Of a DNA stretch of 64,000 nt, positions 1-64,000 are shown piece after piece. The stretch is from Pseudanabaena mucicola str. Chao 1806. Its GTDB lineage: Bacteria; Cyanobacteriota; Cyanobacteriia; Pseudanabaenales; Pseudanabaenaceae. Below the pieces are notes generated by a model. The model ran no database searches. It had not been told where the DNA came from and saw nothing but the letters and a program-made list of their open reading frames with translations. The position numbers were made by a program, and so were the translations under genes. The stretch covers positions 3,892,001 to 3,956,000 of the forward strand of contig NZ_CP097329.1 in assembly GCF_030323025.1 (NCBI RefSeq), in the 5' to 3' direction. Every line of letters starts with the position of its first letter. The first letter of the stretch is position 1.

Positions 1-1
1 G

Positions 2-538
2 CAAAAAGTCAGTACTCCTCCCTTACAGATACATACTTTAGGCGATCGCGTATTGCGCCAGCCTGCTAAGCGCATTAGTAAAGTCAACGATGAAATTCGG
101 CAGATCATAGTTGACATGCTAATCACCATGTATAGCAGTGACGGAATTGGTCTAGCTGCACCACAGGTGGGGATTAACAAACAACTACTCGTAATTGATA
201 TTGAACTCAAGGATGAGAGCAAACCACCTTTAGTCATGATCAATCCTGAAATTAAGGGTTCGGGTGGAGACTTAATCACTGGTGAAGAGGGATGTTTGAG
301 TATTCCTGAAGTATTTCTCGATGTCGTTCGTCCTGACCAAGTGGAAGTTGCCTATCGCGATGAGGATGGTAGACCACAGAAACTGGTAGCGAGTGGTTTG
401 CTAGCAAGGGTAATTCAACATGAAATGGATCATTTGAATGGAGTACTATTCGTCGATCGCGTTAAAAATGCAGTTGCTCTTAACAAAGAATTAACCGCCC
501 ATGGGTTTGCACCTAAGGATGTCCAAGCAATTAAATAA
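2..538 (+). CDS. def: Peptide deformylase, 5' end outside the window
   Basis: Removes the formyl group from the N-terminal methionine of new proteins; a cytoplasmic Fe/Zn metalloenzyme. All three family motifs are visible: GIGLAAPQVG, EEGCLS (metal-binding Cys) and QHEMDH (two metal-binding His and the catalytic Glu). A TTG at 53 could be read as a start. However, the frame stays open to the left edge and encodes STPPLQIHTLGDRVLRQPAK, which is normal deformylase N-terminal sequence ahead of the G motif. The gene is therefore partial here and its true start lies upstream of base 1. The stop TAA at 536-538 sits inside a perfect hairpin that probably terminates transcription. Confidence 0.95.
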   Translation, partial: QKVSTPPLQIHTLGDRVLRQPAKRISKVNDEIRQIIVDMLITMYSSDGIGLAAPQVGINKQLLVIDIELKDESKPPLVMINPEIKGSGGDLITGEEGCLSIPEVFLDVVRPDQVEVAYRDEDGRPQKLVASGLLARVIQHEMDHLNGVLFVDRVKNAVALNKELTAHGFAPKDVQAIK

Positions 539-586
539 GCTTTAAGTTTTCATTTTGCCTACGACAAAATGAAAACTTAAAGCTTA
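536..586 (+). terminator. Perfect 22-bp inverted repeat after def
   Basis: The arms at 536-557 and 565-586 are perfectly complementary around a 7-base loop and start at the def stop codon. The core, with attttg and caaaat arms, resembles the element-C repeats at 30.3 and 55.6 kb, so this may be a repeat reused as a terminator. No strong U-tract follows. Confidence 0.6.
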
Positions 587-629
587 TAGTTCTCAACATG
601 TAGGTGTTTTTAGATATGAGGTAATTTTT

Positions 630-1301
630 ATGCTTCAGCTTGATCGCCAAAATTTACCTAGTAGCGACGAATTACCTGATTCCGACGATACACCTGTGGA
701 TAACGAAGACCAGAATTTTTTGCCTAATCTACTTCTCTTTTTACTGGAGTATATTTGGAAGAATCGTGATGATTGGTACTTTGGTGTAGATATGGGCATT
801 TATCACACTACAGGATTTAGCCCAAGAGTGCCTGTAGTACCTGATGGATTTTTAAGTTTAGGGGTAGAACGTCGCAAGGGTGGTAAATCACGCCGAAGCT
901 ATGTGACTTGGGAAGAGAAAGATATTGTCCCTATTTTGACCTTGGAAATAGTATCCCATACCTATGGTGGTGAGTATGAAGAGAAGCTAGAGATTTATCG
1001 TAAATTGGGAGTGCAATATTACATGATTTATAATCCCGAATTCTGGCGGCGCGATCGCCATTTACCGTTGGAAATTTACAAATTAATTGATGGATTTTAT
1101 CAACTCCAAAGTGGTGAACCCTACTGGATGCCAGAAATTAGTTTAGGGATTGGACGTTGTGTCTTACCCTCTGATAACTTATGTCGTGAAGCTTTAAGTT
1201 GGTTTAATCAACAAGGTCAGAGATACCTCACTCCTGAAGAAAAATCAGAGCTTTTAGCCGCGAGATTAAGAGAATTAGGCGAAGACCCTGATTTGCTCTA
1301 A
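630..1301 (+). CDS. Uma2 family protein (putative PD-(D/E)XK endonuclease)
   Basis: Member of the Uma2/DUF820 family, which is greatly expanded in cyanobacteria and has a restriction-endonuclease-like fold; its biological role is unknown. Visible signatures are VPDGFLSLGVERR (first acidic position), LTLEIVSHT and the following EEKLEIYRKLGVQYYMIYNP, the usual core of the family. The C-terminus has the common tail that ends LRELGEDPDLL. Length 223 residues is normal. A GAGGT ribosome binding site lies seven bases before the ATG. It stands alone after the def terminator and converges with the next gene on the other strand. Family assignment is firm; nuclease activity is inferred from the fold. 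Confidence 0.88.
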   Translation: MLQLDRQNLPSSDELPDSDDTPVDNEDQNFLPNLLLFLLEYIWKNRDDWYFGVDMGIYHTTGFSPRVPVVPDGFLSLGVERRKGGKSRRSYVTWEEKDIVPILTLEIVSHTYGGEYEEKLEIYRKLGVQYYMIYNPEFWRRDRHLPLEIYKLIDGFYQLQSGEPYWMPEISLGIGRCVLPSDNLCREALSWFNQQGQRYLTPEEKSELLAARLRELGEDPDLL

Positions 1302-1315
1302 TTAAGTTGAGCTAC

Positions 1316-3388
1316 TTACCAGATTTTCCAGTCACTCCAATTAAGATTAAAGATGGAAGTATCTGGGAAGGCGATCGCGTTATTATTCTGTACCAGAGTT
1401 TGCTGTAACTTGGTGAGTAGTGGGTTAACTCGCGGCAAGTTCTCAACTAATTGATAGGGCAGAATTCCTTCTGTCAAGGCAAAAGATGCGGTTGTGCCTG
1501 CGGCGGCTCCCACTGACCACTCGTAGGAATGGACGCGATAACCTGCGGCAACAATATAGCTATAGGCAATATTTTTGCCAGAGACGATCAGATTATCAAT
1601 TTTTTGGGGAATTAGCGATCGCAAAGGGATTTGTCCAGGGAAAGCGGCTCCGTGACCATTACGCACACCTGCTCGTTCCGTATTGCCAGCTTTTTCGACA
1701 GGATATTCACTGAGGCAGGGATGGAAGTCGAGATAATATTGGGCAATACCGATCGCATCGGGATATATGGTCGAACGAGTACGACGTGGGATTTGATTAG
1801 GATCTGTATTATTTTTAATAACGCTAGTTGTTTCTAAACCTGCTAGAGCTTTCCATAAATTGCGATAGGCTTGCTGTGAGAGATTTTGGCGATAGGTTTC
1901 CGTACTAAAGTCTACCTGTGAAACATCGATCTCAGACATACTGAAGCCTTCAGGATAGCCATAGGAAGGGCGACCGATAATTCGCCTTGATTCGCGGATA
2001 TAGGGATATTTGGAAAGCCCATGCAAGGTTCCCATTGGCGAGTCAAAACCTGTCAGTAAACGATGATTCGGGAAAGGCTTTTTCCAATTTGTTTTTTGCT
2101 GCGAGTCAGTCGTACCTGCCACTAGCCAATAGTAAAAACCAAGGGCAATCTCTTCTCCACTTTTGAGAGTTGATTGCCTCAAACCACCCATCCATCCGTT
2201 AGGTTCAAATTGACCTGAACTCCTTAATTGCTCTCTAGAATAAATCAAATTATCTTTATCCGTACCTGGGCGATAGTCATTTCCCCAGACCCAGTTCTGC
2301 ATCGAAATATCACCTGCTTTCATCGATGAAACCCCAAAGGCATTCTTTTTGGGCTGATCAGTTGCAGCACTCCAGATGCGGCGATAGGTGAAGATATTAT
2401 CAAAATTGGCAAGACTGGGTTTTGGGTCAGAGCCATAATAGGGCAAATAGCGATCATAAAAGCTCGGCTTTTGTTGTGGTTGAGCTTCGTTCGTCTGCTC
2501 CATCGCAAAGGTGTAGGTAAAACCCTGTGTACAGTAAGGATCATTTTCTGTAACAGGAGAAGATGGATTTAGATGCGATCGCGGATCGAGACCAAGCCGA
2601 TAGGGAACATCCGCTAAAGCGATGATTTCTCCTGTTTCTGTGGAATCGATCACAAACCAATCACTAGGACTCTTTTGAGAATTTGGAATTTGAGAGTTGG
2701 TGAAAGGAACAAAACGAATAATTTGTTTCTGTAATCGTGATGAGTTTTCGTAGCGATAAGCATCATCGATAATTTGCGAAAGTGGCTCACTATTTAATGG
2801 GGCAGAATTTGGTGCAGGACGATGTTGAATAGCGATCGCAGCATTAATTAATTTGTTATCAGTACTAATTTCTAAGTTTTTAATAACCGTATTCGGGAAC
2901 CATTTTAATTTGCCATTCCCCTTACGTTTCGCCTCCTGCAACATTTCCACTAATATTTGCTGGGCAGTATTAGGAATGAAACAGGAAACACTTACCCAAC
3001 AGTCCCCTGCATTTAATTTGCCATATGTCTGCTCGATCCTCTGACGAAATTCAGTATAGCCCCTAGGAAAGTACCAGAGACTACGCTGTTTCTTGGCTTC
3101 ATCCAGAGCCGAAGTACCTTGAGACGTAATCTGTCCACCGATCCAGTCGGTAATTTCCGTCATGCAGACCGTTCGCCCTGCGAGCAATCCCTCATAGGCG
3201 GCGGCTGTACCTGCGACCCCCCCACCCACGATCAGGATTTCACAATCTTCAGTCTGATCAATTTTGCGCGGAAGAGAAGTTTGGTTTAGTTTGTTAGCGA
3301 TCGCATGAGGTGTTAGGGCGATCGTTAATGCGATCCCCGTAAAAATCGTGTAACAAGAAAAACGAATTTTAGAAATAATCTTCTTCAA
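1316..3388 (-). CDS. Exported FAD-dependent oxidoreductase
   Basis: The 690-residue protein starts with a positively charged, hydrophobic signal peptide (about residues 1-31). A dinucleotide-binding motif, VGGGVAGTAAAYEGLLAGR, follows near residues 53-73. This matches the FAD-dependent oxidoreductase group of PF12831, common in cyanobacteria with no defined substrate. GGQITSQGTSALDE shortly after the FAD motif and GHGAAFPGQIPLRSLIP near the C-terminus are further conserved-looking segments. The likely location is periplasm or outside. The gene is monocistronic: it converges with the Uma2 gene, leaving only 14 bases between stops. The reaction cannot be told from sequence. Confidence 0.8.
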   Translation of the reverse strand: MKKIISKIRFSCYTIFTGIALTIALTPHAIANKLNQTSLPRKIDQTEDCEILIVGGGVAGTAAAYEGLLAGRTVCMTEITDWIGGQITSQGTSALDEAKKQRSLWYFPRGYTEFRQRIEQTYGKLNAGDCWVSVSCFIPNTAQQILVEMLQEAKRKGNGKLKWFPNTVIKNLEISTDNKLINAAIAIQHRPAPNSAPLNSEPLSQIIDDAYRYENSSRLQKQIIRFVPFTNSQIPNSQKSPSDWFVIDSTETGEIIALADVPYRLGLDPRSHLNPSSPVTENDPYCTQGFTYTFAMEQTNEAQPQQKPSFYDRYLPYYGSDPKPSLANFDNIFTYRRIWSAATDQPKKNAFGVSSMKAGDISMQNWVWGNDYRPGTDKDNLIYSREQLRSSGQFEPNGWMGGLRQSTLKSGEEIALGFYYWLVAGTTDSQQKTNWKKPFPNHRLLTGFDSPMGTLHGLSKYPYIRESRRIIGRPSYGYPEGFSMSEIDVSQVDFSTETYRQNLSQQAYRNLWKALAGLETTSVIKNNTDPNQIPRRTRSTIYPDAIGIAQYYLDFHPCLSEYPVEKAGNTERAGVRNGHGAAFPGQIPLRSLIPQKIDNLIVSGKNIAYSYIVAAGYRVHSYEWSVGAAAGTTASFALTEGILPYQLVENLPRVNPLLTKLQQTLVQNNNAIAFPDTSIFNLNWSDWKIW

Positions 3389-3584
3389 GGGTTTTAGCTG
3401 TATTTAAGAGAGTGAGTGCGCTATTAGGATTTAATGAATTAGGTATAGATGCTATTTTGATTTGTCTATCTAAATATAGCAAGCAGTCCTAAATCAGTTG
3501 TAACAGACCTTGACTTCGGCTACGCTCAGTCAGCACAATCATTATTTCTGGCTGAGCGCAATCAAAGCAAATCATAAGCATTAC

Positions 3585-3684
3585 TAAGTAGCTCAACTTA
3601 ATTAAAACCCAAACCAGAGTTTTGTTCCGCCCCCTACGCGGGCGGAACAAAACTCTCGATTTTTAGTTTACTTATGTCTAGCTA
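3585..3684. repeat. Palindromic repeat element A, copy 1
   Basis: About 100 bp with a central 17-bp perfect stem (arms AGAGTTTTGTTCCGCCC and its complement) and flanks that also occur at 16226-16481. It fills part of the 419-bp gap between the oxidoreductase and the porin; the rest of that gap holds the porin promoter region and nothing else I can name. Confidence 0.75.
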
Positions 3685-3737
3685 TTAAAATCTAAACATT
3701 TGCTCCTTGTGATTCTTTTGCAAAAGCATAAACGAAG

Positions 3738-3781
3738 CTTAACCGTAAGTTAAATTATAGAATCAAATTGGAACGTATGAT
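3738..3781 (+). promoter_or_regulatory. Possible Pho box and -10 element
   Basis: CTTAACCG (3738-3745) and GTTAAATT (3749-3756) are 8-base repeats with a 3-base spacer, like cyanobacterial PhoB/SphR boxes. A weaker third repeat lies at 3760-3767. A TATGAT -10 candidate at 3776-3781 places the repeats where a -35 box would be. The downstream PhoX-type gene fits phosphate control. This is inferred from pattern only. Confidence 0.45.
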
Positions 3782-3807
3782 GACTTTAAGTGTGAGAAAT
3801 AGGCATC

Positions 3808-5511
3808 ATGATTTACAAAAATACAGTAACAAATCCACTCGTAGCAGCATCAGTTCTGCTAGCAGTTTTTAATATTGGTCATGCCAATGCAGTCGAACTA
3901 AAATCTAGTTCAACTTCTCAAAATGCGAGCAGTGCAGCCAATATTCTGCAAAAAATTGAAAACGATACTCTTGTTGAAACTCCAACCTTGGAGTCTGATA
4001 AAAGTGCCCAGAATGTTACATCTGTATCTCAACTTACAGATGTGAAACCTACCGATTGGGCATTTACCGCTTTACAATCTCTAGTGGAAAGATACGGCTG
4101 TATTGCTGGTTATCCTGATCGTACTTTTCGCGGTAAGCAAGCCACATCTCGTTATGAGTTTGCCGCAGGGCTGAATGCTTGTCTAGATAAAGTCAATGAA
4201 ATTATTGCTGCTGGTTTAGCTGACAAAGTTAGCAAGGATGATCTAGCAGCTATTAAAAAACTTCAAGAAGAATTTGCTGCTGAACTTGCGACTTTGAGAG
4301 GTCGAGTTGATGCTCTTGATGCCAAAGTAACCAAACTAGAAGCTCAGCAATTCTCAACAACCACTAAACTCAATGCCACAGTAATTTTTGCCCTTGCTGA
4401 TACCTTTGGTGGTGTAGGAACAGGAACTAACGCTCAAAATCCTCAAAGAACTACTGATGCGACTAACCTCAATTTCTCCTATCGGGCAAGATTGAACTTT
4501 GACACCAGCTTTACAGGGAAAGATTTGCTGCGTACCCGTTTACAAGCAGGTAACAATCCAAACTTGGGTAATGCAACTAATACCCAAATGGCACGTCTAG
4601 CTTTTGCTCAACTTACTAATCCTAGCAACTCATTTGAAATTGATAAGTTCTACTACAGATTCCCAATTGGCAATAGCGCGACTGCTTATGCTGGTGTCAG
4701 CAAATTAGATCCAGATGATATCGCCGATTCTCTCAATCCATATTATGAGAGTAGTGACAAAGGTGCTTTATCAAGATTTGGTCGTTACGATCCATTGATT
4801 TTCCGTGGTCCTTCAGGAGCAGGTATTGGTTTCTCCTATAAAGTTGCGCCAGAATTTACAGTCGCAGCCAGCTATCTAGCTAATTCTGAAACTGCCTCTA
4901 ATGCGACTGGACAGGCTGGTTTATTTGGTGGAGGCTATATCGCTAACATTCAGGCGGTTTATGCTCCAACCTCAAATTTGAAATTTGGATTGGCATATGC
5001 CCGTAGTTTTGAACCTGGAAGTAACGTCAATTTTGCTCAAAACACTGGTAGCAACTTTGGTAACAGACCATTTGGTACTGGCACTAATAATAGTGGTACT
5101 GGATTTGATACATCTGCCGATCGCTACGGTGCTCAATTTAACTGGCAAGCTTCCAAAAGCTTTAACCTAGGCGGCTGGGTTAGTTTTGCTAATGCCCGTC
5201 AAGAATCAGGTGCAGGCGTAGGTAACACAGCTAATTTATTTAACTGGGGCGTTACCCTTGCATTCCCAGACCTATTCGCTACTGGCAATACAGGCGGTAT
5301 TATTTTTGGACAGCCTCCCAAGGTAACTTCTAACTCGAATGCCGCACGGATTGACCCAGATACTTCATACATCTTGGAATTGCAATACAACTTCCGTGTT
5401 AGCAAAAATATCTCGATTACCCCTGGCATCTTTGCGGTATTTAATCCCAATCAAAATGCTTTAAACCCAACTACATGGGTAGCAACCGTTAGAACTCTAT
5501 TCAGTTTCTAA
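3808..5511 (+). CDS. SLH-domain OprB-type outer membrane porin
   Basis: Cyanobacterial major outer-membrane porin of the iron-uptake porin / OprB type, 567 residues. Order: signal peptide (about 1-28), one S-layer homology domain with DVKPTDWAFTALQSLVERYG (about 80-140) that anchors to peptidoglycan-linked polymer, a coiled coil (LRGRVDALDAKVTKLEAQQF, about 165-190), then a beta-barrel ending in the terminal Phe (TLFSF) used for barrel assembly. It lies 88 bases before the PhoX-type gene without a visible terminator, so the two are probably cotranscribed. This suggests passage of a phosphorus compound or its product; that substrate is an inference. A close paralogue lies at 22529-24301. Confidence 0.9.
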   Translation: MIYKNTVTNPLVAASVLLAVFNIGHANAVELKSSSTSQNASSAANILQKIENDTLVETPTLESDKSAQNVTSVSQLTDVKPTDWAFTALQSLVERYGCIAGYPDRTFRGKQATSRYEFAAGLNACLDKVNEIIAAGLADKVSKDDLAAIKKLQEEFAAELATLRGRVDALDAKVTKLEAQQFSTTTKLNATVIFALADTFGGVGTGTNAQNPQRTTDATNLNFSYRARLNFDTSFTGKDLLRTRLQAGNNPNLGNATNTQMARLAFAQLTNPSNSFEIDKFYYRFPIGNSATAYAGVSKLDPDDIADSLNPYYESSDKGALSRFGRYDPLIFRGPSGAGIGFSYKVAPEFTVAASYLANSETASNATGQAGLFGGGYIANIQAVYAPTSNLKFGLAYARSFEPGSNVNFAQNTGSNFGNRPFGTGTNNSGTGFDTSADRYGAQFNWQASKSFNLGGWVSFANARQESGAGVGNTANLFNWGVTLAFPDLFATGNTGGIIFGQPPKVTSNSNAARIDPDTSYILELQYNFRVSKNISITPGIFAVFNPNQNALNPTTWVATVRTLFSF

Positions 5512-5599
5512 ATCGGTCAAACGGTCAGGATTGGTGGCACTTTGTGTCGCCAATCCTGACTCTAAAATCCTGCCATCTTTAGATCACTACCAAAACAAT

Positions 5600-7831
5600 A
5601 TGACGATCAAACGTAGAGACTTCCTAACTTTCTTAGGTGGTATGGGCGGAGCGATGCTATTTGATGCAGTTCCTCACAATCCTAATATCCCTAGATTCTC
5701 CATGCCCTTTATGGGTTCTGATTCAAGTGGTCAGGCTTTCGCAGCAAACTCATCTAAACTGAGCTTCAAACCAATTAAGGGTGTGATGCCATTAGTTACA
5801 GATGCGATCGCACCATCACAGCAGAGTCAAGCTTACAAAAATGTGGAAGTAGTTGACGATCTCGTTTTACCTGAAGGCTTTGTCTATGATGTAATTGCTG
5901 CATGGGGCGATCCTGTTGGCGATTCGAGGTTTGGCTATAACAACGACTATCTTTCCCTAATCGAAACTAGCAATAACGAAGGCTATTTAACCATCAATTT
6001 TGAATATATTAGTAGCGTTCCTTGGGAACAAACCTACGAGAAGGTGCTTGGGAAGTCTTTACCGTTTAGTGAAGTTGATGCGGCTCTGAAAGCACTAGAT
6101 AAAAAAGATATTGATGCTTGGAAGTTGGATGATAGTGATCCGCTCAAAGAAAAGATTGCTTTAATTTCTAAGGAAGCCTTAATTGATCTTGGTATTGGTG
6201 TAATTTCATTGCGCCGCAATCCTGATGGTAAATGGGTACGCACTAATTCCGAAGCCGATCGCCGTGTCACTGGGATATCTGGTTTGGAGGATGGACGCTA
6301 TCTCAAGTCAACTGGTCCTGCCGCAGCCATTTTTCGCAAAGAGAAAGGCTTGGGCTATACCGATAAATTAGGCGATCGCATTATTGGCACATTCAATAAC
6401 TGTGCAGGCGGTACGTCTCCTTGGGGAACAGTCTTTAGCGCAGAAGAGAACTATCAAAACTTCGTACCAGAGCCAGTCATGCCCGATGGTACTTCCTTCT
6501 CTCCTAGCAAGAAGAAATTTACCAAAGATGACGGTGAACTGGTCGGCGTTGCCAATGTGTTTGGTCTAGCAGGCAATAAGTATGGCTGGATGGTCGAAAT
6601 TGATCCTGCTAATCCCAATGACTACGGCACTAAGCACACATGGTTAGGACGCTTCCGCCATGAAGCGGTTGGTATTCGCGCTGAAGCAGGTAAACCATTA
6701 GTGTTCTATTCTGGTTGCGATCGCCGAGGTGGACATCTTTATAAATTTGTTAGCACAGGCATTGTCAAAGATCCCAAAGATAAAGCGAACTCTAAACTTT
6801 TAGAATCAGGAATGCTCTATGCTGCCAAGTTTAATGCTGATGGCACAGGTAGCTGGATTGCGCTAAAATCCTCGACAGCGATTAATCCGCATAAACTAGA
6901 AGTTCTTGCTGGGAAGATGCTGACACTGCCTCAACGTCCTGAAGGTGGCATTTTCAAGGCAACCAAAGAAGAAGAGATTGCAGATTTTAAATCTAAGTTT
7001 AAGACTTTAGGCGATCTGTATACGGGTAGCGATCGCGAGAAGCAAGGCGCAATTCTGATCGATGCCCACTACGCTGCTAATGCTGTTGGAGCAACCTGTA
7101 CTGCTCGCCCCGAAGATACAAAAATTGCCCCCGATGGTTCTCTATATATTGCCTTTACCTCTGGTTCCATAAGTTCCAGTGATGGTAGTCCCGATCTACG
7201 CATTTTTAAAGGAGCCGATGGTAAAGCTTACGAATATGGCTGGATCATGCGTCTTAACGAGGATGCAAATAAGCCTGAAGTCATGAATTTTAAATGGTCG
7301 ATGGTGGCTACAGGGGGTGAACCTGCTGAGGGTGGTCTAGGTTTTGCTAATCCAGACAATTTAGCAATTGATCGCGGTGGCAATATCTGGATGGTTACAG
7401 ATATTTCTACCGACAAATACAATCTCGCTATCCCCAATCGTCAAGATAAGTCTGGTAAGCCTGTGAGCCAATCCAATTTACGCGGGCTTTATGGCAATAG
7501 TTCGATTTGGTTTATGCCAACATCTGGTGAAAACTTGGGCAAGGCTTACTTATTTGGCTTTGGACCAATGGAATGCGAAACTACTGGTCCATTCTTCTCC
7601 CGCGATCAGCAGACACTTTTTCTATCGGTACAACACCCAGGAGAAGTGAAAGGCATTCGTAAGGACATGGCATTCGAGTCACGCAAATTTGCGATGCGAA
7701 CCACAAACGGTAAAGAGTTTACGCAAACTCGCAAAGTCCCCATCGGTTCCAACTGGCCCTCACGTAAGCCCAATGATTCACCAAAGCCTGCGGTAGTCGC
7801 CATTCGCAAGATTGATAACACTGCGATCTAA
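5600..7831 (+). CDS. PhoX-type alkaline phosphatase (DUF839), Tat-exported
   Basis: Secreted phosphatase of the PhoX family, which removes phosphate from organic esters using Ca and Fe. The ATG at 5600 gives the N-terminus MTIKRRDFLTFLGGMGGAML, a twin-arginine signal; a longer frame from TTG at 5531 would bury it, so 5600 is preferred. Family motifs seen are GGTSPWGTVFSAEENYQNF (metal-binding Glu), NPDNLAIDRGGNIWMVTD and GPFFSRDQQTLFLSVQHPG. About 743 residues, slightly long for the family. It follows the SLH porin and may share its promoter with the Pho-box-like repeats at 3738-3767. Family confident; substrate not shown. Confidence 0.88.
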   Translation: MTIKRRDFLTFLGGMGGAMLFDAVPHNPNIPRFSMPFMGSDSSGQAFAANSSKLSFKPIKGVMPLVTDAIAPSQQSQAYKNVEVVDDLVLPEGFVYDVIAAWGDPVGDSRFGYNNDYLSLIETSNNEGYLTINFEYISSVPWEQTYEKVLGKSLPFSEVDAALKALDKKDIDAWKLDDSDPLKEKIALISKEALIDLGIGVISLRRNPDGKWVRTNSEADRRVTGISGLEDGRYLKSTGPAAAIFRKEKGLGYTDKLGDRIIGTFNNCAGGTSPWGTVFSAEENYQNFVPEPVMPDGTSFSPSKKKFTKDDGELVGVANVFGLAGNKYGWMVEIDPANPNDYGTKHTWLGRFRHEAVGIRAEAGKPLVFYSGCDRRGGHLYKFVSTGIVKDPKDKANSKLLESGMLYAAKFNADGTGSWIALKSSTAINPHKLEVLAGKMLTLPQRPEGGIFKATKEEEIADFKSKFKTLGDLYTGSDREKQGAILIDAHYAANAVGATCTARPEDTKIAPDGSLYIAFTSGSISSSDGSPDLRIFKGADGKAYEYGWIMRLNEDANKPEVMNFKWSMVATGGEPAEGGLGFANPDNLAIDRGGNIWMVTDISTDKYNLAIPNRQDKSGKPVSQSNLRGLYGNSSIWFMPTSGENLGKAYLFGFGPMECETTGPFFSRDQQTLFLSVQHPGEVKGIRKDMAFESRKFAMRTTNGKEFTQTRKVPIGSNWPSRKPNDSPKPAVVAIRKIDNTAI

Positions 7832-7928
7832 TCAGTAGCTCAGCTCAACAAATGCTGCCAAATGGAAGGATTTACTTTGCGATTCTTTCCGTTTGGTAGC
7901 ATTGTTGCTATCTAGTGAGTTTCAGGAT

Positions 7929-8021
7929 TAGGACTTACGCAAACCGAACGAATTTATTAGGCTTGAGGTAGATGTGGTGCGGGCTTCGCCTGCACCACAT
8001 CTACCCAATGCGTAAGTCCTA
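7929..8021. repeat. 93-bp MITE-like palindrome, copy 1
   Basis: Terminal inverted repeats TAGGACTTACGC / GCGTAAGTCCTA (12 of 12) enclose a hairpin core GGTAGATGTGGTGC / GCACCACATCTACC. Near-identical copies are at 32635-32727 and, in the other orientation with one decayed end, 54070-54159. It carries no coding sequence. It occupies the gap between the PhoX gene and the toxin-antitoxin pair. Confidence 0.85.
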
Positions 8022-8061
8022 AGGATACTTTTAGCTTTAGCTTGGTAAAACTCAGTATTAA

Positions 8062-8100
8062 AAGCGATCGCCCTAATCATCTCTACAAATGGCGATCGCT
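8062..8100. repeat. HIP1-bounded 39-bp repeat left of the toxin-antitoxin pair
   Basis: AAGCGATCGC, then a spacer with CTACAAAT, then GCGATCGCT. The same 39-bp pattern, with a few substitutions, recurs at 8704-8742 and in decayed form at 8755-8789, so copies flank the mazEF-like pair on both sides. Confidence 0.6.
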
Positions 8101-8151
8101 ATTCGATGCTTATGCTACTGTAGGTAGTATTATGAGTAGCGTAAAATAGTT

Positions 8152-8370
8152 ATGAAAGTATCTATTTCTCTTCCAGATGAGTTAGTCCACTACGTTGATG
8201 ATCGCGTAGAAAATCGTAGTCGGCTCATTGAGGGGTTACTGCAAACATGGCGGAAGCAGCAGGAAAAGCAGGCGATGGTTGAGGCTTGTTTGTTGTTAGA
8301 TGAGTTGTCAAATGATGAGGAAGCAGCATGGCAGCAAGCAGCGATTATCGATTGGGAAGTATCTGGCTAG
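8152..8370 (+). CDS. Antitoxin of a MazEF/PemIK-type module (ribbon-helix-helix)
   Basis: 72 residues. The N-terminus MKVSISLPDELVHYVDDRV is a ribbon-helix-helix DNA-binding strand and helix, as in CopG/MazE-like antitoxins. The acidic C-terminal half (LLLDELSNDEEAAWQQAA) is the usual toxin-binding part. It should neutralise the toxin encoded immediately downstream and repress the operon. The two genes overlap by 43 bases in different frames, which couples their translation. Flanked by the repeats at 8062-8100 and 8704-8789. Confidence 0.82.
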   Translation: MKVSISLPDELVHYVDDRVENRSRLIEGLLQTWRKQQEKQAMVEACLLLDELSNDEEAAWQQAAIIDWEVSG

Positions 8371-8684
8371 TAAGTTTCGATCCTTCAATTGGTACAGAAA
8401 TTCGCAAAACTCGTCCTGCGGTGATTATCTCTGGAACTGCTTTTAATCAGCGTAGTAAGGTAACTGTGTTACCGATTACTTCTGCTAATCCTAGCGATCG
8501 CCTGCTTCCAGTGATTGCGCCTTTGGTTCCTTCTATTAATAATGGTCTTAGCAGTAATAGTTTAGTTGTCTGTATCGATCCGATGACTTTTGATAAACGT
8601 AGGTTGATTCAATGTCTTGGTCAAGTAGAAGCGAATCAATTGCAAGAGATACAACAGATTTTGGTTAGGTATTTAGAACTTTAA
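8328..8684 (+). CDS. MazF/PemK family endoribonuclease toxin
   Basis: 118 residues with the MazF/PemK core: GSIWLVSFDPSIGTEIRKTR near residues 11-30, followed by PAVIIS, then TVLPITS and VCIDPMTFDKRRL, which carry the conserved RNA-cleaving surface including the Arg of IRKTRP. MazF toxins cut mRNA at short motifs and arrest growth when the antitoxin is lost. The ATG at 8328 lies inside the antitoxin gene. The protein looks intact over its whole length, so the module may be active. Confidence 0.9.
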   Translation: MAASSDYRLGSIWLVSFDPSIGTEIRKTRPAVIISGTAFNQRSKVTVLPITSANPSDRLLPVIAPLVPSINNGLSSNSLVVCIDPMTFDKRRLIQCLGQVEANQLQEIQQILVRYLEL

Positions 8685-8703
8685 CTAGAAACGATATCTC
8701 AAG

Positions 8704-8789
8704 AAGCGATCGCACTAATAATATCTACAAATAGCGATCGCTAGTCTAGCAAGGAGATAGCACTAATAGTATCTACCAGATAGCGATCT
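8704..8789. repeat. HIP1-bounded repeats right of the toxin-antitoxin pair
   Basis: A 39-bp copy at 8704-8742 and a degenerate copy at 8755-8789 of the repeat at 8062-8100. They fill part of the 233-bp gap before the large NTPase gene. Confidence 0.55.
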
Positions 8790-8917
8790 CACAAAATAAC
8801 TACTCAAACCATTGTGTTTCGCCATTAGTTGCTACGTCGTGTTGCTTGAGGCTGCTGAGGGCAGATTAAAAGCAATCTAATGCATAATATTTATTAATGT
8901 CACAGTAAGAAATTGTA

Positions 8918-11900
8918 TTGCTAAGCATGAGCATAGATGGAAAACGATCAACTCAAGGTGACGAGTATCAATTGCGTGTAGCTCTACATTGGCTAATCCG
9001 CCTTTTGGATTGTGATTCTATTGATGGTATTCAAGTTAACTCAACGGGTGTCACGGGGCAAAATTATTTAGTTTCAGTTGACGATGTAGTTGTTCTTTAT
9101 AAAGATGGATCGGCTTGTTTTATACAAGCAAAAAAGAATCAGACTGACTATAAATCTTGGACTTTCTCTGATAAAACCTTGAAAGAAGAGTTACAGAAAG
9201 CTCGCAATCAGCTAGAAACTCGCGAAAACGCAGAAGTTTGTTTTTACTCTAGATCACCTTTTGGAGAATTAAAAGCACTTGTTGAAAACTGTAATAACTT
9301 TCCTGATTACTCAGCATTCCAGCGAAACAAAAATCAAAAGCAAATTGATGCATTGAAAAATTTTGCAACCATCATACAACGCTCGGAAGAATTAACTTTC
9401 AACCTCACCCGTAGAATCACATTTGGCGCAACTCATGAATTTGAGGATTGGGATCGATTAAATTTGGAAGCCCTTGATCGAATTGTACCTCGTGCAGAAA
9501 CAGTTAAAGTTATTCTTGAGAGATATCTAAGCAAACACGAAGCAAGCCTAAAAAGCTCCACATATATCATTACTCGCCAAGATATTTTGGACGAATTAAA
9601 TCGTCATGATATTAGTCCAACCCCTAAACGTACTGAATCGGAAATCTGTACTGCATTTAAATCTGCTTCGAGAATTGGTCGTAATTGGTTATGTACAATA
9701 GATGGCAAAAAGATTCCTCGTGCCGAATTATCTCGTCTTGTTGAACTTATTAAGCAAGACAGTCAAACAATTTTGCTAACTGATCGCGCAGGAAGTGGCA
9801 AAACTTGCTTGCTGCTTGATTTAGCAGATGAACTTGAAAGGATAGACTCTGTATATGGACTACTTTTTATAAAGGGCGATCAGTTTACAGAAATAAATTG
9901 CGAACAAGATTTGGTAGATAGAGGATTACCAGAAGACATTGTTGGACAATGCACTCGGTTGTCTGTCATTCGCCATGTTGTTGTTGTTATTGATTCCCTT
10001 GATGTCCTTTCATTAGGTCGTCAACATAGTGCGCTCAAAGTATTTCTAGGATTGATAGACCGACTCGAAAAAGTTAAGAATGTTACGGTTATTGCTGCCT
10101 GTCGAAATTTTGATTTACAGTACGATCCTTTGCTAAGGGGACGTACATGGTCTGAGACCATCCACATTCAACCACTGGATTTTGAGACTGTTGTAAAACC
10201 ATTTCTAATTGATTGGGGCATAGATCCTTCTACCCTTAGTACTAAACTTTGCAAATTACTGCAAATACCTCAACATTTGCGAATTTATGAAAAACTAGCA
10301 AAGCTTGGGAAGGGACTGAGTCCCGCAACAGATTACGAGCTTTATAACAGTTTCTTAGAAGAAGTCATTGTTAAAAATCCGTTGTTAGGAGACAGAGCTA
10401 TGATTGCTCTACAAAATATGGCTGATCACCTAGTACAAAAGCGCAGTCTATCTTGTAGCAAGGTCATTTTTAGTGATGGAGAAGAAATAGTTAGACATCT
10501 TATTAGCCAAGAGGTATTGTGGGAAAAAGATGAAGGTGTCTTGGCTTTTAGTCATCAAACTTTGTTGGATTGTTTAATTGTTCGTTCTTCGATAGCTAAG
10601 GAAAAAAGTTTAGCTGAATTCATTCTCGCTCATCCTCCCCTTCATTTTATCCGTCCATCAGTTCGAGCTTTTTTCTTTTACTTACGTGCTTACGAGCCAG
10701 ACATATTCAGAAGACAAGTATGGCAAGTGTTAGACAATAATGAAATCGCTTATCACTTCAAACGTCTAATTTGTGAATCTATTGCTGAAATTGTTCCTGT
10801 AAAGGAAGATTGGCTATTGCTCCTTAGAATTTTTAATCAGCATCCTGATCTGTTTCGGCGACTTTTAGAAAGAATAGGGCAGAATACTTGGTTTGATTTT
10901 CTCAGTAAAGAATGGCTAGCGGCTGCAAAAGCTTCGGAAAAACGAGAAGATTGGTTGCATCAATTCTGTTGGAAATTGGGAATATGGGTGAACGATTACC
11001 CACAAGAAGTTATATCCTTATGGCAGGAAGCAGTCAATTCTGAGTGGATAAACAATCAAGGTCTTATTCGGGCTATAAGCAATGGATTAGATAAATTTAA
11101 GGCATGGAATACTGAAGGTGTAAAAGAACTCCTCCAGTCACTCGTTAAAGCTGAAGATATTGGCACTGAAAATCACAGCCCTCTCGGTAAAGTCCTTAGC
11201 CGATGGGTACAGACTGTCAACTATGGGGATGAACTTTTATGGCAATACATTACTAGAAGTTTATCTTCTGATGACATATCCCAGAGAGGTATCGAACACC
11301 AACTACATTGTGACTCTCACGACTTTCATCACCCTGATTTTCTGGAGGAACGCTTAAAACAATCTGATGAACTTCTAAATTTAGTATTGAGGAGTGTTGA
11401 GGTTTGGAGTAATGATCATTATGAGAACAAATATGAGGCGACACGTTTAAAAACAGGCTTCTTATGGAATACATCTTGGAGATATAAACATAACAAGCAT
11501 GAGCATTACTATGCAGACGATCTCAACATTTTGATTGAGAGTGTGGAAAAAGCTCTAAAATATCGATCTCTTAGTAATGATGAGTGGTGGAAAGTAAATG
11601 AACCACAACTAGGCATTACTTCAGATGCAGCCTTTCGTTATCTTGTTATTGAGTCGTACAAAGAAAATGTTCAGGATAATATTGTTGGAATAGAGCGCCA
11701 ATTACAAGATGATAAACTGCTAAATTGCTGTGATCTCAACTATACATTGGGTGAGCTAATGCAAATAGCTTATCCATACATTTCAGGTTCGGCACAGACC
11801 AACAATCAAAATATAATTTTGAAACTATGCGGCGATCCACCTTTTGATATGGATGAATCCAAGCGTTTAAGCTGGATTTCATGGAAGAACCGCAAAATTT

Positions 11901-13537
11901 ACGATCTTCTAATTCGTATTCCATCTATTTTTAGAACAACAGAAACACAATCACATATCAATAAATGGCAGAATTGCTTTAATTACAACGAACCTTTACC
12001 TAATATTCATTCTCATAGCTGGACAGGAATCTCACCAGTTTCCAAAGAAGATTTTCTCAAGCTTTCTGATGAATCTATTTTTCGTTTACTACATTATTAT
12101 GACCAGTTCCCTGATGAAGACTCTTTTGACTTTAATTACACAAGAGTTGGGGGATTAAGCTCTCTTAAAAATCCCTTGAGTGAGGCTAGCTCTCTACATC
12201 CCATCCGCTTTCTAGACTTACTCCCACGTTTTGCAGAAGATAGTCTGCATCAGATGTATATACATTCTATAATCGATGGAATAGCAAATCATCTGCGCTG
12301 CCGTTTTGGTAACCTCAGCCTCAACTCAGGAGATGGATGGAAACCGATAGATCCCCTTCCTGACGGAACAATGCTTGCAGCTAAGTTACTAAATTTGCTA
12401 GAAAGATATCCGACAATTTGGAATGATATTCGGACAGTCAGCAATGCCTTAAAAGCTTGTTGTGATGTACTTGAAGATACTGAGTCATCTGAACGTTTAA
12501 CATTACTGCTCTTCTGGATTCGATCTAAAATCCCAGATCATGAAAAAAACATAAACTCCAATAGTGAAACAGATCTCGTTTCTCGTTTCCTCAATTCATC
12601 ACTAGGGATTGCAGCCGAAAGTTCAATAAAACTTTGCAATTGCTTGTTAGAAAAAGATCAGCCCCTACCTGAGTTGCTTCCACATTTACTCCATAGCTTT
12701 GCTCGTGATTCAACAATTTATCCACGAATTCCTATTCTTGAACAGATGCCTTTCCTATTGTATAAATTTTCCAATCTCGGATGGCAATTGCTAGCTGAAG
12801 TTTTTCAAGAGTCTCAACCAACTTTATGGAAATATGCAGAAAGATCCTTGTACAATCAGTATCAATCACAATTTCATAAAGTTGCTCCATATTTAGACCG
12901 TCTTATGAAAGAAGGTATGGAATATGCAGGCGATACATGGGGACGTATTTCCACACTAGCAAGTCTGTCAGGACATATCAGTCAAGAAGAATTATTTGAC
13001 TCCTTAGAAAAATCAAATAACTCTAATGCGTGGAAGGGGGCTACCCAAGTATTTGCTGCCAACTTAAATAAAAGTGAACATAGAGAAGTGTGTCATTCTG
13101 GATTGATCTCTATCTTGAAACAAAAAGATTTATCAGATGAAGTCATCAGAGAGATTGACCAATGTTTTGATAAAGAAGCAAATAGAGGATTTATTCGGCA
13201 CGATCTTGTTTCAGCATTTCTTAATGCCCTTTCCATATCCGTAGGTAGTCATGATATTTTTAAGTTCCTCGAATGGTTAGGTCGTGAATCTCGTTATAAT
13301 CCACTACTTTATCTAGAAATTATTGAAACTCTCGTTGGTAAACTTGAGGAAAAGCTGCAATCACGTCAAATATGGCATACCGAGCCATTGATCGTAGCTC
13401 TAAATGAAATTTTGCGTGAGGCAGATGAATCAGACGATCCTAAGATTATTCATCGTGCGATTAATTTACAAGACCATTTTCTTCGGCTAGGCATCAATGG
13501 TATTGAGGACATGATTGCAAAAGCTGAGCAAAGTTAA
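8918..13537 (+). CDS. Giant STAND-like NTPase with N-terminal nuclease domain (Avs-like candidate)
   Basis: 1539 residues. Residues 1-~200 look like a DUF4297/Cap4-type PD-(D/E)XK nuclease: Glu16 in the first helix, Asp55/56, then FIQAKKNQ with the Q-x-K pair at 70-72. Residues ~275-560 are a P-loop NTPase: Walker A DRAGSGKT (289-296, first Gly replaced by Asp), Walker B HVVVVIDSLD (353-362), an arginine-finger-like ACRNFDL, and a winged-helix-type end LAFSHQTLLDCLIVRSS as in NACHT/STAND proteins. The remaining ~970 residues have no recognised domain and read as long alpha-helical repeat. Nuclease plus STAND plus large C-terminal sensor is the layout of Avs antiphage proteins. Neighbours (MazEF, DUF3800, YhcG-like nuclease, Uma2) fit a defence island. 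Function is inferred; the start at 8918 is TTG or the in-frame ATG at 8927 (MSIDGKR). Confidence 0.7.
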   Translation: MLSMSIDGKRSTQGDEYQLRVALHWLIRLLDCDSIDGIQVNSTGVTGQNYLVSVDDVVVLYKDGSACFIQAKKNQTDYKSWTFSDKTLKEELQKARNQLETRENAEVCFYSRSPFGELKALVENCNNFPDYSAFQRNKNQKQIDALKNFATIIQRSEELTFNLTRRITFGATHEFEDWDRLNLEALDRIVPRAETVKVILERYLSKHEASLKSSTYIITRQDILDELNRHDISPTPKRTESEICTAFKSASRIGRNWLCTIDGKKIPRAELSRLVELIKQDSQTILLTDRAGSGKTCLLLDLADELERIDSVYGLLFIKGDQFTEINCEQDLVDRGLPEDIVGQCTRLSVIRHVVVVIDSLDVLSLGRQHSALKVFLGLIDRLEKVKNVTVIAACRNFDLQYDPLLRGRTWSETIHIQPLDFETVVKPFLIDWGIDPSTLSTKLCKLLQIPQHLRIYEKLAKLGKGLSPATDYELYNSFLEEVIVKNPLLGDRAMIALQNMADHLVQKRSLSCSKVIFSDGEEIVRHLISQEVLWEKDEGVLAFSHQTLLDCLIVRSSIAKEKSLAEFILAHPPLHFIRPSVRAFFFYLRAYEPDIFRRQVWQVLDNNEIAYHFKRLICESIAEIVPVKEDWLLLLRIFNQHPDLFRRLLERIGQNTWFDFLSKEWLAAAKASEKREDWLHQFCWKLGIWVNDYPQEVISLWQEAVNSEWINNQGLIRAISNGLDKFKAWNTEGVKELLQSLVKAEDIGTENHSPLGKVLSRWVQTVNYGDELLWQYITRSLSSDDISQRGIEHQLHCDSHDFHHPDFLEERLKQSDELLNLVLRSVEVWSNDHYENKYEATRLKTGFLWNTSWRYKHNKHEHYYADDLNILIESVEKALKYRSLSNDEWWKVNEPQLGITSDAAFRYLVIESYKENVQDNIVGIERQLQDDKLLNCCDLNYTLGELMQIAYPYISGSAQTNNQNIILKLCGDPPFDMDESKRLSWISWKNRKIYDLLIRIPSIFRTTETQSHINKWQNCFNYNEPLPNIHSHSWTGISPVSKEDFLKLSDESIFRLLHYYDQFPDEDSFDFNYTRVGGLSSLKNPLSEASSLHPIRFLDLLPRFAEDSLHQMYIHSIIDGIANHLRCRFGNLSLNSGDGWKPIDPLPDGTMLAAKLLNLLERYPTIWNDIRTVSNALKACCDVLEDTESSERLTLLLFWIRSKIPDHEKNINSNSETDLVSRFLNSSLGIAAESSIKLCNCLLEKDQPLPELLPHLLHSFARDSTIYPRIPILEQMPFLLYKFSNLGWQLLAEVFQESQPTLWKYAERSLYNQYQSQFHKVAPYLDRLMKEGMEYAGDTWGRISTLASLSGHISQEELFDSLEKSNNSNAWKGATQVFAANLNKSEHREVCHSGLISILKQKDLSDEVIREIDQCFDKEANRGFIRHDLVSAFLNALSISVGSHDIFKFLEWLGRESRYNPLLYLEIIETLVGKLEEKLQSRQIWHTEPLIVALNEILREADESDDPKIIHRAINLQDHFLRLGINGIEDMIAKAEQS

Positions 13538-13752
13538 TCAATAGTTCGATTTTTTACAATATTCCAAAAATGACAAATCAAATACTGGCAACATCTCGAA
13601 ACCCAGCAAGCAAGTTGAATATAAAACGTGCTATTGTATAGATAGCCCTTCCCTTCGCGAAGTCTCAAGTTCCACTTGGGATACGTCTAAAAACAATCCC
13701 TAAAAAGATTAGTCCAATGACATAGCAAGGGCGGGGCTTTTGATTGTCTAAA

Positions 13753-14583
13753 TTACTTAGTTTTCGATACATCAATTTCATGTTCTCTCGGCTTAAATAG
13801 CCAATGACGATAGGGATGTAACCAAGAATTTCTCACATCACTTCGCGCCGTACTCACCCCAATATTAAAGTTTGGATATATTTTACGAATGCACTGACTA
13901 ATGTACTTATATAGCTTTTCCTTTGCAATGGTTCTCTTACCCCGAAACCTTGAACCTTCTGGCTTTTCCTTATGCTTATCATTTAGCCGAAACTGCATTG
14001 AGCCTAAAACTATATCTAAACACTGCATAATTGCGTGATCATGAGACTTTACTTCAGCTATTTGATTCAACGAGATTTTAATATTTGCATCCTCAAATTG
14101 ACGAAAGTGATTTAGCCCAGCAATATACGCCTTAAAACTTGCAACCTTCTCTCTAGTGTCAGGCAAATCATCAAAATAGAGCCTAACTTGAATAGGTAAA
14201 TTTGTTGGATTAGAATATTGCAAACCAAAAGCGTGTTTTACAAACTGATAATACAGCAAAAAATATTCATTCTCTAATTGTTCAGAACGTAAGCTTTTAG
14301 CAACAATGCTATTTTGGGTAAACATAATCCTAGTCTTAATTTTATTCGCTTCCACTAGGTCAAAAAATGTTTCCATCAGCCCCAGATATTTACTTAAATA
14401 TTGATCTGTAACCTTTGACCATTTTGCTTCTTTCAATAAATTTAGTTCTATTTTCCGATCCTGCAAAATTTTTCGCACTTGATCCAAGTCCGAAGAACGT
14501 ACTAAGACACCACCATAAAAATTAGAGAAATATTTGCCATTATCAATTGATTCATCGCAATAGATTAAATATTCTTGAGACAA
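13753..14583 (-). CDS. DUF3800 domain protein
   Basis: The N-terminus EYLIYCDES is the usual first strand and acidic motif of DUF3800, a family with an RNase-H-like fold often found in phage, transposon and defence contexts; its role is unknown. Further acidic positions are YFDDLPD and the DHAIMQCLDIV stretch. There is no ATG before residue 100. The TTG at 14581-14583 gives a natural start just before the first strand; another TTG at 14656-14658 would add 25 atypical residues and overlap the divergent ATG, so I prefer 14583. Divergent from the YhcG-like gene and convergent with the giant NTPase. Confidence 0.68.
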   Translation of the reverse strand: MSQEYLIYCDESIDNGKYFSNFYGGVLVRSSDLDQVRKILQDRKIELNLLKEAKWSKVTDQYLSKYLGLMETFFDLVEANKIKTRIMFTQNSIVAKSLRSEQLENEYFLLYYQFVKHAFGLQYSNPTNLPIQVRLYFDDLPDTREKVASFKAYIAGLNHFRQFEDANIKISLNQIAEVKSHDHAIMQCLDIVLGSMQFRLNDKHKEKPEGSRFRGKRTIAKEKLYKYISQCIRKIYPNFNIGVSTARSDVRNSWLHPYRHWLFKPREHEIDVSKTK

Positions 14584-14657
14584 GCGAATTATCCTATCTT
14601 TTACTGAAAATTTGAGTATATTGTACCAAATGCTAAAGCGTCTTACTAGCAGCAACA

Positions 14658-15380
14658 ATGAACGAAGCCGATCTCAACTCACCACAGATTAATCCAGATA
14701 TCCAAGAAACAGCACAAAAACTCTTTAGGGAAATTAGTCATCTTATTGATGCCGCCAAACAACGTGCTGCGGTTGCTGTTATTAGAAATGCCGAACTTGT
14801 ACACAAACCTGAAGACCCCATTCGGCATCATTTAGAACAACTGCGTCAAGAGCAGCAAATATCCACAGACTTACTGCTAAAAGATCCCTACATTCTCGAC
14901 TTTTTAGATATAAGCGATCGCTACTATGAAAAAGACCTCGAAGATGCCATCCTGCGCGATATTGAGAAATTCTTATTAGAACTTGGAGCAGGATTTACCT
15001 TTATCGCAAGGCAAAAACGTATCCAAATCGATAACGATGACTTTTATATCGACCTACTGTTCTATAACCGCAAACTCAAACGCCTTGTTGCGATCGACCT
15101 CAAACTCGGCAACTTTCGCCATGAATATAAAAGTCAAATGGAACTTTATTTACGTTGGCTTGCCAAATATGACCAAGAGAGCGATGAACAGTCACCATTA
15201 GGAATCATTTTATGTGCAGGTAAAAAACAAGAACAGATTGAACTGCTCGAACTAGACAAAAGCGGTATCCATGTTGCTGAACACCTCACCGTATTACCAC
15301 CCAAAGAACTACTCCAAGCAAAACTCCAACAAGCGATCGCCTCAGCACGTCGGCAATTACCTTCATCGGAACAGGATTGA
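14658..15380 (+). CDS. YhcG/DUF1016-type PD-(D/E)XK nuclease with shortened N-terminus
   Basis: The C-terminal ~150 residues are the standard YhcG nuclease: LEDAILRDIEKFLLELGAGF, then FYIDLLFYNRKLKRLVAIDL with the D-x-L and D-L-K catalytic elements, then GNFRHEYKSQMELYLRWL. The N-terminus starts correctly (REISHLIDAAKQRAAVAV), but the usual YWQIG-containing DUF1016_N region of roughly 100 residues is absent. After NAELVHK it goes straight to the linker before the nuclease. At 240 residues it is about 100 shorter than typical relatives. The frame is open, so a shortened protein may be made. It may be a decayed or a minimal nuclease. Confidence 0.8.
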   Translation: MNEADLNSPQINPDIQETAQKLFREISHLIDAAKQRAAVAVIRNAELVHKPEDPIRHHLEQLRQEQQISTDLLLKDPYILDFLDISDRYYEKDLEDAILRDIEKFLLELGAGFTFIARQKRIQIDNDDFYIDLLFYNRKLKRLVAIDLKLGNFRHEYKSQMELYLRWLAKYDQESDEQSPLGIILCAGKKQEQIELLELDKSGIHVAEHLTVLPPKELLQAKLQQAIASARRQLPSSEQD

Positions 15381-15413
15381 TATGTTTTATTGATAGTAGT
15401 TCGATTTAATTAA

Positions 15414-15444
15414 ATGAAGTGACATACTCCGCATGTCACTTCAT
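15414..15444. terminator. Hairpin between convergent genes
   Basis: ATGAAGTGACAT (15414-15425) and ATGTCACTTCAT (15433-15444) form a 12-bp perfect stem between the ends of the YhcG-like and the Uma2 genes. No long T-run, so it is only a probable terminator. Confidence 0.5.
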
Positions 15445-15454
15445 GATCACGATC

Positions 15455-16120
15455 TTAAATTTCATCTTCAATGCCCAGTTCTCGTAATTTTGCTGCCAAG
15501 CGATCGGCACGTTGTTTTTCGAGTTGAGCTTGTTGTTCAGCCTGAAGCAACTTTTCCGAGGTGTCCTTCAGATTTGTGAATTTCTTGCCATCAGGGAAAT
15601 AAAGCTCTAATTGTTCGCCACTGAGATCAAAACGAATCCCCAATCTAGGGCTAACCCAACCATCAATGGCATCGATTACCTCTAGTTCATTGCCTATGCG
15701 TTGCCAGCCTGTTAACTCGATATCACTAGGATCATAAAGATAATATTCCTCAACGCCATATCGCTCATAAAACTTCAGCTTCTTTGCCATTTCACTGGTT
15801 CTATTGCCTGGAGAAAGAATCTCGAAGGCAACCTGAGGGGCAATACCACCCTCGACCCATTGCATATAGGAACCACGTCTGCCTTTCGGTCTACCAAATA
15901 CCACCATCGCATCGGGAGCCGTGCGAATCGTATTATCACCTTCAATGGGATACCAGAGTAAATCACCTGCGATAAATACATTAGGAGCGTTTGCAAAGAG
16001 ACATTCCAAGTTCTCTTTAATCATTACAATCCAGTCAAATTGCTCAGTATTGTTGCTCATCGGCAGCCCGTCATCGTCAGGATAAATAATTTTTTGAGAA
16101 GGTGGCATTTGTAAAATCAT
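15455..16120 (-). CDS. Uma2 family protein (putative PD-(D/E)XK endonuclease)
   Basis: 221 residues of the Uma2/DUF820 family. Visible are the APDAMVVFGRPKG segment with the first acidic residue, VAFEILSPGN, then KLKFYERYGVEEYYLYDP. A C-terminal coiled coil (KLLQAEQQAQLEKQRADRLA) ends in the common tail LAAKLRELGIEDEI. It is intact, unlike the family member at 44.1 kb. Upstream lies repeat element A with a nested MITE. The role of the family is unknown. Confidence 0.88.
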   Translation of the reverse strand: MILQMPPSQKIIYPDDDGLPMSNNTEQFDWIVMIKENLECLFANAPNVFIAGDLLWYPIEGDNTIRTAPDAMVVFGRPKGRRGSYMQWVEGGIAPQVAFEILSPGNRTSEMAKKLKFYERYGVEEYYLYDPSDIELTGWQRIGNELEVIDAIDGWVSPRLGIRFDLSGEQLELYFPDGKKFTNLKDTSEKLLQAEQQAQLEKQRADRLAAKLRELGIEDEI

Positions 16121-16225
16121 GGCTCAACCTCAAAAATGTTTGGTTATCTTCTAGGAAATCAGTTTTTTGTGGCAAAACTGCACTACAAAAAATCTAGATC
16201 CTTATTTTACTGCATCTCTCTTAAG

Positions 16226-16481
16226 TAGCTAGACATAAGTACTGATGTTACGTGGAAGTTTCTAAGACCCTCACCCCTAGCCCCTCTCCCATTAAGGGAA
16301 AGGGGAGCAAGAAATTAGTCTAGCTCCCCCTCTCCCATCAAGGGAGAGGGGGCAGGGGGTGAGGGTGATATTTGTTCCACGTAACATCAGATAAGTAAAC
16401 TAAAAACCGAGAGTTTTGTTCCATCCGCTATGCGGGCAGAACAAAACTCTGATTTGGGTTTTAATTAAGTTGAGCTACTTA
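16226..16481. repeat. Repeat element A, copy 2, split by a MITE
   Basis: Same element as 3585-3684 but inverted. It is split after TAGCTAGACATAAGTA by a 149-bp palindromic insertion and resumes at 16391. The uninterrupted copy 1 shows exactly how the two halves join. This and the IS right end fill the 472-bp gap between genes. Confidence 0.75.
16242..16390. mobile_element. 149-bp MITE nested in element A, with 7-bp target duplication
   Basis: Terminal inverted repeats of 16 of 16 bases (CTGATGTTACGTGGAA and its complement) surround a G/C-rich palindrome of the CCCTCACCCC/AGCCCCTCTCCC type. ATAAGTA is duplicated at 16235-16241 and 16391-16397. It carries no gene, so it must have been moved in trans. 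Confidence 0.8.
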
Positions 16482-16554
16482 CTCTTGTAACCATATTTCC
16501 AAGGCAGCACTAATCGAATCGCTGCCCGCTATGCTGCTTGGGTAATTCATGACC

Positions 16555-17860
16555 TTGACACTCCCCGCCCTGAAGTGACGGGGATTCCTGATTCAGCGAG
16601 ACAACTTACCAGATAGACTTGCATCTATTTGGCAGAGGTCGAGCTCTCCACAGGCGTTAATTTCCCTATGCCCTAGGGTATTTAGACCTTTAGCTAAGAT
16701 ATTCAAAGCAGCATTGTGGTCACGGTCTAATACAGTGCCACAAGGCCCACAGTGATGTGTACGCTGACTCAAAGTTTTGACAACTTGCTTACCGCAGTTT
16801 GAGCAATTCTGGCTTGTATATTGTGGCGGCACTGCAACCGTGACCTTACCAAATACTTTGCCAAAATACTCAACCCAATCTCGAAACATAGACCAGCTTG
16901 CATCAGATATTGATTTAGCTAATTTACGATTCTTGACCATATTTCGCACTTGCAAATCTTCATAAGCAATCAGGTCGTTAGACCTCACTACGCACCTTGC
17001 AGTCTTTACCGCAAAGTCTTTACGCTGCCTACTTACTTGCAAATGCTTTTTAGCTAATCGTTTAATTGCTTTTCTACGATTAGCAGATCCCTTTTTCCGC
17101 TTAGAAACCTTGCGCTGCAATTTTTTGAGTTGACGCTCTGACTTTCTAAGGATTCTGGGATTTTCGACTGTTTGACCATTGCTATCAGTGTAGAAGTGAT
17201 TAAGTCCAACATCCAATCCGATTGTGGTTTGAGTCGGCTCTATTTCTTCACGCCGATCAACATCAACACAGAATTGAGCATAGTAACCATCAGCCCGTCT
17301 TACCAGTCTGATTCGTTTTATCTGCTCTATCTGGTAGAAATTAAGGTCACGTGAACCGATTATTTTGAGTCTGCCAATCTTAAAGCCATCAGTCAAAGTT
17401 AGATGTTTCCGATCTTCACTAAGCTTCCATCCTGAAGTTTTGTATTCCACAGAATGACCACGCTTCTTGAATCTGGGAAAACCTTTCTTCCCCGATATCT
17501 TCTTTTTGCAGTTCTCAAAGAACCGATTAATCGCTGACCATGCTCTCTCAGCACTGGCTTGCCTTGCCTGTGAGTTTAGTTTTTTTGCAAATTTAAACTC
17601 TTTGGCAAGTACAGCACAATACTTATTGAGATCGTACTTGTCGCTATCCTTTACATCCATCCATAGATTCAAAGCTTTATTCCGCACAAACAGAGCAGTA
17701 CGAATTGCCTCATCGATGAGGTTGTACTGTCCTGTTTTGCCTTTTAGTTTTGCTTCGAGGACTAACATCGATTTGTAAAATCTTATGCTGTATATTGTTG
17801 CGTAGATTAATATAAAGCCGTCCTAGAAGGACGGGGTTTTAGACCCAATTTCCCGATAAA
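16555..17860 (-). mobile_element. IS605-type TnpB-only element, copy 1
   Basis: Ends are defined by comparison with the copy at 30433-31738: both are 1306 bp, start TTTATCGGGAAATTGGGT and end GTGTCAA, after which the flanks differ. A left-end hairpin (CCGTCC/GGACGG) and a right-end hairpin (CCCCG/CGGGG) lie near the ends, as in IS200/IS605 elements. There is no tnpA, so it depends on a transposase in trans. The omega-RNA should come from the right end and the tnpB 3' region. Confidence 0.85.
16593..17768 (-). CDS. tnpB: TnpB, RNA-guided endonuclease of an IS605-type element
   Basis: 391 residues. RuvC catalytic residues are visible in GLDVGLNHFY (Asp), IAYEDLQVRNM (Glu) and LDRDHNAALNIL (Asp), and a CSNCGK...CGPCG zinc finger lies before the last motif. 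TnpB cuts DNA with an RNA guide from the element's right end and helps the element persist after excision. The start at 17768 (MLVLEAKLKG) is chosen because sequence upstream of it is not conserved in frame between the two copies. It reads as an intact protein. The second copy differs at a few residues, for example GPCG here and GHCG there. Confidence 0.92.
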   Translation of the reverse strand: MLVLEAKLKGKTGQYNLIDEAIRTALFVRNKALNLWMDVKDSDKYDLNKYCAVLAKEFKFAKKLNSQARQASAERAWSAINRFFENCKKKISGKKGFPRFKKRGHSVEYKTSGWKLSEDRKHLTLTDGFKIGRLKIIGSRDLNFYQIEQIKRIRLVRRADGYYAQFCVDVDRREEIEPTQTTIGLDVGLNHFYTDSNGQTVENPRILRKSERQLKKLQRKVSKRKKGSANRRKAIKRLAKKHLQVSRQRKDFAVKTARCVVRSNDLIAYEDLQVRNMVKNRKLAKSISDASWSMFRDWVEYFGKVFGKVTVAVPPQYTSQNCSNCGKQVVKTLSQRTHHCGPCGTVLDRDHNAALNILAKGLNTLGHREINACGELDLCQIDASLSGKLSR

Positions 17861-17902
17861 TTCGGTAAGGATTTTGATCAAGGTCATGGTTATAATTCCT
17901 AT

Positions 17903-18520
17903 ATGAACCGAGAAGATTTGCGATCGCTAGAAATTACCAACTATCCCGTTGCAGGAGTTGATGAAGTTGGTCGAGGTTGCCTTTTTGGGGAAGTGGTCGC
18001 AGCAGCAGTAATTTTGCCTATTGAGAAAATGGCATATTTAGCAGATTTAGGCGTAACTGATAGCAAAAAACTGTCGGTATCAAGGCGTGAGCAGTTAGAT
18101 AAGAGCATTCGTGAAGTAGCGATCGACTATGCAATTGGGACTGCCTCGGTTGTAGAAATCGACCAGATTAATATTCTCGCCGCCAGTTTATTAGCAATGG
18201 AAAGAGCTATTTCTCAACTCAAGCCTCAGCCCAAGCATTGCCTAATTGATGGTAATCAGCCTTTACGCTTTCAACTGACTGCGCCTATTCCCCAAACAAC
18301 TGTCGTTAAGGGCGATTCTTTATCAATTTCCATCGCGGCGGCGAGTATTGTGGCAAAGGTATGGCGCGATCGGCAAATGATCGAACTTGCCAAAACCTAT
18401 ACAGGATATGACATTGCTACTAATAAAGGCTATGGAACTCCCAAGCATCGCGAAGCGATTAAGAACCTTGGTTACACCGACCTCCATCGCCAAACATTTA
18501 AGATCCGTGCAGCAGAATAA
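17903..18520 (+). CDS. rnhB: Ribonuclease HII
   Basis: Cuts RNA in RNA-DNA hybrids, including single ribonucleotides left in DNA. The N-terminal motif AGVDEVGRGCLFGEVVAAAV holds the catalytic Asp-Glu and the GRG loop; VTDSKKLS, CLIDGNQPL (Asp) and AASIVAKVWRDRQM (Asp) follow. At 205 residues it has normal length and looks complete. IS605 copy 1 ends only 43 bases upstream, so the element may have displaced or altered the native promoter. Confidence 0.95.
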   Translation: MNREDLRSLEITNYPVAGVDEVGRGCLFGEVVAAAVILPIEKMAYLADLGVTDSKKLSVSRREQLDKSIREVAIDYAIGTASVVEIDQINILAASLLAMERAISQLKPQPKHCLIDGNQPLRFQLTAPIPQTTVVKGDSLSISIAAASIVAKVWRDRQMIELAKTYTGYDIATNKGYGTPKHREAIKNLGYTDLHRQTFKIRAAE

Positions 18521-18572
18521 TTTATAGATTTTTAGGAGTTGCTTGGCAACTCCTAAAAATCTATAAATTATT
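18516..18572. terminator. 27-bp perfect inverted repeat shared by two convergent genes
   Basis: Arms 18516-18542 and 18546-18572 are perfectly complementary with a 3-base loop. The rnhB stop (18518-18520) lies in the left arm and the stop of the convergent gene (18561-18563) in the right arm, so the hairpin can end transcription in both directions and includes the last codons of both genes. Confidence 0.7.
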
Positions 18573-19178
18573 CTCACATTCCTGAAAAGCTAAACGTAAA
18601 GCTCCCAAAGTCTTAGCAATATCATCAGAACTATACATTCCTGTTTCATAGACTTTGTCGGTAAGGGTAAGTTTATAAAATATCCATCCTTGCCCATTAG
18701 TAACAATTCCCAAAACATCAATCTCTTTTCCTACTTGCCGATTTTCCCATTGACAAGCTTGCATTTCTACTAAACATTGAGCTAAACCCTGCTCAAAGTC
18801 ATCGCGTTTAGCTTCGACAATACATAGGAATGGTGTATCTAAATAGTCTTGCCTAGCGGCAATTAAATAGTCAGCATTGCCAATTAAAATATCACTTTCT
18901 ATTTTGCCGCCTTTCCATATTTTGAGTTTGTCAATACTATCCATTGCTTCTTCGCAAAAAGCATCGATCAGCAGCTTTTTGGATTCCTCATAACTCCGCA
19001 AATCGAAGTTACGATGCAAGCGCTCTAATCTTTTGATAAAAAATTCGCTAGGAGCCATCGCTAAATCTGGTAATTCCCAATGAGTTAAAGTTTTGATACC
19101 TAACTGCTTATAAGCAGATGCTAGATCAAAGCTAGAGAATCTCTTTTTTTTAGATTTTGATGGTTTAGTCTGTTTCAT
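18561..19178 (-). CDS. Putative PD-(D/E)XK nuclease-fold protein, function unknown
   Basis: 205 residues, basic N-terminus (KQTKPSKSKKKR). I do not recognise a characterised family, though similar proteins seem common in cyanobacteria. The middle has IGNADYLIA (acidic residue) and then LCIVEAKRDDFEQGLAQCL, an E-x-K followed by a helix with Gln, the classic arrangement of restriction-endonuclease-like folds. Nuclease fold is an inference. It converges with rnhB through the shared hairpin. Confidence 0.6.
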   Translation of the reverse strand: MKQTKPSKSKKKRFSSFDLASAYKQLGIKTLTHWELPDLAMAPSEFFIKRLERLHRNFDLRSYEESKKLLIDAFCEEAMDSIDKLKIWKGGKIESDILIGNADYLIAARQDYLDTPFLCIVEAKRDDFEQGLAQCLVEMQACQWENRQVGKEIDVLGIVTNGQGWIFYKLTLTDKVYETGMYSSDDIAKTLGALRLAFQECENNL

Positions 19179-19207
19179 ATAGATGTAACTTGCTATCTTA
19201 GAATCTA

Positions 19208-19334
19208 TTTAAGAATTGCCTTAGATCCCCCCCAGCCCCCCTTAAAAAGGGGGGAGAATTAAATTCTTCCCCCTTTTTAAGGGGGATTGAGGGGGATCTC
19301 TTAGAACTTTTAGCACTAAAAAGTAATTCTTAAA
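19208..19334. repeat. G/C-rich palindromic repeat upstream of pdhB
   Basis: Nested inverted repeats: outer TTTAAGAATT / AATTCTTAAA, then AGATCCCCC / GGGGGATCT, then CCCCCCTTAAAAAGGGGGG-like arms. It fills much of the 332-bp gap before pdhB; the rest should hold that gene's promoter. Confidence 0.65.
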
Positions 19335-19510
19335 TGGTTTCTTAAGGTTTGCCTACATCCTAACTAATGTGGAATGATGGCAAGCCGTAGCTTTGCCCAA
19401 ATTATGCTTAGTCTCAAGTTTTTGGTGTAAGTTTTGGTGCAATATTTACACTTTGTAAAGTTATAATTGAGCGTTAGCCCCAATAACTATGTAGACATTA
19501 ATAGATAAAT

Positions 19511-20485
19511 ATGGCAGAGGTTACTTTTTTTAACGCCCTCAGAGAGGCGATCGATGAGGAAATGGAGCGCGATCCAGCCGTTTATGTTCTAGGCGAAGAC
19601 GTGGGGCATTACGGCGGCTCCTACAAAGTAACCAAAGACCTTTACAAGAAATATGGTGACTTACGCCTACTCGATACCCCGATCGCTGAAAACAGTTTTA
19701 CAGGGCTCGCGATCGGTTCAGCGATGACAGGCTTGCGCCCCATCATTGAAGGCATGAATATGGGCTTCTTGCTTCTTGCTTTTAACCAAATTTCTAACAA
19801 CGCAGGGATGTTGCGCTATACCTCTGGCGGTAACTTTAAAATCCCTATCGTCATTCGTGGCCCCGGTGGAGTTGGTCGCAACCTCGGTGCAGAACATTCG
19901 CAACGTCTAGAAACCTATTTCCAAGCAGTACCAGGGATTAAGATGGTGGCTTGCTCCACACCTTACAATGCTAAAGGTTTACTAAAGTCGGCGATCCGCA
20001 ACGACAATCCGATCCTTTTCTTCGAGCATGTTTTGCTATACAACATCAAGGAAGATATTCCTGATGAGGAGTATTTACTGCCTCTCGATAAAGCAGAAAT
20101 CGTGCGCGAAGGTAGTGATGTTACGATTCTTACCTATTCGAGAATGCGCTATCATGTTCTCAAAGCAGTTGAGACCCTCGTTGATAAGGGCTACGATCCT
20201 GAAGTAATTGACTTGATTTCCTTGAAGCCTCTCGATCTAGAAACCATCGTCACCTCACTGCGGAAAACCCATCGCATTGTCATCGTTGAAGAAGGAATGC
20301 GTTGCGCCAGCATCGGTTCAGAAATCATCGCTTCGATCAATGACTATTACTTTGATGAGTTAGATGCTCCTATTGTCCGTCTTGCTGCCTTGGATGTACC
20401 AACTCCCTACAATGGCGGCTTGGAAAACCTCACAATTCCTCAACCTGAAGATGTAATTGCAGCAGTTGAGAAGTTGCTAGCCTAA
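19511..20485 (+). CDS. pdhB: Pyruvate dehydrogenase E1 component, beta subunit
   Basis: Beta subunit of the thiamine-diphosphate E1 enzyme that decarboxylates pyruvate and feeds acetyl-CoA formation; it works as an alpha2-beta2 tetramer. The N-terminus [18 protein letters not shown] and the [18 protein letters not shown] and [16 protein letters not shown] segments are diagnostic of E1-beta, as is the C-terminal transketolase domain with [10 protein letters not shown]. 324 residues, complete. The alpha subunit is not in this window, as is usual in cyanobacteria. A strong terminator follows. Confidence 0.95.
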
Positions 20486-20489
20486 GTCA

Positions 20490-20522
20490 AAAAAATAGCG
20501 GCACGTAGAGCCGCTATTTTTT
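20490..20522 (+). terminator. Intrinsic terminator after pdhB
   Basis: AAAAAATAGCGGC (20490-20502) pairs with GCCGCTATTTTTT (20510-20522) around a 7-base loop, followed by a T-rich tail. It can act for the convergent gene as well. Confidence 0.85.
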
Positions 20523-20530
20523 GTTGTTCG

Positions 20531-20967
20531 TTAAAATTGCGGACAGTTTTTGGCAACGTAATCACATTGCTTCAGATAAGTTTGTTGCCAACTAGGAGCG
20601 ATCGCTAATAAATCCCGTGAGCCTGTGATGCCCTGACCGATAAATAGCAACATAGCTAAACAGTTAAGAATGATATGTGCCATGCGCCAGCGATCGCTCT
20701 TATCTTTGTAAATGTCTTGGGTGATCGCCACTGAAATGATCATCAAAATTGCTGAAGTAACACCGTAGTAGTAATGGGAAATAAACCATTGTTGATCAAG
20801 TCGATAAACCTCTGGCTGACAGCCGATTACAATTAATCCCATACTCGTAAGTACTGCAAAGACCACTTTCCAATGAGTCACTTTGCTAAGACAAAGAAAG
20901 GTCATTGATGCAGTTGTCACAACAAACATCAAGGCAACAAAGACAACTCGCAATGGATCGGCTGTCC
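20531..20967 (-). pseudogene. DUF4079-like membrane protein, 5' end replaced by IS sequence
   Basis: The native part begins near VWTADPLRVVFVALMF and holds about four hydrophobic segments, then HIILNCLAMLLFIGQG and TGSRDLLAIAPSWQQTYLKQ, a tail I associate with cyanobacterial DUF4079 proteins. The frame continues upstream to an ATG at 21019, but those first residues (MGHKAGNQTTLPPQI) are antisense to the IS4-type transposase fragment, so the true start and promoter are gone. Whether the hybrid frame is expressed is unknown. Family name moderately sure. Confidence 0.6.
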
Positions 20968-20969
20968 AA

Positions 20970-21555
20970 ACGAGAATTTGCGGGGGAAGAGTGGTTTGAT
21001 TACCTGCTTTGTGACCCATGTACCCGCTTTCGTATCCGTATTCGTAAAAACACCTTGCTTAACGATGGGCAGAAACAACTAAGAGCTGACGTTTGTTTCC
21101 AAGATCTCCAAGTTGGTCAATCCAAGGTATTGTCCAAGCCCAGACTAGTTTGGCAACATTGGCTCTATATTGCGGCGATGCGTCTGGAGGATGGCGATTT
21201 ATTAATTGTTGCTACTGCTCATGACCCTAATACCGCTATTGCTGACTATGCCAAACGTTGGGCGATTGAGACTTTGTTTGGTTGTTTTAAATCTCGTGGC
21301 TTTTGTTTGGAGGCGACTCACCTTCAAGACCCTGAACGCCTTTCTAAGCTTATTGCTTTACTCACCCTCGCTTTATGTTGGGCTTTTTCTTCGGGGCTTT
21401 GGCTTGCTCAGCTCAATCCCCTCAAACCTAAAAAGCACGGTCGCTTACCTAGGAGCATTTTTCGTCTTGGCTTTGATTACCTGCGTCATATCATCTTTGA
21501 CATCCATCTCAATTCCGAGGCTTTCTTCAACTCCATTAAATTTTTGTCCTGTACT
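20970..21555 (+). mobile_element. IS4-type insertion sequence, 3' fragment
   Basis: The frame encodes the C-terminal part of a transposase: REFAGEEWFDYLL, then WAIETLFGCFKSRGFCLEAT (the conserved Y/E region of IS4-type DDE enzymes with the catalytic Glu), then the tail ending IKFLSCT. The N-terminal half with the first two Asp residues is missing. The end, TTTTTGTCCTGTACT, matches the terminal sequence of the related copy at 43173-44052. The left junction is estimated where transposase homology stops. It cannot move by itself. Confidence 0.8.
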
Positions 21556-21614
21556 TAGATAAGCTACTAAAAAAAGATTCGCCAAAAAATTTAATTCAGC
21601 TAAACATCAAAAGT

Positions 21615-22478
21615 ATGACTGTTCAGTTTCATCATGTTCCTGTCCTTGCCGAACCTACGATCGCTGGTTTAGAAATTGTTGCAGGTGGGATATATCTCGA
21701 TTGCACGGTGGGTGGTGGTGGGCATAGCGACTTAATTTTGCAAGCGGCGGCGGACGTAAGATTAGTGGGGATTGATCGCGATGAAATGGCGATCGCTGCG
21801 GCTAGGGCAAATCTTCAAGACTATGCAGATAGAGTCAGTTTTTGGCGGGGTAACTTTTGTGAATATAAACCCGCACCAGATTTCAAATTTGATGGCATTC
21901 TTGCGGACTTGGGGGTAAGCTCAACGCAGTTTGATGTTGCTGAGCGAGGTTTTAGTTTTCGGGAAGCGGGCGATCTCGATATGCGGATGGATAATCGCCA
22001 GACCCTGACTGCTGCCGAAATTATCAATCACTACCAAGAAAAAGAACTTGCAGATATCTTTTTTACGCTTGGAGAAGAAAGATTATCGCGAAGGATTGCG
22101 CGGCAAATTATCGAGAAGCGTCCTTTTAAAACTACATTAGAACTAGCTAATGCTATTACAGCCTGTGTGCCTGCGACCTATCGTCATGGCAGGATTCACC
22201 CTGCTACACGAACCTTTCAAGCTTTACGCATCGCCGTTAATCGCGAGTTAGAAAGCCTTGAAAAATGGCTAGCAGTTGCACCCAATTGGTTAAAAATAGG
22301 TGGCAAAATTGCGGTGATTACTTTTCATAGTCTAGAAGATCGCATTGTCAAACATACCTTTCGTGCGGATGATCGCCTCCAAGTCATCACCAAAAAAGTA
22401 ATTATCGCCACTGATGAAGAAATTCGTGCTAATCCGCGATCGCGATCGGCAAAGTTACGCATTGCTCAGAAGAAATAA
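21615..22478 (+). CDS. rsmH: 16S rRNA (cytosine-1402-N4)-methyltransferase
   Basis: SAM-dependent methyltransferase that modifies C1402 in the decoding centre of 16S rRNA. The N-terminus [16 protein letters not shown] and the SAM motif [15 protein letters not shown] are typical, with [13 protein letters not shown] and GDLDMRMD as further signatures and [17 protein letters not shown] near the end. 287 residues, normal. It starts 59 bases after the IS4 fragment and ends at a strong bidirectional terminator, so it seems to be a single-gene unit rather than part of a cell-division cluster. Confidence 0.95.
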
Positions 22479-22480
22479 GC

Positions 22481-22515
22481 AACAAAAAAGCGGTACTTTG
22501 CACCGCTTTTTTGTT
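22481..22515. terminator. Bidirectional terminator between rsmH and porin 2
   Basis: AACAAAAAAGCGGT (22481-22494) pairs with ACCGCTTTTTTGTT (22502-22515) with a 7-base loop. A/T runs on both sides let it work for both convergent genes. Confidence 0.85.
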
Positions 22516-22528
22516 ACTATATCGATTT

Positions 22529-24301
22529 CTAGAAAGAGAACGTGGTACGGGCTACACCAACAGTTGCAGTGCCGTTAAGAGCATTGCTTCCTTGGTTAAA
22601 TACAAAGAATACTCCAGGGGTAATGGTGATATTCTTCGATACAGGGATACGATAGAAGGCTTCCAGTTGGTAAGGAGTGCTAGGACTTGTTAATCCTATG
22701 AAACCGACAGGAAGGGCAACAGCCCCTGAACTTGCACTGGTAGTAAATAGTGGCTGACCAAAGGAAATAGCTGCCAAGTCACCTTCTCTGAACAAGTCTT
22801 TACCAGATAGAGAAGCTAACCAGCTAGTATTGGTTGTGGAAGCAGCAGTTGCGCCAGTACTGCCAACAATACCATCAATAAAAGTCCAAGAACCCCAAGC
22901 ATTGAAGGTAAATTGCTTGGTGATGTCCCAAATCACACTACCAACAACGGTATTGCTCTTGAATCCAGTAGCTGCTAGTCCAGGAGCTCTAGGACCTAGA
23001 GGAACAGAATCTGCGTTCAATCCTGAATTAAGCTGTTCACCTATGGTGTATGCATTAGCATAACCAATACCAAAGGTGAGTTTATCAGCAGGATTGAGAA
23101 CAAACTGAGCCGCAATCTTGGTATCACCACCAGTTACGCCACCAGAACCAGTTGCAGCAGCAGTATTAGATGCACTGTAAGCCGCCTGGAAATTAATTTT
23201 ATCTGAGATCTTCCAGTCAAAACCTGTAACTGCTAAACCAGTCGTTCCACCACCAGAGGCGATGCGGATTAAAGGACTGAAACGACCAAAGCGAGAAATC
23301 GTACCTTGACTATCGCTTTCAAGGGGATTAAGAGGATTAAGAACATCTTCTACTTGACCGATGGGAGCAATGTAAGCAGTGAAACTACCACCAATTGGGA
23401 ATTTGTAGTACAGGCGATTGATTTCAAAAGTATTGGGTGTCGATTCACTGTCAAAGGATAATCGGCTAGAGTTAGGAACACCTAATCCATTGATGACAGG
23501 AGCAGCAGCAGTGCCACTGATAGTACCAGCAATGTTAGGAGTATTGCTTGCCTGCAAACGAGTTCTCAACAAGTCCTTACCAGTAAAACTGGTATCTAAG
23601 TTCAAGCGAACACGGGAGCTAAAAATGGTGTTAGTTCTATCGGCTCCACCATTAGGAAGAAGAGTACCATTATTACCAATGATACCGTCAGAAGCAGCAG
23701 CTACACCGAAGATCGCCTCGCCGCTTAGTTTGGTAGTAGTAGAGAATTGTTGAGCTTCGAGCTTAGCAACCTTGGCATCAAGGGCATCAACACGACCGCG
23801 CAGGGATGCTAATTCAGCCGCGAATTCTTCCTGAAGCTTTTTTAGAGTTGCGAGGTCTTCTTTGCTAACTTTGTCAACGAGCCCTGCGGAAATAACTTCA
23901 TTGATTTTGTCTAAACAAGCATTCAAACCTGCGGCAAATTCGTAGCGACTGGTTGCTTGTTTACCACGGAAAGTGCGATCAGGATAACCAGCGATGCAAC
24001 CATAGCGCTCCACCAAGGACTGTAATGCAGTGAAAGCCCAGTCGGTAGGACGAACATCGCTAATCTGTGATACTGATGTAACATTTTGAGATACAGCATT
24101 AGGATTTAACTGAAGATCATTAGTAAGGATTTCAGAGTTGATAGAGCGAACAATATCTGATTTATTTACATTGCTATCCACTTTGGTAGAAGTCTGGGTC
24201 TCGGCATTAACAGCACCAACCATAAGAGATGAAGCAGCAACAGTAGCCGAAATTACCACTGGCGCAAGAAACACGTAGTCCTTGTTTAAAACTTTAGACA
24301 T
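22529..24301 (-). CDS. SLH-domain OprB-type outer membrane porin, second copy
   Basis: 590 residues, same architecture as the porin at 3808: signal peptide (about 1-33), S-layer homology domain (SDVRPTDWAFTALQSLVERY), coiled coil (LRGRVDALDAKVAKLEAQQF), OprB-type beta-barrel, terminal Phe (ARTTFSF). The N-terminal third is almost identical to the first porin, while the barrel diverges with different loop lengths, which suggests different permeability. This gene has its own long upstream region and no partner gene. It lacks the Pho-box-like repeats seen before the first copy. Confidence 0.9.
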   Translation of the reverse strand: MSKVLNKDYVFLAPVVISATVAASSLMVGAVNAETQTSTKVDSNVNKSDIVRSINSEILTNDLQLNPNAVSQNVTSVSQISDVRPTDWAFTALQSLVERYGCIAGYPDRTFRGKQATSRYEFAAGLNACLDKINEVISAGLVDKVSKEDLATLKKLQEEFAAELASLRGRVDALDAKVAKLEAQQFSTTTKLSGEAIFGVAAASDGIIGNNGTLLPNGGADRTNTIFSSRVRLNLDTSFTGKDLLRTRLQASNTPNIAGTISGTAAAPVINGLGVPNSSRLSFDSESTPNTFEINRLYYKFPIGGSFTAYIAPIGQVEDVLNPLNPLESDSQGTISRFGRFSPLIRIASGGGTTGLAVTGFDWKISDKINFQAAYSASNTAAATGSGGVTGGDTKIAAQFVLNPADKLTFGIGYANAYTIGEQLNSGLNADSVPLGPRAPGLAATGFKSNTVVGSVIWDITKQFTFNAWGSWTFIDGIVGSTGATAASTTNTSWLASLSGKDLFREGDLAAISFGQPLFTTSASSGAVALPVGFIGLTSPSTPYQLEAFYRIPVSKNITITPGVFFVFNQGSNALNGTATVGVARTTFSF

Positions 24302-24682
24302 TTATTTAGACATTTATTTAAATATCAAGCCTCAGAATGTAACTGATTTTACGTTCAATTTATCCGAATGTAGCGGCAATTACTTATTTTGATTAGATCT
24401 ATCTAAATATATTGAATATTTCTATGTTTGGCTTAGATGAAATACAGGCTTTAGCAAGATATAAAACTATTGACAACGTTAAAGACATTAACATATTAAT
24501 CAGTGATTTGAAGATCACAAAAATCTGTTTAATTGATTGAAACCGTTATAGTGAGGAGCACAGAGATTTATTTACTACGTCATTAATTTGTTATTTTCGC
24601 TACTTTATTCTGATTAACAATTTGTTACATATTCCATCTGATAAAAAATTAAGCCCTGTATCTAAAGATTAATTAAATTGAT
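24302..24682. other. Gene-free spacer between polA and porin 2
   Basis: About 380 bases, strongly AT-rich, containing no open frame of note. It must hold the porin promoter and leader, since the porin reads away from it, and the polA 3' end. I see no clear riboswitch or convincing terminator. Confidence 0.5.
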
Positions 24683-27538
24683 TTACTTTGCTTCCATCCA
24701 ATTTTTGCCAGTGTGAATATCCACTTCTAGCTTTACAGAAAGATCTAGCGCTGATTCCATTGCTGCTTTAATTTTTGGTTGTAGTTCCTCAATTTCATCA
24801 GGAGGAACCTCAAATACCAATTCATCGTGGACTTGCAAAAGTAATTGTGCTTGATAGTCTTTTAAAATTTCATGGACACGCAGCATCGCCAGTTTTACAA
24901 TGTCTGCACTGGTTCCCTGTATCGGAGCATTGACTGCCGATCGCAATAAAGCCGCTTTTTGGTAACCAGTCATGTCTTTGAGATTGCGGAAATAGCGTCG
25001 TCGCCCCAATACGGTTTTAACATAGCCATCCCGTTCTGCTTCCACTTCCACGCTCTGCATATAGGTGAAAATCCTTTCATAGCGCTGGTTGAATTTCTCA
25101 ATAAATTGCTTTGCTTGTTTAACAGGCACACCGATATCACGGCTAAATTTTTGTGCTCCCATGCCGTAGATCACCCCATAGTTAATGATTTTAGCAAGGC
25201 GACGTTCTTCACTATTGACTTCTTCTTTTTCTAGCAGCAGTTGCGCTGTGACTCTATGCACATCCTCACCAGCGTTAAATGCTCGCATCAATTCTGGTTC
25301 TTGGCTTAAATGGGCAAGAATCCGTAACTCAATTTGAGAATAGTCGGCAGCCATTAAAATCCAATCTTCCTGCGGTAAAAATCCTGCTCGAATGCGCCGA
25401 CTAAAGGCTGTACGGATGGGAATATTTTGCAAGTTCGGATTAGAACTGCTAAGGCGACCTGTAGCAGTCACAGTTTGATTGAAATCAGTATGCACGCGCC
25501 CAGTTTTGGTCTGAATCAGTGAAGGCAAAGCGTCGACATAGGTAGATTTAAGTTTTGCAAGAGTGCGATTTTCCAGAATTGTATCAATAAGGGGATGTTC
25601 ACCTTCTAATTTATTGAGAACAGCGACATCGGTGGAATAGCCTGTTTTGCTTTTGCGCGATTTCTTAGTGAATTTTTCACCGAGCAGTTCGACTAAAATT
25701 TCGCTTAATTGCTTAGGTGAGTTAAGGTTAAATTCTTGTCCTGCTTCAGCATAGGCAGCGATCGCTAAAGCATCTAAGTCTTTCTCTAATTCCTTTGAGA
25801 AAACACCCAAATAATCCTTATCAATTCTAATTCCATGCCATTCCATCTCTGCAAGGATTGACTCTAGAGGCATTTCCACATTTTGGAATAATTTCCATAA
25901 TTCAGGAACAACTTTTAATTTCTCCTGTAAAATTGGTTGAATGCGATAGGTGATATAGGTATCCATGCCACAATATTGGGCGACAGAGGGAATATCTACT
26001 TCAGCGATCGATTTGAGTTTACCAACAAGGGTTTTATAGCTAACGGTGCGGATTTGTAGCAAGTCCATCGCTAGATCATCCAGCTTATGACTTGCCTCTG
26101 GATCAATGACATAACTAGCAATCATCGTATCAAATACCACACCTGCCAGTTCAATCCCTGCGGACTTTAACATCAAGCGATCAAATTTTGCATTTTGCAA
26201 ATATTTAGGATAGCTCTCATCTTCGAGAATAGGCTTGAGAAATGGCTTAACTTCTTCCCATTGCAAATTTTGTCCTGAACTATGGCTTAAGGGAATGTAG
26301 GCAACCTTATTAATGGCATCACCCCAACAGCAACCAATACCTACTAACTCTGCTACAAAGGGATTCAAATCTGAAGTTTCCGTATCCCAAGCGATCGGTT
26401 GCTTATTAATCAGGATTTTGCATAAAGCTTCTAATTTAGGAATTGTATCGATAATCTGCACCTCTAATTTTAGAGAAGCTGTAGCTGCGATCGCCTGATC
26501 CGCTTCTTGCTTAGCAAAATCAAACCACAACTCCTCATCTTCACTATTTTCTTGATTCGCAGAATCATGTTTATTTCCCTCTCCCCTAAGGAGATGGGCT
26601 GGGGGTGAGGACTTTTCATAATTTCCCGATAACTTAGCCTGAATCTGATCAACTCGTTTGATAAAATCTTTTAATTCCAATTCCTCTAATAGCGGAATTA
26701 AATGCTCCGTATCAAAACCTGTCAACTTACAGTCGGCGATCGCTACAGGAAGTGGTACATCTGTCTTAATCGTTGCCATGAATTGTGAATGTTTAGCATC
26801 CTCAATCCCATTTTCTAGCTTAGTTTTAACGGCTCCCTTCATATTAGGTAAAGCTGCCAAAATATTCTCTAAGGAGCCATATTCATTAATGAGCTTCACT
26901 GCGGTCTTTTCACCAATACCCTGAACACCGCGAATGTTATCCGAAGCATCGCCCACCAGAGCTTTGTAGTCAACTACCTGCGTCGGTAGTACGCCTAGCC
27001 TATCTTTCACCTGATCGGCATGGTATTCCACAATCTTATCTTTTTGTCCTAAGTTCAATACCGAAATCCGCTTTTCAGAATCAATTAGCTGAAACAAATC
27101 GCGATCGCCACTTAAAATCTTGACCGTATAACCCTCGGCACTCGCCGTCTGTGAGAGCGTTCCTAAAACGTCATCCGCTTCAAAACCTGCTTGGGTAATT
27201 GCGGGTAAATTCATGGCAGCAAGAACCTTTTGGAGATTCTGAATATCAGGAATGAAGCTTTCAGGTGTTTCCGAGCGATTTGCCTTGTAAGTATCGTCAA
27301 TTTCATGGCGAAAGGTAGGCTGGGCAAGGTCAAAGGCGATCGCTACAGCAGCAGGTTTTTCGCGATCGAGCATCTCAATTAATGACTTCAAAAAGCCAAA
27401 ACAAACACTGGTGGGGATTCCTGTCGAGGTTCGCAAGCCACCTTCGGGATGTTTGCCAAAGGCATAAAAAGCCCGAAACGCGAGGGAATGCCCGTCAACG
27501 AGTAAGAATGTGGGATGTTTTTGTGTGCTTGCAGTCAT
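24683..27538 (-). CDS. polA: DNA polymerase I
   Basis: Gap filling, Okazaki-fragment processing and repair. 951 residues in three parts: 5'-3' exonuclease (1-~290; FLLVDGHSLAFRAFYAF, GDRDLFQL, GDASDNIRGVQGIGEKTA), 3'-5' exonuclease (~355-540; IAWDTETSDLNPF keeps the DTE metal ligands, so proofreading is likely), and polymerase (~560-951; AADYSQIELRILAHLS and VHDELVFEVP). The linker between the first two domains holds a low-complexity stretch SSPPAHLLRGEG encoded by a palindromic repeat (26573-26616), apparently absorbed in frame. Otherwise normal. Confidence 0.96.
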   Translation of the reverse strand: MTASTQKHPTFLLVDGHSLAFRAFYAFGKHPEGGLRTSTGIPTSVCFGFLKSLIEMLDREKPAAVAIAFDLAQPTFRHEIDDTYKANRSETPESFIPDIQNLQKVLAAMNLPAITQAGFEADDVLGTLSQTASAEGYTVKILSGDRDLFQLIDSEKRISVLNLGQKDKIVEYHADQVKDRLGVLPTQVVDYKALVGDASDNIRGVQGIGEKTAVKLINEYGSLENILAALPNMKGAVKTKLENGIEDAKHSQFMATIKTDVPLPVAIADCKLTGFDTEHLIPLLEELELKDFIKRVDQIQAKLSGNYEKSSPPAHLLRGEGNKHDSANQENSEDEELWFDFAKQEADQAIAATASLKLEVQIIDTIPKLEALCKILINKQPIAWDTETSDLNPFVAELVGIGCCWGDAINKVAYIPLSHSSGQNLQWEEVKPFLKPILEDESYPKYLQNAKFDRLMLKSAGIELAGVVFDTMIASYVIDPEASHKLDDLAMDLLQIRTVSYKTLVGKLKSIAEVDIPSVAQYCGMDTYITYRIQPILQEKLKVVPELWKLFQNVEMPLESILAEMEWHGIRIDKDYLGVFSKELEKDLDALAIAAYAEAGQEFNLNSPKQLSEILVELLGEKFTKKSRKSKTGYSTDVAVLNKLEGEHPLIDTILENRTLAKLKSTYVDALPSLIQTKTGRVHTDFNQTVTATGRLSSSNPNLQNIPIRTAFSRRIRAGFLPQEDWILMAADYSQIELRILAHLSQEPELMRAFNAGEDVHRVTAQLLLEKEEVNSEERRLAKIINYGVIYGMGAQKFSRDIGVPVKQAKQFIEKFNQRYERIFTYMQSVEVEAERDGYVKTVLGRRRYFRNLKDMTGYQKAALLRSAVNAPIQGTSADIVKLAMLRVHEILKDYQAQLLLQVHDELVFEVPPDEIEELQPKIKAAMESALDLSVKLEVDIHTGKNWMEAK
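26573..26616. repeat. Repeat fragment inside polA
   Basis: CCCTCTCCCCTAAGG, then GGGCTGGGGGTGAGGA: the same G/C-rich core as the MITE at 16242-16390 (CCTCACCCC and AGCCC...CTCTCCC). It lies in the flexible linker and preserves the reading frame. Confidence 0.55.
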
Positions 27539-27630
27539 GATGCTCGTGTGAATGTTGTGGCGATCGCTAGTCTTAGGTTAACTGATCGCTGATTATAGTT
27601 TGATTACTATCATAATTGTATGGATATTAT

Positions 27631-28869
27631 TTAGCTTTTGAGAACAGGTAGTCCTTCGACCTCTGAGTTTTTCTCTGCTTCCCAATGACTGAGAATAATC
27701 GCATTGACACTATTACCAATGATATTCACCACTGTTTTTAAACCATCGGTAATGCGGTCAATACCTGCTACCAGTGCGATCGCTTCTAAGGGCAATCCTG
27801 CGGCGGATAGAACCGTTGCCATCGTAATTAAGGCGGAACCTGGCACTCCTGGGGTACTAAAGGAAACTAATAAGCTACTGACTGCGATCGCTGTTAAGAG
27901 AGAAGGCGTTAAAGGAACCTGATAAATTTGCGTAACAAATAGCGCATTAAATCCCTGTAAAATAGCTGCACCATCACGCTTGAGCGCAGTCCCCAAGGGA
28001 ATCGCAAAACTGGCAATCTCTTCTCGCAAGCCATAGTTCTCTTGAATATTCTGCAATACCACAGGTAAAGCGGCATTCGAGCTAGCAGTACCAAAGGCTA
28101 AGGCGATCGCCTCTGAGAGACTACGCAAAAATTTAGTAGGATTAGCTTTGAGTAGCAAAAGTATAATCATATCGAAACTCAGCATGATCGAAGATGCAAT
28201 CACTAATCCCAAAACATAGAGAAATAATTTAGCGATGAGATCTAGTCCTTGAGTAGCGATCGTCGAACTCATTAGGGCAAAGACTCCTAGAGGAGCCGCA
28301 TACAGAATAACTGAGAGTGTTTTCTCGCTAATGTGATAGATACTTTCGGTAAATTCTACAAATGGTTTCGCTTTATCTGCCGCGAGTTGTACCCCAATAC
28401 CTAAAAAAACTGCTGAAAAAATGATTTGTAATAGATTACCAGTGCTAAGAGCTTCTAAGGGATTGACAGGAATGAGACTCACTAACCAAGTTACCAGTGA
28501 AGGAGATTCAGTAACATTAATTGCTTCGGATACTGTAAACCCAGTGACCCCACTCCCTGGTCGCAATAAATAAGCCGTGCCCATGCCTACACCAAGAGCG
28601 ATCGAGCTAGTCACAACATAGCTCGTCATCAATTTGACTGTATACCGTCCGACTTGTCCTGCGCCTTGGATGCGCGTTAATCCTATGATTAATGAAGAGA
28701 AAACAATGGGAACTACGACAAATTGAATTAACCTTAAAAAGGATTCGCCAATAGGAGCCAGCAGATTTTGATTAATGATGGCTATATGTTCAGGGAAAGT
28801 TGTATTAAGTATGGTTCCGAAGACAACACCAATAACAAGGGAAATCAGGATAAACGTAGATAGATTCAT
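27631..28869 (-). CDS. Dicarboxylate/amino acid:cation symporter (DAACS family)
   Basis: 412 residues of the GltP/DctA family, inner-membrane carriers that take up glutamate, aspartate or C4-dicarboxylates with Na or H ions. About eight hydrophobic segments and two re-entrant loops are expected. Family signatures include SLIIGLTRIQGAGQVGRYTV, then AFGTASSNAALPVVLQN (the serine-rich hairpin), GAAILQGFNALFVTQIY and the last substrate-binding stretch GIDRITDGLKTVVNIIGNSV. Complete. It is 91 bases upstream of polA on the same strand, but no functional link is evident. Substrate cannot be fixed from sequence. Confidence 0.9.
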   Translation of the reverse strand: MNLSTFILISLVIGVVFGTILNTTFPEHIAIINQNLLAPIGESFLRLIQFVVVPIVFSSLIIGLTRIQGAGQVGRYTVKLMTSYVVTSSIALGVGMGTAYLLRPGSGVTGFTVSEAINVTESPSLVTWLVSLIPVNPLEALSTGNLLQIIFSAVFLGIGVQLAADKAKPFVEFTESIYHISEKTLSVILYAAPLGVFALMSSTIATQGLDLIAKLFLYVLGLVIASSIMLSFDMIILLLLKANPTKFLRSLSEAIALAFGTASSNAALPVVLQNIQENYGLREEIASFAIPLGTALKRDGAAILQGFNALFVTQIYQVPLTPSLLTAIAVSSLLVSFSTPGVPGSALITMATVLSAAGLPLEAIALVAGIDRITDGLKTVVNIIGNSVNAIILSHWEAEKNSEVEGLPVLKS

Positions 28870-29090
28870 ATTCTAATTTGTTAGGGTGAGAAGCGTTGGC
28901 TAGTGATGCGGAAATACATTTTGCTGAGACAGTGGTGAACCTAGCTTAAGTTAGCTTAATAGAGACAAACAGAAAGTCCAGTATGAACGACGATCCCTGT
29001 CATATGGCGATTTAAAATCATTGGAAGCGAAGCTTAGCTACCCTTTCTAAAAACTCTTAGTATTACTCTAATCCTCAACAGCCTATAGAT

Positions 29091-29188
29091 TCCTAAATGA
29101 GTTGCGAGTGTCTTCGGATGCGCTTAGCCATCGATTTATGGGTGGTTGAGCGCATCCGAAGCCAATGATGTTCGCAACTTATTTAGGA
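29091..29188. repeat. 98-bp MITE-like inverted repeat
   Basis: Terminal repeats TCCTAAATGAGTTGCGA / TCGCAACTTATTTAGGA match in 16 of 17 positions; an inner pair CTTCGGATGCGCT / GCGCATCCGAAG forms a second stem. It lies in the 480-bp gap between the symporter and the hydrolase gene; nothing else was recognised there. Confidence 0.65.
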
Positions 29189-29349
29189 TTGTTACATATC
29201 AATTCACAAGGATGTTACAGAGTTGCTAGTTAAGTGGGGCAAATTGCAAATCCTTGAATCTAGGTTTATAGAGATTGCTATATAATCGATTCTGCTAGAT
29301 TAATGCAGCTAAGTTACCCCGCGCAAATTTTAAATACGAAAAAAATGTT

Positions 29350-30153
29350 ATGGCGGATCGTTATGTTCGCGTAAAAACTACCCAAGGAAAGGTTTATTAC
29401 GGATTACTAGAGTTAAATCAATCCGTAAAGGTACTAAGTACAGCACCTTGGTTAGGAGGGGAGCCAAATGGTGAATTACTTGCTCCAGATACTTATCAGC
29501 TTTTATATCCCTGTGAACCAAGCAAAATTGTTGCTGTTGGTAAGAATTACTCTGCCCATGCTGTAGAAATGGGCGGAGAAGTCCCTAGAGAGCCAGTTCT
29601 ATTTTTAAAGCCTACTACCACTTTAATTTCTCCTGAAGAAGAGATTGCCTTACCGCCACAGTCCAAACGGGTAGAGTATGAAGGTGAATTGGCTCTAGTG
29701 ATTGGTGAGCGTTGTTTTAACCTAACCCCAAATCAGGCGATCGCGGCAATTTGGGGTTATACGATCGCTAATGATGTCACCGCTAGAGATTTGCAAAGAA
29801 GTGATAGCCAATGGACGAGAGGCAAGGGGTTTGATACTTTTTGTCCCCTTGGTCCCTGGATTGTGCGTGAGATCAATCCATCGGCAATGCTGCAAACTTT
29901 TGTGAATGAAAGTAAAAAGCCTGTCCAGTCTGCGGCGATCGATGAAATGGTCTTTTCCCCAGACTATATTGTTTCCTACATTAGCCAGATTATGACTTTG
30001 CTACCCGGGGATATTGTGATTACGGGGACACCTGAAGGTGTAGGACCAATCCAAGAAGGCGATCGCGTTTGTATCGAAATTGAAGGTATTGGTAAGTTAC
30101 AAAATAAGGTAATTCTACGAGAGCCTTTACCAATAGAAGTAGATTCCGATTAA
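29350..30153 (+). CDS. Fumarylacetoacetate hydrolase family protein
   Basis: 267 residues with the FAH fold. Members cleave or isomerise C-C bonds in 2-oxo and beta-diketo acids using Mg. Metal ligands are visible: VEYEGELALVIG (two Glu) and ANDVTARDLQ (Asp), with KIVAVGKNYSAHAVEMGG at the start of the catalytic domain and LLPGDIVITGTPEGVGPI near the end. The N-terminal ~55 residues are the usual small domain of the bacterial family. Many cyanobacteria carry one such gene, sometimes called ureidoglycolate lyase or acylpyruvase; the exact substrate is not shown here. Confidence 0.88.
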   Translation: MADRYVRVKTTQGKVYYGLLELNQSVKVLSTAPWLGGEPNGELLAPDTYQLLYPCEPSKIVAVGKNYSAHAVEMGGEVPREPVLFLKPTTTLISPEEEIALPPQSKRVEYEGELALVIGERCFNLTPNQAIAAIWGYTIANDVTARDLQRSDSQWTRGKGFDTFCPLGPWIVREINPSAMLQTFVNESKKPVQSAAIDEMVFSPDYIVSYISQIMTLLPGDIVITGTPEGVGPIQEGDRVCIEIEGIGKLQNKVILREPLPIEVDSD

Positions 30154-30246
30154 ATCGCAGAAACCTAAGGGGACATATTTGTTAAAACTGATGTCATTAA
30201 TTAAGTTGTTAACAGCATAGTTGCACAATAAAAGTTGCACAATAAT

Positions 30247-30350
30247 ATAGCGGTTTTCAAATGAGTACACACTCATTTGAAAACAAAAAATCAGTCCCAG
30301 TAAGAGTTTTGAGTTTTCATTTTGCTGTAGGCAAAATGAAAACCGCTATA
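30247..30350. repeat. Palindromic repeat element C, copy 1
   Basis: 104 bp bounded by TATAGCGGTTTT / AAAACCGCTATA (12 of 12), with internal stems TCAAATGAGT / ACTCATTTGA and TTTCATTTTGC / GCAAAATGAAA. A second, more diverged copy is at 55583-55687. Fills the gap before IS605 copy 2. Confidence 0.7.
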
Positions 30351-30432
30351 ATAGTTACATGACAATTAGGAATCTCATGTAATGCTGTAAGAGATCTAAA
30401 AATCAACAATAAATTTTCGAGTGATTCGCTTT

Positions 30433-31738
30433 TTTATCGGGAAATTGGGTCTAAAACCCCGTCCTAGAAGGACGGCTTTGTATTAATGTATACTACAATA
30501 TACAGCATAAGACTTACTAAATCCATGTTAGTCCTCGAAGCAAAACTAAAAGGCAAAACAGGACAGTACAACCTCATAGATGAGGCGATTCGTACTGCTC
30601 TGTTTGTGCGTAATAAGGCTTTAAGGCTATGGATGGATGTAAAGGATAGTGACAAGTACGATCTCAATAAGTATTGTGCTGTGCTTGCCAAAGAGTTTGA
30701 GTTTGCGAAAAAGCTAAATGCTCAAGCCAGACAAGCCAGTGCGGAGAGGGCCTGGTCAGCGATTAATCGGTTCTTTGAAAATTGCAAGAAGAAAGTATCA
30801 GGCAAGAAAGGATATCCAAAATTCAAAAAGCGTGGTCATTCTGTGGAATACAAAACTTCAGGATGGAAGCTTAGTGAAGATCGGAAACATCTAACTTTGA
30901 CTGATGGCTTTAAGATTGGCAGACTCAAAATAATCGGTTCACGTGACCTTAATTTCTACCAGATAGAGCAGATAAAACGAATCAGACTGGTAAGACGGGC
31001 TGATGGGTACTATGCTCAATTCTGTGTTGATGTTGATCGGCGTGAAGAAATAGAGCCGACTCAAACCACAATCGGATTGGATGTTGGACTTAATCACTTC
31101 TACACTGACTCAAAAGGCGAAGTAGTTGAGAATCCTAGATATCTTAGAAAGTCAGAGCGTCAACTCAAAAAATTGCAGCGCAGGGTTTCTAAGCGTAAAA
31201 AGGGATCTGCTAATCGTAGAAAAGCAATTAAACGATTAGCTAAAAAGCATTTGCAAGTAAGTAGGCAGCGTAAAGACTTTGCGGTAAAGACTGCAAGGTG
31301 CGTAGTGAGGTCTAACGACCTGATTGCCTATGAAGATTTGCAAGTGCGGAATATGGTCAAAAATCATAAATTGGCTAAGTCTATTTCAGATGCAAGCTGG
31401 TCTATGTTTCGAGATTGGGTTGAATATTTTGGCAAGGTATTTGGCAAGGTCACAGTTGCAGTACCGCCCCAATATACAAGCCAAAACTGCTCAAACTGCG
31501 GTAAGCAAGTTGTCAAAACATTGAGTCAGCGTACTCATCACTGTGGGCATTGTGGCACTGTATTAGACCGTGACCACAATGCGGCTCTGAATATTTTAGC
31601 TATTGGTCTAAATAGGGTAGGGCATACCCAAATTCACGCCTGTGGAGAGTTCGACCTCTACCAATTAGATGCAAGTCTATCTGGCAAGTTGTCTCGCTGA
31701 ATCAGGAATCCCCGTCACTTCAGTGCGGGGAGTGTCAA
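30433..31738 (+). mobile_element. IS605-type TnpB-only element, copy 2
   Basis: 1306 bp, equal in length to the copy at 16555-17860 and in opposite orientation. The left end has the CCGTCC/GGACGG hairpin; the right end is a CCCCGTCACT / AGTGCGGGG hairpin ending in GTGTCAA. There is no tnpA. The last shared bases at the left, TTTAT, cannot be told from a target site or TAM. Confidence 0.85.
30525..31700 (+). CDS. tnpB: TnpB, RNA-guided endonuclease, second copy
   Basis: 391 residues from the ATG at 30525. An in-frame ATG at 30486 exists here only and is ATC in the other copy, so it is not the family's start. The three RuvC acidic residues (GLDVGLNHFY, YEDLQVRNM, LDRDHNAALNIL) and the Cys-rich finger (CSNCGK, HCGHCG) are intact. 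The 3' end of the gene and the element's right end are expected to encode the omega-RNA. The protein differs at scattered residues from the copy at 16.6 kb, most in the last 40 residues. Confidence 0.92.
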   Translation: MLVLEAKLKGKTGQYNLIDEAIRTALFVRNKALRLWMDVKDSDKYDLNKYCAVLAKEFEFAKKLNAQARQASAERAWSAINRFFENCKKKVSGKKGYPKFKKRGHSVEYKTSGWKLSEDRKHLTLTDGFKIGRLKIIGSRDLNFYQIEQIKRIRLVRRADGYYAQFCVDVDRREEIEPTQTTIGLDVGLNHFYTDSKGEVVENPRYLRKSERQLKKLQRRVSKRKKGSANRRKAIKRLAKKHLQVSRQRKDFAVKTARCVVRSNDLIAYEDLQVRNMVKNHKLAKSISDASWSMFRDWVEYFGKVFGKVTVAVPPQYTSQNCSNCGKQVVKTLSQRTHHCGHCGTVLDRDHNAALNILAIGLNRVGHTQIHACGEFDLYQLDASLSGKLSR

Positions 31739-31768
31739 CCATCACCACTCCTTACACACACTAATCCT

Positions 31769-32539
31769 ATGAATTACCATCTTGATAAATCATCAAAATT
31801 GCGACCTGTTGGCGGCTTATTCGTCGCGATCGCCCTAACTTTACCTTGGGGCGCGTTACCCAGTTCTGCCCAAATTATCCCTATAGAAACTAAGCCTAGT
31901 AAGACTACTTCGCCTGCACCCAGTAATCTACCCGCGTCAAAACTCCCATCAGATAAACCCAGCGATAAAGTAGCAAATCCTAGCGACAACAAAAACGCTA
32001 GATTTAGCTGTCAAATGCGCGATGGAAAATATATCGTTGTCTACCAACCTAAAAGCCAACCACAAAAATATTTTCCTTGGGCCGTACCTAGCGCAATGGG
32101 AGATAGCTGGTCGCCTGAGCGTCGTTGTAATGAAATTAGTCGCCGCCTTGAGTCCTATCGTCCCGATGGTTTGCTAGAAATGCGAACTGGTACTGAAAAT
32201 GGCTACAACATCATTTGTGCCACAACTGATAAAAATCCTGCTTGTCGCATTGTCTTAACAGTGCCCAATGGTCAAGACCCGATCGCTACTCGCGATAAGG
32301 TCTTTGGTAATCTCATCACTGCTGATAGTGGGCAAGCCACCACTGCTGTAAATACTTACAGTGCTCGTAGTGGAACGCTTACCCTATCTGGTTTTGGTAA
32401 AGTTGGAGGGCCAGGGGGGTTTATTGGGATAGTCCCTAGTAACTTACCTCGTGGGGTAGTTGGTCGTCCACTCGTTAAAGGTAATGGATTGTATCTAAAG
32501 CCCTACCTCGATCCTAGTGATGGTGGTACTGGTTCCTAG
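31769..32539 (+). CDS. COP23-domain secreted protein
   Basis: 256 residues. A signal peptide (about 1-34, ending near SSAQ) precedes a Pro/Ser/Lys-rich linker. The rest is the COP23 domain of cyanobacteria, named after a 23-kDa circadian oscillating protein: FSCQMRDGKYIVVYQPKSQP, then SWSPERRCNEISRRLE, GYNIICATTDKNPACRIVLT and the following NGQDP. Cys pairs fit an exported, disulphide-bonded protein. The function of the family is unknown. It starts 30 bases after IS605 copy 2, which may have disturbed its promoter. Confidence 0.85.
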   Translation: MNYHLDKSSKLRPVGGLFVAIALTLPWGALPSSAQIIPIETKPSKTTSPAPSNLPASKLPSDKPSDKVANPSDNKNARFSCQMRDGKYIVVYQPKSQPQKYFPWAVPSAMGDSWSPERRCNEISRRLESYRPDGLLEMRTGTENGYNIICATTDKNPACRIVLTVPNGQDPIATRDKVFGNLITADSGQATTAVNTYSARSGTLTLSGFGKVGGPGGFIGIVPSNLPRGVVGRPLVKGNGLYLKPYLDPSDGGTGS

Positions 32540-32597
32540 TTTAAGAACTAGCAATTTCACAGACGGCACAAGACTAAATATTGATAATTTCTGTTAC

Positions 32598-32630
32598 ATC
32601 AACAAGGGGCGCTTTGCGCCCCTTGTTGAT
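32598..32630. terminator. Hairpin after the COP23 gene
   Basis: ATCAACAAGGGGCGC (32598-32612) pairs perfectly with GCGCCCCTTGTTGAT (32616-32630); loop TTT. Stable, though without a T-tract. Confidence 0.65.
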
Positions 32631-32634
32631 GGTT

Positions 32635-32727
32635 TAGGACTTACGCAAACCGAACGAATTTATTAGGCTTGAGGTAGATGTGGTGCGGGCGAAGCCCTCA
32701 CCACATCTACCCAATGCGTAAGTCCTA
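32635..32727. repeat. 93-bp MITE-like palindrome, copy 2
   Basis: Same length and same TAGGACTTACGC ends as the copy at 7929-8021. The central loop is reversed relative to copy 1 (GCGAAGCC here, CTTCGCC there). It lies between the ends of two convergent genes. Confidence 0.85.
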
Positions 32728-32737
32728 TGTTTGTTAT

Positions 32738-33940
32738 TTAAGCTTCGTTCAAAGCAGCAATACCAGGGAGGATTTTGCCTTCGAGCAATTCTAAGCTTGC
32801 ACCACCACCAGTAGAGATGTGGCTCATCTTTTCAGCAACGCCAACCTTCTCAACTGCGGCTACAGAGTCACCACCACCGATGATCGTGATTGTGCCTTTG
32901 CCAGTCAAGTCAGCAAGGGTGTGGGCGATCGCTTCCGTACCAACAGCAAACTTATCAAATTCAAATACACCCATAGGACCATTCCATATTACGGATTTGC
33001 AATCTGCAAGCGCTTCTTGGAATACCTTAACGGAGTCAGGTCCAATATCCAAGCCCATCCAACCATCGGGAATAGCGTTAATGCTAACGGTTTGAGAATT
33101 AGCATCGGGTTTGAAGTTGTCGGCAACTACTACATCGGTAGGTAGCAAGAACTTTACACCACGTTCTGCGGCTTTCTTTTCGAGAGCGCGAGCGAGATCG
33201 AGCTTATCTTCTTCAACGAGGGACTTACCAACGCTTAATCCACGAGCCTTGTAGAAAGTGAAGATCATGCCGCCACCGATTAGAAGTACATCGACCTTAT
33301 CAAGTAAGGTTTCGATAACGCCGATCTTGCTGGAAACTTTGGAACCACCAACGATCGCGGCGAGAGGGCGCTGAGGATTGTCGATCGCGCCACTGAGGTA
33401 TTGCAATTCCTTGTCGAGCAAGAAGCCTGCAACTGATGTGCTGATATACTTGGTTACGCCTTCAGTTGAAGCATGGGCTCGGTGAGCAGTTCCAAAAGCA
33501 TCATTTACATAGATATCAGCCAAGGAAGCCAACTTTTTAGCAAATTCAGGATCGTTCTTTTCTTCTTCAGGATAGAAGCGAACATTTTCTAGCAAAGCTA
33601 CATCACCATTTTTGAGGGCATTAACTTGAGCTGCAACCTCATCACCGATAGAATCATCGGTTTTGACTACAGGCTTACCGATCAATTCTGACAAACGCAC
33701 AGCAACAGAATTTAAACGAAGCCCTTCGGTAACACCTTTGGGTCTACCGAAATGACTGGTGAGAATTACGCGAGCCCCAGCATCGGTTAAATAATTAATT
33801 GTTGGCAAAGCTGCGCGAATACGGGTATCGTCAGTAATTTTGCCAGTTTCATCCTGAGGAACATTGAAATCGACTCTGACTAATACTTTTTTGCCAGATA
33901 GATCAGCCGCAGTCAAGTTTGCTAGATTCTTTTTTGCCAT
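32738..33940 (-). CDS. pgk: Phosphoglycerate kinase
   Basis: Transfers phosphate between 1,3-bisphosphoglycerate and ADP; in cyanobacteria it serves both the Calvin cycle (ATP-using direction) and glycolysis. Motifs: [20 protein letters not shown], then SHFGRPKG (substrate-binding His/Arg), [29 protein letters not shown] and the C-terminal nucleotide region with [15 protein letters not shown] and [15 protein letters not shown]. 400 residues, complete. Single-gene unit with a long upstream region (33941-34316) in which I see only AT-rich sequence. Confidence 0.97.
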
Positions 33941-34316
33941 AAAAATTTAAGTTTTGAGTATATAAAGTTGCTTTTTTTACAAAGTTTTAATAATTTTACA
34001 CAAATCTGTCCACTTCAAACTCATGAGTAAAAATACTTATTCCTAGATAGATGATTATTTGATGACTGCTTGAGCCAGTTCGCGGGTTAAGTTTGAAAAT
34101 TTTATAATCCCAGATAGTTAAAAGCTTTGCTAAATGGGGCTTTTAATTATCTGAGAGAGTTTTTGCATGGTAAAACCTCTCTCAAAGCATGTTTTAAATG
34201 AAAGTGTGTTGAGATTTTGGTAGTACAGAAAATTCAAAAAAATGATGATTCAGGATGCTTTCAAAAAATTTTCTGGGTTTTAAGTTCAGAGCCAAGAGTT
34301 GTATCCTGAACTCGCG

Positions 34317-37300
34317 TTACCTAGAAATGATCTCTTGTAATGTTTTAATTAATTCTTGCTCCCGATATGGCTTACTAAAATAAGCATTAGCACCAAGTTC
34401 TAATGCGAGCTTTTGATCATTTTCATTGTTACGAGCTGTAAGTACTACAATCGGCAAATTATGCAATTCTGCATCAGAACGAATGCTAGATATGAGCTTA
34501 AACCCATCCATTTGAGGCATCTCCAAATCTGTAATCACAATATCAATATCTAGTTTGTCTTTGAGTCGATCTTTGAGAAAGGCGTTTGCAGCTTTACCGT
34601 CATGTACCTGCTCAGTGAGAAAACCTGATTTGGCTAAGGTCATGGCAAGATAGCGGCTCACATTAGCTGAGGACTCAACTATCAGTACCTTCGGCTGGAT
34701 AGACAATCTTTTCTGACCATCAAGTAAATCACTCATAAAAATGCCAGAGCTTTCGAGATTTTCTGGCTCAGGGGTTTGGCTAAAAGGAAGTACAGGGTTC
34801 TTTAAAAATTCTGATATATCAGAATCGTTAGATTGATCACTGAAGGTGAAGAAATCCGATAAACTTTTCAAATTTTTTTGCTGAGGGGAATTGTCCTGTA
34901 AATCTAGAAAACTAGTATGGGCTGATTGTAAGTCAAATACATTGAAATTAGGGTGTGATGGCAAGCATTGATTAACTAATTCAGCCTGATTAATTAAAGC
35001 TACAGCCTGACTATTCCATAGAACTACGGCTCCACTAAAGAGTGTTGGCAGGGCAATATCTCCTTTAATTTGATGAAATGTCGCTTCCTGTTCATACCAA
35101 CAACCATCGGTTTTCAGTGCAAACAAATTATGATCGTGCTGAATAATTAGGTATGAAGGGAGAGCGATCGCAGGTCTGTGGCTCAATATTTGATTAGTAC
35201 TAAATGGTACATTCTTTTGATAGGAATTACGTTGACAATTGATCTTGAGAAGAGAATTGAGGCGAACAATTGGCACAACATGATTATTCCATACTAGAGT
35301 CTGTGGCTCTTCATTTATATTAGTTTCTTCTTCTCTTATGTGAACAACTTCACGAATGCATTTACTGGCGATCGCTAAACACATTTGATCAATTTCAATT
35401 AGTAATACACTAAGTAAGGAAACCGTAATTGGCAAAGTTACAGTTACTTGATTACCTTGACCTGAATGTGATTTAATGGAAATACTTCCTCCAATATCCC
35501 ACAAATTCTTGCGGATATTGCTTAAATTCATAATAGTTTCTGAATGAAAAATATTACTCGCCTGATTATCAAAGCCTCGCCCATCATCACTTATTTTAAT
35601 AATTGTTTGATCATCGGTTTGAGTGGCGTTAATTTCAATTTTGCCTTGTAATGTTTTGCCTACTTGATGACGCTCACTGGTCGTCTCTATACTATACTCA
35701 AAAGCATTCCGAAGTAATATTTCAAGAGTGTCACCTACTAGAACTGCAATTTCTCGCTCTATCCCAATTCCAGAGCCTTGGACAATTAATTCAACTTGCT
35801 TCCCATGCTCTAAGGACAACTCATGTAAGATCCTTGGAAACTTGCTAACCAAACTAGATATTGGGAATTTAAGAGCTTGACGAAAGTTTTTTCTTAAATT
35901 ACAAACATCATGACTCATTGCATAGGATTGTTTTTCAGTATGCTCAAGGAGGCAAGTAATCAGTTTTAATGTATTTTGTAAAGTGACGATCGCATTTTGA
36001 TTGTCATCAACTTGTGGATCAAACACTTGCAATTGTTTTTGTGCTTTGTGAGATAAAGCAAGTATTTCACTTAAATAAACATCTAGATTTGTCTTCCTTA
36101 CCAACAATTCCTCGGATAAATCTTCCCAATGCTCTAAAAAATTAATAGGAACCCGAATATTAGCCTCATGATTATCAGTGTTTGTTAGATGCGTATCTAA
36201 TTGCTTAATAATTCCTGAATCTTCATTGGCATGTAAATCTATCTTGAGATCTGTTGTCATCTTTAGAGATAAAGGTGAAATATCCCCAAGATAATTATCA
36301 ATAGCCGTATAACCATTTAATGCTGGAAATTCAATTTCTTGATAATGACTATCTACTAAAGCCGAATCAGCAGTACTAGGGATAGATCTTTTCTGATAAA
36401 TTGGAGATTCTTCTATGGTAGTATCCACATCTGAGCTAGAAAAATCCTGAGATTTAAGTATATCTTGCCAGAGTAAGCCACTCTCTACTTGTGACGAATC
36501 TACTAAACTACTAATCTGATTTTGAGACTGATCTTCTAATTTTTCTGATTTTTCTACTTGCTGTGGATTTTCTAGAAAATCTAAAGGATTCATAGACTCT
36601 AAAGAATTCCAAAATGCAACTTCGTCATCATCTAATGGAAATCTTTCAAAAAAACTATCAGCGATATCGTCATCTATGTCATCAATAAGGTCGCGATTAT
36701 CATCAGATAAGGAAAAAGTTTGACTTGATATTTTTGCAGATTCGTCGTGATTTTCTAGAAGATCCTCATTATGAGTGTTTAACTCTTTCAAAGACTGCGA
36801 TTCTTCAAACTGATGCCAATGATTATCTAATTCTTCTTCCGCACTTCCCCGATTCCCCTCCTGTAGTGTAGTCTCATCTTCATTTTCTAATAGGTCATTG
36901 GTATTAGTTAATGGAAAAATATTCTTAAGTAATTCTGGCATTGGTAATCTTTGACTTCTTAAATTAATTAGATTGTCAAAATGAGTATCTAAGTCACTTT
37001 CTCCATTTTCCAAGTTACCTATCTGTAGTGCAGTCTCATCTTCATTTTCCAATAGGTCATTGGTATTAGTTAATGGAAAAATATCCTTAAGTAATTCTGG
37101 CATTGGTAATCTTTGACTTCTTAAATTAATTAGATTGTCAAAATGAGTGTCAAAATCTTCGGATATTGCTGATACTTCCTGATTGAATTCAATATGTGTG
37201 ATTTCATCACTAGCAACTTGAGATAAGTCATGTTTAAGTTCTAAAGATGACTGAAATATCTCCATCCGAGATTCATCTAAATCTTGTCGCAGCTTATCTA

Positions 37301-37958
37301 AATCTCCTAATTGTAACGAAAAGAATGTATCCGTACTCTCTGTTTGATCTATTTGATTGAAAGAAAGAAAATCATCAAATCTTTTGATTTTGCTATCTTT
37401 TACATCAAGTGAATGTAAATCATCGAAGGCATCATTTAAATTATATGGTAAGTTTAGCGAATCAATATTTTGTTCATTAATCTCGTTACTATTATATTGA
37501 TTAGAAATTATAGAACTTGTATGGTCGTCGAATCCCTGCATTTTAGTAGCTAAACTAGCATTTATTTGTGTAAACAAATTGTTTTGTAAGTCAATCCAGT
37601 TAGGATTAGATTCTGTCTCGAAGCAATATTCATTAATGATTTGGCGCAGTAAAGTGATTACTTCAATCAGCAATTCTTTAAGAGTCTGGTTAATTAAATC
37701 TGGTCGAGCATCTAACACCTTAATCACATCATCAAAGTGATTGGTGACACTTGTAAAAACAGGGCTTTGTCTATAAAAATTTGCCTTCCTAGCAGAGTCA
37801 CTAAGCAATCTATATGTTTTACATACTTGCCCAATCTGCTGATTAAAATTTGACAGTCTAGGATCTAGTTCTAAAATTTGCTTTTCTAGATCACTAGTAT
37901 AAAGTTGGGCTTCTTTAGAAAAGATTTGCTTGTTTTGTTGTGATACTTTTTCAATCAT
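34317..37958 (-). CDS. CheA-like hybrid kinase/response regulator without visible Hpt histidine
   Basis: 1213 residues. The N-terminal ~110 residues are helical but lack the H-x-x-K-G of a phosphotransfer domain. An acidic, low-complexity region (~110-600) contains a 54-residue tandem duplication. The CheA-type kinase core follows (~605-870): dimerisation helices, N-box LLRNAFEYSIE (usual HLVRNAVDHGIE) and DDGRGFD, then a CheW-like domain (~870-1010), then a C-terminal receiver (~1085-1213) with Asp in ITDLEMPQMDG and Lys in FSKPY. It follows the chemoreceptor gene on the same strand, 77 bases downstream, so the two probably work together, for motility or surface behaviour as in PilJ/PilL systems. 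The missing Hpt makes the phosphorelay route unclear. Confidence 0.8.
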   Translation of the reverse strand: MIEKVSQQNKQIFSKEAQLYTSDLEKQILELDPRLSNFNQQIGQVCKTYRLLSDSARKANFYRQSPVFTSVTNHFDDVIKVLDARPDLINQTLKELLIEVITLLRQIINEYCFETESNPNWIDLQNNLFTQINASLATKMQGFDDHTSSIISNQYNSNEINEQNIDSLNLPYNLNDAFDDLHSLDVKDSKIKRFDDFLSFNQIDQTESTDTFFSLQLGDLDKLRQDLDESRMEIFQSSLELKHDLSQVASDEITHIEFNQEVSAISEDFDTHFDNLINLRSQRLPMPELLKDIFPLTNTNDLLENEDETALQIGNLENGESDLDTHFDNLINLRSQRLPMPELLKNIFPLTNTNDLLENEDETTLQEGNRGSAEEELDNHWHQFEESQSLKELNTHNEDLLENHDESAKISSQTFSLSDDNRDLIDDIDDDIADSFFERFPLDDDEVAFWNSLESMNPLDFLENPQQVEKSEKLEDQSQNQISSLVDSSQVESGLLWQDILKSQDFSSSDVDTTIEESPIYQKRSIPSTADSALVDSHYQEIEFPALNGYTAIDNYLGDISPLSLKMTTDLKIDLHANEDSGIIKQLDTHLTNTDNHEANIRVPINFLEHWEDLSEELLVRKTNLDVYLSEILALSHKAQKQLQVFDPQVDDNQNAIVTLQNTLKLITCLLEHTEKQSYAMSHDVCNLRKNFRQALKFPISSLVSKFPRILHELSLEHGKQVELIVQGSGIGIEREIAVLVGDTLEILLRNAFEYSIETTSERHQVGKTLQGKIEINATQTDDQTIIKISDDGRGFDNQASNIFHSETIMNLSNIRKNLWDIGGSISIKSHSGQGNQVTVTLPITVSLLSVLLIEIDQMCLAIASKCIREVVHIREEETNINEEPQTLVWNNHVVPIVRLNSLLKINCQRNSYQKNVPFSTNQILSHRPAIALPSYLIIQHDHNLFALKTDGCWYEQEATFHQIKGDIALPTLFSGAVVLWNSQAVALINQAELVNQCLPSHPNFNVFDLQSAHTSFLDLQDNSPQQKNLKSLSDFFTFSDQSNDSDISEFLKNPVLPFSQTPEPENLESSGIFMSDLLDGQKRLSIQPKVLIVESSANVSRYLAMTLAKSGFLTEQVHDGKAANAFLKDRLKDKLDIDIVITDLEMPQMDGFKLISSIRSDAELHNLPIVVLTARNNENDQKLALELGANAYFSKPYREQELIKTLQEIISR
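36880..37165 (-). repeat. 162-bp tandem duplication inside the CheA-like gene
   Basis: Two copies of a 54-codon unit starting DTHFDNLINLRSQRLPMPEL differ at only a few bases. Matching bases at 36971 and 37133 give the 162-base period. In frame and recent by its near identity. Confidence 0.85.
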
Positions 37959-38035
37959 TTCAGGAGTCGTTATATTTAGCTCTATTGAACTTTTTCTCTT
38001 GATGCTTGATGTCGATGTCTAGCTTTAATAATTTA

Positions 38036-41000
38036 TCAAGTCTTAAATTTAGTCAAAGCTTGTAGTAAGTCTCCAGAACATCCTTTGGTTGTCTTAAAGA
38101 ACTTCGATACTTCCAAAGAAGCAGCTAGATTCCTTTTGGCAATGTGAGAGATATCCTTCATTAAGTTGGCAACACCTTCAGATGTTTGTACTTGTGAAAT
38201 TGTAGCATCGGAAATTGACGATGCTAACTCCTCAATCTGCTGGGAAATATGAGAGATTTGCAACAGGCTATCTTTTGCTGAGGTCGCCAATTGGACGCTC
38301 TCGGCAGCTTGACTGCTACCAGAAGCAACTGCTGTCATGACAGCACTGGTCTCAATTTGAATACTACTTAGTAAACCTTCGACTTCTTTGGTAGCTGCTA
38401 CAGAACGTGCTGCTAATTCCCCTACCTCTTCTGCAACTATCGCAAATCCATTACCCATGTCTCCAGAACGAGAGGATTCAAGAGATGCATTAATCGCCAG
38501 AAAATTAGTCTTAATCGCTATTTCATTAATTGCAGAGATTGCTTTGGCAATCTTTTGTGAAACTTCACCTAAATGCTTGACCCGCTTGGCAGTGTTGACA
38601 ACAGTACCTTGCAATTCACCGACTTTTGTCATCACCGCACCAATAGAGCGATCGCTTTCAGAAAGCTTTTCTGCAAATATTTGTGACGATTTCAGTACAT
38701 TCTGGCTGATGGTTGTGATGGAGTTAGCTGATATCTTTGCCATTTGCACTGTATTTAGCGATCTCGTCACCGTATCGATCTGTCTCTGAGAAACACTTGT
38801 GAGACTGGCGATCGCCTGTTCATTTTGCCCAAGTGATAAATTAACTTGACTAGCAGAGGATTTAACTTGCATAACAATATTTAGCAATCCACGGATGACA
38901 TCATCAAAGAAAGTAGGTACATTATTGAGGTTACCATCAATGGATTTGGTCGAAACAGTCAAATCACCATCAGCTAAAGCCTGAACATCTTTTAGCATTT
39001 GCACTAGTTGCGCCTGTAGATCAGCTTTCTGTTGACGAAAGTTCGCAACCTCGGCATTACGTTGTACCATTTCCTGCCGAATTTTTTTACCTAATTTCAT
39101 GATATTTAGATCGGATATATCGTCATCTTTAATTTCTTGCTTTTCTTCTCTTGCAAGCTTAGATAAAACTTTGAACATTTTAACTACTTGCGATTGGAGC
39201 CTTTTTCTTTCCTGCTCTTGCTTTTGCATCATTACTTGGAACTGCCCAGACATGTTATTGATGCTTAAGGAAATATCGGCTAATTCATCATTACCTTCTA
39301 CACTGAGGCTCCTCAAACTAGTATGAGTATTGCCTTGACTGAGATCTCTTAAGGCTGTGCGAATATCCTTGAGTTTGTTACTTAATCGACGTGATAGAGC
39401 ATAGGAAATTGTGGCTACCAGCAAAGGTGTCGTGGCGATGCCAATGCCGATTACCAGCAATAGATTTTGATGACCTGAGATGGCTGTGGATTTATCGATA
39501 GTGGTGACTATATCCCAAGCCATTCCATAGCTTTGCATATTTGACACAGTGGCATAGGCAAGAATTAGGGGATTGCGATCGCCTTTCACAATTTCGGGAA
39601 GATCATTAGATACCAATGAACGTAAGCTTGGAAGTATAGCAAAATCTGTTAATGCATCCTCACCAAGCGTCACAGTTTGAGAACTGGCAATATATTTGTT
39701 CGAATTGTCAATTAAATAGAAATTGCTCTTTCCATTACTATATTTATTGCTGCTTAATTCACTTACCAAGGATTTTATAGGAATTTCAACCTGTAAAATC
39801 AAGCCTATCTTTTGAGAAACTGAACTCTTAAGAGATGTCACTGCATACAAAGAAGCGCCATCTTTTACAGCTACAGGATCGCTAATTAAAACGTTGTCAG
39901 ATGTCGTCGCTTTATTGAGAAGATTAGGATTAATTGTTTGGAGTATTTTAGATTTATTGGACTGAGCCAACAGTTCTCCATTGGTGCTAAATATCGCAAT
40001 GCTCGTATACTGGGGATAGGCTTGACTATAGAGATTTAGGCGATTAGTTAGGAGTTGCTTGTATTGACGCTGTTGGTTGATCGGCAAGGAGGCTAATAGC
40101 TTCATCGTCCTATTCGGTTCTGATAGATTCGGAGTAATAGGCAAATCTTGTAGAGTATTTTGCCCTACCTCTGCTGATACCAACAATGTCTTGAGTACTC
40201 CGACATCACTAGCTTGTTTGTGCAAGAAATTTTCAGTTATTTTCGCAAGTGTGATCGCTTCCGACTGTTGTGCCTGTTTGACCTTTGCTAATAGTAGACT
40301 ATCCCCAACTTTGTATGCTGTTCCCCCTAAAATTAACGCAGGAATAGTAGCAACTAAAGCGCCCCATAAAGTGATTTTTTGACCTACTGTAGAAAACTTT
40401 AGAGAAAATTTCAGCATATCTTCTATAGCGAACGCTGAAGCTGAGGAGTTAGCAGACTTATTGCTCACAATCTCCTCAGGATTCCTTTGTTCATTAGCAG
40501 CTATGAATGCTTCAGATTCTAAAGGTGGAAATTTAACTTGATTTTTTATCTTTTTGTTCTTCCCAGTCTTTCCATCTTGGGACTTATTATTTTGGAGAGT
40601 AGCGATCGTGTCCTGCAAAACTGATGATGGTGCGAGAGGATTAGTAGACCATTCCATTGTCTTGTCACTGAAAATCAATGTCTCACTGGAATGCTCTTCA
40701 GGCATGATGACTTGTTGCTGTTTATTCAATAGAGAGGCGATCACAGGTGGTGGTGGCACTACTCCATTGCTAATTTTGATGGCATTTTGTGGCTTAGATA
40801 CGCTGACATTATTCGGAACGTTCCCATTAGAATCTAATAGAAGAGTTTGATCCTCACTGCTCTCAGCTAAATCAGAATTAGATGCGATTCCATTATCTGC
40901 CAGACGACTTGTCCCCAAGATTGCATTAACTTGAGGGTACATAACTTGGGGAATTTTTTGTTGCGAAGATGGCTCATGTAATTTATGGGAGCTATCAGGA

Positions 41001-41305
41001 TCTTTTGAGGCAGACTTTATAGATTCAGCCTTTTGAGCGCTAAGCGCTAACTTATTTTGAATTTGAGCAAGGGAAGTATTAGCTAGATCAAGCAAATCAG
41101 GATCATCCGTAAGGGTTAATACCTTTTGGTATTGCACCTTAGCGTACTCAATTTTACCTGCTTTACGAAAGGTTGCGCCTAACCAAATATGCAGTTTGGG
41201 ATTGCGAGGATCTTCATACAACAATTCTGAGAACTGCTGCATTGCCTCTTCATACTGCCCCTCTGCATAGGAGTGTAGAGCCGCCTGATACTGAGCTGTC
41301 ATCAT
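38036..41305 (-). CDS. Methyl-accepting chemotaxis protein with N-terminal TPR
   Basis: 1089 residues. Residues 1-~90 hold TPR-like repeats (AALHSYAEGQYEEAMQQFSE and the next helix pair), cytoplasmic, then a long disordered linker. A first membrane span (~311-332) is followed by a periplasmic Cache-like domain, a second span (LVIGIGIATTPLLVATISYA, ~620), two HAMP-like regions, and the signalling hairpin with the tip EIAIKTNFLAINASLESSRS (~985), then GFAIVAEEVGELAARS. The TPR placed before the first span is unusual for chemoreceptors generally, though cyanobacterial PilJ-type proteins can have it. Probably an operon with the CheA-like gene just downstream. Start at either of two adjacent ATG codons. 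Confidence 0.87.
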   Translation of the reverse strand: MMTAQYQAALHSYAEGQYEEAMQQFSELLYEDPRNPKLHIWLGATFRKAGKIEYAKVQYQKVLTLTDDPDLLDLANTSLAQIQNKLALSAQKAESIKSASKDPDSSHKLHEPSSQQKIPQVMYPQVNAILGTSRLADNGIASNSDLAESSEDQTLLLDSNGNVPNNVSVSKPQNAIKISNGVVPPPPVIASLLNKQQQVIMPEEHSSETLIFSDKTMEWSTNPLAPSSVLQDTIATLQNNKSQDGKTGKNKKIKNQVKFPPLESEAFIAANEQRNPEEIVSNKSANSSASAFAIEDMLKFSLKFSTVGQKITLWGALVATIPALILGGTAYKVGDSLLLAKVKQAQQSEAITLAKITENFLHKQASDVGVLKTLLVSAEVGQNTLQDLPITPNLSEPNRTMKLLASLPINQQRQYKQLLTNRLNLYSQAYPQYTSIAIFSTNGELLAQSNKSKILQTINPNLLNKATTSDNVLISDPVAVKDGASLYAVTSLKSSVSQKIGLILQVEIPIKSLVSELSSNKYSNGKSNFYLIDNSNKYIASSQTVTLGEDALTDFAILPSLRSLVSNDLPEIVKGDRNPLILAYATVSNMQSYGMAWDIVTTIDKSTAISGHQNLLLVIGIGIATTPLLVATISYALSRRLSNKLKDIRTALRDLSQGNTHTSLRSLSVEGNDELADISLSINNMSGQFQVMMQKQEQERKRLQSQVVKMFKVLSKLAREEKQEIKDDDISDLNIMKLGKKIRQEMVQRNAEVANFRQQKADLQAQLVQMLKDVQALADGDLTVSTKSIDGNLNNVPTFFDDVIRGLLNIVMQVKSSASQVNLSLGQNEQAIASLTSVSQRQIDTVTRSLNTVQMAKISANSITTISQNVLKSSQIFAEKLSESDRSIGAVMTKVGELQGTVVNTAKRVKHLGEVSQKIAKAISAINEIAIKTNFLAINASLESSRSGDMGNGFAIVAEEVGELAARSVAATKEVEGLLSSIQIETSAVMTAVASGSSQAAESVQLATSAKDSLLQISHISQQIEELASSISDATISQVQTSEGVANLMKDISHIAKRNLAASLEVSKFFKTTKGCSGDLLQALTKFKT

Positions 41306-41423
41306 GATCGTCCCTGTATGAAATACGTCTTTGCTTGTTTCGAATAAGGAGCTTTAGGTCTCTACAAGTCTCCTAATACACAATTAAACGCATTAGTATG
41401 TAAATCCTCTAGCGCCATTTTGC

Positions 41424-41456
41424 TTGTGTTTATTAAAAAAAGTGCTATTGTATATA
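41424..41456 (+). promoter_or_regulatory. Possible sigma-70-type promoter
   Basis: TTGTGT (41424-41429), a 16-base spacer, then TATTGT (41446-41451) running into TATATAAGG. It would start transcription near 41458, upstream of the structured region and the deoxyhypusine-synthase-like gene. Confidence 0.4.
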
Positions 41457-41509
41457 AGGACTTGTTATTCTCAGTTATATACAAATTGAAAAAGCTGGTT
41501 TTATTGCTT

Positions 41510-41685
41510 GGATGTGATTGGCTTCTCAACGAAAAACTAGGCGACAGACGTGAATCTGACCCTACGCTTTCTTGGGATGATGCCTGTGAAGGTCCCAGTA
41601 TGTTCTGATCGACCTCCTAACTATTAGGGTTGTAACCACTGTTGACAGCCTAGGTCGGTCACTTCTCATAAATGAGAAGAATAAA
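41510..41685 (+). ncRNA. Candidate structured RNA (6S-like layout), unproven
   Basis: Inside a 634-base gap without a credible gene, this stretch can fold into one long rod. CTAGGC (41537-41542) pairs with GCCTAG (41648-41653), extended by ACAG/CTGT. After an internal bubble ACCCTA pairs with TAGGGT, then CTTGGGA pairs with TCCCAG near the tip. A CTTCTC/GAGAAG hairpin (41662-41679) ends it. A closing stem, bubble and distal hairpin over ~175 bases is the layout of 6S RNA, but I do not recognise the sequence itself. It could equally be an mRNA leader. Confidence 0.33.
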
Positions 41686-41939
41686 TATTTTCAAAACTGA
41701 ATATTTAGCATTAAGAACCGTTAGAGCAGAGATTATTCCATGTTCATTTTTTAGCTTGGCAGTAATTGGTGTTTTGACTAACATACCAGACTGTCAATGT
41801 TTAAATTGTGACAGATCAAAAAGTTTAGGTTCTACGATGTTCGATTTTGCTTGTTCAGTTTTTGAAGCTTGCTCAATTTTTATTGCATACATTTGCATAC
41901 ATCTACTAACACACAAACATCTAGGACTTATAGAGAACC

Positions 41940-43001
41940 ATGAAACGCGAACTACTTAAACAGACTGTTGAACATATTGACATCAAGACATTTGATGTTG
42001 TGGGATTGGTTGATGCAATGGCAAATACAGCTTTTCAAGGACGTAATCTTGGACGTGCGGCTCGTATTTACGACAATATGATCCAAGATAAGGATTGTGC
42101 AATCATCCTATGTTTAGCAGGTTCTTTATTTAGTGCTGGTCTAAAAGGAATTGTCTACGATTTGATTGTCAATAACATGGTAGACATGATTGTCTCTACA
42201 GGTGCAAACATCGTCGATCAAGACTTCTTTGAGGCTCTTGGCTTCCGTCACTATGTGGGTGATATCTTTGCTGATGACGCGGTATTACGTGAAAATGCAA
42301 TTGATCGCATCTATGACACCTACATCGACGAAGACGAACTGCGAGTTTGCGACATGACGATCGCCGAAATTGCGAATTCTCTTCCTCCTCGGGCATACTC
42401 TTCTCGTGAATTCATCCATGAAATGGGTGCATATTTAGATAAGAATGCCAAAAATCGCCACTCCGTTGTTTTGGCAGCCTATGAGCATCAAGTTCCAATC
42501 TTTGTTCCTGCTTTCAGTGATTGTTCCGCAGGTTTTGGTTTAGTGCATCATCAGTGGAACTCTCCCGAAGAGCATGTCAGTATTGACTCTGTAAAGGATT
42601 TCCGTGAATTGACTCAGTGCAAGCTGGCAAGCCCTCATACTGGTCTATTTATGATTGGTGGTGGTGTACCGAAGAATTTCGCACAAGATACTGTCGTTGC
42701 GGCGGAATTGCTCGGTTTTGATGCTGCTATGCACAAGTATGCTGTGCAAATCACCGTTGCTGATGAGCGTGACGGTGCTCTGTCGGGTTCTACTTTGAAG
42801 GAAGCTCATTCTTGGGGCAAAGTAGATATCGTACAAGAACAGATGGTGTTCTCAGAAGCGACTGTGGCACTACCTCTGATTGCAGGTTATGCTTACGGTA
42901 AGAAGAATTGGTGTGATCGTGCTCCTCGTCATTTAGCTCAAGTTTTCAATAAGCCATCTGTGACGACTTTCAGCAGTATTTCTACTCCAGTTAGCGTATA
43001 G
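41940..43001 (+). CDS. Deoxyhypusine synthase-like protein
   Basis: 353 residues of the deoxyhypusine synthase family. The eukaryotic enzyme moves an aminobutyl group from spermidine to a lysine of eIF5A; bacteria lack eIF5A, and bacterial relatives are thought to make homospermidine or modify polyamines. Visible: VSTGANIVDQDFFEALGFRH (NAD-binding), PIFVPAFSDCSAGFGL and IGGGVPKNFAQDT, whose Lys is at the position of the catalytic lysine. The family is widespread in cyanobacteria. The short frames upstream (41420-41959) look accidental. An intrinsic terminator follows. Confidence 0.85.
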   Translation: MKRELLKQTVEHIDIKTFDVVGLVDAMANTAFQGRNLGRAARIYDNMIQDKDCAIILCLAGSLFSAGLKGIVYDLIVNNMVDMIVSTGANIVDQDFFEALGFRHYVGDIFADDAVLRENAIDRIYDTYIDEDELRVCDMTIAEIANSLPPRAYSSREFIHEMGAYLDKNAKNRHSVVLAAYEHQVPIFVPAFSDCSAGFGLVHHQWNSPEEHVSIDSVKDFRELTQCKLASPHTGLFMIGGGVPKNFAQDTVVAAELLGFDAAMHKYAVQITVADERDGALSGSTLKEAHSWGKVDIVQEQMVFSEATVALPLIAGYAYGKKNWCDRAPRHLAQVFNKPSVTTFSSISTPVSV

Positions 43002-43011
43002 AAAAATAGAC

Positions 43012-43038
43012 AAAAGCCTTGCATTTCTAGGCTTTTTT
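43012..43038 (+). terminator. Intrinsic terminator
   Basis: AAAAGCCT (43012-43019) pairs with AGGCTTTTTT (43029-43038), ending in a T-run, just after the deoxyhypusine-synthase-like gene. Confidence 0.85.
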
Positions 43039-43172
43039 GGATTAATGATTTAGGATTGGCGGTATTTCATATCGCCAATCCTTTTTATTTTTGTTTCTCT
43101 CAGCCCTCAGTGTAAGCTAGCTGAGCGAAGTTAAATCTGTAGTTTTTATTTAAATTATCTATAATTTCTCTA

Positions 43173-44052
43173 AGTGCAGGACAAAAATTTAATGGAGTTA
43201 AAGAAAACTTGGGAATTGAGATGAAGATCAAAGATGATATGACGCAGGAAATCAAAACCAAGACGAAACAGAGTCTCAATGACCCAACACTTGGCATAGT
43301 CAGCAATAGCTTTATCAGGATCGTGAGCAGTAGGGACAATTAATAAATCCCCATCCTCCAGACGCATAGCCGCAATATAAAGCAAATGTCTCCAAACTAG
43401 TCTCAGTTTGGAGAGGACTTTGGATTGACCAACTTGGAGATCTTGGGAACAAATGTCAGCGCGTAGTTGTTTCAGTCCATCATCCCTCACCCACAAACTC
43501 TCGGTCGGCGGTCAAAAAGTCGATTTTACGATCTCCAAATAGTTCTAAGAAACGATTCCATAATTGACAAAGCTCTTTGGTGTTGGAGTTACTTTTTTGT
43601 CCAGCATCATCGATACCAAGAGGAATGCAACTCCGTGATGTACGACAGCCAATGTCAGCACATTAAACACAGTCTCGCCGAATTTCCAATCAGTACGGTC
43701 GAAGGAAATTAACCATGGTTCAGGTATTTTCATCACTTTGACGACCATGAAAGCATTGCTTTCATGGTCCACTTCAAGCTATCGAAAAAATCTTTGTAAC
43801 CGCTTAAAGTTGTGGTTCGACTTTGGCTTTACCTCTAAATCCTGTGGCGATTTCTTCTAGGTTGACTGTCTTTACTCGCATTAACGCAATTAAGAATATC
43901 GAACAAAAGCTAGTCTTGCTCCATTCCATTGCAGATGTTGCTGCAACTTTTCGCGAAATAGGTTAATCTCTTCCATAGGGGTTTGATGAATGGTGTAGTT
44001 ATCTTCTATAAAGTCCCTTCCTGTCTACTTTTGCAACTTTTTGTCCTGTACT
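43173..44052 (-). mobile_element. Degenerate IS4-type insertion sequence
   Basis: Bounded by imperfect 15-bp terminal repeats AGTGCAGGACAAAAA / TTTTTGTCCTGTACT. The disrupted transposase reads SFDRTDWKFGETVFNVLTLA (first catalytic Asp region), then a frameshifted MLLDKK region, LFGDRKIDFLTADREFVGE, and the C-terminal part. Compared with the fragment at 20970-21555 it lacks about 25 residues after REFVGE and about 65 residues covering the catalytic Glu region. It is dead, but both ends survive, so it could still be moved in trans. Confidence 0.8.
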
Positions 44053-44113
44053 AAGGTTTGTGGAATAGGACTAAAATTGATCTAGAGGTTAATTTGTATA
44101 GACTCTTTGACTT

Positions 44114-44861
44114 ATGGTTGCTTCACCCGATCGCCTATTAGTGAGCTATGAAGAATATCTCGCTTGGGAATCAACCCAAGAAATGCGCCATGAATTTTGC
44201 GATGGTGAAGTTATCGCTATGGCAGACAGTAGCCGTAACCATAATCACGTCTCACTCAATTTTTCTAAAATCTTAGATAATGCACTAGCTGATCGCTCCT
44301 GCGAAGTTTACATTGCTGATGTTAAGATGCAGGTACAGCCAAGAGACAAATATTTTTATCCTGATGTAATAGTTAACGCAAGTTCGGGATAATTTGAAAC
44401 AGGCTTTGAGAGAGGGTTTGCGTAGCAAACCCTCTCTCAAAGCCTAAAAGTAAAAGCCTTGCTTAGCAAGGCTTTTACTTTTAGGCTTTGAAAATTTGCC
44501 AGCTTAAACCGAACTGACGTTAGTTACTTGCGATGAACGTGATCGCCACGATGCCCAATTAGTCAGTTTTCCTTGCTTGATTATCGAAGTGATCTCCCCA
44601 TCAATCGAAGCCTTCGATCGCGGATTTAGGTTTTCACAATATCGCAATTTCGAGACCTTGCAAGAATATGTCTTGGTGCAAGTCGAGCAGCCAATTGTGG
44701 AAGTATTTCAGCGCAATGAGCAGGGGCAATAGGTATTTTTTGAGTATGGCATCGGTGATCGGCTATTCCTGAAATCCGTCAATGTCGAACTAGGAATTAG
44801 CGATCTGTATCAACAAATCCAATCTGATCCTAATTCACAAAATGGGGATACCACTTTGTGA
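44114..44861 (+). pseudogene. Uma2 family gene broken by a MITE and a stop codon
   Basis: The 5' part (44114-44375) encodes a good Uma2 N-terminus (LVSYEEYLAWESTQEMRHEF, then VKMQVQPRDKYFYPDVIV). A 145-bp MITE follows. The frame resumes at 44521 with TCDERDRHDAQLVSFP, IEVISPSIEAFDRGFRFSQY and FETLQEYVLVQVEQP, the rest of the family core. A TAG follows EQGQ where the family has Trp, so a TGG-to-TAG change probably added a second lesion. Homology then runs to the stop near 44861. Not functional. Confidence 0.85.
44376..44520. mobile_element. 145-bp MITE (element B) inserted in a Uma2 gene
   Basis: Ends ACGCAAGTTCGG and CCGAACTGACGT; TAGTTA is duplicated at 44370-44375 and 44521-44526. Inside are two strong hairpins, GCTTTGAGAGAGGGTTTG / CAAACCCTCTCTCAAAGC and AAAGTAAAAGCCTTGC / GCAAGGCTTTTACTTT. 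A second copy, inverted, is at 52572-52713. Confidence 0.85.
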
Positions 44862-44883
44862 ATTAAAAAGTGAATAAAAAAAA

Positions 44884-46071
44884 CTAAGTCACGCGGGTCA
44901 AAATGATAAATCCAGCCGTAATCCCAATTAGATTTGGCATCCATGCAGCAGCAATTGGCGAGAGAAACTCCACCTGTCCAAGCGCACCGCAGATAAACAG
45001 CAGTAAATAATAGCCAAAAATAATTAATACGCTTAAGCCAAACCCGATCGCTGCACCAGTTCTTTGTGGGCGCATTCCTAGGGATGCTCCAACGATCGCA
45101 AATACGACACAGATAAAGGGAAGTGCATATTTTTGCTCGAGTCTGACCTCTAACTTGCGGATCTCCTTTGTATTGCCAGATTGTCTCAGTAGTTCAATAT
45201 TGCGTCGAATATCCTCGATATTCATCTCTTCAGCACTACGCTGTTCTTGCGCCAAGTCTAGGGGTGCACGGGGTAACTTGAGATTTTGATCATCAAAGCG
45301 GAGAATACTGCGATAATTACCGTCCGCTCCAACGAGATAGGTTGTACCTTTGCTAAATTTCCACACATTTTGTTCGGGCAACCACACTGCGGACTCCGCC
45401 GACAAAATTTGCTGGATCTGTCCTTGGGAAAAGTCTAAGACGGTTAACCCACGCATTTCTTTGCCATCAAAGCTACGAGCATAAAAGCTACGCACTAAGC
45501 CTTGCCTAGTTGTGCCATCTTCCTGTGGTACATCACCATATTGCTGATAGACAATATCTTGTTTTTTAAATTGGAGATTTTCTTGATTGAGAGCTGCTCG
45601 TAATGTACTGCGTGATTGCCAGTTTGCCGCAGGGACGATCGCCTCATTAAACACGTAGGTCATCCCTGTGACAAAGAGGCTTAGTACCAATGCAGGTAAA
45701 ACCAATCGGTACGCACTCACCCCACAACTGCGTAAAGCTGTAGTCTCACCATCCCCAGACATACGGCTATAGGAAAGCAATGTTGCAAGTAGCATCGACA
45801 TCGGGAATGAGTAGACCATAAATCCAGGAATTTGATAACCAAAAATCTGAAGTGCTGTCCAGATACTTAATCCTGAATCTGTAATGAGACGGATTAGTTC
45901 AAATAGTGATCCGATCGCTAAAATCACTGATGAAAATGCTCCTACCCCGAATAAAAAAGGGGTTAGCATTTGTGTGAATAAATAGCGATCCATGATCGAT
46001 AGTTTTGGTAGCCATCCCTGCGACACTTTTGTAGCTTTTTTCCTCGGATGCGTCGTTTGTAAGGTTGCCAT
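44884..46071 (-). CDS. LptF/LptG family permease of lipopolysaccharide export
   Basis: 395 residues of the YjgP/YjgQ family. It forms the inner-membrane channel of the Lpt bridge that pulls lipopolysaccharide out of the membrane with energy from LptB. MDRYLFTQMLTPFLFGVGAF starts the first span, with ALQIFGYQIPGFMVYSFPMS and SYSRMSGDGETTALRSCGVS as the conserved cytoplasmic coupling region. A periplasmic jellyroll follows, then three C-terminal spans. It is last in a run panC-cmk, lptA, lptB, lptF/G. Cyanobacteria usually encode one such permease, which may form a homodimer. Confidence 0.9.
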   Translation of the reverse strand: MATLQTTHPRKKATKVSQGWLPKLSIMDRYLFTQMLTPFLFGVGAFSSVILAIGSLFELIRLITDSGLSIWTALQIFGYQIPGFMVYSFPMSMLLATLLSYSRMSGDGETTALRSCGVSAYRLVLPALVLSLFVTGMTYVFNEAIVPAANWQSRSTLRAALNQENLQFKKQDIVYQQYGDVPQEDGTTRQGLVRSFYARSFDGKEMRGLTVLDFSQGQIQQILSAESAVWLPEQNVWKFSKGTTYLVGADGNYRSILRFDDQNLKLPRAPLDLAQEQRSAEEMNIEDIRRNIELLRQSGNTKEIRKLEVRLEQKYALPFICVVFAIVGASLGMRPQRTGAAIGFGLSVLIIFGYYLLLFICGALGQVEFLSPIAAAWMPNLIGITAGFIILTRVT

Positions 46072-46158
46072 TTCTGAATTATGACTCTATTCGAGATTAC
46101 AGGTTTTTGGGTCGATTATTTTTTTTTCCTTACCTAAATGGAATGGAATAAAAAAATA

Positions 46159-46887
46159 CTAAAAATGAAATTTTTCACCGAGATAGTACTTGCGAACATC
46201 AGGATCATTAGCTAATTCTCGGCTAGAGCCATCAGCAAATACTTCACCATCACGCATGATATAGGCTCGGTCAGTAATTGACAGTGTTTCGCGAACATTA
46301 TGGTCGGTGATCAAAACCCCCATATTACGATCGCGCAGGTTACTGATAATCGTCTGAATTTCACTCACAGCGATCGGATCGATTCCTGCAAAGGGTTCAT
46401 CCAACAAAATAAATTTAGGTCCCTCTTCCCCAACCGCCAAAGCTCTGGCAATTTCGGTGCGACGACGCTCTCCCCCTGAGACTTGGATACCCATTGTATC
46501 CGCAATTTTCGTCAACCGAAATTCCTCTAACAAAGTGCGGAGGCGATGAACCTGCTTTTTTGGTGGTACGTTAGTTTGCTGCATCACTAATAAGATATTA
46601 TCTCGTACCGATAACTGTCGAAAAATAGTGGCTTCCTGCGCGAGATATGCCATCCCCATCCGCGCACGTTGGTGAATTGGCCAACGAGTAATATCTTGTT
46701 TGTCTAACCAGACACTACCACTATCAGGCTGTACCAAACCCGTAGCCATATAAAACGAGGTAGTCTTGCCAGCACCATTAGGACCTAGTAAACCGACAAT
46801 TTCCCCTTGTTTTACGGTAAGGCTCACTTGCTGAACAACTTGTCTACCGTTGTAATTTTTACTAACGTTGTCAAGGGTGATTTGCAT
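46159..46887 (-). CDS. lptB: Lipopolysaccharide export ABC transporter ATPase
   Basis: 242 residues, cytoplasmic ATPase that powers Lpt transport with the LptF/G permease encoded next. Walker A GLLGPNGAGKTTSFYMATGL, Q-loop LAQEATIFRQLSVRDN, signature VSGGERRRTEIARALA, Walker B KFILLDEPFAGIDPIAV and the switch His in VLITDHNVRETL are all present; these match LptB rather than a general ABC ATPase. 87 bases before lptF/G and about 100 after lptA, same strand, so a single transcript is likely. Confidence 0.95.
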   Translation of the reverse strand: MQITLDNVSKNYNGRQVVQQVSLTVKQGEIVGLLGPNGAGKTTSFYMATGLVQPDSGSVWLDKQDITRWPIHQRARMGMAYLAQEATIFRQLSVRDNILLVMQQTNVPPKKQVHRLRTLLEEFRLTKIADTMGIQVSGGERRRTEIARALAVGEEGPKFILLDEPFAGIDPIAVSEIQTIISNLRDRNMGVLITDHNVRETLSITDRAYIMRDGEVFADGSSRELANDPDVRKYYLGEKFHF

Positions 46888-46987
46888 TACTCAATATCAT
46901 TATTCAATTGTTTTTGGGTTTTGAGAGGACTGGAACTTAACACTAAGTTTGGCGATCGCCAAGCTGTTTTTGTCAGCTATTTGGCAT

Positions 46988-47572
46988 CTATGGCTTAGAT
47001 TGACCAGAATTATTTTCTAAGCTGGGTGAGCTAACCTGTTGTTTTTTAAATGCAGGTTTAATTTGATTTACTGGTGAAGCCGAAGTTACAGGAGTATTGA
47101 TTGCTTCGCGGTCTGGAACCACATAAATTGTTTCTACCTGTTGATTGTTCGGCGGCGAGGCAACAAACTTACCTTCACTGACAAGATAGGTAATTGTTTG
47201 CGCTTTGATACTATTAACACCTTCTTGGGTAACGACCACATTTCCCGTTAAAACTACACGCTGTTCCTTAGAAAAATACTGGGCTTGCTCGGCGATCGCA
47301 TCGATTTGTCGGGCGGGATAGCTCATTTTTACGTTACCAGTTGCAGTAACTACACCTGTATTAGTATTTGCTTCCTGCACATCCGCCCGAATTGTCAAAG
47401 CTGTATTTGCATTTTGGGCTTGAGTTGCAGGCAGTGAGCTAGTCGCGATTATAAAAAGTGGCAACACAACTAGAAATAACTTACCAATTGATCCAATGGT
47501 AAATCTTTGCTTAGTTTTTCCTTTTACCTTTTTTCCTTTGATTCGACCTTTTCCTTGAAATGATGTCTTCAT
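46988..47572 (-). CDS. lptA: LptA/OstA-like periplasmic lipopolysaccharide transport protein
   Basis: 194 residues: a basic N-terminus, a signal sequence or anchor (about 28-52), then an OstA beta-jellyroll repeat region (TGVVTATGNVKMSYPARQID, then VVLTGNVVVTQEGVNSIKAQ) and a low-complexity tail. It would link inner- and outer-membrane Lpt parts. Its ATG overlaps the stop of panC-cmk by four bases (47569-47572), so translation is coupled. Sequence is divergent, as is normal for this protein. Confidence 0.8.
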   Translation of the reverse strand: MKTSFQGKGRIKGKKVKGKTKQRFTIGSIGKLFLVVLPLFIIATSSLPATQAQNANTALTIRADVQEANTNTGVVTATGNVKMSYPARQIDAIAEQAQYFSKEQRVVLTGNVVVTQEGVNSIKAQTITYLVSEGKFVASPPNNQQVETIYVVPDREAINTPVTSASPVNQIKPAFKKQQVSSPSLENNSGQSKP

Positions 47573-49155
47573 AGATTTTGTACCTTGGCTTCATACAAAT
47601 TTACAATAGCAATGACTACTTCTTCTATAGATAGACCATCGGTATCCACTAAAGTTGCATCCTCCGCTTGAACCAAGGGTGAAAATTCTCTGGTGGAGTC
47701 CTTGCGATCACGTTCAGTAATTTCTTGCTCAAGGGTGGAGAGATCAGGAGCAGATTGACCTTGGGCTATGAGATCTGCATAACGACGTTTAGCACGTTCT
47801 TTTGCCGAGGCTGTCAAAAAGATCTTAACTTCAGCGTCAGGAAACACATGGGTTCCGATGTCACGCCCTTCCATGACTACACCACCTGACTGACCAATTA
47901 GTTGCTGTTGCTTAACTAAAATTTCACGTACCGAGGGTTGAGCCGCAATTATGGAAACATGATCTGTGATTTCGGGGGTACGAATCTCAGTGGTCACATC
48001 TTCACCATTGAGGAGTACTTGCATCGGTTTTCCAAGAATAGGGTTAGCAAATAGTTGGATTTTAGAGTTAGCGGCGATCGCTTGTACTTTTTCTTGATCG
48101 CGCAAGTCAATACCTTCACGCAATACTGCTAAAGTGACACTACGATACATAGCACCCGTATCTAAAAACAACAAGCCTAATTTGTTGGCAACCTGTTTTG
48201 TAACCGTTGATTTACCCGCACCTGCGGGACCATCGATCGCAATGATCGGTTTTCGGTGGGTAATAGTGTAGCTCAGCAAAATGTTATCGATTAATCGTGT
48301 GTTTCCAATTCGAGCAGCGATCGCCAGCATTAACTCTGCTTTAGGCGAAATTTGGCTGCATAGTTGCAAGGTCTTTGCATCAACTAATTCAATATACTCT
48401 AGGTTGATCTCAGGTAGCTTGGCTAAATAATTTTGAGCAACTTCGATGATCTGAGAGGGTGAGCAAAGTCCATGACGAGAGAAAAACTGCTGCTTAGCTT
48501 GTTGCAAACTTTGATAAATATGCGCTGCCAAAATGTGATCTCTTGTTGATAAATATTGGTTTCGGGAACTGTAAGCTAATCCACTAGGTTCACGTAATGT
48601 TGGACAACCAATAATTTCTACAGGGATATTTAAATCATTTACCAACTGCCGAATTATTGCTAACTGCTGACCATCTTTATTACCAAAGTAAGCTCGGTCA
48701 GGTTGAACAATGTTTAATAGCTTGGTGACGATAGTAGCTACACCTTGAAAATGTCCAACCCGCGATCGCCCACAGAGAAAATCCGTCATCTCTGTGGGTG
48801 GAATTACTTGGGTAACTTTTGCGGCGGTTACTCCCATCTCCTCAACACTTGGGGCAAAAATGGCATCAACGCCTGCGGTTTCACAAGTATGAAGATCCGT
48901 TTCGAGATTGCGTGGATATTGCTCAAAATCTTCCCCTGCTCCAAATTGTAAAGGATTGACAAAAATGCTAACCACTACACAAACATTTTCTTTACGGGCA
49001 CGATCAATCAAGCTTAAGTGACCAGTATGTAAAGCCCCCATTGTTGGTATAAGCCCGACTGAAACATTGGCAAGGGGTTGCCCAATGTTTTTTTTTGATT
49101 TTTGGTTATTTAAATAATGACGCAGAGAAGCGATCGTGGTAAATAACTGTGTCAA
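47569..49155 (-). CDS. panC/cmk: Bifunctional pantoate--beta-alanine ligase / cytidylate kinase
   Basis: 528 residues. The N-terminal ~285 residues are PanC, which joins pantoate and beta-alanine for CoA synthesis: LIPTMGALHTGHLSLIDRAR (HIGH-type motif), FGAGEDFEQYPR and AYFGNKDGQQLAIIRQ. The C-terminal ~225 residues are CMP kinase: IAIDGPAGAGKSTVTKQVAN (P-loop), FLDTGAMYR and VVMEGRDIGTHVFPDAEVKI. This fusion is characteristic of cyanobacteria. First gene of the run leading into lptA-lptB-lptF/G; that linkage ties it to envelope genes by position only. Confidence 0.96.
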   Translation of the reverse strand: MTQLFTTIASLRHYLNNQKSKKNIGQPLANVSVGLIPTMGALHTGHLSLIDRARKENVCVVVSIFVNPLQFGAGEDFEQYPRNLETDLHTCETAGVDAIFAPSVEEMGVTAAKVTQVIPPTEMTDFLCGRSRVGHFQGVATIVTKLLNIVQPDRAYFGNKDGQQLAIIRQLVNDLNIPVEIIGCPTLREPSGLAYSSRNQYLSTRDHILAAHIYQSLQQAKQQFFSRHGLCSPSQIIEVAQNYLAKLPEINLEYIELVDAKTLQLCSQISPKAELMLAIAARIGNTRLIDNILLSYTITHRKPIIAIDGPAGAGKSTVTKQVANKLGLLFLDTGAMYRSVTLAVLREGIDLRDQEKVQAIAANSKIQLFANPILGKPMQVLLNGEDVTTEIRTPEITDHVSIIAAQPSVREILVKQQQLIGQSGGVVMEGRDIGTHVFPDAEVKIFLTASAKERAKRRYADLIAQGQSAPDLSTLEQEITERDRKDSTREFSPLVQAEDATLVDTDGLSIEEVVIAIVNLYEAKVQNL

Positions 49156-49307
49156 GTAATCACCTCAACGAACTCATTATAAAAAGCATAGCTGCCTCTT
49201 GTAAGAAGTAGCTATGCTTCCCGCGCAGTTTTTGCAATTTATAATCCAGATAATTTTTTGGAAATGCTGCAATACGACTCTTCCAAAAAATAGTGTTGCA
49301 CAAGATT

Positions 49308-50498
49308 TTATCTAGATAGAACTTCAAGGCGCACTGGCGCAACACCAGAAGAAATTAAGCCAATCATGTTTGCTGCGGCTGTAGAAACATCGATCACGCG
49401 ACCATGGGCATAGGGACCGCGATCATTAATTCGTACTACTACTGACTGACCATTGTCCATATTCACAACCCTTACCAAAGTCCCAAATGGCAGGCTAGGA
49501 TGAGCAGCGGTTAAATCACTCGCATTGAATATTTCACCACTAGCACTGTAATTACCATCAAATCCTGGCCCGTACCAAGAAGCCATTCCTGTCATTGTGC
49601 CAACAATTCGACTATTCAACGTTGGACTGATTACAGAAGTTGTTGCGCGACTCTTGGGGGCGTTAGCAACTTCGGATACGGGATTTGCACCACCAAGCAA
49701 GCGTCGCAGTAGGTTGGCTGATTCTAAAACGTTTTCAGACTTATCTTGCTGAGACTCAGGGAAAATCGCCTGTTGGTCAAACTTTAAAACTGTGCGATCG
49801 TCAAATTTAATTACATAGTTGCCATTATTCCAAGCAGGAAGAATTTTGCTGGCATCTAATCCATCACGATTAAGCTGATTAATCATTGCAGCAACAGCGG
49901 TTGCACGTTCTACAGGATTAGAGGAAGCTAAGAGATAATCAGGACTATCAGTTACTTTTGCTGACTTAGAATTATTGGAATTAGAGTTATTAAGTTCAGG
50001 TTTTGAGGTTTGTACGTCATCAGGTGATTGAATTTCATTAGAAGGAAGCTTCACAAACTCCGAGTTCTTTTTCGTTTCACCCTTAACTTTGCTCTTGTTC
50101 CTTAATGGGCTTGCATTGTCATTAAGAGCATTTTCAGAAATTGGTTGAGATACCTCTGTTGGTGAAGAATTACTTTCAGATTCAATGTAAGTAACTACAG
50201 GGATGCCTCGCACATATACGGTTGCAGCATTCTTACCATTGAGCTTATGAGTGTATATTTTAGCGATCGTTTCATCTTTACTTCTAGTTAATGCTTGCGA
50301 TCTTGTTTCGCCTATTTTGATAGTATTCGACTGTGGCGCGGATGGCGAAGATTGTTGTAAAGAAATAGATGTATCAGTAGTAGTGACTTCTGATTGAGTT
50401 CCTGTTTGAGCCTGTGCACTATGGCTAGCAAAACTTGAGATAATCGCAAGAGCTACGACTGAGTTAGAGAGAGTATAGCTCCAGTTCCAATTAAGCAT
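49308..50498 (-). CDS. RlpA-like septal/lytic transglycosylase with long linker
   Basis: 396 residues. Signal peptide (about 1-30, ending SAQAQ), a Ser/Asn/Lys-rich low-complexity middle, and a C-terminal double-psi beta-barrel: GMASWYGPGFDGNYSASGEI, then HPSLPFGTLVRVVNMDNGQS, VVRINDRGPYAHGRVIDVS and a final VRLEVLSR. These contain the conserved Asp/His residues of RlpA transglycosylases that cut naked peptidoglycan glycans. No SPOR domain is visible. The family name is secure; activity is inferred. A long gene-free region lies upstream. Confidence 0.88.
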   Translation of the reverse strand: MLNWNWSYTLSNSVVALAIISSFASHSAQAQTGTQSEVTTTDTSISLQQSSPSAPQSNTIKIGETRSQALTRSKDETIAKIYTHKLNGKNAATVYVRGIPVVTYIESESNSSPTEVSQPISENALNDNASPLRNKSKVKGETKKNSEFVKLPSNEIQSPDDVQTSKPELNNSNSNNSKSAKVTDSPDYLLASSNPVERATAVAAMINQLNRDGLDASKILPAWNNGNYVIKFDDRTVLKFDQQAIFPESQQDKSENVLESANLLRRLLGGANPVSEVANAPKSRATTSVISPTLNSRIVGTMTGMASWYGPGFDGNYSASGEIFNASDLTAAHPSLPFGTLVRVVNMDNGQSVVVRINDRGPYAHGRVIDVSTAAANMIGLISSGVAPVRLEVLSR

Positions 50499-51273
50499 AG
50501 GTAAAGCAGAAAATGAAGGTAAACGACTGAATTACAAATACTTTTCTCATTTGGGCTTTTACTAGGCTTACTGATAAGCCAGATAAGCGAAATCAAAAAC
50601 ATATTTTGTAATTTGGAAAAAAGCAATAAAGCTTTTGTTCTTGTCGTTCAGATTAACATGGTTATTCAGAATGGCAATAGCTTTTGCCTCAAAGTCTTAT
50701 TGGGTAAGCTTTTAAGCCATTCTTTCTCATTAAAAATCAAAATTTTGCTTCTTTCTCATTAGAATTCTTTATAAAAATGGAACTTTGTGCTCATAATTAC
50801 TAAAAACGAGTCATAAAAGTATGTCTTTAGATATAGGTGTTTTTGCGCTCAAAAATTTTTTCTATGCATAGAGACTCAATATACAAGAAAATATCGGGTT
50901 AATTAAGGGGATCAAGCAAGTTTTGCCTGTACACAAACCCTATAAAGACATGATCTTGGTAATAAAGTGTCAAAAATAGTGATAGATCAACCTCAAGATA
51001 GATACAAAAATCGAGTTTATAGAAACTATTTAGGATTAATTATCTAAAAATGTTTGTAATGGGCTAAATCAAGATTTTTTAGAAAGAAAATTGGGAAACT
51101 ATATATAAATCATCAAGAAGCTAAGCAAAACATTTACAGCTAAAGTATAAGAATTTCTAATCATAGATTGCAAAATTTTTAGCAAAATCACCAACAAATT
51201 GCGATCTGAACACTAAATTTTGTCCTACAAATATTAAAAATAATGAGATATATATAAAAGAGATATAAAAGAG
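50499..51273. other. Long AT-rich gene-free region
   Basis: About 775 bases with no credible reading frame, repeat or tRNA. It is upstream of rlpA and downstream of larE, so it must contain the rlpA promoter. I see only scattered A/T runs and a TATATATAAAAG stretch near the larE end. Confidence 0.6.
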
Positions 51274-51311
51274 GTAAATCACATGAGAGTTATAACTCTC
51301 ATGTGATTTAC
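51274..51311 (-). terminator. 17-bp hairpin at the larE stop
   Basis: GTAAATCACATGAGAGT (51274-51290) pairs perfectly with ACTCTCATGTGATTTAC (51295-51311); loop TATA. The larE stop codon lies in the right arm. Confidence 0.75.
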
Positions 51312-52135
51312 TTTAATTGGTGGATCGCATCATTGAGCTTGCCACTGCGGAAGCCCTCTAAATCTAGGGTAATTGAGCTAAAGCCATAGTCACGAAGAGC
51401 TTGGGTGAATTGAGACATATCAATATTGTTGATGAATTCTCCTAGGCGATCGCTTGATACTTCAATTTTGGCAGTATTTCCCATTGAGCGTACCCTAATA
51501 TCACCTTTCCATCCGATATCTCGTAAATACTGTTCTGCATTGCCCACGCGCCGCAACTTCTCAATCGTAATCTCTTCACCATAGGGAAATCGCGAACTTA
51601 AGCATGGCTGTGAAGGCTTATCCCACCAGGGCATTTCCAGATATTGCGATAACATGCGGACTTCAATTTTGCTAATACCCACTTCTGCCAGAGGCGATCG
51701 CACTCCCCTCTCCTTTGCAGCCTGAATTCCTGGACGATAATCCTGTAAGTCATCAGCATTTAAACCATCAACGACATAGCCATAGCCCATTGTTTTGGCA
51801 AGGGGTTTGAGCGTATCATGCAGTTCACTTTTGCAGAAATAGCAACGATTAATAGGATTAGAGGTGTAATTAGGATTATTCATCTCATCAGTTTGAACGA
51901 TTTGATGTTTGATACCGATAAATTCCGCTTGCACTTTAGCCGCAGCAAGATCCGCAGGTAGTAGGGATGGTGAATTCGCGGTAATGGCAAGGGCGCGATC
52001 GCCTAAAACATCAAAGGCAACTTTGGCAACAAGGGTACTATCGATGCCACCAGAGTAAGCAACAAGCACTTTGGCGGCTTCATTAAAAATAAGACGTAAG
52101 CGATTGAGTTTGTCGGACAATGCAGGATTTAACAT
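51308..52135 (-). CDS. larE: ATP-dependent sacrificial sulfur transferase LarE
   Basis: 275 residues of the N-type ATP pyrophosphatase superfamily. LarE donates sulfur in making the nickel-pincer cofactor of lactate racemase and related enzymes. The PP-loop VLVAYSGGIDSTLVAK, NRCYFCKSELHDTLKPLA, and KPSQPCLSSRFPYGEEIT (with the Cys that gives up its sulfur) are all present. No larA, larB or larC is in the window, so they may be elsewhere, or this protein may serve another pathway. Stop lies in a strong hairpin. Confidence 0.9.
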   Translation of the reverse strand: MLNPALSDKLNRLRLIFNEAAKVLVAYSGGIDSTLVAKVAFDVLGDRALAITANSPSLLPADLAAAKVQAEFIGIKHQIVQTDEMNNPNYTSNPINRCYFCKSELHDTLKPLAKTMGYGYVVDGLNADDLQDYRPGIQAAKERGVRSPLAEVGISKIEVRMLSQYLEMPWWDKPSQPCLSSRFPYGEEITIEKLRRVGNAEQYLRDIGWKGDIRVRSMGNTAKIEVSSDRLGEFINNIDMSQFTQALRDYGFSSITLDLEGFRSGKLNDAIHQLK

Positions 52136-52189
52136 AAAAACTATTGATGTAGATTGTTTAATATTTTGGCATCACTTTTTGAACAGGTC

Positions 52190-52351
52190 ATCAGTAATCG
52201 GGCTACGGCAAAAAGGGTGGGACAGAGACATGGTAAGCCTGTGGTATTTGAGGTAAATGCGGCGGCAATGTCCAAAGATGGCTATGTTTTTTACTGTTCT
52301 ACCAATCAGGTTTGGCTGGTAGATCGTGTTCCACCTGAATACTTAAAATAA
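52190..52351 (+). pseudogene. kptA: Remnant of RNA 2'-phosphotransferase (KptA/Tpt1)
   Basis: About 50 residues matching only the C-terminal end of KptA: TAKRVGQRHGKPVVFEVNAA, then SKDGYVFYCSTNQVWLVDRV and PPEYL. The catalytic Arg/His-rich first half (over 100 residues) is missing, because the larE divergent promoter region lies there. A 65-codon frame with an ATG at 52154 exists but its first residues are unrelated. KptA removes splice-junction 2'-phosphates in NAD-dependent fashion; this fragment cannot. Confidence 0.75.
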
Positions 52352-52571
52352 GGCGTGGGTATTACATTCACCTTATTTGAGTGGTCAATTTTAAGTTAAG
52401 TAATGAATTTCTCTAAAATTTCTGTAATTCGCAATCCTTGTTTGAGCAAAGGTTCTATGTCTCTTACTAGTTGACTCTAAGCATATGTTTGAGAATTTTT
52501 AAGTAAAGCCAAAAGTACGAAAAATTTCTCAAAGTATAGTCTATCAGTTTACAAAACAAAGACCTTATTTA

Positions 52572-52713
52572 ACGTCAGTTCGGGTTAAGCTGGCAAATTT
52601 TAAAAGCCCAAAAGTAAAAGTCTTGCCTAGCAAGACTTTTACTTTTGGGCTTTGAGAGAGGGTTTGCTACGCAAACCCTCTCTCAAAGCCTGTTTCAAAT
52701 TATCCTGAACTCA
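52572..52713. mobile_element. MITE element B, second copy
   Basis: Same two hairpins and ACGTCAGTTCGG end as 44376-44520, in inverse orientation. The far end is shortened (CCTGAACTCA). CCTTATTTA is present on both sides (52563-52571 and 52714-52722), an apparent target duplication longer than the 6 bp of copy 1. It occupies a gap of about 465 bases; no other feature seen. Confidence 0.8.
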
Positions 52714-52815
52714 CCTTATTTACTAGAAATTTTGAAATTTATCGTGGGAAAGTCGCACTATGTGCACTTATCAAGAGAGGATTGAAAACTAGCCCGTAAT
52801 TCATTCAGAAAGCAA

Positions 52816-54033
52816 CTAATTTCTGAAGTTAGCAGGGTCTTGATCACGACGATGCTTAAAAGGAATGGGATCACCTTGCCGATCGCCTACTAGGACTGCC
52901 GTCTTTTCCAAAGCTTCGCGTAGACGTTTGGCTGCATAAATAGACATATCGCGAGGTACACTAATGCGATCGCGTAAATACCTCAAAGCGACATCAGAAC
53001 CAGACGGAGGAATGCAATCTGTACCTTTAATCATATTCGTCAAAGCACAACGTAGAGCCTCATCTAATAAGCGATCGTCCATAGGATTAACTCGAATAAT
53101 ATTATGACGATGTTTAATTACACGATGGATAGCTTCTTCGCGTGAGTTTTCGGGTTCAGGATAATTAACATCTGGTAAACCAAACCAAGAACCATGATCA
53201 ACTCTTGCTTTATTGATCAGCATTTGCGGTTCTCCATTTTCCCAGCAACCTCCCATTTGTGGCGGTAGATCATGGGCATGGGTATGGAAATCGCTCTGAG
53301 TTCCTCGATAGGTAGCACGACTTTCCATCGCATCAAACCATGCCGCCATACGAGGATTCTCTTCTCGCAGGGAATAACCTTTGTAGTAATACAAACTAGC
53401 ATTCATGCGCTCGACATAAGGCGTAAAAATAACATCGGCAGTACCAAAGTCATCCAAAAAGTAAGGACTAGATGTACTACCTAAAACCTCTTCCACTTTT
53501 TGGATCACTTCGATAAATTGCTCACGATTAGTCCGTTCTTGACGTAGAGACATCATCGGACGGCAGAGCCATTCGCACCATGCCCTAAATAAAATGCGTT
53601 CTAATCTCCTAATTTGAATCACATGAGGATCAAGCATTCCATAACCAAGTGACCCAAAAACCTGTTCCAAAGCGATTAGAATATCATCACTTTCAGTAAT
53701 TAAACGTCCATCAATCTCGATCGCAGGTAACATTCCCGATGGGACTTTCCTTTTGTACCAACTTTCCTTATCGCCATAGCAAAACATGGTAACTTTTTCG
53801 ATGCGATAGGGAATCTGTTTCTCTTCTAGCCACAGCCAAACTTTTTGACAGTAGGGACACCATGCATGGTTATCACGGTAGAGCGTCACACATACATCAT
53901 TTTCCGAATGCCCAAATAGGCGCAACTTCGACTGTGCATTAGTAAGTCCATTAACATAATCTATTTGAAAATTCGTCAGAGATTCTAGTTCTGCCCAAGT
54001 TAAAGGATCAATATTCATAGGAGCGCTTATCAT
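52816..54033 (-). CDS. Glutathione S-transferase family protein with extended C-terminus
   Basis: 405 residues. A thioredoxin-like N-terminal domain (about 42-125) has a glutaredoxin-style CPYC site ([20 protein letters not shown]) and the cis-Pro region [10 protein letters not shown]. An all-helical GST domain follows, and ~100 further residues have no clear match. The CPYC active site suggests thiol-disulphide or glutathionylation chemistry rather than classic conjugation. Cyanobacteria and plants have related long GST-like proteins. Start at 54033 (MISAPMNI) or the in-frame ATG at 54018; both precede the fold by ~40 residues. Confidence 0.8.
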
Positions 54034-54069
54034 GATCGCTACTTAGTATAGCGTTTTGCAACCATTAGT

Positions 54070-54159
54070 TAGGAATACCTTGGGTAGATGTGGTGCGGGC
54101 TTCGCCCGCACCACATCTACCTCAATCCTAAGAAATTCGTTCGGTTTGCGTAAGTCCTA
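54070..54159. repeat. MITE-like palindrome, copy 3 (decayed)
   Basis: Inverse orientation of the 93-bp family at 7929 and 32635. The right end has the intact TAGGACTTACGC complement, the left end has drifted to TAGGAATACC. Located in the gap upstream of the GST-like gene; the rest of that gap holds a short hairpin (GTAGTTCGT/ACGAACTAC at 54200-54230) and no gene. Confidence 0.75.
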
Positions 54160-54487
54160 CTCTGTAAATTTAAGTATCTCGAAATAATTAAAATCCTAAA
54201 CCAGAACGTAGTTCGTCCGCTTAGCGCACGAACTACATAAGTTATTGCCTTTTGCTGGATCTTGAAAAGGCAATTGTTTGTTAATAAAATTACAATCTTG
54301 TCCTTAATGTGCTGAAAAATCACTATAAATAACTGACTTTTTCTTGTTTTGGCAAAGCCCTATTAGTGAGACCATAAGCCATCTTCAATCAATCTAAATT
54401 CTCCTAAGTCGTCATTTAGTGTACTTCATTCTTCACCAAACTTAAAAATCTAAAAATTGCGGATCCACTTCACAGGTTAATCATAAC

Positions 54488-55489
54488 ATGGGCAATTCAG
54501 AACATTTGGCTATACTGAAGCAAGGGGTAGCGAACTGGAATCTTTGGCGGCTCGAAAATCCTGAAATTATTCCTAATTTAAGTGGTACTAACTTGAGAAG
54601 AGCTAATCTCCGTGAGGCAGATTTAAGCGGAGTGAATCTACGTTGGACAAACCTTAGCAATGCAAATTTATTAGGTGCTAATTTGAGTGGCTCTGACCTA
54701 GTTAAAGCTAATTTGCGAGAAGCAGACTTGTACAAAGCCAACCTCAAAGATGCAGAAGTTAGTGGCGCTCATTTGAACAAAGCTCACTTACGCCAAGCTT
54801 GTTTACAAAGATGTGATTTGAGTTTAGCTAATCTCAATGGAGCTGATCTCACAGAAGTTTCTTTTACATGTGCTAATTTGAGTGGAGCAGATTTAGAAGC
54901 GAGTGAGTTAAGAAATGCGGATTTAAGTGAGACCAATCTCAGTAATGCGATTTTGAGTAATGTCAATCTTGCAAATGCAGATTTAAGACGTAGTGATTTA
55001 ACTAACGCTAATTTGGAATTCGCTGATCTAAGTAATGCAAATTTGTCGGATGCCAAGCTGAGTGAAGCTAACTTCAGAAACTCCAATTTACAAGAATGCG
55101 ATCTGAGTAATGCCACAATCAATCAAGCTAACTTAAGCTATGCCAATTTGACTGATGCAATTCTCAGTAATGCCAATCTAAGCAATGCTAATTTGAGTAA
55201 TACTAATCTTAAAAATGCGATTTTGAGTAATGCAATTTTGAGCAATTCCGATTTAAGTTATAGCAATTTAGAAGATACAATTTTAAGTGACGCTATTCTG
55301 AGTAATGCTAATTTAAGTGGAGCAGCTTTAAATGGAGCACAGTTAATTTCTGCTAAATTAGATGCGGCTTTTTTAATTGGTACTAATTTAGTAAAGGCAA
55401 ACTTACGATTAGCTAATCTCAATGGAGTCAGCTTATCCGAAGCAAAATTATTTGGTACAATTATGCCCGATGGTTCTGTTCAGAATTAG
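54488..55489 (+). CDS. Pentapeptide-repeat protein
   Basis: 333 residues almost wholly of A(N/D)LXX pentapeptide repeats from about residue 30 to 325, for example LSGTNLRRANLREADLSGVN and NADLSETNLSNAILSNVNLA. These fold into a right-handed quadrilateral beta-helix. No signal peptide, transmembrane span or extra domain is seen; a short helical cap (ILKQGVANWNLWRLENPEII) precedes the helix. Function unknown: cyanobacteria have many such proteins and only a few (gyrase-protecting types elsewhere) have known roles. The highly repeated DNA produces long antisense frames that are not genes. Confidence 0.92.
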   Translation: MGNSEHLAILKQGVANWNLWRLENPEIIPNLSGTNLRRANLREADLSGVNLRWTNLSNANLLGANLSGSDLVKANLREADLYKANLKDAEVSGAHLNKAHLRQACLQRCDLSLANLNGADLTEVSFTCANLSGADLEASELRNADLSETNLSNAILSNVNLANADLRRSDLTNANLEFADLSNANLSDAKLSEANFRNSNLQECDLSNATINQANLSYANLTDAILSNANLSNANLSNTNLKNAILSNAILSNSDLSYSNLEDTILSDAILSNANLSGAALNGAQLISAKLDAAFLIGTNLVKANLRLANLNGVSLSEAKLFGTIMPDGSVQN

Positions 55490-55582
55490 GTTTGTATTAC
55501 AGCTCTTTGCGCTTAATTAAAACTCAAAAATATTTCTGTACTACTCAAAGACTCAATAGGTTGTATCAGTTCAAATTTTTAG

Positions 55583-55687
55583 TATTGTGGTTCTCAAAGG
55601 AGTGCGTACTCATTTGAAAACATAAAAATAATGCTAGTGAGGGGTTTGAGTTTTCATTTTGCCGTAGGCAAAATGAAAATTGCAATA
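55583..55687. repeat. Palindromic repeat element C, copy 2
   Basis: Matches 30247-30350 in order and spacing, with more mismatches near its outer end. It lies just beyond the kinase stop at 55696, and its TTTCATTTTGCC / GGCAAAATGAAA hairpin may serve as that gene's terminator. Confidence 0.6.
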
Positions 55688-55695
55688 TGTAGTTG

Positions 55696-56895
55696 CTATG
55701 CAATCGGCAAAGTAAACCAGAATCGCGATCCTTCATTTGGCTCACCAAGCACTCCAATGACACCACTATGAGCTTGGACTATTTGGCGACAAATATACAG
55801 CCCTAAACCAAGACTTAGCGATTTCCGATTTAGTTGATTCTGTCTTTTCCCTTGGGCATATAGTTCAAAGAGATGTTCACTTTGCTCACTACTCATGCCG
55901 ACACCATTATCAGCAACCTCGCAAAGCATCATATTTTCATCATTAATCTGTGCTGAAATGGTCAACTTAAGATTGGGTGGATTATGTTTAATTGCATTCG
56001 CAATCAAATTTTGAAAGACTCTACAAATATGAGCAGGATCAATCATCACGGGAGGTAAATTAGATGGAACTTGAAGCACTATTTCTGTCTCTTCTTTCTC
56101 TAGAATTCCCTGGAGATCATTGAGAGAATCTTGAATCACGGTGCTAATCATCACAGGCTTAGGGTGAGTTATAATCCCGTGGACATCATTGATATGAGAC
56201 TCTAGTAGAGAATTAATAAGCGCTAATTGGCGATCGCCACTTTGGCGCATCCGTTCTAGCGTTGTTTTGGGCAAAAGAATATGATTCTCATAGGTATTGC
56301 CAGTTTGCATCAAATGCTCAAGCACCATAATCAATCCCGTAACAGGATTGCGTAAGTCATGGGAAACTGCATGGAGAAAAATGGTGAGTGCTTCTTCCGC
56401 ACGCTTGCGTTCTGTAATTTCTGATTGCAGTTCAATATTTTGTAGTTCAATAGTTTGACGTTGTTTGGCAATCATTAAATGGGTACGAATTCGTACTAGG
56501 ACTTCCTCATGCTCAAAAGGCTTTGTTATATAGTCCACAGCACCCATGGACAAGCCACGCACCTTATCTACTGTTTCTGAAAGTGCCGTCATAAAGATAA
56601 TGGGTATCTTCTCTGTTTCAATATTTGCCTTGAGCCGTTGGCAAGTTTCAAATCCATCAATTCCAGGCATCATCACATCTAGCAGAATTAAATCTGGTTT
56701 TACGTATTTAATTTGCTCGATCGCACTTTCGCCATCAGTTGCGACTAACACCCGCAGCCCTACATCTCGCAGCAAGTTTACTAATACACTTAAGTTAGTG
56801 GGATTGTCATCTACAACTAGGACACAGCCTTCTAGCGCATGACAATTGGGAAGTTCGATAGTTTTATCGTATAGATTTAACAAGTGCTCACTCAT
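55696..56895 (-). CDS. Response-regulator/histidine-kinase hybrid (REC-HisKA-HATPase)
   Basis: About 399 residues from ATG at 56895 (MSEHLLNLYDK); a TTG 15 bases earlier is less likely. Receiver domain first (about 24-145; phosphorylation Asp in LLLDVMMPGIDGF, Lys in ITKPF), a coiled coil (RQTIELQNIELQSEITERKR), HisKA with the phospho-acceptor His in FLHAVSHDLRNPVTG, then HATPase with NLIANAIKHNP, DNGVGMSS and SLGLGLYICRQIVQAHSG. Receiver-first kinases are common in cyanobacteria and pass phosphate from another kinase to control their own activity. No membrane span: cytoplasmic. Partner not identified. Confidence 0.9.
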   Translation of the reverse strand: MSEHLLNLYDKTIELPNCHALEGCVLVVDDNPTNLSVLVNLLRDVGLRVLVATDGESAIEQIKYVKPDLILLDVMMPGIDGFETCQRLKANIETEKIPIIFMTALSETVDKVRGLSMGAVDYITKPFEHEEVLVRIRTHLMIAKQRQTIELQNIELQSEITERKRAEEALTIFLHAVSHDLRNPVTGLIMVLEHLMQTGNTYENHILLPKTTLERMRQSGDRQLALINSLLESHINDVHGIITHPKPVMISTVIQDSLNDLQGILEKEETEIVLQVPSNLPPVMIDPAHICRVFQNLIANAIKHNPPNLKLTISAQINDENMMLCEVADNGVGMSSEQSEHLFELYAQGKRQNQLNRKSLSLGLGLYICRQIVQAHSGVIGVLGEPNEGSRFWFTLPIA

Positions 56896-56910
56896 AAAGT
56901 TAATTAACAA

Positions 56911-57365
56911 CTAAGTTATTGCAGCTAGTAATTCCTAATCAAAGGTTTAAGACACATCCAAAATCACATTTGTTATTCTGTCAGTCAACCCGAAGCATTT
57001 GAAAATGATCACTTTCAGTATCAAAAAAAGTTTGTACTTCATATTCTGGAGAGATTTTCTTTTTAGAAGAGCATTGAAATTTTTGGAACAGAATACTTTG
57101 ATTATAATGTCTGTACTGATTAATCGATTAATTTACAGCCATTTGACAATCTCCTGTTGTAAAACATCGTAAATAACTAGGCTAAACTGATATCTTTGGA
57201 TCGCAGATTGAATAAATCTTTTGTAAAAAATTTTCATAAATAGGTAAACTTACTGCTAGCCACAAGTGGTGTTATGAAAATCCGATGTTTAAGCTTATCA
57301 TTCCTCTCTAACACCGCATAAATTTGGGTTTAAAATTGTAGATAGTTAAGTGAAAGCGATCATAT
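56911..57365. other. Gene-free spacer between kinase and ispF
   Basis: About 455 bases between two divergent genes. AT-rich; it should hold both promoters. No repeat family or structured RNA recognised. Confidence 0.5.
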
Positions 57366-57848
57366 ATGAATATACGCATTGGCAATGGTTATGATCTCCA
57401 TCGACTCGTCAGCGATCGCCGACTGATCCTTGGTGGTGTCGAGATACCCTATGAGAAAGGACTACTGGGACATAGCGATGCCGATGTATTAACCCATGCG
57501 ATCATGGATGCTATGCTAGGAGCACTTGCCCTCGGTGATATTGGGCATTATTTTCCACCCTCTGATCCCAAATGGGCAGGAGCCGATAGCATCATGCTAT
57601 TGCAACAGGTTCAGCAGTTAATTGGCTCACAAGGTTGGCACGTGAATAATCTTGATGCCATGGTAATTGCGGAAGCTCCTAAACTCAAACCCCATATTAA
57701 AGTAATGCGTGATCGCCTGTCGCAAGCGATGAATTTACCCATAGATTGCATCAGTATCAAAGCCACTACCAATGAGGGACAGGATGCGATTGGACAAAAG
57801 GAGGCGATCGCAGTTCATGCAGTCGTGTTGCTAGTTAAAGGTGAGTAG
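57366..57848 (+). CDS. ispF: 2-C-methyl-D-erythritol 2,4-cyclodiphosphate synthase
   Basis: Cyclises CDP-ME-2-phosphate in the plastid-type (MEP) isoprenoid pathway, giving precursors for carotenoids, the chlorophyll tail and quinones. 160 residues. [20 protein letters not shown] contains the zinc-binding Asp-x-His, [20 protein letters not shown] the second set of ligands, and [20 protein letters not shown] the C-terminal motif. Complete, single-copy in appearance, followed at 63 bases by the binding lipoprotein gene. Confidence 0.97.
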
Positions 57849-57911
57849 CTATTAGCCGTTAGCTATTGGCTTTTAGCTTGTTGAGGTATGAGTTTTATTT
57901 TTTGAGGAAAG

Positions 57912-59708
57912 ATGGTAATCGTGAAAAGAAGTATGCAGCAGCAACCTAGGGTGAAACGATGGAAAACATTAATATTATTGCTGATTATCAGTCTATTTTC
58001 TCTGTTACTTTGGGGCTGTTCCATCAAATCTGAAGTTCTCAAAGACCGTTTGGTAGTCCCGATTGAGAATGACATCAAAACCTTTAATCCGATTCTAATT
58101 AATGATGCTTACAGTGGGATTGCGATCAGCTTTACTTTGACTGGGCTAGTTACCGAAAATGCGATTACGAAGAATTTAGATCCTGAACTAGCGGAGAAAT
58201 GGGAATTTCAACAGGATGGCAAACAACTAATTTTTACACTCCGTCCAGACCTTAAATGGTCAGATGGTCAGCCTCTTACTGCTGATGATGTTCTATTTAC
58301 TTTTAATGACATTATTTTCAATGAGAAGATCCCTTCTGGCAGTCGTGATGTTTTGCGAATTGGGAGGTCTCAAACTCTGCCGAAAGTTCAGAAGTTAGAT
58401 GATCGCCGCATTTCTTTCTTCATGAGTGAACCCTTTGCTCCAGCATTGCGAACGATTGGCGGTATCGGGATTTTGCCCAAACATATTTTTGCTCCTACTT
58501 TGACCGAACGTCCAAGTGACCAAAAATTACAATTTTTAGAAACTTGGACTCTGGCTACACCTGTTGAAAAGCTCGTGGGCAATGGTCCTTATTTGATTCA
58601 GGAATATCGTCCATCGGAACGAATTATCTATAAACCTAATCCTTACTATTGGAAAAAGGGAACTCCCTATATTGATAAATTTGTGATACAGATTGTAGAA
58701 TCTCCAGATACAGCTTTGTTACGGTTTCGTTCAGGAGATCTGGATATGTACCGTTTGCGAGGGGAAGATTATCAACTTCTGAAACGTTTTGAAAAGCGAG
58801 ATCGCTACAAAATCTATAATGCGGGTCCTGCAACTGGTCAAGCGTTCATTATGTTTAACTTGAATAAGGGACGAGATCCTAAAACAAATCAACCCTTTGT
58901 CGATCCTATAAAGTCTAAATGGTTTAATGATGTCAGTTTCCGTCGTGCTGTAGCCTACGCAATTAATCGTGAAGCAATGATTACAAATTTATCGCGTGGT
59001 TTGGCGCAAACGCAAAACTCACCCATTTCTATTCCCAGTCCCTATTTCCTACCACCCGAAAAAGGACTCAAAGTATATGACTATCAACCTGAGAAATCGA
59101 AGAAAATTTTAATACAGGCTGGATATAAGTATGAGGCTGAGCAATTGCTAGATCCCCAAGGTAATCCAGTGCGCTTTACCTTGATGGCTCCCACGGGCGG
59201 GCGGGTTGCAATGGGTGCACAAATCAAAAACGATCTCGAAAAAATAGGGATGAAAGTAGATTTTAATCCTGTCGACTTTCGGATAATTACGGAGAAACTG
59301 GATAACTCCAAACAATGGGATGCAACATTACTGGGCTTTACAGGTGGTTCAGAACCCAATAGTAGTATTAACCTTTGGGCAACCGATGGTGATTCTCATC
59401 TTTTTAACAAGGGACCTACGGGTGATGAAAAACCTTTTGTCGGCAGGGAAATAGCTGATTGGGAACAAAAGATCCATGATCTGATGATTAAAGGCGCTCA
59501 AGAACTTGATGAAACTAAGCGTAAAGAAATCTATGCTGAATATCAGCAATTGGTACAGGAGCAACTACCACTAATTCATTTAACGATTTCTCTGTATCTG
59601 GTAGCTGTACGCGATCGCATAGAAAATGTCCAGCCTTCAGCCCTAGCAGGTAGTACTGGTGTCACAGGTGCACTGTGGAATGTGGAGCAGCTAAAGTTGA
59701 AATCCTAA
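57912..59708 (+). CDS. Family 5 solute-binding lipoprotein (oligopeptide/nickel type)
   Basis: 598 residues. The N-terminal basic stretch and hydrophobic core end in the lipobox-like LLLWGCS, so it is probably lipid-anchored facing the periplasm. The rest is a DppA/OppA-type binding protein: LEFTLRPD-like segment (KQLIFTLRPDLKWSDGQPLT), NGPYLIQEYRPSERIIYKPN, FRRAVAYAINREAMITN. It would deliver peptides or similar ligands to an ABC permease, but no permease or ATPase gene is near, as is common in cyanobacteria. GAGGAAAG ribosome binding site precedes the ATG. Ligand unknown. Confidence 0.88.
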   Translation: MVIVKRSMQQQPRVKRWKTLILLLIISLFSLLLWGCSIKSEVLKDRLVVPIENDIKTFNPILINDAYSGIAISFTLTGLVTENAITKNLDPELAEKWEFQQDGKQLIFTLRPDLKWSDGQPLTADDVLFTFNDIIFNEKIPSGSRDVLRIGRSQTLPKVQKLDDRRISFFMSEPFAPALRTIGGIGILPKHIFAPTLTERPSDQKLQFLETWTLATPVEKLVGNGPYLIQEYRPSERIIYKPNPYYWKKGTPYIDKFVIQIVESPDTALLRFRSGDLDMYRLRGEDYQLLKRFEKRDRYKIYNAGPATGQAFIMFNLNKGRDPKTNQPFVDPIKSKWFNDVSFRRAVAYAINREAMITNLSRGLAQTQNSPISIPSPYFLPPEKGLKVYDYQPEKSKKILIQAGYKYEAEQLLDPQGNPVRFTLMAPTGGRVAMGAQIKNDLEKIGMKVDFNPVDFRIITEKLDNSKQWDATLLGFTGGSEPNSSINLWATDGDSHLFNKGPTGDEKPFVGREIADWEQKIHDLMIKGAQELDETKRKEIYAEYQQLVQEQLPLIHLTISLYLVAVRDRIENVQPSALAGSTGVTGALWNVEQLKLKS

Positions 59709-59865
59709 CCTACAGGAACTATTTTGGTAATCCTAGAAAAAGAAAGGATGGAGGAAAATTAGCCAATAAAACTAGCTATTGCGATTAGTGCAAAGTACCA
59801 CTCACATTCAGCAATAATACTAAGTATTAAGACTCAACTAACCTCATTCATCAAACTTAGTATTT

Positions 59866-60072
59866 ATGTCACCCGATTATATAAAAGCTCAATTAATCCT
59901 GCTTATTTCTATTGTTGCTGGAATTGCCTTTGTGGGCTGTATTTACGAAATATCTTATGGAGCGCCAGATTTGGGCTTTGCGGCAACTTGGGCAATTTTA
60001 TTACTCAGTGTTCCTGTGGGCGTGTATAGCTTTATCAAGGCAGTCAGCCTCGCTCGTAAGTCTATGCAATAA
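59866..60072 (+). CDS. Small membrane protein, function unknown
   Basis: 68 residues with two hydrophobic helices (about 8-27 and 36-57; AQLILLISIVAGIAFVGCIY, then TWAILLLSVPVGVYSFIKAV) and a basic C-terminus, consistent with two inner- or thylakoid-membrane spans and both ends cytoplasmic. I do not recognise the family. Followed immediately by a good intrinsic terminator, which supports its being a real gene. Confidence 0.7.
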   Translation: MSPDYIKAQLILLISIVAGIAFVGCIYEISYGAPDLGFAATWAILLLSVPVGVYSFIKAVSLARKSMQ

Positions 60073-60100
60073 AGAAATGTGCGCTTGGCGCACTTTCTTT
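60071..60100. terminator. Intrinsic terminator after the small membrane protein
   Basis: AAAGAAATGTGCGC pairs with GCGCACTTTCTTT (one bulged base), loop of 3 to 4, flanked by A/T-rich sequence; usable from either side. Confidence 0.7.
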
Positions 60101-60178
60101 ACGAATAGCAATACCTAACTACGCAGGATTTTGAATTTTCACTTTTTTGCAAGCAAAGTAAAAAAACGTAACCATATC

Positions 60179-60565
60179 TTAATTTAGCAAATGGGCGATC
60201 GCTTCCATCAAAAAAGGCACGGCTTCCTCATCCCACAGCCCCTCAGAGCGTCGACCCGTCAATAACTGAAAATGTAAATTAAACGCATGATGATAACCAT
60301 TTACCTCTAGGCAAATATCTTCAGTCTCTAGCGTGCAGCAAATCTTTTCCCCATCCGATAGCTCAGTCGCCATATATTGCATCGTCTCCGCGAGTTGCGA
60401 TGCTAATTTACAAAAATCCCTAAATTCACCCTCAGTTAGCTCGATTGCCCAACTATCTGCCCCCACTAGCCCCTTATATATATCCACATCTGAGCGAAAG
60501 CCAATTCTCCAGCCATCACCACACAGTAACTTTTTCGCCGAATTTTGATCCGTGAAATTTAACAT
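60179..60565 (-). CDS. DUF1818 family protein
   Basis: 128 residues of a cyanobacteria/plastid-lineage family of unknown function. Recognised from LLCGDGWRIGFRSDVDIYKG, WAIELTEGEFRDFCKLASQL and the GYHHAFNLHFQLLTGRRSEG block followed by WDEEAVPFLMEAI. No signal or membrane span. It lies 61 bases downstream of rpoZ on the same strand, a conserved-looking pairing, so the two are probably cotranscribed; a role linked to transcription is possible but not shown. Confidence 0.82.
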   Translation of the reverse strand: MLNFTDQNSAKKLLCGDGWRIGFRSDVDIYKGLVGADSWAIELTEGEFRDFCKLASQLAETMQYMATELSDGEKICCTLETEDICLEVNGYHHAFNLHFQLLTGRRSEGLWDEEAVPFLMEAIAHLLN

Positions 60566-60626
60566 AGTTCATGTCAGAATCTATAGTTGGTTGCATTAAG
60601 TGCCACCAACTATAAATTTAAGCATT

Positions 60627-60851
60627 TCAGTCACTTAAAATTTCAGGCTGGGAAATTTCATCAGACATTTCCATAATGGCGCGGAGGATCGGCTTCATCA
60701 TCCGATCATCATAATCATCATCTTCATAGCGTCTGAGCTTGGCACGATTTGCTACTTGGACAGTAATACGATAACGGTTAGACGAAGCATTGATCAATTC
60801 TTCGACACGACGAATAATTTGCGATGAGTCAATAGTGTATCGTTTTGCCAT
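60627..60851 (-). CDS. rpoZ: RNA polymerase omega subunit
   Basis: 74 residues. The cyanobacterial omega type, recognised by [20 protein letters not shown], then the acidic DDDYDD segment and [16 protein letters not shown]. Omega helps fold and latch beta-prime; in cyanobacteria it also influences sigma-factor choice. Complete, with a normal start at ATG. First gene of a probable two-gene unit with DUF1818. Confidence 0.93.
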
Positions 60852-61026
60852 ACATCCGAACGAAAATGATTGTTTTATAGTCTAACGCGATCGCGCTCCT
60901 TTTGCACATCTATAGCCAATCAGCATAGAAAAAGCTATGCAATTATAAAGAAACTATTTCAACCTATCGAGTTTTGTGATGTAATATGAAAGTCTCGCAT
61001 AGCTATTGGGCGGATTCTTCAAATCC

Positions 61027-61731
61027 ATGACTGCAAAGAAAGTACTGGTAATTGACGATAGCATCATGATCCGCAAGATGGTCAAAAGCATTTTGGCGGG
61101 TAAATATGATGTTATAGAAGCAAGTGACGGTAAATCAGGTTTAGATGCTGCTCGCCGAGCTTTTCCTGACTTGATTTTGCTTGACTTCGTGATGCCCAAA
61201 TATAATGGCTATCAAACTTTACAAGCAATTCGTCGCGTCGAAGGGTTACAGAATGTTCCTGTAATCATGATTTCAGGACTCAAGGAGCAAGTTACTGAGC
61301 ATGTTCCTGAGCCATTTACTGAGTTTGATTTTCTGGAGAAGCCGTTTGAAGCTGACGTATTGGTTTCACGTATCCAGAATTTCTTAAATACAGAGCCTGA
61401 ACAGCCTGTATCGTCTGCAAATTCGAGAAGCTCATCTGCCTCTGCTGCACCTGCAATAAGAGAGGCGCAGCCTGTGAGTGAAGAGACTGGTACGCAAATG
61501 ATTATCAATCGCCTCATAGCAACCGAAACCTTGTTAGTACAAGGGATCGAAAACTTGATTCAACGTGAGGTAGTGGCGCGAATTAAGGAGTTAAATACAA
61601 GGGTTGATCATCAAGAGCAAGCTATTAAGATGCTAAATCAACGTATGGACAAAATTTCTGAGCAAATTGATCATCATAATAAGGGTTTAATGGTGATTCT
61701 CAGAGAGTTGAAAAACTTGCAAGCTAAATAA
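61027..61731 (+). CDS. Response regulator with C-terminal coiled coil
   Basis: 234 residues from the ATG at 61027 (MTAKKVLVIDDS); a TTG at 61006 would add 7 residues and is unlikely. Receiver domain (about 1-118): IDDS acidic pair, phosphorylation Asp in LILLDFVMPKYNGYQ, Lys in FLEKPFEAD. A Ser/Ala linker follows, then a coiled coil (ARIKELNTRVDHQEQAIKML, then MDKISEQIDHHNKG). There is no DNA-binding or enzymatic output domain, so output is probably protein contact through the coiled coil. No cognate kinase is adjacent. Confidence 0.88.
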   Translation: MTAKKVLVIDDSIMIRKMVKSILAGKYDVIEASDGKSGLDAARRAFPDLILLDFVMPKYNGYQTLQAIRRVEGLQNVPVIMISGLKEQVTEHVPEPFTEFDFLEKPFEADVLVSRIQNFLNTEPEQPVSSANSRSSSASAAPAIREAQPVSEETGTQMIINRLIATETLLVQGIENLIQREVVARIKELNTRVDHQEQAIKMLNQRMDKISEQIDHHNKGLMVILRELKNLQAK

Positions 61732-61741
61732 AAGCCAATAA

Positions 61742-61776
61742 AAAGAAGGGGAGTTACTAAGTAACTCCCCTTCTTT
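61742..61776. terminator. Bidirectional terminator between response regulator and cruF
   Basis: AAAGAAGGGGAGTTAC (61742-61757) pairs perfectly with GTAACTCCCCTTCTTT (61761-61776), loop TAA; A/T runs on both sides. Confidence 0.85.
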
Positions 61777-61782
61777 AGCAAT

Positions 61783-62709
61783 TTAACGAGTAGCAATTTT
61801 TTCTGCTGGAGTAGCATCTAATGTGACTACAGGTATGTTAATTGCAGAGTTAGCGATCGCTGTCCCTAGATCATTTCCCTTAGGTGTAGTGAAATAAAGA
61901 ACAGCTAGAGGAAACGCCCCAACCACAATGCCTAGTAATGCAGGTACATAGAAGCCTGCATTAAAGCTGAGGATCAGGGCAAAGGCAAAGTTACCTGCAT
62001 AGATAATTGTTGGAATTAGGATTTGCTGCCGATTTAGGACTGCTTGATCATGCTTGCCCCAAATTAATGAAGTTACAGTCATAAACAATGCACCTGTACC
62101 AAACCAACCAAAGAAATTTTGGTAAGGCATTCCATAAAATTCCCCCGCTTGATGCCATTCCCAGAACGGGTATGGAGTTTGGCTCATCGCGGGATCAAGT
62201 ACAAAGTCCCAAGATGTCAGCATTAACGCACCAAGGGCGATCGCGGCAATCCGATAACCCCAACCTGTACCAAAGCGCATAATTGTTGTGGCAATTAAGA
62301 AGGCAGAAAAGCCCATATAAAACCATGAGAGAGGGATCGTAAATGGTACTAATCCCGCAATTTTGTAACCTAAACCGCTTAGATAGGAATATGCACCAAA
62401 GGGAAAACCTGTGCTAGTGCCAAGTAATTCACTGCTTACAGAAATTCCGATCGCAGGGATGCAAAATGCTAGTGTACGCTTAAACCCAATAGTTTTCTTA
62501 CCATAAAGAAATGCGGCGATCGCTCCAAAGATCATGTAGGATGCGCCGCCATTTTGCATTCCCCATGAAAAGACCTGCAAACCTACTTCAGATAAGCTTT
62601 CAATAAAGGAACTATTGGGTAAGACAAAAACTAGACCAAATAGCCCAAATAACATCGAAACTAGGTGCATCCCTAAATTAAACCATTGTGCGGAGATCGC
62701 TCGCCTCAT
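61783..62709 (-). CDS. cruF: CruF, gamma-carotene 1'-hydroxylase
   Basis: About 308 residues of the CruF/DUF422 family: a polytopic membrane hydratase that adds a hydroxyl at C-1' of the acyclic end of gamma-carotene on the way to myxol glycosides of cyanobacteria. About seven to eight hydrophobic helices. Conserved: SELLGTSTGFPFGAYSYLSG, LMLTSWDFVLDPAMSQ, WEWHQAGEFYGMPYQNFFGW. ATG at 62709 is preferred over a GTG three bases earlier. The partner glycosyltransferase gene cruG, often adjacent, is not beside it here. Confidence 0.9.
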   Translation of the reverse strand: MRRAISAQWFNLGMHLVSMLFGLFGLVFVLPNSSFIESLSEVGLQVFSWGMQNGGASYMIFGAIAAFLYGKKTIGFKRTLAFCIPAIGISVSSELLGTSTGFPFGAYSYLSGLGYKIAGLVPFTIPLSWFYMGFSAFLIATTIMRFGTGWGYRIAAIALGALMLTSWDFVLDPAMSQTPYPFWEWHQAGEFYGMPYQNFFGWFGTGALFMTVTSLIWGKHDQAVLNRQQILIPTIIYAGNFAFALILSFNAGFYVPALLGIVVGAFPLAVLYFTTPKGNDLGTAIANSAINIPVVTLDATPAEKIATR

Positions 62710-62919
62710 CACGCCATGTACTCCCAGAAATAGTTGAAATTTACTTTATTGTAATCTCAGAGTTATTAGGCAAAGCACTTGGCTCTGCAACAAGATAAAC
62801 TCTTGAGTTTAAAATTTGCTTTAATTAACTTAACAAAAATATAAGCTAGCATACCATTCAATTTAAGTTTGATGCCTCAGACACTTAAACAACAAAGGTA
62901 TTAGGGCTAATTTTTATGT

Positions 62920-63429
62920 TTATTTCCATGCCCAAAACAATAAAAACCCCACTGTAACCGCAATCGCAAACCATAAAAAACTATCATCATTGCTAGTAGA
63001 TGGTTTTTCTAGGGGAACCTCACGGAATGGCTTTTGATTGGCACCACCTAGTCCTTTACTTCTCACGGGTTTAGATTGGTAGCTATCAGGAGATTCCAAG
63101 ACAGGAACCTCGGAGACGACACCCTGCAGTTTACTCAAGGGGATCGCTGTAAAAATTCCCAACATATAGCGTGCTGATTTACGAATACTATTGGTGGGAT
63201 GTTTTTTTAAACTTCGACATATAGTGATCGCATCTTCAGTGCGACCATTGGCATCATAGGCATTGGCTAGCCAAACTAAAATTTCACCACCTAAGTTAGT
63301 TTCGACAATTGCCAGTTCACGGGCACGCTCTAGCAGGGAGATCGATTGTTGGTAGTTGCCCCTCTCAAAGCTGGTTACGCCTTGTTGGTAAAGTTCTGAT
63401 GCTAGTTGATCGGCACTGATTTCTTCCAT
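62920..63429 (-). CDS. TPR-containing protein with C-terminal membrane anchor
   Basis: 169 residues. Two to three TPR helices (about 8-90: LYQQGVTSFERGNYQQSISL, then EILVWLANAYDANGRTEDAI), a low-complexity linker, and a C-terminal hydrophobic segment FLWFAIAVTVGFLLFWAW. A tail-anchored, cytoplasm-facing adaptor is likely. I recognise the TPR, not an orthologue group. It stands apart from its neighbours. Confidence 0.8.
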   Translation of the reverse strand: MEEISADQLASELYQQGVTSFERGNYQQSISLLERARELAIVETNLGGEILVWLANAYDANGRTEDAITICRSLKKHPTNSIRKSARYMLGIFTAIPLSKLQGVVSEVPVLESPDSYQSKPVRSKGLGGANQKPFREVPLEKPSTSNDDSFLWFAIAVTVGFLLFWAWK

Positions 63430-63530
63430 CAGTAAATTTTTGCCTCCATATTTTCGAGATTTACCTTTTCCTCCATATCCTAAAGAAACTTCTCAAAATT
63501 TACAACAATTTCATTTCTGGATAAGCATAC

Positions 63531-63625
63531 AAATTTTAAAAGCCCAGAAACAAAAGCTTTGCTAATCAAAGCTTTTGTTTCTGCGATTTGAGACTCTTTT
63601 GCTTATCAAAAGAATCTCAAATCGC
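63531..63625. repeat. Double-hairpin repeat after the Nudix gene
   Basis: Two stems in a row: AGAAACAAAAGCTTTG / CAAAGCTTTTGTTTCT, then GCGATTTGAGA / TCTCAAATCGC. The order resembles MITE element B (two hairpins after AAATTTTAAAAGCCC). The second stem overlaps the 3' end of the Nudix gene and may act as its terminator. Confidence 0.5.
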
Positions 63626-64000
63626 ATTTCTTAAAGCTTGAACAATTTGGTAGTTAGCTGCAGGTAACTGGTAACTATCTAAGTCATCAACTGTTACCCA
63701 GAGGATTTCCGAACAGGCGATCGCTTGAGGTTCACCCGTAATATGTTGGCAGTGATGCACGATCAAACTGACTTTCAGGGTTTCATATTCGTGATCGATG
63801 GTAATTAAATGATCGCCAACTTCTACCTCGATCGCTAGCTCCTCTTGCACCTCTCTTTTAATGCAGGCTGCCGCATCCTCATCTGGCTCAATCTTACCAC
63901 CAGGAAATTCCCAATATCCCGCCAGTTCACCCTCAGGCAAACGACGATCTATTAGAATACGTTGGCGATCGCGATCCCAGACTACACCAACGCCAATGCG
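63617..64000 (-). CDS. mutT: MutT-type Nudix hydrolase, start outside the window
   Basis: Nudix box visible: GKIEPDEDAAACIKREVQEE, followed by LAI, matching GX5EX7REUXEEXGU. MutT enzymes remove 8-oxo-dGTP from the nucleotide pool. A TTG at 63940 could start the frame, but the frame is open to the window edge and encodes IGVGVVWDRDRQRILIDRRL just before, the usual first strands of this fold, so the true start lies beyond 64000. The C-terminus (YQLPAANYQIVQALRNAI) is complete. Could be a free MutT or, less likely, the end of a fused MutY; only upstream sequence will tell. Confidence 0.87.
   Translation of the reverse strand, partial: RIGVGVVWDRDRQRILIDRRLPEGELAGYWEFPGGKIEPDEDAAACIKREVQEELAIEVEVGDHLITIDHEYETLKVSLIVHHCQHITGEPQAIACSEILWVTVDDLDSYQLPAANYQIVQALRNAI

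What the first reader, a model, noticed from the sequence alone, without database searches (positions are those of the whole stretch)
8918..13537. Avs-like giant protein: predicted nuclease, STAND NTPase and ~970-residue helical sensor
Visible in the sequence: a Glu, Asp pair and Q-x-K arrangement typical of DUF4297/Cap4-type nucleases at the N-terminus, a P-loop with Walker B, a STAND-style winged-helix end, then a very long region with no recognised domain. Known Avs proteins have this order and recognise phage proteins through the C-terminus. The sensor part matches nothing I know, and the first Walker A glycine is Asp, so this may be a new subtype. It sits among MazEF, DUF3800, YhcG-like and Uma2 genes.
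Basis: partly seen in the sequence, partly recalled or inferred. Interest (0 to 1): 0.75.

Follow-up and report, generated by a model that had tools for sequence, protein, structure and literature searches.

The report
Cyanobacterial NLR-like nuclease immune receptor
This cyanobacterial gene encodes one large predicted anti-virus receptor (a DNA-cutting domain, an ATP switch and a long sensor arm); it belongs to a widespread family of bacterial immune proteins missing from the family libraries checked here, and its relatives show the killing domain being swapped from a nuclease to a caspase-type protease.

Summary
Residues 4-235 fold like Cap4/LmuA/DUF4297 nucleases, and all 26 family nuclease domains tested match LmuA. 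Residues 236-640 fold like the NACHT modules of NLRP3/NLRC4 and like Avs3/Avs4. Residues 641-1539 are a HEAT/ARM-like helical solenoid.

It matches no Avs1-5 model in PADLOC or NCBIfam, so I call it Avs-like, not a member of Avs1-5. It is not an orphan. About 90 relatives, mostly full length, exist in about ten phyla, and one (32% identical) has solved structures, PDB 9n00/9n01/9yix, titled only 'AAA family ATPase'. The Asp at the first Walker A position is shared by its whole clade, not a local defect.

The gene sits in a phoX-rnhB hotspot that is empty in one congener and holds a type IIG restriction enzyme in another; 1 of 26 genus genomes carries it. MazEF belongs to the hotspot, not to this system.

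New point: in cyanobacterial relatives the effector changes from nuclease, to caspase plus altered nuclease, to caspase plus nuclease remnant, to caspase only. Anti-phage function and the ligand remain untested.

The parts
8927..13537 (+). CDS of the Avs-like STAND protein, 1536 aa from ATG 8927 (the ORF caller's TTG is at 8918; residue numbers below count from 8918)
   Evidence: relatives and PDB 9n00 start at the same MS-x-x-G
8927..9622 (+). N-terminal Cap4/LmuA/DUF4297-type nuclease domain, residues 4-235
   Evidence: HerA-DUF4297 9c1m Z 16.6, rmsd 2.9; LmuA 9nxx Z 15.3; Cap4 7yib Z 13.8; LmuA E 4.5e-9; 26/26 relatives
9080..9085 (+). D55-D56, predicted metal-binding acidic residues
9125..9133 (+). 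Q70-A-K72, the QxK motif of the nuclease
9623..10837 (+). STAND/NACHT NTPase with helical and winged-helix parts, residues 236-640
   Evidence: Pfam AAA 2.4e-6; NLRP9/NLRP3/NLRC4 Z 24-25; Avs3 and Avs4 top Foldseek matches
9782..9805 (+). Walker A, D289-R-A-G-S-G-K295-T296
9977..10003 (+). Walker B region with D359 and D362
10103..10105 (+). R396 of the conserved A-C-R motif (sensor-type arginine)
10553..10555 (+). H546 of the winged-helix F-x-H-Q-T motif
10838..13534 (+). C-terminal HEAT/ARM-like helical solenoid, presumed sensor, residues 641-1539
7926..8022 (.). MITE-like 97-bp interspersed repeat at the left edge of the hotspot (not part of the system)
8152..8684 (+). MazE and MazF genes; hotspot residents, not part of the system

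Best explanation
A single-gene, NLR/Avs-like anti-phage receptor. In the resting cell the STAND/NACHT core holds the protein inactive. During infection the long helical arm binds a phage protein (direct recognition of a conserved phage protein is the most likely trigger). Nucleotide exchange and oligomerisation then bring the N-terminal Cap4-type nuclease domains together, and they cut phage and host DNA, stopping the infection at the cost of the cell. Shown here: the domain folds, the invariant catalytic and nucleotide-binding residues, the wide and mobile distribution, and the exchange of the effector while the NTPase and sensor stay. Inferred: phage as the trigger, oligomerisation, DNA cutting and cell death.
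For: Nuclease fold and LmuA match (weak Pfam Cap4 match in 7 of 26 relatives). NACHT fold at Z 24-25, with Avs3 and Avs4 as the best Foldseek matches of the N-terminal model. Helical solenoid; among the 50 rows listed, Avs4 has the highest query TM-score, 0.39. Catalytic and Walker residues essentially invariant in 69 sequences. Effector modularity: caspase in place of or in front of the nuclease, GT4-conflict glycosyltransferase in L059. Gene found in 1 of 26 genomes of the genus, in a hotspot that is empty in G394 and holds a type IIG restriction-methylase in G407. Immediate neighbours of relatives match 130 PADLOC models at 1e-10 against 25 for genes 6.5 kb or more away, 100 proteins each. 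No conserved partner gene. Avs1-4 use nuclease effectors that cleave phage and host DNA on sensing phage proteins, and the three-part STAND build is general (PMC12931631).
Against: No phage challenge or biochemistry for this protein or, as far as the held papers show, for any relative; the paper behind PDB 9n00 was not found. None of the libraries searched here names the family as a defence system. The PADLOC counts are numbers of models, not of proteins, so the enrichment is only suggestive. The ligand is unknown.
Confidence: 0.77

Rival explanations
1. Same receptor, but it senses a disturbed host process (guard model, as proposed for bNACHT25 and DnaJ) rather than a phage protein directly.
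For: A related bacterial NACHT-nuclease is proposed to work this way (PMC12169576). The sensor arm is conserved across about ten phyla, almost as well as the nuclease (window versus clade B: nuclease 31%, sensor 27-33%), which fits a conserved host target as well as a conserved phage target.
Against: The arm is a very long solenoid, with Avs4 the only bacterial defence sensor among its listed structural matches, and the Avs proteins studied so far respond to phage proteins (PMC12931631).
Confidence: 0.22
2. Defence against plasmids or other mobile DNA rather than phages, in the manner of Lamassu and its LmuA nuclease.
For: The nuclease domain is closest to LmuA by sequence. Several relatives are themselves on plasmids or next to integrases.
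Against: The core is a STAND/NACHT module with a solenoid, not the SMC-like partner of Lamassu; no such partner gene is adjacent to the window copy or recurs among relatives.
Confidence: 0.12
3. A degenerate or inactive gene.
For: First Walker A residue is Asp; 11 of about 84 relatives are split into more than one ORF, some perhaps by sequencing error.
Against: The window copy is intact over 4.6 kb with every other motif kept; the Asp is found in all aligned full-length members of its clade across several phyla.
Confidence: 0.04

Closest known systems
PDB 9n00/9n01/9yix, 'AAA family ATPase', 1523 aa (Enterobacterales branch of the same family)
   Same: Full-length homologue, E 4.9e-218, all three parts aligned end to end
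   Different: Only 32% identical; clade B with Gly in Walker A; title, organism and function not visible with these tools
Avs3 and Avs4 (AVAST)
   Same: Order nuclease - STAND - long helical sensor; top Foldseek matches for the N-terminal model, and Avs4 among the matches for the sensor
   Different: No match to any Avs model in PADLOC or NCBIfam; sensor profile finds no Avs chain in the PDB by sequence even at E 1
LmuA (Lamassu), Cap4 (CBASS), HerA-associated DUF4297
   Same: Nuclease domain fold, Asp...QxK motif
   Different: Here fused to its own STAND switch instead of answering an SMC partner, a SAVED receptor or HerA
Bacterial NACHT proteins (bNACHT25 and others) and animal NLRs
   Same: NACHT-type fold with helical and winged-helix parts, Z 24-25 to NLRP9/NLRP3/NLRC4; nuclease effector in bNACHT25
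   Different: Pfam NACHT only at E 0.0065, below its cut-off; far longer sensor
Caspase-STAND conflict proteins of multicellular cyanobacteria (PMC7159879, PMC8195603; seen as search results only)
   Same: Relatives L006, L007, L009, L012, L013 and L023 carry a caspase domain, most within caspase-gene arrays
   Different: The window copy keeps the nuclease and has no caspase neighbour

Membership tests
Avs1-Avs5 (AVAST) | N-terminal effector, central STAND NTPase, C-terminal helical-repeat sensor in one chain | tested here: met
Avs1-Avs5 (AVAST) | Match to a curated Avs1-5 model | tested here: not met
   no Avs model listed at E up to 1 in PADLOC or NCBIfam for the window protein, nor in PADLOC for four relatives
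Avs1-Avs5 (AVAST) | Direct recognition of phage terminase, portal, Ksap1 or JADA | not testable with these tools
   needs binding or activation assays
Avs1-Avs5 (AVAST) | Ligand-induced oligomerisation and DNA cleavage or NAD loss | not testable with these tools
   biochemistry
Cap4/LmuA/DUF4297-type nuclease domain | Fold | tested here: met
   Z 13.5-16.6 over 177-212 residues, rmsd 2.9-4.3
Cap4/LmuA/DUF4297-type nuclease domain | Catalytic Asp and QxK | tested here: met
   D55 and K72 69/69, Q70 68/69
Cap4/LmuA/DUF4297-type nuclease domain | Profile match | tested here: met
   LmuA E 4.5e-9 for the window and 26/26 relatives; Pfam Cap4 only in 7 of 26 sequences, not in the window
NACHT/NLR-related STAND NTPase | NACHT fold with winged helix | tested here: met
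   Z 24.9 to NLRP9, 384 residues aligned
NACHT/NLR-related STAND NTPase | Pfam NACHT above its cut-off | tested here: inconclusive
   16.8 bits against a cut-off of 26.7; Pfam AAA passes its cut-off
Lamassu | LmuA with adjacent LmuB (SMC) gene | tested here: not met
   no such gene next to the window copy, no conserved partner among relatives
MazEF-linked system | MazEF co-occurs with the receptor | tested here: not met
   a 92% identical mazEF stretch sits in G407 without the receptor; no MazEF among recurrent neighbours

The most novel reading that the evidence does not exclude
An undescribed type of Avs-like receptor whose cyanobacterial branch shows effector exchange caught in progress: the gene enters caspase-gene arrays, a neighbouring caspase is fused in front of the nuclease, the nuclease then loses active-site residues, is deleted to a stub and finally disappears, while the same NTPase and sensor are kept.
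Probability: 0.5. Interest if true: 0.62.

Novelty: new variant of a known kind. Interest (0 to 1): 0.48.

Why it matters
It adds a widespread family of NLR-like bacterial receptors that the libraries searched here do not name, with one relative already solved in the PDB, and gives a natural series in which one sensor is paired with a nuclease, a caspase plus altered nuclease, or a caspase alone. That makes it possible to ask directly whether the sensor's target stays the same when the killing domain changes, and how immune receptors trade effectors.

Tried and rejected
Plain-protein scans of genome contigs and viral contigs found nothing; the alignment query found 92 relatives, 80 kept. Phage records: no match. 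E. coli genomes: no match to two Enterobacterales relatives, so the 9n00 branch was not located there. The paper behind 9n00 was not found; 9n00 does not appear in the fold-library results, whose entries end at 2026-04-08, so its title was not seen. A paper search for an Avs6-Avs10 name gave only unrelated hits among those listed. A partner gene was sought by clustering neighbours and rejected. MazEF as partner rejected. Walker A Asp as a defect rejected. The sensor's matches to importins, CAND1 and PP2A scaffolds are read only as a shared HEAT/ARM arrangement (Z about 11-14, within the range of unrelated helical repeats).

Full report
Observation. The ORF at 8918-13537 (+) is open throughout. 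Relatives start at MSxxG, so ATG 8927 is the likely start. Across 69 aligned full-length sequences the nuclease residues D55, D56 and Q70-x-K72, the P-loop G292-S-G-K295-T296, D359 and D362 of Walker B, R396 and H546 are essentially invariant. The Asp at the first Walker A position is real, but it is shared by 14 of 69 sequences: all the aligned full-length clade A members, from cyanobacteria, Thermodesulfobacteriota, Bacteroidota, Thiotrichaceae and Magnetococcales, plus L077.

Domains. An AlphaFold2 model of residues 4-640 built on 48 sequences has mean pLDDT 88. Its nuclease part matches HerA-DUF4297 (Z 16.6), LmuA (15.3) and Cap4 (13.8); residues 236-640 match NLRP9, NLRP3 and NLRC4 at Z 24-25. 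The best Foldseek matches of the whole are Avs3 and Avs4. By sequence, the window nuclease matches LmuA at 4.5e-9 and so do all 26 sequences tested; 7 of 26 also match Pfam Cap4_nuclease weakly. A model of residues 565-1539 (pLDDT 86) is a HEAT/ARM-like solenoid; importins and similar scaffolds fill the list, and Avs4 has the highest query TM-score (0.39) among the 50 rows shown.

Family. A profile scan of one genome per species found 92 relatives, 80 of them kept and most full length; three full-length and one partial relative came from IMG/VR, five covering at least 80% of the query from cyanobacterial plasmids, and one more from the phylum-wide scan. A tree splits them into clade A (the window, ten other cyanobacterial rows, Thermodesulfobacteriota, Bacteroidota, Thiothrix, Magnetococcales) and clade B, mainly Pseudomonadota with Nitrospira, Chlorobi and others, including PDB 9n00. 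9n00 aligns end to end (E 4.9e-218). Within clade B the nuclease averages 69% identity although members come from several phyla, which suggests much transfer between them. The sensor is only somewhat less conserved than the nuclease (window versus clade B 27-33% against 31%). No Avs1-5 model is matched.

Effector exchange. In the cyanobacterial branch the parts C-terminal of the effector stay about 50% identical or more while the N-terminus changes. The window, L005, L010, L011, L014 and L015 carry the nuclease. L009 and L023 carry a caspase (Peptidase_C14, with AGHG and DCCF motifs) in front of a full-length nuclease in which D56 is Asn and the conserved G-D before YQ is changed. L006, L007 and L012 carry the caspase and a stub of the nuclease, deleted between about residues 74 and 167, both Asp turned to Asn and the QxK lost. 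L013 has the caspase and no nuclease. On the tree the caspase carriers do not form one group without L010 and L015, so at least two changes are needed (my count). L009, L013 and L006/L012 also have further caspase genes within the flanks held, up to 80% identical to the fused domain, while none of L005, L010, L011, L014 and L015 shows one; the window genome has only two weak caspase matches elsewhere. Local fusion with a neighbouring caspase is the simplest reading, and an inference. L059 has a GT4-conflict glycosyltransferase in the effector place, and the distant relative L092 a nucleoside phosphorylase domain.

Setting. The gene lies between phoX (5531-7831) and rnhB (17903-18520). In congener G394 these two are 162 bp apart. 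In G407 mazEF and yhcG are kept at 92% and 96% DNA identity, but a type IIG restriction-methylase sits between them in place of this gene. G398 has other cargo, including an AAA protein weakly matching candidate PDC-S27. Only 1 of 26 genomes of the genus has the gene; a same-species genome shows no match, with its phoX contig ending inside the hotspot. Neighbours of relatives match many more PADLOC models than more distant genes do (130 against 25 at 1e-10), a rough measure because models, not proteins, are counted. Integrases recur near relatives. About 11 of 84 relatives are broken into several ORFs, one by an IS630 element.

Mechanism. The best-supported reading is a one-gene, NLR/Avs-like receptor that fires a Cap4-type nuclease when its solenoid meets an infection signal, most likely a phage protein, ending in DNA damage and loss of the infected cell. 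The folds, conserved residues, mobility and modularity are shown here; trigger, oligomerisation, cutting and defence are inferred from Avs and bacterial NACHT proteins (PMC12931631, PMC12169576).

Verdict. A specialist would find the receptor itself unsurprising, the breadth of a family that these libraries do not name useful, and the nuclease-to-caspase series the most interesting part.

Noticed in passing
window 7926-8022: A 97-bp MITE-like repeat with ends AGGACTTACGCA/TGCGTAAGTCCT and a strong internal hairpin; about 40 near-complete copies scored in this genome (more candidates were not scored), absent from the same spot in G407 and G398.
   Followed up: partly
window 7831-17903: phoX-rnhB is a defence hotspot of this genus: empty in G394, type IIG restriction-methylase in G407, other cargo in G398, this receptor in the window.
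   Followed up: yes
L006 3904-16495 (also L007, L012): Three tandem caspase-headed genes on conjugative cyanobacterial plasmids: caspase-nSTAND1-trypsin, the caspase form of this family, and a further caspase-family protein followed by a WD40 gene.
   Followed up: partly
L059 354-5663: Rhodoferax relative with a GT4-conflict glycosyltransferase as N-terminal effector in front of the same NTPase and sensor.
   Followed up: no
L092 7065-11897: Distant relative on an IMG/VR contig with a nucleoside phosphorylase domain before the STAND core.
   Followed up: no
L005 10007-15832: Nostoc sp. MS1 plasmid copy interrupted by an IS630 transposase gene, about 6 kb from CRISPR cas1-cas2 genes annotated as type I-MYXAN.
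   Followed up: no
L003, L004: Distant relatives (29% over the NTPase) in another family of the phylum with a different N-terminal domain that also looks nuclease-like.
   Followed up: no
window 16593-17768: IS605 OrfB/TnpB-like gene inside the hotspot.
   Followed up: no
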